A stretch of 47,555 bases of DNA, taken from NCBI GenBank assembly GCA_020444905.1, contig JAGRHQ010000005.1, forward strand, positions 1-47,555, read 5' to 3'. The position numbers and the translations under genes are program-made. The notes under the pieces were generated by a model that saw only the letters and a program-made list of their open reading frames with translations, ran no database searches and was not told the DNA's origin. How positions within the stretch are numbered: the first letter of the stretch is position 1; each line of letters starts with the position of its first letter. The DNA is from Candidatus Competibacteraceae bacterium. Lineage in GTDB: Bacteria > Pseudomonadota > Gammaproteobacteria > Competibacterales > Competibacteraceae. Positions 1 to 47,555 of this stretch are shown in pieces.

Positions 1-2263
1 TGCTGTCCAGCGCCAATCGCTTGACCGGCAGCATTTCCGGCAAGTCACCCGCCAACGCATGGAAGGCGCGGGTCGCTGAGAACTTCAGCCAGCCATTGCC
101 CAGGGGAATCCGGGCATTGCGGGCGATCATCTTCAGCAGGCCCTGAGAGAACCGCTCGTCGGCGAAGGCGTCATACAGCAAGCCCATGCGGGCGCGCACC
201 CGCACCCGAGCCAGTGCGTAGGGCCACAACGATCGCAGAGTTTCGTCACCGTCGTCTTTTTCCTCCCAAGCCAGCGCAAGCGGTAGTCCATAATCCTGCG
301 GTTCGTCGCGCCCCACCAGCCAGACCCGAATCCGCGCTAACACCCACTCGGTTTGATCCGCCCAGATATCGTAGTTTTCAAACTCGACCCGCTCGATGCG
401 CCCGCCCTTGCCGGCGAACCAGCGCTGCGTAGGCAGGAAATCCGGCAACACCTCCCGGACCAATCGCTGGTGCAGGTTCTCGGCCATCTCCCGCCGACTG
501 GGTTCAACTTGATCGGGGAAGAAACTCTTCCACCCCTGGAACAAGACCAGCACCCGTAAATCGGTACCCGGCAAACGGTCTTCATGCCAAGCAGGCGGGG
601 CCGCGTAGCTCAGCCGGAACCAGTAGAAACCGTAACGGGGTAACGTCAGCAGATAGGGCAATTCGCCAATGGGCGGAAAGGAGATCTGGCCGAGCATTTC
701 CACCGGCACCATGCCCTTGAACTTACCCAGGTTCAGCTCCACCGGTTGCGCAGAGCGGGACAGATTGGCGACGCACATGACAACTTCGTCCGCAAAGGCG
801 CGAATGTAAGCCAAAATTTTACGATTACCGGGACGCAACATCTCCAGCCGACCCCGCCCAAAGGCTTGGGAGGTTCGGCGCACGGCGATCATGCGCTTCA
901 TCCAATTCAACAGCGAGGCGGGCGCGCGAATTTGCGCCTCCACGTTGAGCGCTTCGTAGCCGTAGATCGGGTCCATGATCGGCGGCAGGTACAGACGCTG
1001 TGGATCAGCCTTGGAGAACCCGGCATTGCGATCCGGACTCCATTGCATCGGCGTGCGCACGCCGTTGCGGTCGCCGAGATAAAAGTTGTCGCCCATGCCA
1101 ATCTCGTCCCCGTAATAAATGATGGGGGTGCCCGGCATCGACAACAACAGGCTGTTCATCAGCTTGATTTTTCCATAATCGTTGTCCATCAGCGGGGCCA
1201 GCCGCCGGCGGATGCCGACGTTCACCCGCATCCGGGGATCAGCGGCGTAGGTGCGGTACATATAGTCCCGTTCACGGTCGGTGACCATTTCCAGCGTCAG
1301 TTCGTCGTGATTACGCAGGAATACCGCCCATTGGCAATTATCAGGGATGTCTGGGGTCTGTTCGAGGATTTCGACGATGGGATAGCGGTCTTCCTGGGCG
1401 ATGGCCATATACATGCGCGGCATCAGCGGGAAGTGATAGGCCATGTGGCACTCGTCGCCGTCGCCGAAGTAATCGCGCACATCCTCCGGCCACTGATTCG
1501 CCTCGGCCAGAAACAGGCGGCTGCGGTAATGTTTATCCACCACAGCCCGCATCTGCTTAATGACGTCATGCGTTTCGCGCAGATTCTCGTTGTAGGTGCC
1601 CTCGCGCACGCACAAGTAGGGAATGGCGTCCAGCCGCAGCCCATCGACGCCCATGTCCAGCCAGAAGCGCATCACTTTGGTCACGGCTTTCACTACTGCC
1701 GGATTGTTATGGTTCAAATCCGGCTGGTGCGAGAAGAAACGATGCCAATAGTACTGTTCTGCGACCGGATCCCAGGCCCAGTTGGAGGTCTCGGTATCGG
1801 TGAAAATGATGCGGGTTTCCGGGAACTTATCGTCATTGTCGTTCCAGAGATAGAAGTTCCGCTGCGGCGAGTCCCGGGGCGCATTTCGGGCTGCTTGAAA
1901 CCAGGGGTGCTGATCGGAGGTGTGGTTGATCACCAGCTCGGTGATCACCTTAAGTCCCCGGTGGTGCGCTTCGCGGACGAAATGGCGGAAGTCAGCGAGC
2001 GTACCGTATTGGGGATGGACATTCTGATAATCCGAGATGTCGTAACCGTCATCCCGCAGCGGAGAAGGATAAAAGGGCATCAACCACAGCGTGTCGACCC
2101 CCAGGTCCTGGATATAATCCAGGCGCTGGGTCAGACCTCGGAAATCGCCAATGCCATCCTGGTTGCTATCGCCAAACGCCTTGACATGGAGTTGATAGAT
2201 CAGGGCGTCTTTGTACCATAGTGGGTCTTCAACCCCAGGCCAGCCTTTCGGACTATTCGCCAT
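1..2263 (-). CDS. treS: Trehalose synthase fused to maltokinase (partial, 3' end outside window)
   Basis: This bifunctional enzyme would isomerise trehalose to maltose and then phosphorylate maltose to maltose-1-phosphate with ATP. The 754 codons visible start MANSPKGWPGVEDPLWYKDA. The GH13 barrel fills about residues 15-500, with nucleophile Asp near 212 (DGLRLDAIPYL), acid/base Glu near 254 (LFLAEANQW) and Asp near 320 (RNHDELT); nucleophile and acid/base are 42 residues apart, as in mycobacterial TreS. From about residue 590 the chain continues into a maltokinase cap with the motif TQRWFAGKGG, so it is the fused form. The start lies about 10 bases after the glgE stop, so the two are probably co-transcribed. 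The kinase domain is cut by the window edge. Confidence 0.93.
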   Translation of the reverse strand, partial: MANSPKGWPGVEDPLWYKDALIYQLHVKAFGDSNQDGIGDFRGLTQRLDYIQDLGVDTLWLMPFYPSPLRDDGYDISDYQNVHPQYGTLADFRHFVREAHHRGLKVITELVINHTSDQHPWFQAARNAPRDSPQRNFYLWNDNDDKFPETRIIFTDTETSNWAWDPVAEQYYWHRFFSHQPDLNHNNPAVVKAVTKVMRFWLDMGVDGLRLDAIPYLCVREGTYNENLRETHDVIKQMRAVVDKHYRSRLFLAEANQWPEDVRDYFGDGDECHMAYHFPLMPRMYMAIAQEDRYPIVEILEQTPDIPDNCQWAVFLRNHDELTLEMVTDRERDYMYRTYAADPRMRVNVGIRRRLAPLMDNDYGKIKLMNSLLLSMPGTPIIYYGDEIGMGDNFYLGDRNGVRTPMQWSPDRNAGFSKADPQRLYLPPIMDPIYGYEALNVEAQIRAPASLLNWMKRMIAVRRTSQAFGRGRLEMLRPGNRKILAYIRAFADEVVMCVANLSRSAQPVELNLGKFKGMVPVEMLGQISFPPIGELPYLLTLPRYGFYWFRLSYAAPPAWHEDRLPGTDLRVLVLFQGWKSFFPDQVEPSRREMAENLHQRLVREVLPDFLPTQRWFAGKGGRIERVEFENYDIWADQTEWVLARIRVWLVGRDEPQDYGLPLALAWEEKDDGDETLRSLWPYALARVRVRARMGLLYDAFADERFSQGLLKMIARNARIPLGNGWLKFSATRAFHALAGDLPEMLPVKRLALDS

Positions 2264-2273
2264 GTTTTGTTCC

Positions 2274-4487
2274 TCAACCCTGGAAAGTTGGAAAATCGCG
2301 CTCGGTGTGCAGACCGCTGAGGACCCGGAAGATATGCGCCGGCATCCGATGCGGATTCAGCTCCACATAATTACGCGGCCCGTTCCAGATGTAGTGCGCG
2401 CCGGTCAGCAGATCATGCACCTGGAACGGTTGAAACGGATCGACACCCAGTTCTTCCAGGTTCAGTCCCGTCCAACCCGCCTGGGTGTAGTTAGGATCCA
2501 GATTCACCAGCACCAAGATGATGTTAGAATGGTCGACTGTGGACTTGCTGTAACAAATAATCTGATCGTTGTCGACATGATGGAGGCGCAGATTCCAATC
2601 GGATTGCAACGCCGGATTGTGCTTGCGAATGCGATTCATCAAGGCAATGAACTCGCGCAAGCTGTCCGGTCCATCCAGATCCTGAAAACCACGCTGGCGC
2701 AACTGGTATTTCTCCGAATCGAGATATTCCTCGCTACCGTGCTTGACCGCAACGTGCTCCATCATCTCATAAGCAGGCCCGTAAATGCCGTAATTGGCGG
2801 TCATGGTCGCCGCCATGAGCAGCCGGGTCATGAACATGGGCTTGCCGCCGAATTGCAGCGACTCATGCAAGATATCGGGGGTATTTGGCCAGAAGTTGGG
2901 TCGGAAGTATTCGCGGCCTGGCCCCTGGCAGACTTCATTAGCGTACTCGCTCAGTTCCTGCTTGGTATTGCGCCAAGCGTAATAGGTGTAGGACTGGGTG
3001 TAGCCGAGCTTGGCCAGGCGATGCATGACCTTGGGCCGCGTGAAGGCTTCAGCCAGGAAGATGGCGTTGGGCGTGGTTTGCTTGATGTCGTTGATCAGCC
3101 ATTCCCACATCGCAAACGGTTTGGTGTGGGGATTGTCCACGCGGAAGATGCGCACGCCCTGCTCAATCCAGAATTCGAAGATGCTTTTGATCTCTTCCCA
3201 TAAGGCTTGCCAGTCGGCAGTCTCGAAATTAAAGGGGTAGATATCCTGGTACTTTTTGGGCGGATTTTCGGCGTATTGCACGGTGCCGTCCGGGCGCCAG
3301 CGGAACCAGTCGGGATGCGCCTTGACGTAAGGATGATCCGGCGCGCATTGCAGGGCGATGTCCAGGGCGATGTCGATGCCGTGTTCCCGAGCTTTTTTCA
3401 CTAGGGCGCGGAACTCTTCCAACGTCCCCAATTCCGGCAGGATGCTCTTGTGACCACCTTCCGCCGCGCCAATCGCCCAGGGACTGCCGACATCGTCGGG
3501 ACCGGGGGTGAGCGTGTTGTTCTTGCCCTTGCGGTTGACCCGGCCAATCGGATGAATCGGCGGGAAGTACAGCACGTCGAAGCCCATCGCCGCCAGGCGC
3601 GGCAGCCAAGCTTCGCAATCCTTGAACGTCCCGTGCTTGCCGGGCACCGGGCTGCATGAGCGCGGAAACATTTCATACCACGTGCTGAATCGGGCGCGTT
3701 CATCGTCGGCGACGACGCCTAGTATCTTATCGTAACTGAGCGCCAGCGTTCGATCGGCCTGGCGGAACATGATGTGCGCCAATTCCTCGTCCAGACCTAA
3801 CTGGCGGCGGTGTTGCAATTCCTGCTCGCCGGCCAGTTCTTTGGCGCGCTGGATCAGCCACTGACCGTCTGCGCCCGCCACCCGTTGCCCCGTTTTGCCC
3901 ACCAGTTCCGCGCCGATGCGTAGCGACAGAGCAATATCTTCCGCCTGCTCCCAACGGCCCAGATCATGCCGCCAGGATTTGAAGTGATCGACCCAGGCGA
4001 GAACCGTGTATTCGTAGCGGCCAATCTCGGTTATTTTGAACTCGCCGCGCCAACGATCGTTAACCAGAAAACGCATCGGCGTTTCCTGCCAGGCGGTCTC
4101 GCCAACCTTGCGGTATTGTAGAACACAGGACAGCGCATCGTGACCATCGGTAAACGCATCCGCTTCGATCACCACGCTTTCCCCGACCGTGCGCTTGATC
4201 GGGAAACGTCCGCCGTCGATTTCCGGGCTGACGCCCTCGATGATGATGCGCTTACGGCCATCTACTGCGACCTTCACAGCTTCGGGAGTCGCCATGGGTT
4301 CCTGAACCGCTGTAGCCGTTGCCGATTTGTCAGGCGCTGCCGCGCTTTGCTCTACATCCGGCGCGGGTTCAGTCCTCTGGACAGTGGCGGCTGCTGGTTT
4401 GCTGGTAAGCTCCGGCTGTTTTTCTACCCCGGAAGCGGATTCGGGGATGGCCTGCTTTCTGTCATTCGCCACGGTCTTTTTAGGCAT
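2274..4487 (-). CDS. glgE: Alpha-1,4-glucan:maltose-1-phosphate maltosyltransferase
   Basis: GlgE transfers maltosyl units from maltose-1-phosphate to growing alpha-1,4-glucan in the cytoplasm. The protein has 737 residues. The catalytic triad is visible as Asp451 (FRVDNPHTKPF), Glu480 (IFLAEAFTRP) and Asp538 (NTPDILHES); the spacings (29 and 58) closely match those of the Streptomyces enzyme. The first 65-70 residues are a low-complexity Ala/Pro/Glu/Lys tail absent from most homologues. An internal Met at residue 65 (MATPEAVKVAVDG) would give a family-sized protein, so the start is the least certain part. It lies directly upstream of the TreS-maltokinase gene, which supplies its substrate. 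Confidence 0.95.
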   Translation of the reverse strand: MPKKTVANDRKQAIPESASGVEKQPELTSKPAAATVQRTEPAPDVEQSAAAPDKSATATAVQEPMATPEAVKVAVDGRKRIIIEGVSPEIDGGRFPIKRTVGESVVIEADAFTDGHDALSCVLQYRKVGETAWQETPMRFLVNDRWRGEFKITEIGRYEYTVLAWVDHFKSWRHDLGRWEQAEDIALSLRIGAELVGKTGQRVAGADGQWLIQRAKELAGEQELQHRRQLGLDEELAHIMFRQADRTLALSYDKILGVVADDERARFSTWYEMFPRSCSPVPGKHGTFKDCEAWLPRLAAMGFDVLYFPPIHPIGRVNRKGKNNTLTPGPDDVGSPWAIGAAEGGHKSILPELGTLEEFRALVKKAREHGIDIALDIALQCAPDHPYVKAHPDWFRWRPDGTVQYAENPPKKYQDIYPFNFETADWQALWEEIKSIFEFWIEQGVRIFRVDNPHTKPFAMWEWLINDIKQTTPNAIFLAEAFTRPKVMHRLAKLGYTQSYTYYAWRNTKQELSEYANEVCQGPGREYFRPNFWPNTPDILHESLQFGGKPMFMTRLLMAATMTANYGIYGPAYEMMEHVAVKHGSEEYLDSEKYQLRQRGFQDLDGPDSLREFIALMNRIRKHNPALQSDWNLRLHHVDNDQIICYSKSTVDHSNIILVLVNLDPNYTQAGWTGLNLEELGVDPFQPFQVHDLLTGAHYIWNGPRNYVELNPHRMPAHIFRVLSGLHTERDFPTFQG

Positions 4488-4534
4488 ACCGATGATCCTC
4501 GTTGTGCTATCTGCGACTGTTCGGGACTTGATTT

Positions 4535-4599
4535 AGGTATCAGGTATCAGGTATCAGGTTCAAAATAATCTGAAGCATGGAACCTGGAACCTGATACCT
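4535..4599. repeat. Tandem heptamer plus inverted repeat between glgE and dapD
   Basis: AGGTATC is repeated three times in tandem (4535-4555). The last copy begins a 13-base arm AGGTATCAGGTTC (4549-4561) that pairs exactly with GAACCTGATACCT (4587-4599) across 25 bases. It lies in the divergent gap between glgE and dapD. The tandem units would let the hairpin form in more than one register. There is no clear U-tract, so a terminator role is doubtful. Confidence 0.7.
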
Positions 4600-4679
4600 T
4601 TCTATTATGACGGTTTTTTACGGCTGACCCAAACCTTGCATGAGCCGGAATGCCGCCCGCGCCTTGAGGATGTTGACTG

Positions 4680-5498
4680 ATGACTGAATTACAACGGATT
4701 ATCGAAAATGCTTTCGAGCGTCGTTCTGAATTGGACCCCGCAACCGCCCCAGCGGCGTTGCGTGAAGCCGTCGAGGAAACGCTTGGCTTACTGGAAATCG
4801 GCCAAGCGCGGGTGGCGGAGCCGCGCGACGGCGCCTGGATCGTCAATTCGTGGCTGAAGAAAGCAGTCTTGCTCAGCTTTCGTTTGAATGACAGTGTGAT
4901 CATCCGCGACGGTTACACTAACTATTTTGACAAGGTCCCGCCCAAGTACGCTGAATACGGCGAAAATGACTTTTTGGCGGCGGGTGTCCGCGTAGTTCCG
5001 CCCGCCGCCGCCCGGCGCGGCTCCTACATCGCCTCCGGCGTTGTGCTGATGCCCTCCTACGTCAACATCGGCGCGCATGTGGACTCAGGAACCATGGTCG
5101 ATACCTGGGCCACCGTCGGTTCCTGCGCGCAAATTGGCAGGAACGTCCACTTGTCCGGCGGCGTCGGCATCGGCGGGGTGCTGGAGCCTCTGCAGGCCAG
5201 CCCTACGATTATCGAGGATGATTGTTTCATTGGTGCGCGCTCGGAAGTGGTCGAGGGCGTGATCGTGGAGCGCGGTTCGGTGGTTTCAATGGGGGTTTAT
5301 ATCGGTCAGAGCACTAAAATTTATAATCGGTTAACTGGCGAAGTGAGTTATGGACGCATTCCGGCCGGATCGGTCGTCGTCCCCGGCGCATTGCCCGCCG
5401 CCGATGGCAGTCATAGCCTGTACTGCGCAGTGATTATCAAGCAGGTGGATGAAAAAACCCGTTCCCGGGTGAGTATCAACGAGTTATTGCGGGATTAA
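4680..5498 (+). CDS. dapD: 2,3,4,5-tetrahydropyridine-2,6-dicarboxylate N-succinyltransferase
   Basis: DapD succinylates tetrahydrodipicolinate with succinyl-CoA in the succinylase branch of diaminopimelate/lysine synthesis. It has 272 residues, against about 274 in E. coli. An N-terminal helical domain is followed from about residue 100 by a left-handed beta-helix of hexapeptide repeats ([19 protein letters not shown], then [11 protein letters not shown]). The start is preceded by a TTGAGGA Shine-Dalgarno. It converges on dapB, which makes its substrate. Confidence 0.97.
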
Positions 5499-5502
5499 GG
5501 CG

Positions 5503-6370
<868 letters not shown>

Positions 6371-6465
6371 TCATAGGGAAATCATTTGGAGATAGTGGGA
6401 GACGGGTCACGCCCCACATCCGCTTTATCGGGAATACCAGAAGGAGAGGCCGCAATAACAATAAA

Positions 6466-6487
6466 GGGTTACGCGCTAACGTAACCC
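6466..6487 (-). terminator. Hairpin downstream of tRNA-Gly
   Basis: On the minus strand an 8-bp stem, GGGTTACG with CGTAACCC around six bases, begins 8 bases after the CCA end of the tRNA. It is followed by TTTATTGTTATT. The T-rich tract and position fit intrinsic termination of the tRNA transcript before dapB. Confidence 0.65.
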
Positions 6488-6495
6488 TGATGTTC

Positions 6496-6569
6496 TGGAG
6501 CGGGTGATGGGAATCGAACCCACGCCATCAGCTTGGGAAGCTGAGGTTCTACCATTGAACTACACCCGC
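6496..6569 (-). tRNA. tRNA-Gly (anticodon CCC)
   Basis: The minus strand folds into a complete 74-base tRNA beginning GCGGGTGTAGTTCAATGG and ending with encoded CCA. The acceptor stem GCGGGTG pairs with CACCCGC, the anticodon stem TCAGC/GCTGA encloses the loop TTCCCAA, and the T arm contains GGTTCGATTCC. The anticodon is CCC, reading GGG, and the sequence resembles E. coli glyU. It is the only tRNA recognised in the window. Confidence 0.97.
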
Positions 6570-6622
6570 TGCATGATGTCTTACCATGCCCGTCTGAATC
6601 TGCTTAGACTGACATGGGGAAA

Positions 6623-6651
6623 ATCCTAGCGCTAAAGCAGGCTCTTGGCAA
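6623..6651 (-). promoter_or_regulatory. Sigma-70 promoter of tRNA-Gly
   Basis: On the minus strand TTGCCA (6646-6651) and TAGGAT (6623-6628) are 17 bases apart, followed by a C-rich segment. Initiation near 6616 would leave a leader of about 47 bases before the mature tRNA end at 6569. Confidence 0.6.
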
Positions 6652-6694
6652 GATTTGCGTGTCCCGAACGGACAGGAAATCAGGACAGGCGAAA

Positions 6695-7006
6695 TCACTC
6701 GGGAATGCGGTAAGCTTCCGGATCGGGCGCATCTTTCAGCCAATTTGGCATTTTACCGCGACCGGTCCAGGTTTGATCAGGATCAGCTGGATTGCGATAT
6801 TTAGGCCGGCCTTTCCGACGTCCGCTATAGTGCAACAACTCCTCTGGCGTCATCCCAAAGCTCCTGGCTTCCTCGACCCATCGATGACGGGTTGCGTGGA
6901 TTTCATCTACCTTTTTACGTTCGATTTCATCTTGCGCTCTCTTGATCAGAATATTCAGTTGATCGAGTGAAGAAGAATCAAGAATATCGTTAATCGTATT
7001 GCTCAT
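6695..7006 (-). CDS. H-NS family nucleoid-associated protein
   Basis: This is a small (103 residues) DNA-binding nucleoid protein of the H-NS/MvaT-like group. The N-terminal half is helical and charged (NILIKRAQDEIERKKVDEI), fitting the oligomerisation coiled coil. The C-terminal half carries the H-NS DNA-binding signature: KYRNPADPDQTWTGRGKMPNWL, with the AT-hook-like TGRGKMP loop (about residues 68-92). It has its own AT-rich upstream region with a good promoter. The family usually silences AT-rich genes; the targets here are unknown. Confidence 0.9.
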   Translation of the reverse strand: MSNTINDILDSSSLDQLNILIKRAQDEIERKKVDEIHATRHRWVEEARSFGMTPEELLHYSGRRKGRPKYRNPADPDQTWTGRGKMPNWLKDAPDPEAYRIPE

Positions 7007-7046
7007 GTTTTTTGCGCACCGCTGTTAATCATTTAATTGCAGGGAA

Positions 7047-7062
7047 AGCTGGGATTCCAGCT
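7047..7062. repeat. Perfect hairpin in the hns-like leader
   Basis: AGCTGG (7047-7052) pairs with CCAGCT (7057-7062) around GATT, within the transcript leader between the -10 box at 7071-7076 and the H-NS-like start. It could affect leader stability or translation; no function is shown. Confidence 0.5.
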
Positions 7063-7070
7063 ATTTAATT

Positions 7071-7100
7071 ATTATAGAGCATTTATTTTTCTATCCGCAA
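7071..7100 (-). promoter_or_regulatory. Promoter of the H-NS-like gene
   Basis: On the minus strand there is a perfect -10 box TATAAT (7071-7076), with TTGCGG (7095-7100) 18 bases upstream. The surroundings are AT-rich. The start codon is about 60 bases downstream. Confidence 0.6.
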
Positions 7101-7205
7101 TCAATTTGCAGCCTTGTCAGTAAATTGATAAGTTGTGTTTTGATGATCGCTCTGATCAGTTATTGAATACCCTTCATTTACACTCACTCAATCATTAAAT
7201 GCGTT

Positions 7206-7931
7206 ATGACGTCGATTCCAGATGGCTTGAATTTCAATCGTGATTTGTCGCGGCCGATCCGCAGTTTTGTGCGCCGTGAAGGACGAATAACTTCAGCTCA
7301 GCAACGGGCGTTCACCGAATATTGGGAGCGATTTGGAGTCGAAGCCGACACCCGGTTACTTGATCCAGAGCGATTATTTGGCCGCTCGGCGCCATGGGTT
7401 TTGGAGATTGGCTTTGGTAATGGAGAATCATTGGCCGCCATGGCAGCCGCGCATCCAGGAGTGAATTATCTGGGGATCGAAGCGCATCGCCCCGGCGTCG
7501 GACACCTACTGCTCCGGGCAACCGAACTGCAATTAACGAATCTGCGGGTAATGTGCGCTGACGCTGCCGAGGCGCTGAAAAAACAACTGCCGGATGAATG
7601 CTTCGAACGCATTCAGATCTTCTTCCCCGATCCCTGGCCCAAGGCGCGCCATCATAAGCGCCGGTTCATTCAATCAGGAAACGTTGCATTACTGGCGCGC
7701 AAGCTCAAGCCTTTTGGGCAATTGCATCTGGCGACCGATTGGGAGGACTATGCCCTTTCAATGCTGGATATACTCAACGCGACTCCCGAATTGGCAAATA
7801 CCGTGGGTGGCAATGGGTTCACGCCGCGCCCATCTTGGCGACCGATGACCCGGTTCGAACAACGTGGTTTAAGACTCGGGCATGCCATTCGGGATCTACT
7901 ATTTGTACGCGCGGCTCCAGGAGGATATTGA
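7206..7931 (+). CDS. trmB: tRNA (guanine-46-N7)-methyltransferase
   Basis: TrmB methylates N7 of G46 in the variable loop of tRNAs using S-adenosylmethionine. It has 241 residues, like E. coli TrmB. The SAM-binding motif is VLEIGFGNGESLAAMA (near residue 70). The family signature FFPDPWPKARHHKRRF (near residue 138) holds the catalytic Asp and tRNA-binding basic residues. The C-terminus includes the TRFEQRG segment typical of the family. It follows the divergent H-NS-like gene. Confidence 0.96.
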   Translation: MTSIPDGLNFNRDLSRPIRSFVRREGRITSAQQRAFTEYWERFGVEADTRLLDPERLFGRSAPWVLEIGFGNGESLAAMAAAHPGVNYLGIEAHRPGVGHLLLRATELQLTNLRVMCADAAEALKKQLPDECFERIQIFFPDPWPKARHHKRRFIQSGNVALLARKLKPFGQLHLATDWEDYALSMLDILNATPELANTVGGNGFTPRPSWRPMTRFEQRGLRLGHAIRDLLFVRAAPGGY

Positions 7932-7942
7932 GATAGCACTAG

Positions 7943-7986
7943 CCGAATAACCTTCGGTAGACCACAATAGGGAAACTATGTTCCCT
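7943..7986. terminator. Two small hairpins after trmB
   Basis: CCGAA/TTCGG (7943-7957) and AGGGAA/TTCCCT (7969-7986) follow the trmB stop within 55 bases. Neither has a T run, so this is only a possible 3' end of the trmB transcript. Confidence 0.3.
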
Positions 7987-8071
7987 TGTGCGAACGTGGC
8001 GATGGGTTTGCGACTACCGGAAACTCCGCGTGGCCCCACCCAAAAACTGAACATGGACCGAGGTTAATTGC

Positions 8072-9340
8072 ATGTGCTTTCGACTCTTTTTGAAAAGTTT
8101 TTGCGTTTGGCGGTTGCGGTTCTGGATAGGAACGGTAGCGGTATTATGGATAGCGTCCGACCCAGTGCTGGCCCAGGAAGGCGTTGCCTGGCCCGCGCCG
8201 ACCATTGCCGCCCGATCGGCGGTGCTCATGAACCCGACCACGGGGGAGATTCTGTTCGCCAAAGAACCTCGTTTGCGCCTGCCGCCCGCCAGCACCACCA
8301 AGGTCTTGACCGCACTGGTGGCGCTGGAGCGCCTCCATCCATTGGCGCGAGCGCCGGTGAGTCCCCAAGCCGCCAGCGCCCCGCCAAGCCGGGTTGGTTT
8401 GCGCGCCGGCGAGGCGGCTCTCGTCCAGGATTTACTCTATGGGTTGATGCTCAAATCAGGCAATGACGCCGCCGAAACCCTAGCCGAGGCGGCGGGGGGG
8501 TCAATAGCCGGATTCGCGGAACTGATGAATCTCAGAGCCTGGCAAATCGGCGCGCGCGACAGCCATTTCATGAACCCACATGGTCTACCCAATGATGATC
8601 ATTATACGACGGCCTATGATCTGGCCCTGATTTTTCGTCAGGCGATGAGCCATCCTGTGTTTGCTGACATCGTGCGCACCCGCAGCGCGGCCTTGAGGAT
8701 CGAGTCCGGACGTGGCTTGTACAGTGATTGGCGTATGGTGCCGGTGCGTAATACCAATCGCTTGCTGGCGACTTACGAGGGTGCGCGCGGCGGTAAAACC
8801 GGTTTTACCTTTAAAGCCCGGCGCTGCTTTGTCGGTGAGGTTGATCGTGGCGGCGTCCGTTTAATTGTCGCCATTCTGAATAGCCCCAACAGTGGCGCGC
8901 TTTGGCAGGATGCGCGTACTTTGCTGGATTACGGTTTTGCCCGATATGGCTTGGCGCCGCCACCGCCAGTGCAACCGGAACCCACGCCGGTGATGATGGT
9001 CAGGCGCGCGCCAGCGACCCCGGTTGTGGCGCGCACGGCGGTAACCCGGGCCTTGACGGCCAGCAAGGGGAAGGGAGTGCGCACCGTATCCATCAAATTG
9101 GCTTCCCGGCAGACCAGCAAGACCGCGAAGGCTAACGCCTCTAGCAAACCGGCCTCGATAGCAGTTAAAAAAACCTCGGTTGACAAATCCGGCAGTAAGA
9201 CCGCCAGAATCGGTAAGCTAGCATCTACGGCGACGGTTAAGGCGAATAACAAGCAACCGCTGGCTAAAGCTGGGGTGGCTCGCGCTGAAAAAACCCTAGT
9301 CGCCAAGCCGCGCAAGACTATTAAAAAGCAGGGTGGTTAA
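8072..9340 (+). CDS. D-alanyl-D-alanine carboxypeptidase (S11 family) with lysine-rich tail
   Basis: This penicillin-binding D,D-carboxypeptidase would trim the terminal D-Ala from peptidoglycan stem peptides in the periplasm. An N-terminal signal/membrane segment (about residues 8-34) ends in VLAQ. The active-site motifs are complete: Ser74-Thr-Thr-Lys77, Ser129-Gly-Asn131 and Lys242-Thr-Gly244. The catalytic domain ends near residue 295. The remaining 127 residues are not the beta-sandwich PBP5 domain and amphipathic anchor, but a Pro segment followed by a disordered Lys/Ala/Thr/Ser-rich tail. That tail could bind the anionic wall or membrane, which is inference. PBP5/6 and PBP7-like enzymes are both possible relatives. 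Confidence 0.9.
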   Translation: MCFRLFLKSFCVWRLRFWIGTVAVLWIASDPVLAQEGVAWPAPTIAARSAVLMNPTTGEILFAKEPRLRLPPASTTKVLTALVALERLHPLARAPVSPQAASAPPSRVGLRAGEAALVQDLLYGLMLKSGNDAAETLAEAAGGSIAGFAELMNLRAWQIGARDSHFMNPHGLPNDDHYTTAYDLALIFRQAMSHPVFADIVRTRSAALRIESGRGLYSDWRMVPVRNTNRLLATYEGARGGKTGFTFKARRCFVGEVDRGGVRLIVAILNSPNSGALWQDARTLLDYGFARYGLAPPPPVQPEPTPVMMVRRAPATPVVARTAVTRALTASKGKGVRTVSIKLASRQTSKTAKANASSKPASIAVKKTSVDKSGSKTARIGKLASTATVKANNKQPLAKAGVARAEKTLVAKPRKTIKKQGG

Positions 9341-9367
9341 CAGTAATAAAAGCTGCGCTCACCTCAC

Positions 9368-9404
9368 CCCCTCTCCTATAAGAAGTAAGGAGAGGGGAGT
9401 TTTT
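9368..9404 (+). terminator. Intrinsic terminator after the carboxypeptidase gene
   Basis: CCCCTCTCCT (9368-9377) pairs with AGGAGAGGGG (9388-9397), then AGTTTTT. It lies 27 bases after the stop codon and also faces the convergent gltA. The sequence resembles two other intergenic hairpins in the window (29802-29824 and 36921-36965). Confidence 0.8.
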
Positions 9405-9477
9405 ATACAGATTTTGACCCTGCTCTCGTGAACAGCCGATCAGGAAAAGCGGAGCATTGATCTGTCGCGTCGTAAAG

Positions 9478-10764
9478 TTACGAGCGATTTTCCAGCGCCA
9501 CCACATCGCGTCGGGTAGGACCAACATAGAGTTGGCGAGGCCGACCAATTTTCATGTCGGATTCGCTGATCATCTCGATCCAGTGGCTGATCCAGCCGGC
9601 GGCGCGGGCGATGGCGAACATCACCGTAAACATTTCGACTGGAATCTTTAATGCGCTATAGATGATGCCGGAATAGAAATCGACGTTCGGATACAGCTTG
9701 CGCTCAATGAAGTAGTCGTCGCTGAGAGCGATTTCCTCCAGACGCATCGCCAGTTCTAGGCGTGGATCGTGACCGAAAGTATCCAACACTTGATGGCAGA
9801 TCTCCTTGATAATCGTGGCGCGCGGGTCAAAGTTTTTATAGACCCGGTGGCCAAAGCCCATCAGACGAACGCCGGAACTCTTGTCCTTCACCTTAGCCAT
9901 GAAATTGTCGACATTACTGACATCGCCAATCTGATCCAGCATGCGGAGAACAGCCTCATTGGCGCCGCCATGCGCCGGCCCCCACAGACAGGCAATTCCG
10001 GCAGCGACCGCCGCATAAGGATTGGTGCCCGAGGAGCCGGCCAGCCGCACGGTGGAGGTGGAAGCATTCTGTTCGTGATCGGCGTGCAGCGTGAACAGTA
10101 CGTCCAACGCCCGCTCGGCGATCGGATTCACCTCATACCTTTTGCCGGGGAGGCTGAACATCATGTACAGCAGATTGCCGGTATAGCTCAGATCATCGCG
10201 GGGATAAATCGTCGGATCACCGATGCTGTGTTTGTAGCAGGCGGCGGCAATAGTCGGCATTTTAGCAATCAATCGCCGGGCGGTGACCATGCGATGTTCG
10301 TAATCGTGGATATTAAGCCGGTCGTGGAAGAAGGCGGATAATGAACTCACCACGGCCGTCATCATCGCCATGGGGTGAGCGTCGTGGTTAAAGCCGTGGA
10401 AGAACCGGCGCAGGTTCTCGCGAATCCGGTTATGACGCGCAATGCTGGTTTCGAAGATTTGCTTCTTTTCAGGATTCGGCAGCTCTCCATACAACAACAG
10501 GTAACAAACTTCCAGGAAATTGCATTGTTCGGCCAGTTGTTCAATCGGGTAACCGCGATACATCAGTTCGCCCTTGTCGCCATCCAGATAAGTGATGGCG
10601 CTTTGGCAACTGGCGGTGGACATAAAACCGGGGTCGTAGGTGAAATAACCGAATTCCTTGGCCAGTTTGCCAATATCGACTACGGACTGACCGTGCGTCG
10701 GACCCAGCACCGGCATTTGCACCGCTTTGCCAGTGATGTCATCCTTAAAGGTGATTGTTGTCAT
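9478..10764 (-). CDS. gltA: Citrate synthase (type I)
   Basis: It condenses oxaloacetate and acetyl-CoA to citrate, the entry step of the TCA cycle. The 428-residue length matches the NADH-sensitive hexameric type. Visible catalytic features include the His in [20 protein letters not shown], the motif [11 protein letters not shown] and the [14 protein letters not shown] segment; the catalytic Asp lies in the PNVDFYSG motif. A strong GGAGG precedes the start. The L31 gene lies upstream on the same strand 42 bases away, so they may share a transcript. Confidence 0.97.
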
Positions 10765-10806
10765 TCATAAACCTCCGGGGTGGGTGGCAAAAAGGTCAAA
10801 ACCCAA

Positions 10807-11052
10807 TCACGACAAACCATATTTACGGCGGAAGCGATCCACCCGTCCGGCGGTGTCGACGATTTTCTGCTTGCCGGTGTAGAACGGGTGGGATTGACTG
10901 GATACCTCGACTTTAACCAGCGGATATTCCTTACCGTCGGTCCACTGGATGGTTTCCTTGGCATGGATGGTGGATCGCGTGAGAAATGTGAAATCGGTGG
11001 AGATATCCTGGAATACCACTTCGCGGTACTGAGGATGGATGCCTTTCTTCAT
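10807..11052 (-). CDS. rpmE2: Ribosomal protein L31 type B
   Basis: This 81-residue protein of the large ribosomal subunit starts [16 protein letters not shown] and ends [12 protein letters not shown]. It has no cysteines, so it is the zinc-independent type B paralogue, which in many bacteria replaces zinc-binding L31 when zinc is scarce. The reading frame extends upstream to 11118, but the family begins at MKKGIHP, which decides the start. No clear Zur box was seen in the divergent gap to rimO. Confidence 0.93.
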
Positions 11053-11139
11053 GACGGATGAAATCCTGGAAATACGGTTGAATGGACAATATCGGATCGT
11101 CGCCAGCGTGATGGGCATACTGGCTGGATGTTTAAGCGG

Positions 11140-11145
11140 TATAAT
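11140..11145 (+). promoter_or_regulatory. -10 box upstream of rimO
   Basis: A perfect TATAAT lies in the divergent rpmE2-rimO gap, about 100 bases before rimO. No good -35 hexamer is seen at the usual spacing, so the assignment is tentative. Confidence 0.4.
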
Positions 11146-11246
11146 CTAGCGGTTTTCGGGGTTGATCCGCAAGTTGGGTTTTAGGGTAAAGCGGATGGGC
11201 GGCCTCGTGACCTGTCAACCAATCCTGAACCGTTGAAGACGCTTGC

Positions 11247-12575
11247 ATGAATTGTGAACCGAGTATCGGCTTTGTCAGCCTGGGTTGTCCAAAGGCGCTG
11301 GTGGACTCCGAACAAATCCTGACTCGCTTGCGCGCCGAGGGTTACGCCGTCGCGCCGAGTTATGAGGCGGCGGATCTGGTGGTGGTCAATACCTGCGGGT
11401 TTATTGACGCGGCGGTGGCTGAATCGCTGGACGCCATTGGCGAGGCGCTGGACGCCAACGGTCGGGTGATTGTCACCGGCTGTCTGGGCGCCAAAGACAA
11501 TATGGTGCGCGATCTGCACCCCCGAGTGCTGGCGGTGACCGGCCCTCATGCCTGTGAAGCGGTGATGGATGCCATTCACGCCCATCTGCCCCGCCCGCAT
11601 GACCCGTTTCTCGATCTGCTGCCGCCGCAAGGCGTCAAGCTCACGCCCCGACACTACGCCTATCTGAAGATCGCCGAGGGTTGCAACCACCGTTGCGCGT
11701 TTTGCATCATTCCTCAATTGCGCGGCGATCTGGTCAGCCGCCCGATCGGCGAAGTGCTGCGGGAGGCCGAGACGCTGGCGCAGGCCGGAGTTAAGGAACT
11801 GCTGATTGTCTCTCAGGACACCAGCGCCTACGGGGTTGATGTGCGCTACCGCACCGGCTTTTGGAACGGACGACCGCTGAAGACCCATTTGACGCCGCTG
11901 GCCGCCGCCCTTGGTGAACTGGGCGTCTGGGTGCGTTTGCATTATGTTTATCCCTATCCGCATGTGGACGAATTGATTCCTCTGATGGCGGAGGGCCGGT
12001 TGCTGCCCTATCTGGATGTGCCGTTGCAACACGCCAGCCCACTTATTCTGAAAGCGATGAAGCGGCCCGCCAATAGCGGCGATACCCTGGAGCGCGTCCG
12101 CCGCTGGCGGGCGATATGCCCTGATTTGACCCTGCGCAGTACGTTCATCGTTGGCTTTCCCGGCGAAACTGAGGACGACTTTGCACAATTACTCGATTTT
12201 TTAAGCGAAGCGCAATTGGACCGGGTGGGGTGCTTCACCTATTCGCCGGTGGAAGGCGCGACCGCGAATGCCTTGCCCGATCCAGTGCCAGAGGAAGTTA
12301 AGCAGGAGCGACAGGCCCGTCTGATGGAGCTTCAGGCGGCGATCAGCGCCGAACGTCTACAGGGCCACATCGGTCAAACGCTGACGGTGTTGGTAGATGC
12401 GATTGATGAGGAAGAGAGGATGGCCATTGCCCGCTCGACGGCCGATGCGCCGGAGATCGATGGCTTAGTCTATATCGAGGAAGGCGCGACATTGCCCATT
12501 GGCGAGTTCGCCCAAGTTCGCATCGTGGATGCCGATGAGCATGATCTCTATGCCGATTTGCTAAATACCCATTGA
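11247..12575 (+). CDS. rimO: Ribosomal protein S12 methylthiotransferase
   Basis: RimO adds a methylthio group to an aspartate of ribosomal protein S12 by radical SAM chemistry. It has 442 residues in the usual three parts: an N-terminal UPF0004 domain with cluster-binding cysteines ([31 protein letters not shown]), the radical SAM domain with [11 protein letters not shown] near residue 150, and a C-terminal TRAM domain. MiaB, the close tRNA relative, is excluded by the [11 protein letters not shown] start, which is typical of RimO. Confidence 0.96.
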
Positions 12576-12608
12576 ACTTTTTTGGATAATCCTTATCCTA
12601 GAGGGTAA

Positions 12609-12650
12609 GCGTAAGCCCTTACGCCTGTCCGCTTCCCTCCCTGAGCGGAC
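12609..12650. repeat. Two adjacent hairpins after rimO
   Basis: GCGTAAG (12609-12615) pairs with CTTACGC (12618-12624), and GTCCGCT (12627-12633) with AGCGGAC (12644-12650). Together with the terminator at 12684 they make three stems in a row between rimO and hslV. Confidence 0.5.
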
Positions 12651-12683
12651 TCTATCCGGTTGAAGAGACTGGATACCTTATTC

Positions 12684-12723
12684 GCCCCGGTTCCATTCCC
12701 CCTTGTAACCGGGGCTTTTTTTT
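12684..12723 (+). terminator. Intrinsic terminator after rimO
   Basis: GCCCCGGTT (12684-12692) pairs with AACCGGGGC (12707-12715), followed by eight T residues. This separates rimO transcription from the hslVU operon. Confidence 0.88.
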
Positions 12724-12733
12724 GCCGGATGCG

Positions 12734-12762
12734 CTTGAGGATTCGGCGATCGGCCCCATTAT
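12734..12762 (+). promoter_or_regulatory. Heat-shock (sigma-32) promoter of hslVU
   Basis: CTTGAGG (12734-12740) and CCCCATTAT (12754-12762) are 13 bases apart, close to the sigma-32 consensus of CTTGAAA and CCCCATnT. It sits directly after the rimO terminator and about 40 bases upstream of hslV, whose E. coli orthologue is a sigma-32 gene. Confidence 0.8.
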
Positions 12763-12806
12763 GAAAACGGCAAGTTGTGTACAATCCCCGCAAGCAGCGA
12801 GGCAGA

Positions 12807-13355
12807 ATGATGGAATCGGCATTACACGGCACCACGGTGCTGGCGGTGCGCCGCGAGGGTCGGGTGGTGATCGGCGGCGATGGCCAAGTTACTTTAGGCA
12901 ACACGGTGATGAAGGGTAACGCCCGCAAGGTGCGGCGGCTTTATCAGAACAAAATTATCGCCGGTTTCGCCGGCGGCACCGCCGATGCGTTCACCCTGTT
13001 CGAGCGCTTCGAGGGCAAACTGGAAAAGCATGGTGGCAATTTAACCCGCGCCGCAGTGGAGTTAGCCAAGGACTGGCGCACCGACCGGCTGTTGCGACGC
13101 CTGGAGGCGTTATTGATCGTCGCCGATCTCCAAACCACGTTAATGATTTCCGGTAATGGCGACGTGGTGGAGCCAGAACATGATCTGGCGGCGATTGGCT
13201 CCGGCGGCGCTTATGCCCAGGCCGCGGCGCAAGCGATGCTGGAAAACACGTCGCTTGATGCGCGGACCATTGTCGAACGCGCCTTGAAAATCGCCGCCGA
13301 CATCTGCATTTACACGAACGAGAATTTGACGTTTGAAGAACTGGCGGGCGCATGA
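12807..13355 (+). CDS. hslV: ATP-dependent protease subunit HslV
   Basis: HslV is the peptidase half of the HslUV protease, a proteasome-like double hexamer in the cytoplasm. The N-terminal threonine nucleophile lies in [12 protein letters not shown], so a short propeptide ending in Gly would be removed. The segment [21 protein letters not shown] is typical. Two ATG codons in tandem (12807 and 12810) follow GCGAGG; the second has slightly better spacing. An upstream in-frame ATG at 12777 lies inside the promoter region and is not used here. It is followed 66 bases later by hslU. Confidence 0.96.
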
Positions 13356-13421
13356 ACCGGCGTTCACTGCCGGCGCGCTCGTTATCCTGTTTTCGCTTGA
13401 CCCGTGGATGGTAGCCTCGCC

Positions 13422-14756
13422 ATGTCGGAGATGACTCCCCGAGAAATCGCCCAGGAACTGGATAAACACATTATCGGTCAGGACGCCGCCAAGCGCGCTG
13501 TGGCCATTGCCCTGCGCAACCGCTGGCGGCGGATGCGGGTGGATCCGGAATTGCGCAATGAAATTACTCCCAAGAATATTCTGATGATCGGCCCTACGGG
13601 CGTGGGTAAGACCGAGATCGCCCGCCGGCTGGCTAAGCTGGCCAACGCGCCGTTCATCAAGGTGGAAGCGACCAAGTTCACCGAGGTTGGCTATGTCGGG
13701 CGCGACGTGGAATCCATCATCCGTGACCTGATGGATGGCGCGGTGAAGATGGTGCGCGAGGAGGAAATGCACAAGGTGCGGGATCGCGCCGAGGAAGCCG
13801 CTTATGAACGGGTGCTGGATACGCTGCTGCCGCGCGCGCGTAATGTTGGATTCGCCAATGAGCCAGCAACGCCCGATCATTCCAGCACTCGGCAGAAGAT
13901 GCGCGACCGGCTGTTGAAAGGCGATCTGGATGATCGGGACATTGAGATTGAAACTTCCGTGCGCCCGGTGGGCGTGGAGATCATGGCCCCGCCCGGCATG
14001 GAAGAAATGACCAGTCAGTTGCAGAGCTTGTTCCAGAATCTCAGCAATGGCCGCACCCGCACCCGCAAGCTCAAGGTCAAGGATGCCCTCAAGCTGTTGC
14101 AGGAAGAGGAGGCCGGCAAGATGATCAATGAAGAGGAGTTGAAACTGCGGGCGTTGGCCTCGGTGGAACAGAATGGCATCGTGTTCATCGATGAACTCGA
14201 CAAGGTGGCTAAACGTGGCGAATATGGCGGCCCGGATGTCTCTCGTGAGGGTGTGCAGCGCGATCTGCTGCCGTTGGTGGAAGGCTGCACAGTGTCGACC
14301 AAGTACGGCATGGTGCGCACCGACCATATTTTGTTCATCGCTTCCGGGGCCTTTCATTTGGCCAAACCTTCTGACCTGATTCCCGAACTTCAGGGCCGCC
14401 TGCCGATCCGGGTGGAGCTGAATGCGCTGAGCACCGAAGATTTCGTGCGGATTCTGACCGAGCCGGATGCGTCGTTGACCGAGCAGTACAGCGCCTTACT
14501 GGGAACCGAGGAGGTCAACCTGGAGTTTGCGGCGGACGGGGTGCGGCGCATCGCCGAAGTGGCCTATCAGGTCAATGAGCGCACTGAGAATATTGGCGCG
14601 CGGCGCTTGCACACGGTGATGGAGCGATTGTTGGAGGTGATTTCCTTCGAAGCCCCCGACCGTTCCGGCGAGAATCTGGCGGTGGATGCCGCCTATGTGG
14701 ACGCTCATCTGGGCGAACTGATCAAGGATGAGGATTTAACGCGGTATATTCTTTGA
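13422..14756 (+). CDS. hslU: ATP-dependent protease ATPase subunit HslU
   Basis: This AAA+ unfoldase feeds substrates into HslV. The chosen start gives [20 protein letters not shown], which matches the E. coli N-terminus, and a 444-residue product (E. coli 443). Walker A is [13 protein letters not shown] near residue 57 and Walker B is [10 protein letters not shown] near residue 250. The pore motif GYVGRDVES follows Walker A, and the C-terminus ends in EDLTRYIL, the tail that docks into HslV. It shares the heat-shock promoter with hslV. Confidence 0.97.
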
Positions 14757-14772
14757 GAAGCTTGATAAGCTC

Positions 14773-15129
14773 ATGAGCATTCATCCGACTGAAATTAAGT
14801 TACATCAGACCTCGCGGATTCTGGAAGTCGCCTTCGAGGACGACGCTCGTTTCCACTTGCCCTGTGAATATCTGCGCGTGTTTTCTCCTTCCGCTGAGGT
14901 GCGCGGCCACGGTCCTGGGACCGAGACGCTGGTAACCGGCAAGGAACAGGTGAATATTGCCGCTATTGAGCCGGTTGGGCATTACGCTGTCAAACTGGTC
15001 TTCGATGATGGCCATGCAACCGGGCTGTATTCCTGGAACGTGTTGTACGATCTCGGTGTGAACCAGGAGAGCCATTGGCAGGATTACCTGCGCCGGTTAG
15101 CTGAAGCTGGTCATGAGCGCCAAGCCTGA
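14773..15129 (+). CDS. DUF971 family protein
   Basis: This 118-residue protein has the fold found at the N-terminus of gamma-butyrobetaine hydroxylases. The visible pattern is a basic first strand (EIKLHQTSRILEVAFED), the LPCEYLRVFSPSAEVRGHG motif and a C-terminal YSWNVLYDLG segment. Its position between hslU and ubiE is common in gammaproteobacteria, but the function is unknown; iron-sulfur or ubiquinone-related roles have been guessed from context only. It follows hslU by 16 bases and is probably in the same transcript. Confidence 0.88.
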   Translation: MSIHPTEIKLHQTSRILEVAFEDDARFHLPCEYLRVFSPSAEVRGHGPGTETLVTGKEQVNIAAIEPVGHYAVKLVFDDGHATGLYSWNVLYDLGVNQESHWQDYLRRLAEAGHERQA

Positions 15130-15150
15130 TTTCTCTGTAAACGGTTAATC

Positions 15151-15900
15151 ATGGAAAATCCTGAAACGACGCATTTTGGCTACCAGACGGTCGACGCCCG
15201 CGAAAAGGCCCGCAAGGTGGCTGGCGTCTTCGATTCCGTCGCTAACCGCTACGATTTGATGAATGACCTGATGTCGCTGGGCATCCACCGACTGTGGAAG
15301 CGCTTTGCAGTCGACCTGTGCGGCATTCGTCCGGGCAACCAGGTGCTGGATCTGGCGGGCGGCACCGGCGATCTGAGCAGTCGTTTGCTGCCGCTGGTGG
15401 GACTCAAAGGACAGGTGGTGCTGTCAGATATTAACGCCAGCATGTTGCGGGAAGGCCGCAAGCGGCTGGTCGATGAGGGCGCGGTAAGCAACATCGCCTA
15501 TGCGCAGGCGGATGCCGAGCAATTGCCGTTTCCCGACGGGACGTTTGATTGCATAACTATCGGTTTTGGCCTGCGCAACGTGACCCGCAAAGAGCGGGCG
15601 TTGGCGGCGATGCAGCGGGTGCTTAAACCGGGTGGACGATTAGTTATCCTAGAATTTTCCCACCCAGTCGCCCCCGGTTTGAAGCCGGCTTATGATCTGT
15701 ATTCATTCGCGATCCTGCCGGTTCTCGGCCAATGGGTCGCCGGCGATGCCGCCAGCTATCGTTACTTGGCCGAATCCATTCGTATGCATCCTGATCAGGA
15801 CACCCTGTTGCGCATGATGGAAGACGCCGGTTTCGAGCGCTGCCAGTACTTCAATCTGAGCGGTGGTATTGTGGCGGCGCATCGCGGGTACAAATTTTAA
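15151..15900 (+). CDS. ubiE: Ubiquinone/menaquinone biosynthesis C-methyltransferase
   Basis: UbiE makes the C-methylation step of ubiquinone (and of menaquinone, if present). It has 249 residues. The family start [34 protein letters not shown] is cut here into KARKVAGVF and [14 protein letters not shown] segments. The SAM motif is [12 protein letters not shown], and [20 protein letters not shown] is a second family signature. Its stop overlaps the ubiJ start (TAATG), showing translational coupling. Confidence 0.97.
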
Positions 15901-16514
15901 TGGCGACCGCCGCCTTCATCGCCGCTGGTCTGGAAACCGCGCTCAATCGTTATCTGCGCCTTGATCCTGAGGCATTGCCGCGCCTAGCGGAACTGGAGGG
16001 TGCGGTCATCGCCATCGAACCGGAGGGATTCGGGATGACCCTGTATCTGTTGCCGGATTCCCAGGGCATCCGGGTGGCTGACCACTGTGAAGGCGAGCTG
16101 ACCGTGCGGATTCGCGGCGCGCTGCCGGCGCTGATTCGGCAATGGCGCGGTCAGTCGGTGAGCGGGGAAATTTCCGTAGAAGGCGACAGCGCCGTGGGGC
16201 GGCAATTTCAGACCTTGCTGACCCGCCTGGACATCGACTGGGAAGAACATCTTTCAAAAATGCTCGGTGATGTGCTGGCTCATCAAGCGGGCGCGCTCTG
16301 GCGCAGATTCCAGGACTGGAGGCAACGCGCCGCGACCACTCTCCTGCGCGATAGCGGCGAATATTTGCAACAGGAATTGTGGGCGCTGCCGCCGCGTCCG
16401 GCGGTCGACGCCTTTCTGAGCGCTGTAGATGTGTTGCGCGAGGACACGGACCGTCTGGAAGCGCGCATTGCCCGCCTGCGCCGGCAGTGGGCCGGCGACG
16501 ATTCGACGGCTTAG
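15900..16514 (+). CDS. ubiJ: Ubiquinone biosynthesis accessory factor UbiJ
   Basis: UbiJ binds lipid intermediates through an SCP2-like domain and supports the Ubi protein complex. The 204-residue protein has the SCP2 region at about residues 15-115 ([39 protein letters not shown]). A C-terminal coiled segment follows ([22 protein letters not shown]). The ubiE-ubiJ-ubiB order is the classic one. The start overlaps the ubiE stop by one base. Confidence 0.93.
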
Positions 16515-16530
16515 CCCCCTGTCCCGGTCC

Positions 16531-18219
16531 ATGCGCATTGGAGGCATGCTGGGTCCCGCGCAACTGCTGCGATTGTTGCATATCAACCGGGTCCTGGTGC
16601 GGCATGGCCTGGACGATATTGTTCTGGCTACGCATCTGTTTCGACCGATTGCCTTTCTACGGCATCTGCTGCCGTGGAACTGGATGCCGCGGCGGGAATT
16701 ACATCTGACGCGTGGTGAGCGAATTCGATTGACCCTGGAAGACCTGGGGCCGATCTTCGTCAAGTTCGGGCAAATGCTGTCCACCCGCCGCGACCTGCTT
16801 CCCGACGACATTGCCCTGGAACTGACCAAGTTGCAGGATCGGGTGCCGCCTTTTGCCGGCGATCAGGCGCGGGCGATTGTTGAAAAAGCCTATCGACAGC
16901 CGCTGGAGGCGATGTTCGCCGAATTCAATCCACAGCCCTTGGCGTCGGCGTCCATCGCTCAGGTACATGCCGCCCGCTTGTTGAATGGCCGCGAAGTGGT
17001 GGTCAAGGTGTTGCGGCCCGGCATCGAGAAGATCATTCGCCGCGATATCGAGTTGCTCTACATCATTGCCCGGCTGGCCCAGCGCTACTGGCGGGAAGGT
17101 CGCCGCTTGCGACCGCTGGAAGTGGTGAGCGAGTACGAGAAAACCATTTTCGATGAACTGGACCTGGTACGGGAGGCTGCCAACGCCAGCCAGTTGCGCC
17201 ACAATTTCAAAGATTCGCCGATTCTGTACATTCCCGAGGTGTTCTGGCCGGAAACCCGCCGCAATGTGCTGGTCATGGAGCGCATTCACGGCATTCCCGT
17301 CGGTAACATCGCCGAATTGCGGCGGCGAGGGGTGGATATGAAAAAGCTGTCCGAGCGCGGCGTGGTGGTGTTTTTCACCCAGGTTTTCCGTGACAGCTTC
17401 TTCCATGCCGACATGCATCCCGGCAATATTTTTGTGAACGCCGAGAACCCGGACGATCCGCGCTATATCGCTGTGGATTTCGGCATCATCGGCACTCTCA
17501 GTCCTACTGACCAGCATTACCTGGCGGAGAATTTCCTAGCGTTCTTTCATCGCGACTACCGGCGGGTGGCGGAGTTACACATCGAATCCGGTTGGGTGCC
17601 GCCGGAAACTCGGGTCGATGAGTTCGAATCGGCGATTCGCACCGTGTCGGAGCCGATTTTTGACAGGCCGCTCAAGGACATCTCCTTCGGCGGTTTCTTG
17701 TTAACCCTGTTCCAGACCGCCCGCCGTTTTAACATGGAAGTGCAGCCGCAACTGGTGCTGTTGCAGAAGACCCTGTTGAACATTGAAGGACTGGGCCGCC
17801 AGCTTGACCCGGAACTGGATTTATGGAAAACCGCCAAACCGTTCCTGGAAAACTGGATGAAGAACCGGGTCGGGCCGTGGTCGGTGTTGAATCGCATTAA
17901 ATACTACTTTCCGCGCTGGGCCGACCAAACACCGGATTTACCGAATCTGGTTTATGGGATTCTCAAACAGGCGCATAACGGAGACTTGACCGTGCGCTTG
18001 CAGAAACAGGAACTGGACCAGTTACGGCGCGATTTACACTGGGCTAACCGGCGCAATTTCCACGCTGCTGTCGGTGCGGCTCTGATCGTCAGCGCTGCGG
18101 TGATTTTGGGATTCGACGCCCGCGACGGGGTTGAATTTTGGCGTGCGCCGTTGCTGAGCTGGGTGCTGGGCGGGATCGGCGTGGGGTTGTTGCTCAGCGC
18201 CTGGCCAGGGGACAAGTAG
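16531..18219 (+). CDS. ubiB: Ubiquinone biosynthesis kinase-like ATPase
   Basis: UbiB is an atypical ABC1/ADCK kinase-fold ATPase needed for ubiquinone synthesis. Visible motifs are the family KxGQ sequence ([17 protein letters not shown]), the Ala-rich nucleotide loop (ASASIAQVH), the catalytic [12 protein letters not shown] and DFGIIG. Two C-terminal membrane helices lie at about residues 510-560. The reading frame is open upstream inside ubiJ; the ATG 17 bases after the ubiJ stop gives 562 residues beginning [16 protein letters not shown], close to the usual start (E. coli 546). Confidence 0.95.
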
Positions 18220-18236
18220 ATGAACAAGCCTTTGAT

Positions 18237-18256
18237 AAGACAGGATAGATTGTCTT
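18237..18256. terminator. Small hairpin between ubiB and gpsA
   Basis: AAGACA (18237-18242) pairs with TGTCTT (18251-18256) in the 46-base convergent gap. It is short and lacks a T run; a possible shared terminator. Confidence 0.35.
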
Positions 18257-18265
18257 GACAGCCGT

Positions 18266-19270
18266 TCAGGTCTCGGATTTCAAATCCCGCGCCAGTAAAA
18301 TCTCCACAGCCTGGCGTGGATTCTGACCCTGATGCAGCACCTGATCTACTTGCTCGGTAATCGGCATTTCCACTGCATGTCGCCGGGCCAATCGTAAGGC
18401 TTCCCGCGCGGTCGCTGCGCCTTCCACCACCTGGCCGATCGCCGCGAATGCGGCCTCAGCCGTTTCGCCCCGACCAATCGCCAGTCCGAAACGGCGATTG
18501 CGGGACTGGTCATCGGTGCAAGTCAACACCAGATCGCCCACTCCGGCCAGTCCCATAAAGGTTTCGCGCTGCCCTCCAACCGCCAGCCCCAGCCGGGTCA
18601 TTTCCGCCAACCCACGGGTAATCAGCGCTGCCCGGGCGTTTGCGCCAAACCCCAGTCCATCGGCAATGCCTGTGGCGATGGCCAGCACATTCTTGATTGC
18701 GCCTCCTAGTTCGACGCCAATGATATCAGTGCTGGTATAGGCGCGCACATTGGAACCGTGTAGCAGCAGCGCTACACGACGAGCCTGCTCCGCACTATGC
18801 GCCGCCACCGTGACGGCGGTCGGCAGACCGCGGGCCACCTCACCGGCGAAACTGGGACCGGAAATGACCGCCACGGGCCAGAATTCGCCCAATATTTCGG
18901 TGGCGACTTCGTGCAGAAACCGGCCACTGCCCGGCTCCAGGCCCTTGGTGGCCCAGGCCAGACCGACGGTAGCCGGCAGTACCGAATGCAAATGTTGCAG
19001 CGTCACCCGATAAGCATGACTGGGCGTCGCTATCAGCACCCAATCAACCCCGGCAACCGCGGCCTCCAGATCAATGTCCATCTCCAATGTCGCCGGAAAG
19101 GGGATGCCGGGCAAATACCGGCGGTTTTCCCGTTCCTGGACAAGCGGTGCGACTTCTTGTGGATCATGGCCCCACAGACGGACAATATGGCCATTGCGGG
19201 CTAGTAATAGCGCCAGCGCGGTTCCCCAGGAACCAACTCCCAGCACCGTGATGGTCGTGGGGGAATTCAT
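18266..19270 (-). CDS. gpsA: Glycerol-3-phosphate dehydrogenase [NAD(P)+]
   Basis: GpsA reduces dihydroxyacetone phosphate to sn-glycerol-3-phosphate for phospholipid synthesis. The 334-residue protein has the N-terminal nucleotide motif VLGVGSWGTALALLLARNGH, the conserved ATKGLEPGSG and the catalytic-Lys region VELGGAIKNVLAIA. It is the last gene of the minus-strand cluster with secB, 89 bases away, with a hairpin between. Confidence 0.97.
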   Translation of the reverse strand: MNSPTTITVLGVGSWGTALALLLARNGHIVRLWGHDPQEVAPLVQERENRRYLPGIPFPATLEMDIDLEAAVAGVDWVLIATPSHAYRVTLQHLHSVLPATVGLAWATKGLEPGSGRFLHEVATEILGEFWPVAVISGPSFAGEVARGLPTAVTVAAHSAEQARRVALLLHGSNVRAYTSTDIIGVELGGAIKNVLAIATGIADGLGFGANARAALITRGLAEMTRLGLAVGGQRETFMGLAGVGDLVLTCTDDQSRNRRFGLAIGRGETAEAAFAAIGQVVEGAATAREALRLARRHAVEMPITEQVDQVLHQGQNPRQAVEILLARDLKSET

Positions 19271-19327
19271 ACGATATCAGTCAGAAGCTGTGCAAAAACT
19301 TCTTTAGCCGAGATGTACGTCAGGCCG

Positions 19328-19348
19328 AATCCAGGGTTCTCCTGGATT
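19328..19348. repeat. Hairpin between secB and gpsA
   Basis: AATCCAGG (19328-19335) pairs perfectly with CCTGGATT (19341-19348). It follows the secB stop by 11 bases on the minus strand. Without a T run it may attenuate or protect the mRNA rather than terminate. The flank TTTCGCTACGCTCC looks like dispersed-repeat sequence. Confidence 0.6.
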
Positions 19349-19359
19349 TCGCTACGCTC

Positions 19360-19836
19360 CTAGTGCGGCGTCGAGGAGGCCGGAGTTTGCGCCGACGCCT
19401 GTTGCTGTTGCAAGCGCTGCATATAGAGCGCATCGAAGTTGATGGGATTCAGCAGTAGCGCTGGAAATCCCCCTTTGCCGATCAGTGAAGCCAATTCCTC
19501 ACGTGCAAAAGGAAACAGAATATTCGGGCAAAAGGCATGCAGCATGTGCCCCTTTTGTTGCTCGTCAAACCCCTTCAAGGTGAAGAGTCCCGCCTGCTTC
19601 ACTTCAGCCAGATACGCGGTTCGTTCACCCAGCTTGGCGGTCACCGTCAAGGTCAGCACCGATTCGAAGAGGTCCTCGGTCAGTGGCGTAGCGCCGGTTT
19701 CCAGGCGCACTTCGGTCTGCGGTTGCCACTGCTCGGTGAAGATCATGGGGGAATTGGGCGTCTCCAGCGATACATCCTTCAGATAAACTTTCTGGATTTC
19801 GAAATGTTGCTGCGGGGCTTGTTGTTCGTCGCTCAT
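19360..19836 (-). CDS. secB: Protein-export chaperone SecB
   Basis: SecB is a tetrameric cytoplasmic chaperone that keeps preproteins unfolded for SecA. The start MSDEQQAPQQHFEIQKVYLKD is fixed by homology and gives 158 residues; the longer frame upstream reads through the rhodanese end. Family motifs are YLKDVSLETPNSP, FTLKGFDEQQ and the FCPNILFPFAREELASLIGKGGFP block, the last split here for readability into FCPNILFPFARE and GKGGFP. The C-terminus is a short Gln/Ala/Ser tail. It sits between a rhodanese gene and gpsA, as in many gammaproteobacteria. Confidence 0.96.
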   Translation of the reverse strand: MSDEQQAPQQHFEIQKVYLKDVSLETPNSPMIFTEQWQPQTEVRLETGATPLTEDLFESVLTLTVTAKLGERTAYLAEVKQAGLFTLKGFDEQQKGHMLHAFCPNILFPFAREELASLIGKGGFPALLLNPINFDALYMQRLQQQQASAQTPASSTPH

Positions 19837-19868
19837 GCAAAATACCTTGTGGTGAGGGGTTTCAGGTT

Positions 19869-20300
19869 TCAGGCCTTCTTGCGGCTGATCGGCAGGCTGG
19901 CGTCCTGCCAGGCATTCAGACCGCCGCTCAGGCTGTGTACATGGGTGATTCCGCTTTTCTTGAGCAAGGCACAGGCGGATTGCGCGGCGGCGCCACTGCG
20001 GCAATAGACGATCACCGGTTTATCGCCTGCCTTGGCCAACTCGCTAATCCGGTCTTTGAGCATTGCTGACGGAATATGCCGGGCTTGCGGAATGTGGCCG
20101 CCCTTGTACTCCCCGGCGTCACGAATATCCACGACCCAGGCATCCTGGTCGTTAATCAGCCGCAGCGCTTCGTTCGGGTTGACAGTGGTAATTCCACGCA
20201 CCCGGTGCAGAATCTCGGCGCCCATCAACATCCCCAGAATAGCGAATGCCGCCGCAAACAGCAGCCAATTCTGCAAGGCAAACTCAGTAAAATCACTCAT
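19869..20300 (-). CDS. Membrane-anchored rhodanese (YibN-like)
   Basis: This is a sulfurtransferase-type protein with one N-terminal membrane helix (about residues 10-30: LLFAAAFAILGMLMG) and a cytoplasmic rhodanese domain. The active-site loop is YCRSGAAAQSA, with the persulfide-carrying Cys near residue 100, and the domain also has the VVDIRDAGEYKGGHIPQA motif. YibN-type genes are typical neighbours of secB. Here it also follows a DUF2892 gene and an ArsR regulator, which recalls E. coli YgaP, a rhodanese fused to a membrane domain. Confidence 0.92.
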   Translation of the reverse strand: MSDFTEFALQNWLLFAAAFAILGMLMGAEILHRVRGITTVNPNEALRLINDQDAWVVDIRDAGEYKGGHIPQARHIPSAMLKDRISELAKAGDKPVIVYCRSGAAAQSACALLKKSGITHVHSLSGGLNAWQDASLPISRKKA

Positions 20301-20315
20301 ATCAAGTCAACTTTC

Positions 20316-20549
20316 TCAACGCATCGCGCAACCTGCCGGGTCACCGGCGCTCTTAACGCCCAGCTTCCAGAGGATCAGTTCCGCCGGGCAAAATCGGGTA
20401 AAACCGCTTTGAAACAGGTTCAGCCCGACAAAAGCGGTAAACCACAGCCAATAGCTGCTGTGATAAAGCGGACTGGCCGGTGCGCCCAGTAACAAAGAAA
20501 TCAGGACGAAAGCGCCCGCCATGATTCGAATGATTCGTTCGCTATTCAT
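20316..20549 (-). CDS. DUF2892 inner-membrane protein (YgaP membrane-domain type)
   Basis: The start MNSERIIRIMAG gives 77 residues; the frame is open further upstream but the family begins here. Two hydrophobic helices (about residues 8-24 and 31-48) are followed by LNLFQSGFTRFCPAE, a motif typical of DUF2892. In E. coli YgaP the same domain forms the C-terminal membrane part of a rhodanese. Here the two are separate genes 15 bases apart. The conserved Cys and a second Cys near the C-terminus could take part in sulfur handling, which is inference. Confidence 0.85.
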   Translation of the reverse strand: MNSERIIRIMAGAFVLISLLLGAPASPLYHSSYWLWFTAFVGLNLFQSGFTRFCPAELILWKLGVKSAGDPAGCAMR

Positions 20550-20578
20550 AAAAAACCTCGATTGAATTGCGTGGCAAT

Positions 20579-20884
20579 CTACAAATTTCGCGTGCAAAAC
20601 ACATCACGCATCATCTCGATCAACCGCAGCGTCCGGGCGTCTCCTACCCGGTAATAAACCCGGTTGGCGTCCTTACGACAGGCCAGAATGCCCTTATCGC
20701 GCAGAATCGCCAAATGCTGGGAGATATTGCTTTGGGAGGTGCCGACCTGTTCGACGATATCCTGGACGCTGAATTCCCGATCACTCAGCGTACACAGAAT
20801 TTTGAGACGCAATGGATGGGACATCGCCTTCATTGAGCGAGAGGCTCTTTCGATGTCATCATCGCGGGCAATCAGGCTGTTCAT
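20579..20884 (-). CDS. ArsR-family repressor, persulfide-sensor type
   Basis: This 101-residue winged-helix regulator has the ArsR signature MKAMSHPLRLKILCTL, a recognition-helix region TSQSNISQHLAILRDKGIL and the wing CRKDANRVYYRV. It lacks the ELCVCD metal site of ArsR/SmtB. Instead Cys31 and Cys97 are 66 residues apart, the same spacing as the cysteines that form the polysulfide bridge in BigR and SqrR. It heads the minus-strand cluster with DUF2892 and rhodanese, which supports sensing of reactive sulfur. YgaV is the likely E. coli counterpart. Confidence 0.85.
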   Translation of the reverse strand: MNSLIARDDDIERASRSMKAMSHPLRLKILCTLSDREFSVQDIVEQVGTSQSNISQHLAILRDKGILACRKDANRVYYRVGDARTLRLIEMMRDVFCTRNL

Positions 20885-20970
20885 CGGGAGATTACCCGCG
20901 TTGGCATGGCCCTATCTCAGACTGACCTAATCTCATTACGCGCCATAAAGCGGGTTATTTTCCAGAAATT

Positions 20971-21003
20971 TGATAAATCAGCATAACCGAATATAGCGAT
21001 ATT
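20971..21003. promoter_or_regulatory. Candidate operator upstream of the ArsR gene
   Basis: Two short palindromes lie in the AT-rich part of the gap: TGATaaATCA (20971-20980) and AATATagcgATATT (20990-21003). They are about 90-120 bases from the ArsR start and are candidates for autoregulation. No convincing promoter hexamers could be assigned. Confidence 0.35.
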
Positions 21004-21162
21004 GAGAAGCGCCCGCCCATGTCGCCGACATATTCTTCCCAGGAGGCGACTGGCGAAATCGCCGGTCTGGAGGTATGATCGCTCAGCGAAAGGCTAGGAA
21101 GATTGCAGCATTAAAAACTTAAAACCCTAATACTTCAGCATTCCCACATCAGGAGGCATTGC

Positions 21163-21909
21163 ATGTACAAACTTGTGCTCATCCGCCACGGTGAAAGCCA
21201 GTGGAACATGGAAAACCGTTTCACCGGCTGGGTGGACGTTGATCTGTCTGACAAGGGCCGCGAGGAAGCGAAAAAAGCAGGCCAGACTTTGAAAAAGGAA
21301 GGTTATATCTTCGATGTCGCCCACACCTCCGTACTCAAACGCGCCATTCATACGTTGTGGACGGTACTGGATGAACTGGATCAGGCATGGATTCCCGTAC
21401 ATCGGAGCTGGCGGCTCAACGAACGGCACTACGGCGCCCTGGCTGGCCTGAACAAATCGGAAACAGCGGCTAAGCATGGCGAAGAACAAGTCAAAATCTG
21501 GCGGCGCAGTTTTGACATTCCGCCCCCAGCGCTGGAAGCAAGCGACCCGTTGCACCCGAGCAATGATCCACGTTACGCCGAACTGGACCCGCGTGTGCTG
21601 CCTGGCACCGAAAGCCTCAAGCTCACTATCGACCGGGTGCTGCCCTACTGGCATGATGTCCTGGTGCCGACCATCCGTTCCGGCAAGCGGGTCGTGATCG
21701 CCGCACACGGCAACAGCCTACGGGCCCTGATCAAGTATTTAGACAACCTGTCAGACGAAGCCATCGTCGCGTTGAACGTCCCGACCGCCGTGCCGCTAGT
21801 CTATGAGTTGGACGCCAACATGCGACCCATCAAAAATTACTACCTCGCCGATCCCGAAGAGCTGAAAAAATTGATGGACGCCGTCGCTAATCAGGGCAAA
21901 GCGAAGTAA
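21163..21909 (+). CDS. gpmA: 2,3-bisphosphoglycerate-dependent phosphoglycerate mutase
   Basis: GpmA interconverts 3- and 2-phosphoglycerate in glycolysis and gluconeogenesis. It has 248 residues. The phosphohistidine motif is [18 protein letters not shown], near residue 10. The other active-site segments are [14 protein letters not shown] and [14 protein letters not shown] strong AGGAGG lies upstream. It is divergent from the ArsR cluster. Confidence 0.97.
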
Positions 21910-21950
21910 GCGGCTGTACAAAAACCAGTTTATTGGTTGCATGAATCCCT

Positions 21951-21985
21951 GCTTGCGGGCGATAACTCCAAAATCGCCCGCAAGC
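21951..21985. repeat. 13-bp perfect inverted repeat after gpmA
   Basis: GCTTGCGGGCGAT (21951-21963) pairs exactly with ATCGCCCGCAAGC (21973-21985) around nine bases. It lies 40 bases after gpmA. The stem is very stable, but there is no T run, so it may be a repetitive palindrome or a Rho-independent 3' end protector. Confidence 0.75.
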
Positions 21986-22121
21986 GGGTTCCTAAAGCAG
22001 CAAACCTCTTGATAAAGCTTTGAGTAGGTTCCACTCATCTGTTTCGCAACATTTCAACCATTTCACTCGCTGGCAATGGCTGACTGAACAGGATAGTTCA
22101 GTTTCATGAAGTTTCTGGAAC

Positions 22122-23258
22122 ATGCGCGTCGCTATTGAACGCCAGAAATACCTGATTGACTACACTCTAGCAGCTCTGCTGCGGCGCAAGACTCGTAATC
22201 TGGGCTTGCTGCTGGTGTATACCCTGCTGGTTTTTCTATTCAGTTCGGTGCTGCTGCTCAGTCAGGGCCTACGGCGAGAAGCCGCCTTGTTGCTGCAAGA
22301 CGCCCCGGAAGTCATGGTGCAAAAACTGGTTGCCGGTCGTCATGATCTCCTACCGGAAAGCTGGCTGGAACCGTTGCGCCGCATTCGCGGAGTGGGTTCT
22401 GTACAAGGCCGCTTATGGGGCTATTACTACGATCCCGCAGTCAAAGCCAATTACACGCTGATGGTCGCGCCGGGGCGGGAACTGGCGGCGAATGAAATCC
22501 TGATCGGCGCAGCGCTGGCGCGCATTCGCCAAATTGGGGTTGGCGATTATCTCAGCCTGCGCGCCGCATCAGGTCAAGCACTGCCCCTGAAAATCACCGG
22601 GGTGCTGGACTCAGTCTCGGAGCTGCTTAGCACTGATTTGCTGCTGCTATCCGAAACCACATACCGGCAACTGTTTCAACTTCCTCCCGACGTTTTCACC
22701 GATGCCGTGCTGACCGTGCGCAATCCCCGGGAAGCGCCTACCGTCGCGCGCAAGATTGCCCTGGCTTTTCCGGAAAGCCGGCCCCTATTGCGTTCGGAAA
22801 TCCTGCGCACTTACGATGCCGTATTCAACTGGCGCGAGGGCATGGTCTTTGTCGCGCTGAGTTCTTTACTGCTGGCATTCATGATTCTGGCCTGGGATAA
22901 GGCCGCGGGCCTGAGCGCTGAGGAAAAGCGCGAGATTGGCATTCTTAAGGCGATTGGCTGGGAAACCGGCGATATCCTGACCATGAAACTTTGGGAGGGA
23001 ACGCTGCTCTCGCTCACCGCCTTTCTCGCCGGCTATACCTTGGCGTACTGGCAGGTTTTTTACAGCGGCGCCCACCTGTTCACGCCAGTGTTGAAAGGCT
23101 GGGCGGTGTTGTATCCCGAATTTCAATTAACGCCGGCAGTGAATCTGCAACAATTATTAGTATTGCTGGCAATGACGGTGCTGCCCTACATGGTGGCGAC
23201 ACTGATTCCGGGGTGGCGAGCGGCGATCAGCGACCCGGATGCGGTCATGCGCGGCTGA
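22122..23258 (+). CDS. FtsX/MacB-type ABC transporter permease
   Basis: The 378-residue membrane protein has the FtsX-like layout: a helix at about residues 27-47, a large periplasmic domain to about 240, then three C-terminal helices (VFVALSSLLLAFMILAW; TLLSLTAFLAGYTLAYW; LLVLLAMTVLPYMVATLI). The cytoplasmic EEKREIGILKAIGWETGDI segment is the typical coupling region that touches the ATPase. No ATPase or lipoprotein partner is adjacent, so the substrate is unknown. A 10-codon frame starting at 22106 in another frame overlaps its start and could be the original N-terminus. Confidence 0.85.
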   Translation: MRVAIERQKYLIDYTLAALLRRKTRNLGLLLVYTLLVFLFSSVLLLSQGLRREAALLLQDAPEVMVQKLVAGRHDLLPESWLEPLRRIRGVGSVQGRLWGYYYDPAVKANYTLMVAPGRELAANEILIGAALARIRQIGVGDYLSLRAASGQALPLKITGVLDSVSELLSTDLLLLSETTYRQLFQLPPDVFTDAVLTVRNPREAPTVARKIALAFPESRPLLRSEILRTYDAVFNWREGMVFVALSSLLLAFMILAWDKAAGLSAEEKREIGILKAIGWETGDILTMKLWEGTLLSLTAFLAGYTLAYWQVFYSGAHLFTPVLKGWAVLYPEFQLTPAVNLQQLLVLLAMTVLPYMVATLIPGWRAAISDPDAVMRG

Positions 23259-23309
23259 GTCAAACAGCATGACCATTACATACGGTCACCCGGAATTTAA
23301 AAAACATTT

Positions 23310-25325
23310 ATGATAATGAAAAATATAATCTATAATTCCGTTTTAATTTTTTGTATGCTTGGAGCAACAACCGTTGCACTGCATGCCCAGGTTGCGCCTG
23401 ATCCCCAGATTATTGAGCAACTACTGGCATTGGATCTGGACCAATTGCTGAACCTGGATGTGACCTCCGCTGCCCGTAAACCACAAAAACTGGCTGAAAC
23501 CGCCTCGGCGGTCTACATCATTACCCAGGATGATATCCGCCGTTCTGGCGTCACCAACATTCCCGAAGCCCTGCGCCTGGCCCCAGGCGTTCAAGTCGCG
23601 CGCATCGGCGCTGATAAATGGGCCATCACCATTCGCGGTTTTAATGGCCGCTTCTCCAACAAGCTGTTGGTGCTCATGGATGGTCGCTCGGTTTACGATC
23701 CACTGTACTCGGGCGTATTCTGGAACGCGCAGGACTATGTGCTGGAAGATATCGAGCGCATTGAAATCGTACGTGGGCCGGGCGCGGCGCTGTGGGGCGC
23801 CAATGCCGTCAACGGAGTGATCAACATCATCACGAAACCGGCGGAACAGACCCAGGGGATGTTAGTCGCCACCCACGCTGGAACTGAAGATCGCGGCGGA
23901 CTGGCGATGCGTTACGGTGGGCGCTGGGGTGAAGATACCGCTTATCGGGTGTACGCCAAGGGGTTCAAACGCGAGGCCAGCATCACCCTTACTGGTCAGG
24001 ACGCCAACGATGCATGGCAATCGGAACAGGCTGGCTTTCGCGTGGACAGCCGCTTAAGCGCTGAGGAACAATTCACCGTGCAAGGCGATATGCACCGAGA
24101 TGTGGCAGGTGATCTCGCTGCGCTTTATAGTCTGTCGCCACCCTACGGTTTTCAGCTCCATGACGACTGGACGATGCGGGAATATAACTTTTTAACCCGC
24201 TATCGGCGTCGCACTGGAACGACCGATAATACCTTGCAGCTTTACTACAGCGACTCATTCAAGGGCACCGATGCCGATGTCAAATTCGATGTCCGCAGCT
24301 TTGACTTAGACTGGCAACAGCAGTTGCTGTCGACCGGGCGGCATGACTGGCTATGGGGACTCGGTTACCGGTGGTTGCAGCACTCCTATAACGGCGAACC
24401 CTACGCGATGTTGCAACCCGAAAAGACGGATTGGCAATTGTTTAGCGGCTTCGCGCAGGATGAAATTGAGCTGACGCCGCAATGGTTTTTAACGCTAGGC
24501 GCTAAGCTGGAGCATAACGACACAACCGGCTGGGAATTCCAGCCCAGCGCCCGTCTGCTCTGGAGCCTGGCGCCGAACGAAAGCCTGTGGGCGGCGATTT
24601 CACGAGCGGTACGCACCCCGTCGCGCGCCGAAGCGGGCGTCATCGCCAACTACCAGGTATTTCCGCCGTTCTCCCCCGGCAATCCTGGCGATCTGCCCGT
24701 GCAAGTCCGGGTTTTTGGCGACCCGGCCATTGAAAGCGAGACGGTGATCGCCTATGAAGCTGGCTGGCGACGGCAATGGGATGCCCAACTCTCTACCGAT
24801 CTGGCGCTGTTCTGGAACGATTATGACCAACTGCGCTCGGTGACGCCAGGCGCGCCCTTTCTGGAATTTGCATCGATACCGCATCTGGTCTTGCCGTTCA
24901 CCTTGAACAACGCTCTGAGCGGCCACACTTATGGCCTGGAAATGGCTGTTGACTGGCGCCCCCATAAAAACTGGCGCTTACAGGGCAGCTACAGCTATTT
25001 GCGGATGAGCATTGACGATTCGGGCAGCACTGAAGGCAGCAGTCCGCGCCACCAATTTTCGCTGTTATCATCGCTGGCACTGTCCCCGCGAGTGGAACTG
25101 AGCGCTTGGTTGCGCCTGGTTGACGAACTGCCAGCGTTAGGCATTCCCGCATACACTAGTTTGGATGCGCGGCTGGCCTGGTCGCCGCTTCCCGATCTGA
25201 CTTTTTCCTTGGTCGGTCAAAATCTTTTGGATGATCGACACCCTGAGTTTAACGCCGATGCTGAAGGACAAGTACTCGGCGAGATCGAACGCAATATTTA
25301 CCTCAAAGCCCTCTGGCGATTTTGA
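23310..25325 (+). CDS. TonB-dependent outer-membrane receptor
   Basis: The 671-residue protein has a signal peptide ending near HAQ (about residue 27), then a plug domain (AETASAVYIITQDDIRRSG to VNGVINIITKP, about residues 60-180) and a beta-barrel ending in an aromatic residue (IYLKALWRF). The plug motifs GFNGRFSNKLLVLMDGRSVY and IERIEIVRGPGAALWG are clear. The substrate cannot be told from sequence. ATG codons at 23310 and 23316 are both possible; the first codons are very AT-rich. It is followed 12 bases later by a YfiR-like gene, a common pair. Confidence 0.92.
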   Translation: MIMKNIIYNSVLIFCMLGATTVALHAQVAPDPQIIEQLLALDLDQLLNLDVTSAARKPQKLAETASAVYIITQDDIRRSGVTNIPEALRLAPGVQVARIGADKWAITIRGFNGRFSNKLLVLMDGRSVYDPLYSGVFWNAQDYVLEDIERIEIVRGPGAALWGANAVNGVINIITKPAEQTQGMLVATHAGTEDRGGLAMRYGGRWGEDTAYRVYAKGFKREASITLTGQDANDAWQSEQAGFRVDSRLSAEEQFTVQGDMHRDVAGDLAALYSLSPPYGFQLHDDWTMREYNFLTRYRRRTGTTDNTLQLYYSDSFKGTDADVKFDVRSFDLDWQQQLLSTGRHDWLWGLGYRWLQHSYNGEPYAMLQPEKTDWQLFSGFAQDEIELTPQWFLTLGAKLEHNDTTGWEFQPSARLLWSLAPNESLWAAISRAVRTPSRAEAGVIANYQVFPPFSPGNPGDLPVQVRVFGDPAIESETVIAYEAGWRRQWDAQLSTDLALFWNDYDQLRSVTPGAPFLEFASIPHLVLPFTLNNALSGHTYGLEMAVDWRPHKNWRLQGSYSYLRMSIDDSGSTEGSSPRHQFSLLSSLALSPRVELSAWLRLVDELPALGIPAYTSLDARLAWSPLPDLTFSLVGQNLLDDRHPEFNADAEGQVLGEIERNIYLKALWRF

Positions 25326-25337
25326 GAGGGCGCACAC

Positions 25338-25886
25338 ATGGCAGCCCATTCCCTGTTCTCCGCACGTTTTTTTCATCGATGCAGCGGCTTGTTTGCCGGT
25401 TACTTGTTCATTTCTGCAATTTCCGCTCAAACTCGGGAACCGACCGAGTTTGAATTGAAAGCGGCGCTGCTTTACAACTTTGCCCTGTTTACCGAATGGC
25501 CGACGCGCCGTTCAGAGAGTGTCTTCAATCTGTGTTTGTATGGCCAGGATCCCTTTGGCGTCGCTATCCAGGTATTGGCGCAGAAATCCATACGGGATCG
25601 CCCGATTCGCGTTCAGCATCTGAATCAATTGACCGATATCGATACTTGTCATCTCCTTTATATTCACTCATTAGAGTCTTCACAATTTAATCAGTTAATA
25701 GTGCGGGTCCAGGGAAAACCGGTTCTCACCGTGACCGATATTCCAATGTATCATAATTACAGCATCATTAATCTGGAAGTGGAGCAAAAGAAAATCCGGT
25801 TTGACATTGATGTATCAGCCGCTAATCGCGCTGGTTTGTCACTCAGCTCTAAGCTGTTGCGCTTGGCGCGCCAGGTTCATCAATAA
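25338..25886 (+). CDS. YfiR/DUF4154 family periplasmic protein
   Basis: The 182-residue exported protein has a hydrophobic signal (about residues 17-30, ending AISAQ). The DUF4154 pattern follows: FELKAALLYNFALFTEWP, LCLYGQDPFG, then VLTVTDIPMYHN and KIRFDIDVSAANRAGLSLSSKLLRLA. In Pseudomonas YfiR represses the diguanylate cyclase YfiN from the periplasm. Here no cyclase or sensor kinase follows, so its partner lies elsewhere or is absent. It is probably co-transcribed with the TonB receptor and ends four bases before the convergent Uup gene. Confidence 0.88.
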   Translation: MAAHSLFSARFFHRCSGLFAGYLFISAISAQTREPTEFELKAALLYNFALFTEWPTRRSESVFNLCLYGQDPFGVAIQVLAQKSIRDRPIRVQHLNQLTDIDTCHLLYIHSLESSQFNQLIVRVQGKPVLTVTDIPMYHNYSIINLEVEQKKIRFDIDVSAANRAGLSLSSKLLRLARQVHQ

Positions 25887-25889
25887 CTG

Positions 25890-27779
25890 CTAGGTTTCCT
25901 CCAGCTCGGCCCAGCGTTCATACGCCGCCTCCAGCTCCGCCTCCAGCATCCGCAACTCCTCCAACCGCTGGGTTACTGCTTCCGGGATTTGCTTGTAAAA
26001 CGCTGGATCGGCGGCTAATGTCTGCAATTCCTGCTGGCGTTGTTCCAACTTTTCGATGCGCGCAGGCAATTGTTCCAGCTCCCGACGCGCGTTATAACTG
26101 AGTTTGCCCGGACTGGCCGGTTTCGGCGTGGACGGCGGTGCAGGTTGGGCCGGTTTGACCGACCGGGCGGGCGGCGGCGCCGGGATGGGTCGCTGGCGCA
26201 ACCAGTCGCTGTAACCGCCGACATATTCGCGCACGACTCCGTTGCTTTCGAACACCAGGCAGCTTGTAACCACGTTATCCAGAAACGCCCGGTCATGGCT
26301 GACCAGCAACAGCGTGCCACTGTAATCCAACAGTAGCTCTTCCAATAGCTCCAACGTTTCCAGATCCAAATCATTGGTGGGTTCGTCCATGACCAGCAGA
26401 TTGGCCGGCTGACTGAACAGTCGCGCCAGCAACAGGCGATTACGCTCGCCGCCGGACAAGGATTTGACCGGTGAACGCGCACGTTGGGCCGTGAACAGGA
26501 AATCGCCGAGATAGCCGATCACATGCCGCTCACGCCCGTTGATCGTCACGGTTTCCCGACCTTCGGCAACGCTATCCAGCACCGTCTGTTCGGGATCGAG
26601 GCGCTCGCGCAACTGGTCAAACCAGGCGATTTCCAGTTTGGTCCCCAGCCGAACTTGCCCTTCATCCGGCGCTAATCGACCTAATAACAAATTCAACAGG
26701 GTGGTTTTGCCGGAACCGTTTGGACCGATCAGACCAATGCGATCGCCACGCACGATCTGCACCGAAAAATCACGAATCAGCGGCGTCGCCTGCCAGGCAT
26801 AGCAAAGGTTTTTCGCTTCGATCACCAATTTGCCGGAGGTCTCCGCCTGTTCCAATTCGAAGCGGGCTTTACCGGTGCGCTCACGACGGTGAAGGCGTTC
26901 CTCGCGCAGAGCCAGCAACGCCCGCACCCGGCCTTCATTACGAGTTCGCCGCGCCTTGATGCCCTGACGAATCCAGGTTTCTTCCTGAGCCAGATTCTTG
27001 TCGAATTTGGCGTTGTGCCGGGTCTCGATGTCTAGCAGCGCCGCTTTTTTCTCCACAAACGCTGCATAGTCGCCTGGCCAAGAAGTCAACGCGCCGCGAT
27101 CCAGTTCCAGCAACCGGGTCGCCAGCCGTTGCAACAGCGCACGGTCGTGGGTAACAAAAAGCAAACCGCCGCGAAATTCCAGCAGCTCTTCCTCCAGCCA
27201 CTGGATGGTTTCCAAATCGAGGTGGTTAGTGGGTTCATCCAGCAGTAAAATTTCGGGTTCGCCGACCAGCGCCCGCCCCAGTAGCACCCGACGCCGCCAG
27301 CCACCGGACAGTTCCGCTAGAGGCGTATCCGCCGGCAATTGCAGACGAGTGATTACGGTTTCCACTCGCTGCTGCCAACGCCAGCCATCGCGCGCTTCCA
27401 GCTCATGTTGCAGGCGCTCCACGCGCTGCAACTGTTCTGACGTAGCCTCATGCGCCAGGCGCACCACCGCCTCGTGATATTCAGCCAACATTTCACCCAA
27501 CCCTACCAAACCACTGGCGACGACTTCAAAGGTGGTAGCCGTGGTATCTGCCGGCAATTCCTGCGTCAGAGTGGTGATCCGCAGACCCGGCTGACGCCAG
27601 AGATCGCCAGTATCAGGTTGCAAGTTGCCGGTCAGCAAGCGCAGTAGGGTCGTCTTGCCTGCGCCATTGCGGCCGATCAGGCAGATGCGCTCGCCCGCAT
27701 CCAGTTGGAAACTGACGTCATCTAGCAGTTTTTCAGCGCCGAAAGCGATGGAAAGATGATCGATGCTTAACAGAGGCAT
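25890..27779 (-). CDS. uup: ABC-F family ATPase Uup
   Basis: This soluble protein with two ABC domains acts on ribosomes or DNA intermediates rather than in transport. It has 629 residues: Walker A GRNGAGKTT (near 37) and GPNGSGKTT (near 353), signatures LSGGWRRR and LSGGERNR, and Walker B LLLDEPTNHLD and LVMDEPTNDLD. The linker has the Uup segment EETWIRQGIKARRTRNEGRV, and a C-terminal coiled coil (ELEQLPARIEKLEQRQQELQ) follows a Pro-rich stretch; that coiled coil separates Uup from other ABC-F members. Confidence 0.94.
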   Translation of the reverse strand: MPLLSIDHLSIAFGAEKLLDDVSFQLDAGERICLIGRNGAGKTTLLRLLTGNLQPDTGDLWRQPGLRITTLTQELPADTTATTFEVVASGLVGLGEMLAEYHEAVVRLAHEATSEQLQRVERLQHELEARDGWRWQQRVETVITRLQLPADTPLAELSGGWRRRVLLGRALVGEPEILLLDEPTNHLDLETIQWLEEELLEFRGGLLFVTHDRALLQRLATRLLELDRGALTSWPGDYAAFVEKKAALLDIETRHNAKFDKNLAQEETWIRQGIKARRTRNEGRVRALLALREERLHRRERTGKARFELEQAETSGKLVIEAKNLCYAWQATPLIRDFSVQIVRGDRIGLIGPNGSGKTTLLNLLLGRLAPDEGQVRLGTKLEIAWFDQLRERLDPEQTVLDSVAEGRETVTINGRERHVIGYLGDFLFTAQRARSPVKSLSGGERNRLLLARLFSQPANLLVMDEPTNDLDLETLELLEELLLDYSGTLLLVSHDRAFLDNVVTSCLVFESNGVVREYVGGYSDWLRQRPIPAPPPARSVKPAQPAPPSTPKPASPGKLSYNARRELEQLPARIEKLEQRQQELQTLAADPAFYKQIPEAVTQRLEELRMLEAELEAAYERWAELEET

Positions 27780-27800
27780 GAATGGATCGAAAAATAAACA

Positions 27801-28157
27801 CTACAATCGAATTGTTGCTGGACGAGAGACATCATTCTCAATAAATAGCGGCGCCGTTTGCAAAGCATCAGGCATTTCACCTGATGGGAGACGGTACATC
27901 AAGGTTCGCGCCTGGGTTTCCTGCATCGCCTGGCTTTGTCGCAGAGCATCGGCCAGCAGCAGAAGGAATATCTCTTCAGCGTGCGCGCGCCAGTATCCCT
28001 CATCGGCAAGGATGGGAGCAGGTGAGGCAATAACCGGGCGAACCGGCGCAACAGGTAAGTAGAGCAGGGCGGTCAGCAATGCGCCGCATAGCGTCAGCAG
28101 CGAGGCGGGTAGCAGGTAAAGACCAAAAGTTCCAAAACGATCAATAAGATTACGCAT
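27801..28157 (-). CDS. Hypothetical single-pass membrane protein
   Basis: The 118-residue protein is not recognised. It has one strong hydrophobic helix (about residues 12-34, YLLPASLLTLCGALLTALLY) after a short basic start, so it is likely membrane-anchored with the rest in the periplasm. The remainder has an Ala/Leu-rich helix (EEIFLLLLADALRQSQAMQE) and no known motif. It lies upstream of uup on the same strand. The long AT-rich gap before it could hold its promoter. It is a reasonable but not certain gene. Confidence 0.55.
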   Translation of the reverse strand: MRNLIDRFGTFGLYLLPASLLTLCGALLTALLYLPVAPVRPVIASPAPILADEGYWRAHAEEIFLLLLADALRQSQAMQETQARTLMYRLPSGEMPDALQTAPLFIENDVSRPATIRL

Positions 28158-28193
28158 GACGACCCCCGACTATGCTGGTTGGATAGCGAATCT

Positions 28194-28268
28194 TTGTACA
28201 AGTTTTCGTTGAAAATCCATACAAACTCTTAGGTATCATCAAAGTTTTTGTCTGAATTTTTTGTACAA
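28194..28268. promoter_or_regulatory. Pair of TTGTACAA palindromes
   Basis: The 8-base palindrome TTGTACAA occurs at 28194-28201 and 28261-28268, 67 bases apart, upstream of the minus-strand membrane-protein gene. A repeated palindrome at about six helical turns could be an operator pair; a regulator is not known. Confidence 0.3.
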
Positions 28269-28317
28269 CTATTATAACCAAGCATAACACAAGGATTTTA
28301 AAACGCAAGCCGGCGAG

Positions 28318-28416
28318 ATGCTGTTCATTCCCCATCCATTTGCAGGAGACGAGGAACTGAACACCTTAATGCTGGTCGAGTATGTTAGTCGCTACGCGAA
28401 TGAATACAAAAGATAA
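28318..28416 (+). CDS. Possible 32-residue small protein or gene remnant
   Basis: An ATG frame encodes MLFIPHPFAGDEELNTLMLV followed by EYVSRYANEYKR. The composition is protein-like, but the start lacks a ribosome-binding site and the frame opens only 10 codons upstream. It may be the tail of a decayed gene. No homologue is recognised. Confidence 0.2.
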   Translation: MLFIPHPFAGDEELNTLMLVEYVSRYANEYKR

Positions 28417-28712
28417 TTAAAAAGATAAAGGATTTTTTATATTCTAGCGGTCTAAACTTGCCATTAGTCGAAATAAAATTAAGGCTGATTCTGTGCAATA
28501 TGTCCTCCTAAAAGCTATCCTTTTGCAAACGGACCTGCTGAGCAAGCTCTATGTCAGGGAAGGATTTTAGTGACAGTGTGTCGTCGATTTGCGAATAGAG
28601 CTGCATACTTACCGGATGATGGGAAGGCATCGCCGGGAATTGAGAACAGCGGCATAATCATCAGGATACTGTCTCTGCTGATTATTATGGATGTTCTTAC
28701 GTCCGTTTTGGA

Positions 28713-28735
28713 GGATTGAATATGAATTTCAATCC
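28713..28735 (+). promoter_or_regulatory. Hairpin covering a ribosome-binding site
   Basis: GGATTGAA (28713-28720) pairs perfectly with TTCAATCC (28728-28735). The left arm overlaps the Shine-Dalgarno GGAGG and the seven-base loop contains the ATG of the 12-codon leader frame. If formed in RNA it would mask that start. Confidence 0.5.
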
Positions 28736-28760
28736 TGAAAGTTTCCTTATCCACACCTGA
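28722..28760 (+). CDS. Possible 12-residue leader peptide
   Basis: After GGAGG with good spacing, an ATG encodes MNFNPESFLIHT and stops with TGA. The stop overlaps the TGAGG that serves as ribosome-binding site of the next gene, whose ATG is 12 bases on. This layout fits translational coupling from a leader frame. Confidence 0.4.
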   Translation: MNFNPESFLIHT

Positions 28761-28772
28761 GGCGATTTAAAG

Positions 28773-29273
28773 ATGAAAAATTTGTTACGTATTTTTGGTG
28801 CGGCTCTGGCGTTGTTGTTGAGCGTTGCGGTCGTTCATGCCCAGGGATTCGAAATGAAAAGCTTCCCCGGTGGCGTTGGTAAAAAGGAAATGGTGTACAA
28901 GTTTCTCGTGCCTGAAGGAGTGACTGTCACTAATCAGAAGGGTGAAGTGAAGAAAGGCGGCTCTATCGTGATGGTGCCTGGCTCCAGAATCAAGTTGCTG
29001 GAGTCCCCCTATGTCAAGGAGATGCAGAAGGATGAGGCGTTCATGTCCAGTTTCATGAACGCTGATCAGTATTTTGGAATGCCCGCAGAGCGAGTCAGGG
29101 ACTTCGCGGTCATCTCGCTCATGGTCCCCGAAGGCGTGACCATAGAGGGGGGCGGCAAAACCGTTAAAGGCCCAGCAGATTTGATATTGATGGTTTCCAA
29201 CGGAGGATCGGAAGTCATGGAGGATACTCAACCCACCGGCTATTGGGATACCATGGGTTGGGACATGAAGTAG
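28773..29273 (+). CDS. Unknown exported protein with an internal duplication
   Basis: The 166-residue protein has a clear signal peptide (MKNLLRIFGAALALLLSVAV, cleavage near VHA-Q at 23). The mature part has two related segments: residues 43-70 (KFLVPEGVTVTNQKGEVKKG, ending SIVMVPG) and 115-142 (SLMVPEGVTIEGGGKTVKG, ending LILMVSN). They share the pattern LVPEGVTV-x(8)-VK-G. Between them is a charged, Met-rich linker. The family is not recognised. It is preceded by a leader frame and hairpin and is convergent with the RlpA-like gene. Confidence 0.75.
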   Translation: MKNLLRIFGAALALLLSVAVVHAQGFEMKSFPGGVGKKEMVYKFLVPEGVTVTNQKGEVKKGGSIVMVPGSRIKLLESPYVKEMQKDEAFMSSFMNADQYFGMPAERVRDFAVISLMVPEGVTIEGGGKTVKGPADLILMVSNGGSEVMEDTQPTGYWDTMGWDMK

Positions 29274-29287
29274 TCAACCGCACCCCT

Positions 29288-29782
29288 TCAAAGCGATAAT
29301 CTCCCTACGGGCGATGCGCTCTCCCGCCCCGTCCTAAAGGCCGGGGCCTCTCCACGCAAGAAAGGTGAAATTAGCGTTTCCCCCCACTTCAGAACTTCAA
29401 GGCGCACTGGAACCCGGCCCTGCCCGGTTCTCAGAAATCGTAATTCACGGGCTGCCTTGCGCGATAAATCAATGATAGCCTTTGATCGGCGAGCAAGGCG
29501 ATCGACGATCCGCACCCGCACAGTGCGCTTATTCTTTCGGTTGATCACACGCACTATGGTACCGAAAGGCCAGTGGTGGTGGGCAGCCATTAAGGCGTTT
29601 TGGCTGAACTTGACACCACTCGCCGTTGTTCTGCCGTGAAACCGTTTGGCGTAATAGGTCGCCGTTCCGATTTGCGTTTTAAGAACCTTGGGTTTCAGCG
29701 TTACTTCAACAGGCGTCCCGGTAATCAAAAGGGCCGCTATGATCAATACATGAAGTCGCCATGATCTCGGAAGTTTCATCAT
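29288..29782 (-). CDS. RlpA-like double-psi beta-barrel protein
   Basis: The 164-residue protein has a signal-like helix (residues 11-22) and no lipobox. The barrel domain is visible in GTATYYAKRFHGRTTASGVKF, cut here into GTATYYAKRFHGR and TASGVKF, then MAAHHHWPFGTIVRVINRKN, VRIVDRLARR and IIDLSRKAARELRF. RlpA proteins cleave peptidoglycan strands lacking stem peptides. The His in AAH and the Asp in VDR are kept, but the Glu that normally follows TASG is Val. There is no SPOR domain. The last 25 residues look like read-through into repeat sequence. Activity is therefore doubtful. Confidence 0.8.
   Translation of the reverse strand: MMKLPRSWRLHVLIIAALLITGTPVEVTLKPKVLKTQIGTATYYAKRFHGRTTASGVKFSQNALMAAHHHWPFGTIVRVINRKNKRTVRVRIVDRLARRSKAIIDLSRKAARELRFLRTGQGRVPVRLEVLKWGETLISPFLRGEAPAFRTGRESASPVGRLSL
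29326..29347. repeat. Hairpin inside the 3' end of the RlpA-like gene
   Basis: GCCCCG (29326-29331) pairs with CGGGGC (29342-29347), extended by CC/GG after one mismatch, around a TAAA loop. It falls within the poorly conserved C-terminal codons, so the coding frame may run into an intergenic terminator or repeat. Confidence 0.5.
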
Positions 29783-29801
29783 CGAAAAACACCCTCACCT
29801 C

Positions 29802-29824
29802 CTCTCCCTTTCCCACAGGGAGAG
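29802..29824. repeat. CTCTCCCT palindrome, dispersed family copy
   Basis: CTCTCCCT (29802-29809) pairs with AGGGAGAG (29817-29824) in the gap between the RlpA-like and methyltransferase genes. The left flank CCTCACCTC matches the flank of the hairpin at 9368. Confidence 0.65.
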
Positions 29825-29857
29825 AGGATGAGCTATTGTACGGTCTTCGAGGGATTC

Positions 29858-30541
29858 TCAGGCGACTGCAAAGATCCAGTATTGTGCGCCTTCTTCCTCA
29901 ATGTAAGGGCCATCGGACACATGATGAACCAGTTTGACTTTTTCCTCTTCCTGCAATTTTTGGCAGAAAGATTCAAAATTTGAGCGCTCACAATAGCTGT
30001 TGCGAGTACTGAGCACGATCAGGCCATTTTTTTTCGTCACCCGAACCAGTTCCAGCAGGGATTGAGGCGGCACATGTCCCAGCGTGAATACCCCACAGGA
30101 CACAGTGACATCGTACTGGTCGTCGGGATAGTCCTGCATTCGCCGAGTGAGATCCACGTTACCACGCAAGGAACGATAAGCGCCTGTTTCCTTTGCCCTG
30201 TCGATCATCTCCGGACTGATATCAAAACCGTCGATACAGCGATACCCTTGGTGAGCAAGTTCCTTGCCCACTAAGCCGGTGCCACATCCTGCATCGAGGA
30301 TGTTGATTTCCGGGTTTTCAGGATCAACCATTGTGTCGTCGTTGATGGGCAAACGCTTTAGCAGATCAGCGATGTAGGCGGGTGCGTTGTATTGCTCGTT
30401 GCGCACATCATCATTGTATCGCTCAGCCCATTCCTGGTAGTAGGCTTTGAGGCGCGAAGCGTCACCATCCAATGTGTGAGCTTGTTTAACAGCGTCCCAA
30501 CTGGACGCTTTGCTGGCTTTCTTTGTCATCGTAACTCCCAT
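29858..30541 (-). CDS. Class I SAM-dependent methyltransferase
   Basis: The 227-residue protein has the SAM motif ILDAGCGTGLVGKELAHQGY near residue 80, then GFDISPEMIDRAKETGAY and the post-motif VSCGVFTLGHVPP. The C-terminal segment NGLIVLSTRNSY completes the Rossmann-like fold. It resembles the Williams-Beuren METTL27-like group, whose substrates are not established. The next minus-strand gene upstream, PilZ, is 214 bases away, so it is probably transcribed alone. Confidence 0.8.
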   Translation of the reverse strand: MGVTMTKKASKASSWDAVKQAHTLDGDASRLKAYYQEWAERYNDDVRNEQYNAPAYIADLLKRLPINDDTMVDPENPEINILDAGCGTGLVGKELAHQGYRCIDGFDISPEMIDRAKETGAYRSLRGNVDLTRRMQDYPDDQYDVTVSCGVFTLGHVPPQSLLELVRVTKKNGLIVLSTRNSYCERSNFESFCQKLQEEEKVKLVHHVSDGPYIEEEGAQYWIFAVA

Positions 30542-30755
30542 AACGTCAAGGTTTGGATGAGTACTTTGTCAAGCAGCCCCTCTATTTATCAAACAGTTAG
30601 AGGAAATCAACTAACGGCGCGATGAAGCATCCGCCAGCCAAGACTACCCAAAAGGCTTTTAAGTATAACAAACGGATTCGAGATTGAGGGAGTGTTCCCG
30701 ATCAAAAATGCCTAGCCCGCTAGATCGAGGGTAATGGCATTGTATCAATGCAGAG

Positions 30756-31163
30756 CTACGATGGAAAACTTCGGGCATATTTCGCAACCCATTCGGCGGC
30801 AGCTTCTTCTGCTGAAAGAAAGCGCCCCTCCTTCTCCAGTACTTCGTGCTGGTAGTGATGGATTTGGCAAACTTGTTCGACCATGCGCACGGAAAATTCC
30901 GTGTTTTCATCGGAAAACTGGACGCCGACCTGATAATGGCCATTGGTGCGGCGGCACCAGACAATGGTTCCTGTCGCCTCGAAGGGCGGTTCCCGAACAG
31001 GGATGGTAATTTGGATGACGCAACCTCGTAACAGGGCGTCATGGGTTTGAAAACATAGCCCGCCGGGACAAATATCCTTCAGGCAGTGGCTTCGGCCAGG
31101 TTCGGAACGAGTAATCCGATACTCAATGGGGATGTCCGAGGGGTGTCGAATATAACGTCGCAT
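30756..31163 (-). CDS. PilZ domain protein
   Basis: The 135-residue protein has a PilZ domain at about residues 2-85, a fold that binds cyclic di-GMP. The RxxxR motif is present at the start (RRYIRH), but the second motif, usually D/N-x-S-x-x-G, reads DICPGG, with Cys in place of Ser. The rest of the domain (GTIVWCRRTNGHYQVGVQF) is typical. The C-terminal 45 residues are helical. It follows ctaB by 54 bases on the same strand and may be co-transcribed with the oxidase assembly genes. Confidence 0.82.
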   Translation of the reverse strand: MRRYIRHPSDIPIEYRITRSEPGRSHCLKDICPGGLCFQTHDALLRGCVIQITIPVREPPFEATGTIVWCRRTNGHYQVGVQFSDENTEFSVRMVEQVCQIHHYQHEVLEKEGRFLSAEEAAAEWVAKYARSFPS

Positions 31164-31217
31164 GGACGGTCCTCCAGAGTTGAAAAACCGTAAAGCGCTC
31201 CGATTCCGACGCCAACC

Positions 31218-32132
31218 TCAAAGCGCATCGAAAAACCGCAGCGCGTAATGATCCAGCATGAGAGCAGCAAATAAGCCAAACAGATAAACAATGGAAAATC
31301 CGAAAGTCGGCATGGCCAGGGCGTCGTCCTCGGTGGCATACAATCGCACGGCGTAGCTCAGAAAACGCAGACCAAAACCCACCGCGCCGATAAGATAAAT
31401 CCAGCCGCTCATCCCGGTCAGAAACGGCAGTAGCGTAATCAGAAATAGCAGGATGGTATACAGCAGAATGTGTAACCGGGTGAAAGCCACGCCGTGAGTC
31501 ACCGGCAGCATGGGAATATCAGCATTTGCATAATCATGGCGGCGGTGAATCGCCAGCGCCCAGAAATGCGGTGGCGTCCAGATATAAATGATCAGGAACA
31601 GCAGCAATGCGCCCGGATCAACCTGGCCAGTAACCGCCGTCCAGCCCAGCAAGGGCGGAGCTGCGCCCGCCGCGCCGCCGATGACGATGTTCTGTGGAGT
31701 CGCCCGCTTGAGAAACAGAGTATAAATCACTGCATAGCCAATCAGAGAAGCGAAAGTCAACACGGCGGTCAGCGGATTGGTGAACGCCAGCAATAAAATA
31801 AAACCCAGCACGCCAATCAGCAGGGAAAACGTCAAGACCTGCCAGGTATCCAATTGCCCACTGGGCAGCGGTCGGCGGCAGGTGCGGGCCATCATCGCGT
31901 CAGCCCGCCGGTCAACCAGGTGATTGACAGCGGCGGCGGAACCAGCCATCAGCGCAATACCCAGCGAACCGAACAACAGGATAGGCCAAGGCACCATACC
32001 GGGCGTGGCCAACAACATACCCACCATGGCGGTAAAGGTGATTAACGCCACTACCTTGGGTTTGGTCAGTTCCAGATATTCCCGCCAGTGGCGGCGGAAT
32101 CGGGCATGCAGGGTCTGGATGGTCGTCGTCAT
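31218..32132 (-). CDS. ctaB: Protoheme IX farnesyltransferase (heme O synthase)
   Basis: CtaB/CyoE attaches farnesyl to heme b, giving heme O, the precursor of heme A. The 304-residue polytopic protein has the prenyl-diphosphate motif [20 protein letters not shown] and a second Asp motif in the [15 protein letters not shown] loop. Its ATG overlaps the ctaA stop (ATGA, 32129-32132), showing coupling. It makes the substrate of CtaA. Confidence 0.96.
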
Positions 32133-33133
32133 GTCGCGGTTTCCGGTCGAAGCAGGTGGTTGAGCGTCACCAGCGCCAGCAACAGCAGCGCAGCGCCGCC
32201 ATTATGCGCGACCGCGACCGGTAACGGCAATTGCATCACAACATTGGCGATACCCAGACTGAGTTGAACCGCCAGCAGAATGCCGATTGCCATGCCAACC
32301 CCTCGCAAAATCCGGCTCCCGGTCGTGGTTAACCGCCAGACCAGCCAGCCTAGATAAAGCAGAATCGCTACCGCACCCAGACGATGCATCAGGTGAATAG
32401 TGACTCGCGCATTGTTATCCAGCACGCCGTACTCATAAGACACACCTAAGCCTCGCCATAAGGTAAAGGCTTCCTGAAAATCAGTCGGCGGCCACCAGTA
32501 AGTTTGACAGGTCGGAAAATCCGGGCAGGCCAGCGCTGCGTAGTTGGCGCTGGTCCAGCCGCCCAGAGCGATTTGCCCGACCAGCAGGATCAGCCCCAGC
32601 ACGGCGTAAACGCGCAGCGATCTAACCTGCGCAATCACCGCGTCGCCTGCATAGCGACCCTGCCGCAACGCCAGCCACAACAGTAAACTCAAGGTCGCCA
32701 GGCCGCCGAGCAAATGCCCCATGACGACGACTGGTTTCAATTGCCAGGTCACAGTCCACATGCCCAACAGCGCCTGGAAAATCACCAGTCCGAGCAGTAA
32801 CGTCGGTAAAACCACCGGTTGCCCCGGTTCACGACGATTCCGCCAGGCCAGCGCCGCTATCGCTAAAATCAGTAGGCCCAGCGTTCCGGCGAAGTAGCGA
32901 TGAATCATTTCCTTCCAGGCTTTGTGCGCCTCGACGGGCCGCTCCGGGTAAGCCTCGTTAGCCTTGACGATCTGGTGCGCCTCGTCGGGCACATCTAAAT
33001 GTCCATAACAGCCGGGCCAGTCGGGACACCCAAGTCCGGCGTCCGATAACCGCACATAAGCGCCTAGCAGCACTACGGCAAAAGTTAATGCCAATGCGAT
33101 CCAGGTCAGACGGTAAAACCATTTGTTTTTCAT
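32129..33133 (-). CDS. ctaA: Heme A synthase
   Basis: CtaA oxidises the C8 methyl of heme O to give heme A for cytochrome aa3. The 334-residue protein has eight predicted helices in two halves. Heme-ligand histidines are in [33 protein letters not shown] and [10 protein letters not shown]. The first loop has the Cys pair region [13 protein letters not shown], and a second Cys pair occurs in [10 protein letters not shown]. It lies between the thioredoxin-fold-like gene and ctaB. Confidence 0.95.
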
Positions 33134-33145
33134 AGTTTTTTCTTT

Positions 33146-33775
33146 TCACCCAATTTTGGACAGGCGCAACAGCCGTTTCAAATCCTTCAACATTCCGCTC
33201 GGTTCGACCGTGGTTGGATAACGCATCAACAAATTGCCCAGAGGGTCGACCAGGTAAATCCAGGCTCCGACCTGACCGGCTTCCGGGAACGCCTGGAGGA
33301 AGTCATTACGAATTTCGGCGCTGGCCACGCCCGCCAGCATCTCCGCATGTTCCGCGGCCAACCAGTTACGCAAATCAGCTCCCGGCATTCCATCCAGCAG
33401 TAATACGGTATTGACTCGCACGATCTCTTTACCTAAGGCCAGCCGCACCTGCCGCATGTCATATAAAGCCGTGCGGCACTGCTCGTCGCAATTCGTCGCC
33501 CCACCCACATAGACCATGAGCCAGTGATTACGCAACGCCGCTTCATCCAATGAGCGCCCGTCAACAGGCGTAAAGCGCAGATTGGGCAGAGGTTGAGCAG
33601 GATTCAGCAATTCGCCATGTTGGACGGAGCCACTGGGCCGCCAGTTATCCGCCAGCAGCCACCAGGCTACGGTCAGGGGTAGTACGAAGCAGGCAATGAC
33701 GAATAACAAAATTAATCGTTGCCGCCAAAGCGGGGGAATAGCCGATAATTTGAGGGGAAAAGTCGACGCGCTCAT
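33146..33775 (-). CDS. Membrane protein with SCO-like CxxxC motif
   Basis: The chosen ATG gives 209 residues starting MSASTFPLKLS; an in-frame TTG at 33811 is possible. One membrane helix (about residues 20-40, LILLFVIACFVLPLTVAWWL) is followed by a periplasmic domain with MVYVGGATNCDEQCRTALYDMRQV, cut here as VGGATNCDEQC and RTALYDM. The CxxxC pair and surroundings are like the copper site of SCO1/SenC. The homologous position in Pseudomonas oxidase clusters holds a conserved hypothetical gene. A role in copper or disulfide handling for the oxidase is likely but not proven. Confidence 0.8.
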   Translation of the reverse strand: MSASTFPLKLSAIPPLWRQRLILLFVIACFVLPLTVAWWLLADNWRPSGSVQHGELLNPAQPLPNLRFTPVDGRSLDEAALRNHWLMVYVGGATNCDEQCRTALYDMRQVRLALGKEIVRVNTVLLLDGMPGADLRNWLAAEHAEMLAGVASAEIRNDFLQAFPEAGQVGAWIYLVDPLGNLLMRYPTTVEPSGMLKDLKRLLRLSKIG

Positions 33776-33841
33776 AAGTATTAATGTGTTTGTCAATGAC
33801 AAGGAGAACAAGCATCCTGCTTGTTGGAACCCATAAAAAAA

Positions 33842-34605
33842 TCATTTTACTTCAGAAGGAGGTTCTCGACGAATACCCGCGGCGATGTACAAAATAACCA
33901 GCGCCGCCAACAAAGCGAACCATTGCACTGCATAGCCTTGATGGCGTTCGGGACCAATACCGCCAAAATTTGGCTGCCAGTCGCGCCAGTAACCTTGATC
34001 AGCTTGCGGGTCAAGCAAAATGATGACGGGTTTCAGAGGATAACCGAGGATAGTCGAAAGTGGCGGGTAGTCGACGTATTGAATGACGCGAGGCCAGTTC
34101 CGGTCAGCGCCGCCCGGTTCACCCAGACGGATGCCGGGATTGGCGGGTTGCGCGATGCGGCCTTTTACGGTGACTGGTTCGGCAGTCACTGCAATGTCCG
34201 GTAGAACCTGACGTGATTCGCCCAGCGGGACCCAGCCCCGGTTGACCAGTTTATCGCCTCGCCATCCGCCAGTTTGAACGGCGTAAACACCTGGTAGCCG
34301 GGCTGACCCTCGCGCAACTGGTTATCCAGCAGCAATTGCCGCGCATCGTCATAGCGGCCGGTCGCGGTCACCTGACGATAATAATGACTGGAGTCGGCAG
34401 GATTGAGATGATCCAGGGATACAGGCGCTTGTCGGGATTGCTCGGCGAAAGCTGCTTGCAAATCCGCTTTCTGCCACGCCCGGTTGAGTTGCCAGAAGCC
34501 GAGTGACAACAACACCGGCAGCAGTAACAGGACGGTAAGGGTTGCTGGCCAGCCTGGACGAAATTTCCGGGGACTGCTTCGCGCCGCGGCTGTCTCGCTG
34601 TCCAT
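33842..34605 (-). pseudogene. SURF1 oxidase assembly factor, frameshifted
   Basis: SURF1 helps insert heme A into subunit I. The N-terminal part (34605 to about 34255) has the helix TLTVLLLLPVLLSLGFWQLNRA and LLLDNQLREGQPGYQVFTPF, in readable pieces LLSLGFWQLNRA and GYQVFTPFKLADG. It then runs out of frame and stops at 34186. The family sequence continues in another frame with KLVNRGWVPLGESRQVLPDI and ends with the second helix (YAVQWFALLAALVILYIAA). The break lies at about 34253-34265 and fits loss of one base. The two halves together make a full-length SURF1. It may be a true mutation or a sequencing error. Confidence 0.88.
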
Positions 34606-34692
34606 GAGCTTGGCGTCGGTTCCGTTCAGCGCCGGATTGTTTCAGTTATACTTCCCGCTGTCGTCCTTGCCCCTAACTCCCGGAATCCATTT

Positions 34693-34932
34693 ATGCTGAT
34701 CAAAATCATCGTCGTTGTCATGCTGCTCCTGATCCTCGCCAGTCTGGGTTCCGGGCTGTTTTTCCTGATTAGCGACCGGGGGCGTAGCCCCCGTACCGTC
34801 AAAGCGCTTACCGTGCGCATCGCTTTGTCAATCGGCTTGTTCATCCTGCTGATGATCGCTTACGCTACCGGATTGATTAAGCCGCACGGTGTGTTTCAAC
34901 ATGAACCGGCTCCTGCGGCTCACATCCAGTAA
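34693..34932 (+). CDS. DUF2909 twin-helix membrane protein
   Basis: The 79-residue protein has two membrane helices (about residues 3-25 and 43-62) joined by a basic loop with ISDRGRSPRTVKALTVRIALS, here DRGRSPRTVKAL. DUF2909 genes are regular members of oxidase clusters between ctaE and surf1. It is on the opposite strand to all the other oxidase genes. Its last 13 bases overlap the end of ctaE. Confidence 0.87.
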   Translation: MLIKIIVVVMLLLILASLGSGLFFLISDRGRSPRTVKALTVRIALSIGLFILLMIAYATGLIKPHGVFQHEPAPAAHIQ

Positions 34933-35798
34933 ACGAAGATAAACAGGCCCAACCAGACCACATCCACAAAGTGCCAGTACCAAGCCGCTGCTTCAAAGGC
35001 AAAATGTTTGTGCGGGGTGAAGTGTCCGGCGATGCTGCGGAACAGGATCACGGTCAGGATAATCGCGCCAATCGTGACATGGAGACCGTGAAATCCGGTC
35101 AACATGAAGAAGGTGGAACCATAAATGCCGCTGCCCAGCGTCAGGTTCAGCTCGTGGTAGGCATGGATATACTCTTCAGCCTGCAAAAACAGGAACAGGA
35201 AACCCAGCCCGACCGTCGCCGCAAGCCCCTTGATCAGCTTGCCGCGATTGCCTTCCACCAGACCCCAGTGTGCCCAGGTAATGGTCGCGCCGCTGCTGAG
35301 CAGGATCAGGGTATTGATCGCTGGCAGACCCCAAGCAGACATAGGGGCGAAGAACCCCCCGATTTTGTCCGGCCCATTGGTCGGCCAGGCCGCTTCGTAA
35401 CCAGACCAGATCAGGCTTTGGGTGAGAACACCATGTTCGGTTTCGCCGCCCAGCCAGGGCACTGAGTAATGCCGCGCATAGAACAGCGCGCCAAAAAACG
35501 CGGCGAAGAACATCACTTCCGAGAAGATGAACCAGCCCATACCCCAGCGGAAGGAGCGATCCATCTGTTCGTTATAAAATCCGCGTTCGCTTTCCATCAC
35601 TACCGTGCCAAACCAGCCGAACATGGTGGTCAGGATCATCGCGATGCCAACGAACAGCAAAGTGCTGCTGCCACCATTCAATAGCGTGGCTCCACCGAAC
35701 ATCATCGTGAACAGGCTGATCGAAGCAATAATCGGCCAGTGGCTTTGATTCGGCACATAATAGATATCGGAAGCCGGCGCGTGTGCATGCGTCGCCAT
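34920..35798 (-). CDS. ctaE: Cytochrome c oxidase subunit III
   Basis: This is a polytopic subunit of the aa3 oxidase in the inner membrane. The start MATHAHAPASDIYYVP, with a strong AAGGGGGA upstream, gives 292 residues; a longer frame to 35828 is rejected. Family motifs are RGFYNEQMDRSFRWGMGWFIFSE, as RGFYNEQ and WGMGWFIFSE, then EYIHAYHELNLTLGSGIYGS, as EEYIHAYHE, and FHGLHVTIGAI and WYWHFVDVVWLGLF. It follows ctaG by 55 bases. Confidence 0.95.
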   Translation of the reverse strand: MATHAHAPASDIYYVPNQSHWPIIASISLFTMMFGGATLLNGGSSTLLFVGIAMILTTMFGWFGTVVMESERGFYNEQMDRSFRWGMGWFIFSEVMFFAAFFGALFYARHYSVPWLGGETEHGVLTQSLIWSGYEAAWPTNGPDKIGGFFAPMSAWGLPAINTLILLSSGATITWAHWGLVEGNRGKLIKGLAATVGLGFLFLFLQAEEYIHAYHELNLTLGSGIYGSTFFMLTGFHGLHVTIGAIILTVILFRSIAGHFTPHKHFAFEAAAWYWHFVDVVWLGLFIFVYWM

Positions 35799-35853
35799 GA
35801 AAAATCCCCCTTGGTGATTGTTGATCAATCCGGTGAATGAGAAAGGTTCAGAA

Positions 35854-36444
35854 CTAGGAACCGCTCAACTCATCCAGTCTAAAGAAAGTATATGACAAGG
35901 TCACCGTGCGCACATCCGGCGGCAAATCCGGATCAATCCGGAACGTGACGGGCATCTCCTTACTTTCCCCAGCCTGAAATTGTTGGCGGCTGAAGCAGAA
36001 GCACTCGATTTTCTGGAAATGCGTGGCCGCCAGACCTGGCGAAACGCTGGGAATCGCCTGCGCAACCAGCGGTTGATTGGTCAAGTTGCGGGCGTGAAAA
36101 TGGGTCTGGTAAAACTGGCCGGGATGAACCGTCATGCGATCCACCTGCGGGGAAAATTCCCACGGCGCGGTCACATTCAGATTCGCCACGAATTCAACCG
36201 TTACCGTGCGCGATTCGTCGATTTTCATCGGCTCCGTCGCTACCACACGGCCACCGGTTTTACCATTCAGCCCGGTGACCTGGCAAAGCACATCGTAGAT
36301 CGGGACCATCGCAAATCCAAAACCGAACATCGCAACGGTAATGAACAGCATACGCCGCACCAGCCGGCGATTAGCTTGCCGCAGACGGTCTGTATCCGGA
36401 GATGCTGGATCAGAATTTGGAGTGTCTTCAACAGTCTTGTTCAT
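35854..36444 (-). CDS. ctaG: Cytochrome c oxidase assembly protein CtaG/Cox11
   Basis: This copper chaperone delivers Cu(I) to the CuB site of subunit I. The 196-residue protein has one N-terminal membrane helix (about residues 31-50) and a periplasmic Ig-like domain. The copper motif is IECFCFSRQQF, with the CFCF pair, and YDVLCQVTGLNGKTGG is another family signature. Its ATG overlaps the stop of the small assembly gene by four bases, so translation is coupled. Confidence 0.96.
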   Translation of the reverse strand: MNKTVEDTPNSDPASPDTDRLRQANRRLVRRMLFITVAMFGFGFAMVPIYDVLCQVTGLNGKTGGRVVATEPMKIDESRTVTVEFVANLNVTAPWEFSPQVDRMTVHPGQFYQTHFHARNLTNQPLVAQAIPSVSPGLAATHFQKIECFCFSRQQFQAGESKEMPVTFRIDPDLPPDVRTVTLSYTFFRLDELSGS

Positions 36445-36584
36445 TGCAGACCCATGATTACAATGATGCCGATGTAAAACGCCAGCGCCAGCGCGCCCAG
36501 AAATAAAGCCGTGCGGCGGTTACGCGCCGCCAGCGCGGGATCAGAATTTTTCGAGGTATCCATCCCGGTTTTGGTCCTATCCAT
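36441..36584 (-). CDS. Small cytochrome oxidase assembly protein (CoxF-like)
   Basis: This one-helix protein has 47 residues from the ATG at 36584, or 40 from the ATG at 36563 (MDTSKNSDPALAARNRRTAL). The segment ARNRRTALFLGALALAFYIG is typical of the tiny protein that precedes ctaG in many oxidase clusters. From 36584 it would overlap the ferritin-like gene by 8 bases (ATGGATAG); from 36563 it would be 13 bases away. Either way the genes are tightly linked. Confidence 0.75.
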   Translation of the reverse strand: MDRTKTGMDTSKNSDPALAARNRRTALFLGALALAFYIGIIVIMGLQ

Positions 36585-36864
36585 GAGCGATGGGTTTCTC
36601 AGTGAAAAGATAGTCCCGTAACTCATGATCAAAAGCAGGATCCTGGCGACGAATCCACTCCAACACCATCGCGGCGTGTTCCTTCTCCTCATCGCGGTTG
36701 TGGGCCAGAATCGCCTTGAGTTCGGGATTCTTGCAGGCATCCACCCGCTGGTTGTACCAGTCCACTGCCTCCAACTCTTCCATCAACGAAATAATCGCCC
36801 GATGCATATCCCGCGTGCCGTCGGACAGTTCGTTGATCGGCTCATGATAGCCTTCATTCGCCAT
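36577..36864 (-). CDS. Encapsulated-ferritin-type (EncFtn) protein without cargo tail
   Basis: The 95-residue helical protein closely resembles Rhodospirillum rubrum EncFtn (Rru_A0973), which oxidises Fe(II) inside an encapsulin shell. The EncFtn ferroxidase ligands are all there: Glu30, Glu60 and His63, plus Glu29, Glu32, Trp36 and Tyr37 (HRAIISLMEELEAVDWYNQR; AHNRDEEKEHAAM). The chain ends at LFTEKPIAHG, just after the second helix. The linker and C-terminal peptide that target EncFtn to encapsulin are missing and no encapsulin gene is near. It lies between ctaD and the small assembly gene with a strong ribosome-binding site. Its role in oxidase biogenesis or iron handling is inferred from position. 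Confidence 0.88.
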   Translation of the reverse strand: MANEGYHEPINELSDGTRDMHRAIISLMEELEAVDWYNQRVDACKNPELKAILAHNRDEEKEHAAMVLEWIRRQDPAFDHELRDYLFTEKPIAHG

Positions 36865-36920
36865 ACCTGATTCTCCTCGATGATGCGCGCTTTCGCTTTA
36901 CATAGTCATTAACTTTCGGC

Positions 36921-36965
36921 TCCCTCTCCTCTACCTCCTCTCCCGCAAGCGGGTGAGGGGAGAGC
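36921..36965. repeat. CCTCTCCC palindrome, dispersed family copy
   Basis: CCTCTCCCGC pairs with GCGGGTGAGG (one T-T mismatch) in the gap between ctaD and the EncFtn gene, followed by GGAGAG. It is similar to the hairpins at 9368 and 29802. Lying within a cluster, it could lower expression of genes after ctaD. Confidence 0.6.
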
Positions 36966-36982
36966 ACAATTACCGAATCACA

Positions 36983-38572
36983 TCAATCCACCCGCGGCGC
37001 GGTCTGGAAAGTATGATACGGCGGCGGCGAACTCAACGTCCATTCCAATCCTTTCGCGCCTTCCCAGACCTGATCGGTCGCCTTGGCCCCGCCACGAATC
37101 GTCTGGATGACGTTGTAGGCAAACAGAAGTTGCGAAAGGCCAAAGATGAACGCGCCGACCGTGGAGATCATGTTGAACTCGGTGAACTGCAAGGCATAGT
37201 CAGGAATGCGGCGTGGCATGCCGGCCAACCCCAGGAAGTGCTGTGGGAAGAACAACACGTTTACTCCAATCACTGACAGCCAGAAATGCCACTGACCCAG
37301 CTTCTCGTTATACATATGGCCGGTCCACTTGGGCAGCCAGTAATAGGCGGCGGCCATGATTGAGAATACGGCGCCCGGCACCAGCACATAGTGGAAATGC
37401 GCCACTACGAAGTAGGTATCCTGATATTGGAAGTCCGCTGGCGCGATGGCCAGCATCAGGCCGGAAAAGCCACCAATAGTGAACAGGACGACAAAGGCAA
37501 TGGCAAACAGCATCGGCGTCTCGAAGGTCATGGAACCCCGCCACATGGTCGAGACCCAGTTGAACACCTTCACCCCGGTCGGCACTGCGATCAGCATGGT
37601 GGCGTACATGAAGAACAGTTCGCCAGCCAGCGGCATGCCAACCGTGAACATGTGGTGCGCCCAGACGATGAATGACAGGAAGGCAATGGAAGCGGTAGCG
37701 TAGACCATCGATGCATAGCCAAACAGGGGCTTGCGGGCGAAGGTCGGGATGATCATCGAGACGACGCCGAATGCCGGCAGGATCATGATGTACACCTCGG
37801 GATGGCCAAAGAACCAGAAAATGTGCTGGAACATGACCGGATCGCCGCCACCGGCAGCATTAAAGAAACTGGTGCCGAAATACTTATCAGTCAGCAACAT
37901 GGTCACTGCGCCCGCCAATACCGGCATCACCGCGATCAACAGGAAGGCCGTGATCAGCCAGGTCCACACGAACAACGGCATCTTCATCAGGGTCATGGTC
38001 GGCGCGCGCAGATTAAGAATCGTGGCGACGATGTTGATCGCGCCCATGATCGACGAGGCGCCCATCATATGCACGGCCAGGATCACGAACGGGAACGCCT
38101 CGCCGGTCTGCAACACCAGCGGCGGGTACAGCGTCCAACCGCCAGCAGGACCGCCGCCTGCGGTAAACAGCGTGGACAGCAACAGGGTAAACGCAAAGGG
38201 CATGATCCAGAACGACCAGTTGTTCATCCGTGGCAGAGCCATGTCCGGCGCGCCGATCATCATCGGAATCAGCCAGTTCGCCAGACCGACGAAGGCCGGC
38301 ATCACTGCGCCGAAGATCATCACCAACGCATGCATGGTGGTCATCTGGTTGAAGAAATGCGGATCGACGATTTGCAGACCCGGTTGAAACAGCTCGGCGC
38401 GGATGACCAGGGCCATCGCTCCGCCGACAAAGAACATCAGCAGAGAAAACAGCAGGTAGAGTGTGCCGATGTCCTTGTGATTGGTGGTAAAAATCCAGCG
38501 GCTTAAACCCGGCGCGGGGCCGTGATGCTCATGGTCATGACCATGATCGTGGGTCGGTGCTGCGGTGCTCAT
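36983..38572 (-). CDS. ctaD: Cytochrome c oxidase subunit I
   Basis: This is the catalytic subunit with hemes a and a3 and CuB; it reduces oxygen and pumps protons. It has 529 residues and 12 helices. Ligands are visible in TTMHALVMIFGAVMP (heme a), FFGHPEVYIMILPAFG (CuB His and cross-linked Tyr, with Glu of the A1 type), AHHMFTVG (CuB) and VVAHFHYVLVPGA (hemes). The N-terminus is unusually His-rich (six His in the first 17 residues). The ATG overlaps the ctaC stop by four bases. Confidence 0.97.
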   Translation of the reverse strand: MSTAAPTHDHGHDHEHHGPAPGLSRWIFTTNHKDIGTLYLLFSLLMFFVGGAMALVIRAELFQPGLQIVDPHFFNQMTTMHALVMIFGAVMPAFVGLANWLIPMMIGAPDMALPRMNNWSFWIMPFAFTLLLSTLFTAGGGPAGGWTLYPPLVLQTGEAFPFVILAVHMMGASSIMGAINIVATILNLRAPTMTLMKMPLFVWTWLITAFLLIAVMPVLAGAVTMLLTDKYFGTSFFNAAGGGDPVMFQHIFWFFGHPEVYIMILPAFGVVSMIIPTFARKPLFGYASMVYATASIAFLSFIVWAHHMFTVGMPLAGELFFMYATMLIAVPTGVKVFNWVSTMWRGSMTFETPMLFAIAFVVLFTIGGFSGLMLAIAPADFQYQDTYFVVAHFHYVLVPGAVFSIMAAAYYWLPKWTGHMYNEKLGQWHFWLSVIGVNVLFFPQHFLGLAGMPRRIPDYALQFTEFNMISTVGAFIFGLSQLLFAYNVIQTIRGGAKATDQVWEGAKGLEWTLSSPPPYHTFQTAPRVD

Positions 38573-39429
38573 AGCGCTTGACCTCCAGAAACGGGGGCAG
38601 GTTGGGAAACAGGATGACTTTCATTCTGCGCGGTTTGCGGAGTGGCTTTCGCCTTCATCTGGGTCAGCCATTCTTTAAATTCTGCTTCAGGAACCGCCTT
38701 GACGACAATCGGCATAAAACCATGGTCCCGTCCGCACAGTTCGGCGCACTGGCCGCGATAAACGCCCGGTTCCTCGATCTGCGTCCAGGTTTCATTGATG
38801 AAGCCGGGAATGGCGTCTTTCTTCCAGCCCAGATCGGGCACCCACCAGGAGTGGATCACATCGGCGGCAGTCGTCAGGATGCGAACCTTCTTGCCCACCG
38901 GCACCACTAACGGATTATCCACCTCCAGCAGATAATGCTCGCCTTTCGGCGCAGCATTGCGAATCTGCGCCTGAGGTGTAGAAAGGGTACTGAAAAATCC
39001 AACTCCCTCATCGAGATAATCATAATGCCAGCGCCATTGATAGCCGGTGACCTTGACCGTCAGTTCAGCATCGCGGGTATCGTACATGCGCACCAGAGTG
39101 GCCGTCGCCGGCACCGCCATCACGATCAGAATCGCCATCGGGATGATGGTCCAGAGTATCTCAATCAGCGTACTCTCATGGAACTGGGCCGCCACCGCGC
39201 CCCGTGATTTGCGGTGGTGATAGATTGACCAGAACATCACCCCAAACACCCCGATGCCAATCACCACGCAAATCCAGAAGATCGTCATATGCAGATGGTA
39301 AACATCATGGCTGACTGGAGTTACGCCTCGTGGCATATTCAGCGCAAACTCGGCGCAGGCGCTGCCGCTCCAACTCGCTAATCCGCTCCCGAGGGCGGCG
39401 GTCCCCGCTACAATTCGATTCATTCCCAT
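38569..39429 (-). CDS. ctaC: Cytochrome c oxidase subunit II
   Basis: Subunit II takes electrons from cytochrome c at the CuA centre. ATGs at 39429 and 39423 both follow GGAGAGGGG; the first gives 286 residues. The reading frame extends upstream to 39522 but without family similarity. A signal sequence (to about residue 27) is followed by two helices, and then the periplasmic cupredoxin domain. CuA ligands are in DVIHSWWVPD and QCAELCGRDHGFMP. The last 25 residues are a loose Pro/Gln-rich tail. No cytochrome c domain is fused. Confidence 0.95.
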   Translation of the reverse strand: MGMNRIVAGTAALGSGLASWSGSACAEFALNMPRGVTPVSHDVYHLHMTIFWICVVIGIGVFGVMFWSIYHHRKSRGAVAAQFHESTLIEILWTIIPMAILIVMAVPATATLVRMYDTRDAELTVKVTGYQWRWHYDYLDEGVGFFSTLSTPQAQIRNAAPKGEHYLLEVDNPLVVPVGKKVRILTTAADVIHSWWVPDLGWKKDAIPGFINETWTQIEEPGVYRGQCAELCGRDHGFMPIVVKAVPEAEFKEWLTQMKAKATPQTAQNESHPVSQPAPVSGGQAL

Positions 39430-39511
39430 ACCCCTCTCCCGATGGTTGAACGCGCTCCAAGTCGTAGAACTGGTAACGCAAAAATGAAATACCAAAAAAC
39501 ACCTTGACCTG

Positions 39512-39529
39512 CCGGATCGCATTCCGGCC
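39512..39529 (-). terminator. Hairpin between DUF2244 gene and ctaC
   Basis: GCCGGA (39512-39517) pairs with TCCGGC (39524-39529). On the minus strand it comes 22 bases after the DUF2244 stop, with a T-rich stretch 10 bases further on. A weak terminator is possible. Confidence 0.4.
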
Positions 39530-39551
39530 CGTCATTTAAATGCAATGAAAT

Positions 39552-40034
39552 TTATGGATTAACGCAGAGACAACGGTTCAAGTCCTCGGCAAGCTGCCGA
39601 CGTTCCTCTTCGACCAGGAAGCGACCAACCTCGACTGTTTGACCATGTACGCGGATCAGCAACCGACTCGGATACCACTGTCGGGGGCAAGCCTTGAGGA
39701 CGACACGCGCCCAAGTCCGCGTCAGCGTCAGGGACTGTTCGGGTTTCCGCCGGCCCCGCTCGATGCGAATTGTATCGGCAGCAATACAGATCACTTCCCG
39801 CTCATGACAGTGGCGGGCCACCAAATAAAAGCCGGTTCCCACCGCCAGCAGTTCCAGACCGGCAAACGGCAATACGAGCCAGAAACCCATCGCCACCAAA
39901 GGTAGCACGAGGGCCAGGGTAATAATGCAGAAGCTTGCGAAAACCATGACCGTCTGCCGCCAGGACAATGAGCGGTTGGGACGCAGCACAAAGCAGTATT
40001 GACACTCGGTGGTACAACCCATATCCGCGATCAT
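39552..40034 (-). CDS. DUF2244 membrane protein
   Basis: The ATG at 40034, after AGGGG, gives 160 residues, the usual size; the longer frame to 40166 is not supported. The family pattern is FVLRPNRSLSWRQT, two membrane helices (about residues 28-50 and 54-72) and a C-terminal domain with IRIERGRR, RTWARVVL and VEVGRFLVEEERRQLAEDL, here VEVGRFL. DUF2244 genes commonly stand next to ctaC; function unknown. Odd here is an N-terminal CTTECQYC, a C-x3-C-x2-C arrangement. Confidence 0.85.
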   Translation of the reverse strand: MIADMGCTTECQYCFVLRPNRSLSWRQTVMVFASFCIITLALVLPLVAMGFWLVLPFAGLELLAVGTGFYLVARHCHEREVICIAADTIRIERGRRKPEQSLTLTRTWARVVLKACPRQWYPSRLLIRVHGQTVEVGRFLVEEERRQLAEDLNRCLCVNP

Positions 40035-40450
40035 ATCTGGAATTCCCCTGTTCGTTTTGCCTAAATAACAAGTAACTTGATCGGGTAATTTTGTCAAGGG
40101 GTCAAGACCAATGAAATCGCTTCTGCAGCTTTGCTGTCCAGGGAAGTAAGGATTCTCTATAAGCAATTCTGTAAGACTCCACCACTCGGGCGACGTCTCC
40201 TCGTGGAATTCGGCCTGCGAAACTTCCGGACCCGCAATTGTCGATGAGTGCAGTACACTGCCAGATTCGCGCCAACGAAAAAATCAGCGCGTTCTGGAAC
40301 TCGTGGGATGCTCCTGACTAAACGGCTAGAGCGAGCAGGGCTAATTTGATAAACTGCCGACTAGTTCAAAAACCCGGTTGATTTCGCGCCACATTCAGGG
40401 AGTGGTTTTCGCCGCTCCTTTCTTATGCGCGTCTGTTTGGGAGGCACTCC
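40035..40450. other. 416-base divergent gap before carA
   Basis: This holds the control regions of carA and the DUF2244 gene. A TATAAG (near 40158) is a possible -10 box, but without a good -35. No further gene, strong hairpin or recognised regulator site was seen. Confidence 0.4.
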
Positions 40451-41590
40451 TTGAGGAAATCTGCGATTCTGGCCCTGGAAGACGGCAGCCTGTTCCGGGG
40501 CGAATCCATTGGCGCCGATGGCCACGCCCAGGGCGAGGTGGTGTTCAACACCTCGATTACCGGCTATCAGGAAATTCTGACCGATCCTTCCTATTGCCGA
40601 CAAATCATCACCCTGACCTACCCGCACATCGGCAATGTGGGAACCAATCGCGGCGATGAAGAAGCCGCCGAGATTCACGCCAGCGGCCTGATTGTGCGCG
40701 ATTACCCGCGGGTGGCCAGTAACTGGCGCAATCAACAACCGCTCGACCGCTATTTGCGGGAACGTGGAATCGTGGGCCTGGCGGGCATCGACACCCGCCG
40801 GCTGACACGGTTACTGCGCGAGAAGGGCGCGCAAAATGGCTGCATCATGGCCGGAGACGCGATTGATGCCGAACGAGCGCTGAAACTGGCCCGCGAATTT
40901 CCCGGTCTGAAAGGCATGGATTTAGCGAAAGTGGTCAGCGTCGCCACGCCCTATCCCTGGCGGGAAGGCCGTTGGCAACTCACTAGCAACAGCTTTCCCA
41001 CCGTTAACGATGCTCGCTGCCATGTCGTCGCCTGCGATTACGGGGTCAAGCGCAACATTCTGCGGATGTTGGTCGACCGGGGCTGCCGATTGACCGTTGT
41101 TCCCGCGCAAATGCCTGCTTCAGCCATCATGGACCTGAATCCTGATGGCGTCTTTCTATCCAACGGCCCTGGCGATCCTGAACCCTGCGATTACGCGATC
41201 ACCGCTATTCGCGAACTGCTGGACATTGGCGTTCCCCTGTTTGGGATTTGCCTCGGTCACCAATTGTTGGGGCTAGCTAGCGGCGCGCGGACAGTGAAAA
41301 TGAAATTTGGCCATCATGGCGGTAACCATCCCGTTCTGGATCTCGATAGCCGCCGAGTGATGATCAGCAGCCAGAACCACGGTTTCGCGGTCGATGAAGC
41401 CACCTTGCCGGATTGCCTGCGCGCTACCCATCGTTCGCTGTTCGACGGTTCGCTGCAAGGCATCGCCCGCGTTGACCGGCCCGCTTTCAGCTTCCAGGGC
41501 CACCCGGAAGCCAGCCCCGGCCCGCACGATGTGGCGCCGCTCTTTGACCGGTTCATTGGCCTGATGGCGGAAAAACGCAGCCATGCCTGA
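40451..41590 (+). CDS. carA: Carbamoyl-phosphate synthase small subunit
   Basis: CarA is the glutamine amidotransferase that feeds ammonia to CarB for arginine and pyrimidine synthesis. It has 379 residues. The start is TTG, placed seven bases after GGGAGG; the product [18 protein letters not shown] lines up with the E. coli N-terminus, which decides it. The amidotransferase nucleophile Cys is in [13 protein letters not shown] and the His-Glu pair in [13 protein letters not shown]. The N-terminal half has [12 protein letters not shown] and KGAQNGCI. Confidence 0.96.
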
Positions 41591-41646
41591 GCAGCACATC
41601 CAATGATGGATTGCGCTTTGGTGATCCACCCGACAGGCCATAGGTT

Positions 41647-41667
41647 CCCCCCTTTAGCAAAGGGGGG
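41647..41667. repeat. CCCCCCTTT palindrome in the carA-carB gap
   Basis: CCCCCCTTT (41647-41655) pairs perfectly with AAAGGGGGG (41659-41667) around three bases, followed by TTAGGGGGGATTT. The form is one seen between genes in many bacteria as a dispersed repeat. It lies inside an operon. Confidence 0.8.
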
Positions 41668-41692
41668 TTAGGGGGGATTTCCACCACCGCAT

Positions 41693-41717
41693 GTTGGGCT
41701 GACCGCCTCAACCCAAC
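41693..41717. repeat. GTTGGG...CCCAAC repeat before carB
   Basis: GTTGGG (41693-41698) pairs with CCCAAC (41712-41717), followed by CTAC. On the other strand it reads GTAGGTTGGGTTGA, a motif that occurs as an intergenic repeat in many proteobacteria. It ends 18 bases before the carB start. Confidence 0.6.
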
Positions 41718-41735
41718 CTACAAAAGTCGCGCAGT

Positions 41736-44956
<3,221 letters not shown>

Positions 44957-44960
<4 letters not shown>

Positions 44961-45442
44961 CCACTACGAATAGAGTGCCCATGACTGACGCCGGCGCCGC
45001 TCGGCTACGTACTGAATTGCAGGAATTGAAAACGGTGGCGCGGCCGCGTATCACCGCCGCCATTGCTGAAGCCCGTGCGCATGGCGACCTGAAGGAGAAC
45101 GCTGAATATCATGCTGCGAGAGAGCAGCAAAGTTTTGCCGAAGGCCGTATTGCCGAAATCGAATCGAAGCTGGCGAATGCACAAATTATCGATGTCACCA
45201 CTTTGCCGCCTTCAGATCGGGTGGTTTTTGGTTGTACCGTGCGCCTGATCGAGGAAGACAGCGAGGAAGAGAAATGCTATCAAATCGTGGGTGAGGACGA
45301 AGCCGACATCAAGGCGGGTAAAATTTCCTTCAGCTCGCCGATCGCCCGGGCGCTGATCGGCAAATCCGCCGGCGATATTGTTGATGTGCAAACGCCAGGC
45401 GGTATAAAAACTTACGAAATTACTGACGTGCAATATCTCTAA
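44957..45442 (+). CDS. greA: Transcription elongation factor GreA
   Basis: GreA stimulates RNA cleavage by backtracked RNA polymerase. It has 161 residues. The N-terminal coiled coil has the catalytic tip [14 protein letters not shown] with the conserved acidic pair, and the C-terminal domain has [18 protein letters not shown]. Its ATG overlaps the carB TGA (ATGA), so the genes are coupled; carAB-greA is a common order in gammaproteobacteria. Confidence 0.97.
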
Positions 45443-45459
45443 ATCAGGAGGCGCGTGAA

Positions 45460-46269
45460 ATGCGCTTATGTGATGCGCCATTTTTCCGGCGCCACCTGGC
45501 GGGTATGCTGGCGGTTAGTTCGCTGTTCATGGCCGGTCTGCCCCTGACAGTTTGGTCGGCGAGCCTGGCTGACACCGTGGAGAAGATCAAGCCCAGTATT
45601 GTCGCCATCGGCACGGTCCAACCCGCCCGGCGACCGCCGGCCAAGTTTCAAGCGACCGGCTTTGTGGTCGGTCGCGGCCGACATATCATCACCAACGCTC
45701 ACGCTTTACCCGACTTCCTTGATTCCCAGAACAAGGAAGCTCTGGCGGTCTTCATTGGCCAAGGAACCAAGGTCGAATCGCGTCCGGCGAAGAAAATCGC
45801 GACAGACGCGGAACACGATCTAGCCCTGCTGGAAATTGAAGGTGCGCCGCTTCCAGCCATGCGCCTCGGTGAAACGCGGCGTCCTCGCGAAGGACAGGCT
45901 ATCGCTTTCACCGGATTCCCGATCGGCGTAGTGCTGGGACTGTTTCCAGTCACTCACCAAGGCATCATTTCCGCGATCAGTCCGGTGGCTATCCCCGCGC
46001 CGTCCGCCGGGAATCTGGACGCAATCACGATCCGGCGCTTGAAGAACGAGCCTTATGATGTGTTGCAACTCGATGCGACAGCTTATCCTGGCAACAGCGG
46101 CAGCCCGCTATATGAGCCGGATACCGGCCAGGTCATTGGGGTTATCAATAAGGTGTTCGTTCAGGAGAGCAAGGAATCCATCCTGGAAAAACCCAGCGGC
46201 ATTACTTATGCTATTCCAGTACATTACGTCAATATGTTACTTAAAAGAGCCAAGCAATCTGCAAATTAA
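45460..46269 (+). CDS. Exported trypsin-like serine protease (S1C-like, no PDZ)
   Basis: The 269-residue protein has a signal peptide (about residues 12-34, ending VWSAS) and a trypsin-like fold. The triad is His81 (IITNAHAL), Asp120 (EHDLALLEI) and Ser213 (YPGNSGSPLYEP). Unlike DegP/DegQ there is no PDZ domain after residue 265, so substrate recognition must differ. A strong AGGAGG stands eight bases before the ATG, 17 bases after greA. It likely acts in periplasmic protein quality control or regulation; the targets are unknown. Confidence 0.87.
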   Translation: MRLCDAPFFRRHLAGMLAVSSLFMAGLPLTVWSASLADTVEKIKPSIVAIGTVQPARRPPAKFQATGFVVGRGRHIITNAHALPDFLDSQNKEALAVFIGQGTKVESRPAKKIATDAEHDLALLEIEGAPLPAMRLGETRRPREGQAIAFTGFPIGVVLGLFPVTHQGIISAISPVAIPAPSAGNLDAITIRRLKNEPYDVLQLDATAYPGNSGSPLYEPDTGQVIGVINKVFVQESKESILEKPSGITYAIPVHYVNMLLKRAKQSAN

Positions 46270-46359
46270 AGCTGCATTCATCAGCGCCTCAAATTTCAGG
46301 TGGCAGGCAACCCCGGCCAGCGAACGCCCTCAAATTTTCCTCTCCTGGAGAACCATTCC

Positions 46360-47097
46360 ATGGACTTTTTGCTTGACCCCCAGGTCTGGGCCAGTCTGGT
46401 AACACTAACTGCGCTGGAAATCGTGCTAGGCATCGATAACTTGCTGTTCATCGCTATTCTGTCCAACAAGCTGCCGGAACACCAGCAACGCGCGGCGCGG
46501 CGGAGCGGATTAGCGTTGGCGGTCATTACCCGTCTGATGTTATTAGCCAGCGTGTTCTGGTTGGCCAAGGCTACCGCGCCCCTGTTCAGCGTGTTCGAGC
46601 ATCCGGTCTCGATTCGCGATCTGATTCTGCTCGGCGGCGGGCTGTTCCTGCTGGCTAAGGGTTCCACCGAAATTCACGCTACGGTAGATGGAGTGGAGGA
46701 GGAAATGCGCGAGGCTAAAGCCGCCGGCTTCATGGCGGTCATCGTGCAGATCATGATCCTGGATATCGTGTTCTCACTGGACAGCGTGATCACCGCCGTG
46801 GGCATGGCTCAGCATCTTGGCGTCATGGCCGCCGCCATCATCATCGCGGTCGGCATCATGATGTTCGCTGCTGAACCGCTGAGCCTATTTATCAACACCC
46901 ATGTTTCAGTGAAAATGCTGGCGCTGAGTTTCCTGATCCTGGTGGGCACGGCGCTGGTGGCGGATGGTATGGGCTTCCACATTCCCAAAGGCTATCTCTA
47001 CTTTGCCATCGCTTTTTCAGTCGCGGTTGAAGCGCTCAACCTGACTGCGACCAAGCGCCGGCGGCAGCGGGCTGCGCAGCCGGTCTCTTCCCATTGA
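46360..47097 (+). CDS. TerC family integral membrane protein
   Basis: The start MDFLLDPQVWASLVTLTALE, after CTGGAG, gives 245 residues; the longer frame to 46300 has no homology. Seven helices are predicted. The TerC signatures are EIVLGIDNLLFIAILSNKLP, as EIVLGIDNLLF, and DIVFSLDSVITAVGM, with the acidic residues thought to bind metal. The EEEMREAK loop lies between them. Members (YgdQ/YegH-like) have been linked to manganese or other metal export during secretion; which applies here is unknown. Confidence 0.9.
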   Translation: MDFLLDPQVWASLVTLTALEIVLGIDNLLFIAILSNKLPEHQQRAARRSGLALAVITRLMLLASVFWLAKATAPLFSVFEHPVSIRDLILLGGGLFLLAKGSTEIHATVDGVEEEMREAKAAGFMAVIVQIMILDIVFSLDSVITAVGMAQHLGVMAAAIIIAVGIMMFAAEPLSLFINTHVSVKMLALSFLILVGTALVADGMGFHIPKGYLYFAIAFSVAVEALNLTATKRRRQRAAQPVSSH

Positions 47098-47125
47098 ACG
47101 GCCTGCACGATTACCGGAACAATGA

Positions 47126-47555
47126 ATGGCCACTGAGATTGAACACAAGTTTCTGATCCGCGACGACTGTTGGCGTCAACAGGTCGAGCGTTCGGTGCGG
47201 ATGCGGCAGGGTTATCTGACCAGCGACGCCCGTTGCTCGGTGCGGGTGCGGGTAGCCGGCGACCAGGGCTTCCTGAATCTCAAAAGCGGGACTTTAGGCA
47301 TCCAGCGCAGTGAGTACGAATATTCCATTCCTCTGACCGAGGCTGAGGAAATTCTCGATACCCTGTGCGAGAAACCTCTATTGGAAAAGACCCGTCATTA
47401 TCTGCATTTTGGCGACCACCTGTGGGAAATCGATGAGTTTGCCGGCGACAATGCCGGTTTAATCGTGGCGGAAGTCGAACTGAGCCGACCTGACGAACCT
47501 TTCACCCGACCCGATTGGGTGGGCGAGGATGTATCGCACGACATTCGCTACTACA
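47126..47555 (+). CDS. CYTH domain inorganic triphosphatase (partial)
   Basis: The first 143 residues are visible and the gene runs off the window. It starts MATEIEHKFLI, with the ExExK motif of the CYTH tunnel fold. Further strands carry the basic and acidic residues of the tunnel: SVRVRVAGDQGFLNLKSG, as CSVRVRV and FLNLKSG, then EKTRHYLHFGDHLWEIDEF and LIVAEVELSR. Family members hydrolyse tripolyphosphate or act as adenylate cyclases. Without the C-terminus the presence of a CHAD domain cannot be told; a short stand-alone type is likely. Confidence 0.9.
   Translation, partial: MATEIEHKFLIRDDCWRQQVERSVRMRQGYLTSDARCSVRVRVAGDQGFLNLKSGTLGIQRSEYEYSIPLTEAEEILDTLCEKPLLEKTRHYLHFGDHLWEIDEFAGDNAGLIVAEVELSRPDEPFTRPDWVGEDVSHDIRYY

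Follow-up and report, generated by a model that had tools for sequence, protein, structure and literature searches.

The window analysed here (positions 1-47,555 of contig JAGRHQ010000005.1 of a Candidatus Competibacteraceae bacterium) raises the question of what a small ArsR-family regulator may sense and control at the head of a row of genes that leads to a protein-export chaperone and a glycerol-3-phosphate dehydrogenase. The features concerned are the following:

21163..21909, plus strand: gpmA, the divergent neighbour of arsR (context gene)
21051..21079, plus strand: conserved block interpreted as the promoter of the divergent gpmA, with TATGAT at 21074-21079 (intergenic alignment)
20977..21009, minus strand: candidate arsR promoter/operator, CTTCTCAATATCGCTATATTCGGTTATGCTGAT (conserved in the gpmA-arsR intergenic alignment)
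20579..20884, minus strand: arsR, ArsR-family regulator of 101 aa with an ATG start and Cys31, Cys69, and Cys97; proposed thiol-switch autorepressor
20316..20549, minus strand: small membrane protein of 77 aa, DUF2892/YgaP-like_TM (PF11127), an optional member (Pfam and YgaP alignment)
19869..20300, minus strand: YibN-type membrane-anchored rhodanese of 143 aa with active-site loop CRSGAA (profile match and E. coli alignment)
19360..19836, minus strand: secB, protein-export chaperone of 158 aa from the ATG at 19836 (profile match)
18266..19270, minus strand: gpsA, NAD(P)H-dependent glycerol-3-phosphate dehydrogenase (profile match)

All five genes from arsR through the DUF2892 gene, yibN, and secB to gpsA lie on the minus strand, and the gaps between them measure, in this order, 29, 15, 32, and 89 bp. 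The preliminary description of this DNA had placed a DUF2892 gene and then a rhodanese gene after the regulator and had let the same strand run on into secB and gpsA, and the domain matches and coordinates agree with it on both points. Its view that the secB-gpsA cluster begins with a thiol-switch ArsR of the BigR/SqrR type is also borne out, by a conserved arrangement and a matching operator-like element. We consider it likely, with a probability of about 0.68, that ArsR is a dedicated thiol-switch autorepressor of this type, acting on yibN(-grxC)-secB-gpsA as a single operon and probably released by sulfane sulfur.

The regulator belongs to the ArsR/SmtB superfamily (PF01022, 52.1 bits against a cut-off of 22). 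BigR of Xylella fastidiosa (3pqj) is its first phmmer match among PDB sequences (E 1.5e-19), and the columns of BigR Cys42 and Cys108 coincide in that alignment with Cys31 and Cys97. The translated frame confirms the BigR-like spacing of 66 noted earlier; Cys69, which had been passed over, is a third cysteine. According to the accessible parts of the respective papers, the same spacing separates the pairs of BigR (42/108; PMC5823870) and of Hyphomicrobium denitrificans SoxR (50/116; PMC10451225), while the pair of E. coli YgaV is 31/98 (PMC9774250). Both Cys31 and Cys97 are invariant in all 110 fetched ArsR loci (100 distinct ones after removal of 10 duplicates), while position 69 varies (Ser in 69, Cys in 28, Ala in 9), which argues that the spacing is more than chance; most of these loci were picked by ArsR similarity, and the sample therefore leans to close relatives. 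The two cysteines are also kept in 17 of 17 further divergent or paralogous copies (49-71% identical), a set from which L209 (G230), being without a match, was left out. An AlphaFold model (pLDDT 81.5) places Cys31 within the helix of residues 24-33 and Cys97 directly after the helix of residues 83-96. These positions (helix 2 and the end of helix 5) are those that the conserved pair occupies in sensors of the BigR, SqrR, and YgaV type. The top Foldseek matches of the model are HlyU, in the first place, followed by BigR, NolR, SqrR, and YgaV. The regulator reaches 84 bits on the NCBIfam BigR equivalog NF040642, whose cut-off is 155, and is thus BigR-like, yet not BigR by the NCBIfam standard.

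The rhodanese gene had been regarded as one half of a split YgaP. The part of this claim that concerns the DUF2892 protein can stand, since the latter resembles the membrane part of YgaP, albeit weakly (34% over 50 aa). The rhodanese, however, aligns end to end with E. coli YibN, membrane segment included (32% over 143 columns, 74 bits), whereas its alignment with E. coli YgaP (55 bits) covers the rhodanese part only, and for these scores and the yibN-grxC-secB-gpsA gene order we reject its assignment as a YgaP half. YgaP is a fusion of rhodanese and DUF2892, whereas in the window these are two separate frames; a YibN has an N-terminal membrane segment, which we read from the sequence here, followed by a rhodanese domain, and is encoded 5' of grxC, secB, or gpsA. 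In E. coli K-12, gpmM is divergent from yibN-grxC-secB-gpsA-cysE, there is neither an ArsR nor a DUF2892 gene in that row, and ygaV-ygaP lies elsewhere. The better YibN match and this ancestral order indicate that the rhodanese of the window is a YibN that has stayed at its old site, and the DUF2892 gene, found in 32 of the 100 distinct loci, is an optional addition to the old yibN-grxC-secB-gpsA operon. In many relatives grxC lies between yibN and secB, a place at which it is missing in the window. Where the window has gpmA as the divergent gene, locus L013, like E. coli, has one of the gpmM/gpmI type.

The catalytic cysteine of YibN is present in 97 of 97 loci linked to ArsR, versus 12 of 16 loci without it. 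E. coli K-12 is among the losses: its YibN (L157, 7585-8016) has Asp at the catalytic position and the loop VVDGSGMQC, with no Cys at the aligned position.

Among 96 relatives, 50 carry an ArsR orthologue (at least 69% identity), and in 47 of these secB follows on the same strand 0.5-1.9 kb downstream. The three misses are due to a contig end (G002), the loss of secB (G078), and an insertion (G065). The 1.1-Mb genome G078 (L190, G078:C4:75500-84500, 2595-4574) has lost secB and kept ArsR-YibN-GrxC-GpsA, which points to yibN-grxC as the core target; a full DsrA is also present in this genome. In G065 (L191, G065:C10:56500-68500, 4968-9387), genes that by eye resemble those of an efflux pump lie between ArsR and YibN; of those among the 50 relatives that yielded both genes, it alone has the ArsR-YibN linkage broken. 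YibN lies downstream of ArsR in 97 of the 100 distinct loci, the other three ending within 371 bp of ArsR. SecB was found in 90 and GpsA in 78 of them, many misses being locus ends; a real exception is L078, with ArsR-YibN and no SecB within 5 kb. Thus yibN, and not secB, is the constant partner of ArsR, as it stays with ArsR where G078 has lost secB and where L078 has none nearby.

ArsR is dispensable in places. It is absent from G006, G008, G012, G015, G018, and G022, truncated in G011 by the loss of its N-terminal half, and internally deleted in G019 (L215, G019:C67:17500-23500), where the central DNA-binding part is lost in frame, the N- and C-terminal ends remain, and DUF2892, YibN, and the operator-like site are kept beside them. 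This is a natural loss, ArsR being retained by the other sampled members of the genus of G019.

An alignment of 20 gpmA-arsR intergenic regions of the window's family shows two conserved blocks, of which the one on the arsR side is CTTCTCAATATCGCTATATTCNGNTATGCTAAT. In the window, this candidate operator comprises TTCTCA (21008-21003), a 17-bp spacer, and TATGCT (20985-20980), with the inverted repeat AATAT-CGCT-ATATT (21003-20990) inside the spacer. It occurs once in the window, where none is expected, and no second operator-like copy was seen in the gpmA-promoter block 21051-21079. At no more than 3 mismatches, the family pattern occurs once in the window's own genome, for which reason a second target there is rejected, and in 15 of the 96 relatives (own genome included), with 0 matches of the reversed control. 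Distant families have a second version, ATTATTGTATAATGTTTTATTAATAAA, in which the dyad ATTAT-TGT-ATAAT takes in a TATAAT box; used as a class-wide pattern, this version gives a single match in each of 16 genomes out of 274 (control 0), and 15 of the 16 matches lie directly before ArsR-YibN, the exception being L148. Either version is present at no more than 7 mismatches in 64 of 99 distinct arsR upstream regions, versus about 0.1 expected from shuffles, and neither of them in the remaining 35. Within the Competibacteraceae, operator matches at 0-8 mismatches accompany ArsR or its remains, among them recognisable remnants in G019 (6 mismatches) and G011 (8 mismatches), and the six ArsR-less members have no operator, their best matches, at 12-17 mismatches, being at chance level.

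These observations are consistent with the following mechanism, in which invariance of the cysteines, fold, linkage, operator-like element, and association with sulfur oxidation come from the sequences, and repression, ligand, and mode of action are taken by analogy from BigR, YgaV, SqrR, and SoxR, which are reported, in the text available from PMC5823870, PMC9774250, and PMC10451225, to repress when reduced and to be released by a sulfur bridge. With Cys31 and Cys97 reduced, an ArsR dimer would sit on the AT-rich dyad over its own promoter (-10 region or spacer), much as BigR is reported to occupy the -10 region of the operon that encodes it (PMC5823870), and would keep arsR-[DUF2892]-yibN-[grxC]-secB-gpsA low. 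A rise of sulfane sulfur (persulfide or polysulfide) may join Cys31 and Cys97 by a disulfide or polysulfide bridge, and the bridged dimer would then leave the DNA and allow expression of the operon; release of BigR by H2S/polysulfide has been reported (PMC5823870). The first and constant target would be YibN, the membrane rhodanese, in which the catalytic Cys is intact, and secB and gpsA, on the same strand, would follow. Read-through into the latter two is suggested by gene spacing and by E. coli: the gaps are short and free of terminator-like sites, yibN-grxC-secB-gpsA is described as one operon there (PMC12282094), and deletion of secB is reported to be polar on gpsA (PMC8082313).

As far as the relevant text of PMC9774250 shows, YgaV-YgaP of E. 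coli is an autorepressed operon with a membrane rhodanese. YgaV is 37% identical to the regulator of the window. The operon differs in that its rhodanese and DUF2892 form one protein and that secB and gpsA are not part of it, whereas in the window type YibN, which is not the YgaP rhodanese, and DUF2892, when present, are encoded separately. Rhodobacter capsulatus SqrR and H. denitrificans SoxR and sHdrR are reported as two-cysteine ArsR repressors with a sulfane-sulfur response and a tie to sulfur oxidation (PMC10451225, PMC12423496), but they control sulfur-oxidation genes directly. The site given for SqrR, ATTC-N8-GAAT (PMC9774250), is unlike the dyads before arsR of the window type.

A link to sulfur oxidation is seen at the level of genomes. 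The class-wide draw comprised 274 genomes, of which 130 have an ArsR orthologue by the cut that we used; this cut left out nine distant matches, among them G218 and G109, which later proved to be yibN-linked. DsrA was counted in 91 genomes at E<=1e-90 (five of them fragments below the curated cut-off, with the fragments of G256 and G275 not counted) and SoxB in 112 (one, G137, below the cut-off). ArsR is present in 86 of the 91 DsrA genomes; 44 genomes have ArsR only, 5 DsrA only, and 139 neither, and these four counts become 87, 45, 4, and 138 when G218 and G109 are moved to the ArsR carriers. For SoxB the corresponding numbers are 96 with both, 34 with ArsR only, 16 with SoxB only, and 128 with neither, and for DsrA or SoxB they are 106, 24, 17, and 127. 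With one genome taken per family (158 genomes), DsrA and ArsR give 52, 22, 3, and 81 (p 2.6e-20), which is a coarse control of kinship that ignores deeper shared ancestry. Among the 130 carriers, 24 genomes, that of the window included, lack both SoxB and a DsrA over the cut-off, which indicates that dissimilatory sulfur oxidation is not required for ArsR.

Several other explanations have to be set against a sulfane-sulfur switch of the whole operon. ArsR might control only arsR, DUF2892, and yibN, with secB and gpsA isolated by a promoter or promoters of their own, for example inside yibN, and kept as neighbours through the old gene order. This we consider rather doubtful, although the yibN-secB order is found without ArsR in E. 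coli and in all 15 ArsR-less SecB loci, the gap before gpsA measures 89 bp, and the persistence of ArsR-YibN in G078 and L078 shows that secB is not a constant target. Against such isolation are the short distances from yibN to its upstream neighbour (15 bp) and from secB to yibN (32 bp) and, in the available text of the two papers cited for E. coli, the single operon and the polar secB deletion. No terminator-like site was found in any gap of the arsR-gpsA cluster (the scan gave 4 versus 4.0 expected: two inside the DUF2892 frame, one in gpsA, and one on the other strand). A scan of 18000-21400 also found no sigma-70 consensus, but it missed the proposed arsR promoter itself and thus says little on an internal secB promoter. 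The secB-gpsA gap contains a hairpin with perfect 8-bp arms (19328-19348, minus strand; AATCCAGG...CCTGGATT), which was rejected as an attenuator or terminator (gap z -1.68, no T run, a single copy in the window).

The signal might also be other than sulfane sulfur. If ArsR responded, in the manner of HlyU or RexT, to general oxidants such as H2O2 or disulfide stress, yibN-grxC would be a thiol-redox operon; this fits with HlyU as the top fold match, with the grxC and thioredoxin-like genes in the cluster at many loci, with the lack of SoxB and DsrA in the window's own genome, and with reports that BigR and HlyU cysteines can be oxidised to sulfenic acid (PMC5823870, accessible part). The strong association with DsrA and SoxB and the rhodanese with intact catalytic Cys that always follows ArsR speak against it, and we judge it unlikely. 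Far less probable is that the protein is an ArsR/SmtB repressor that senses metal(loid)s and has been mistaken for a persulfide sensor: the score of 86 bits (cut-off 55) on the generic metalloregulator model NF033788 would favour it, but this model describes the HTH common to the whole superfamily, the CmtR equivalog gives 45.9 bits, far under its cut-off of 150, no set of His/Asp metal ligands was seen by eye in the last helix, just two cysteines are invariant and lie in different helices, and the cluster has no metal-handling gene. That the neighbours are coincidental, with ArsR regulating elsewhere and kept here by chance synteny, is hardly credible given the secB linkage in 47 of 50 relatives and an operator-like element found genome-wide essentially only before arsR; we found no evidence in its favour.

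Outside the window's family (55 loci), the median pairwise identity of ArsR is 0.87, versus 0.44 for YibN, 0.51 for SecB, and 0.55 for GpsA. Constraint at the DNA level was rejected as the cause, as fourfold-degenerate sites are equally scrambled (identity 0.34 in ArsR versus 0.37 in YibN, SecB, and GpsA), and selection is therefore on the ArsR protein. Next to its neighbours (44-55%), an ArsR conserved at 87% is exceptional.

The type of regulator is already known, but no report of a yibN-secB-gpsA target, of one conserved operator, or of a near-coextension with Dsr was found in the open-licence literature that we searched, preprints excluded; the available portions of transcriptome papers on Thioalkalivibrio and Allochromatium have nothing on the ArsR-yibN-secB cluster, and those of the secB/gpsA/grxC/yibN papers PMC8082313 and PMC12282094 do not treat an ArsR. 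Contacts of E. coli YibN with SecYEG and YidC have been reported (PMC8082313, PMC12282094), which makes a link from sulfur to the envelope sensible, though unproven, and our comparisons suggest that sulfur-oxidising bacteria, the main carriers, may couple their envelope to the chemistry of sulfur. Tentatively, and with the odds somewhat against so broad a statement, about half of the gammaproteobacterial families, nearly all of the families with Dsr sulfur oxidation, may hold the envelope operon linked to YibN/YidC-SecYEG, with its membrane rhodanese, glutaredoxin, SecB, and GpsA, under a one-operator sulfane-sulfur switch, which would raise inner-membrane protein insertion, export, and phospholipid precursor supply when sulfur intermediates accumulate; the rhodanese activity of YibN would then be ancestral and lost in the switch-less E. 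coli. One operator per genome that links reactive sulfur to envelope biogenesis would be an unusually simple circuit. As E. coli YibN is a YidC/SecYEG partner whose rhodanese domain is without explanation, a repressor on yibN in sulfur oxidisers, together with the catalytic Cys kept there, offers a testable lead on its role.

Cluster genes were not found by tblastn at nine paralogue and five more distant ArsR loci (46-59% identical), several of which adjoin, by eye, a two-component-like pair. Four loci (L181, L182, L186, and L189) hold a second ArsR of the two-cysteine type, 52-56% identical, beside large membrane sensor-like and receiver-like proteins (by eye), and may represent a separate sulfur- or redox-related unit.
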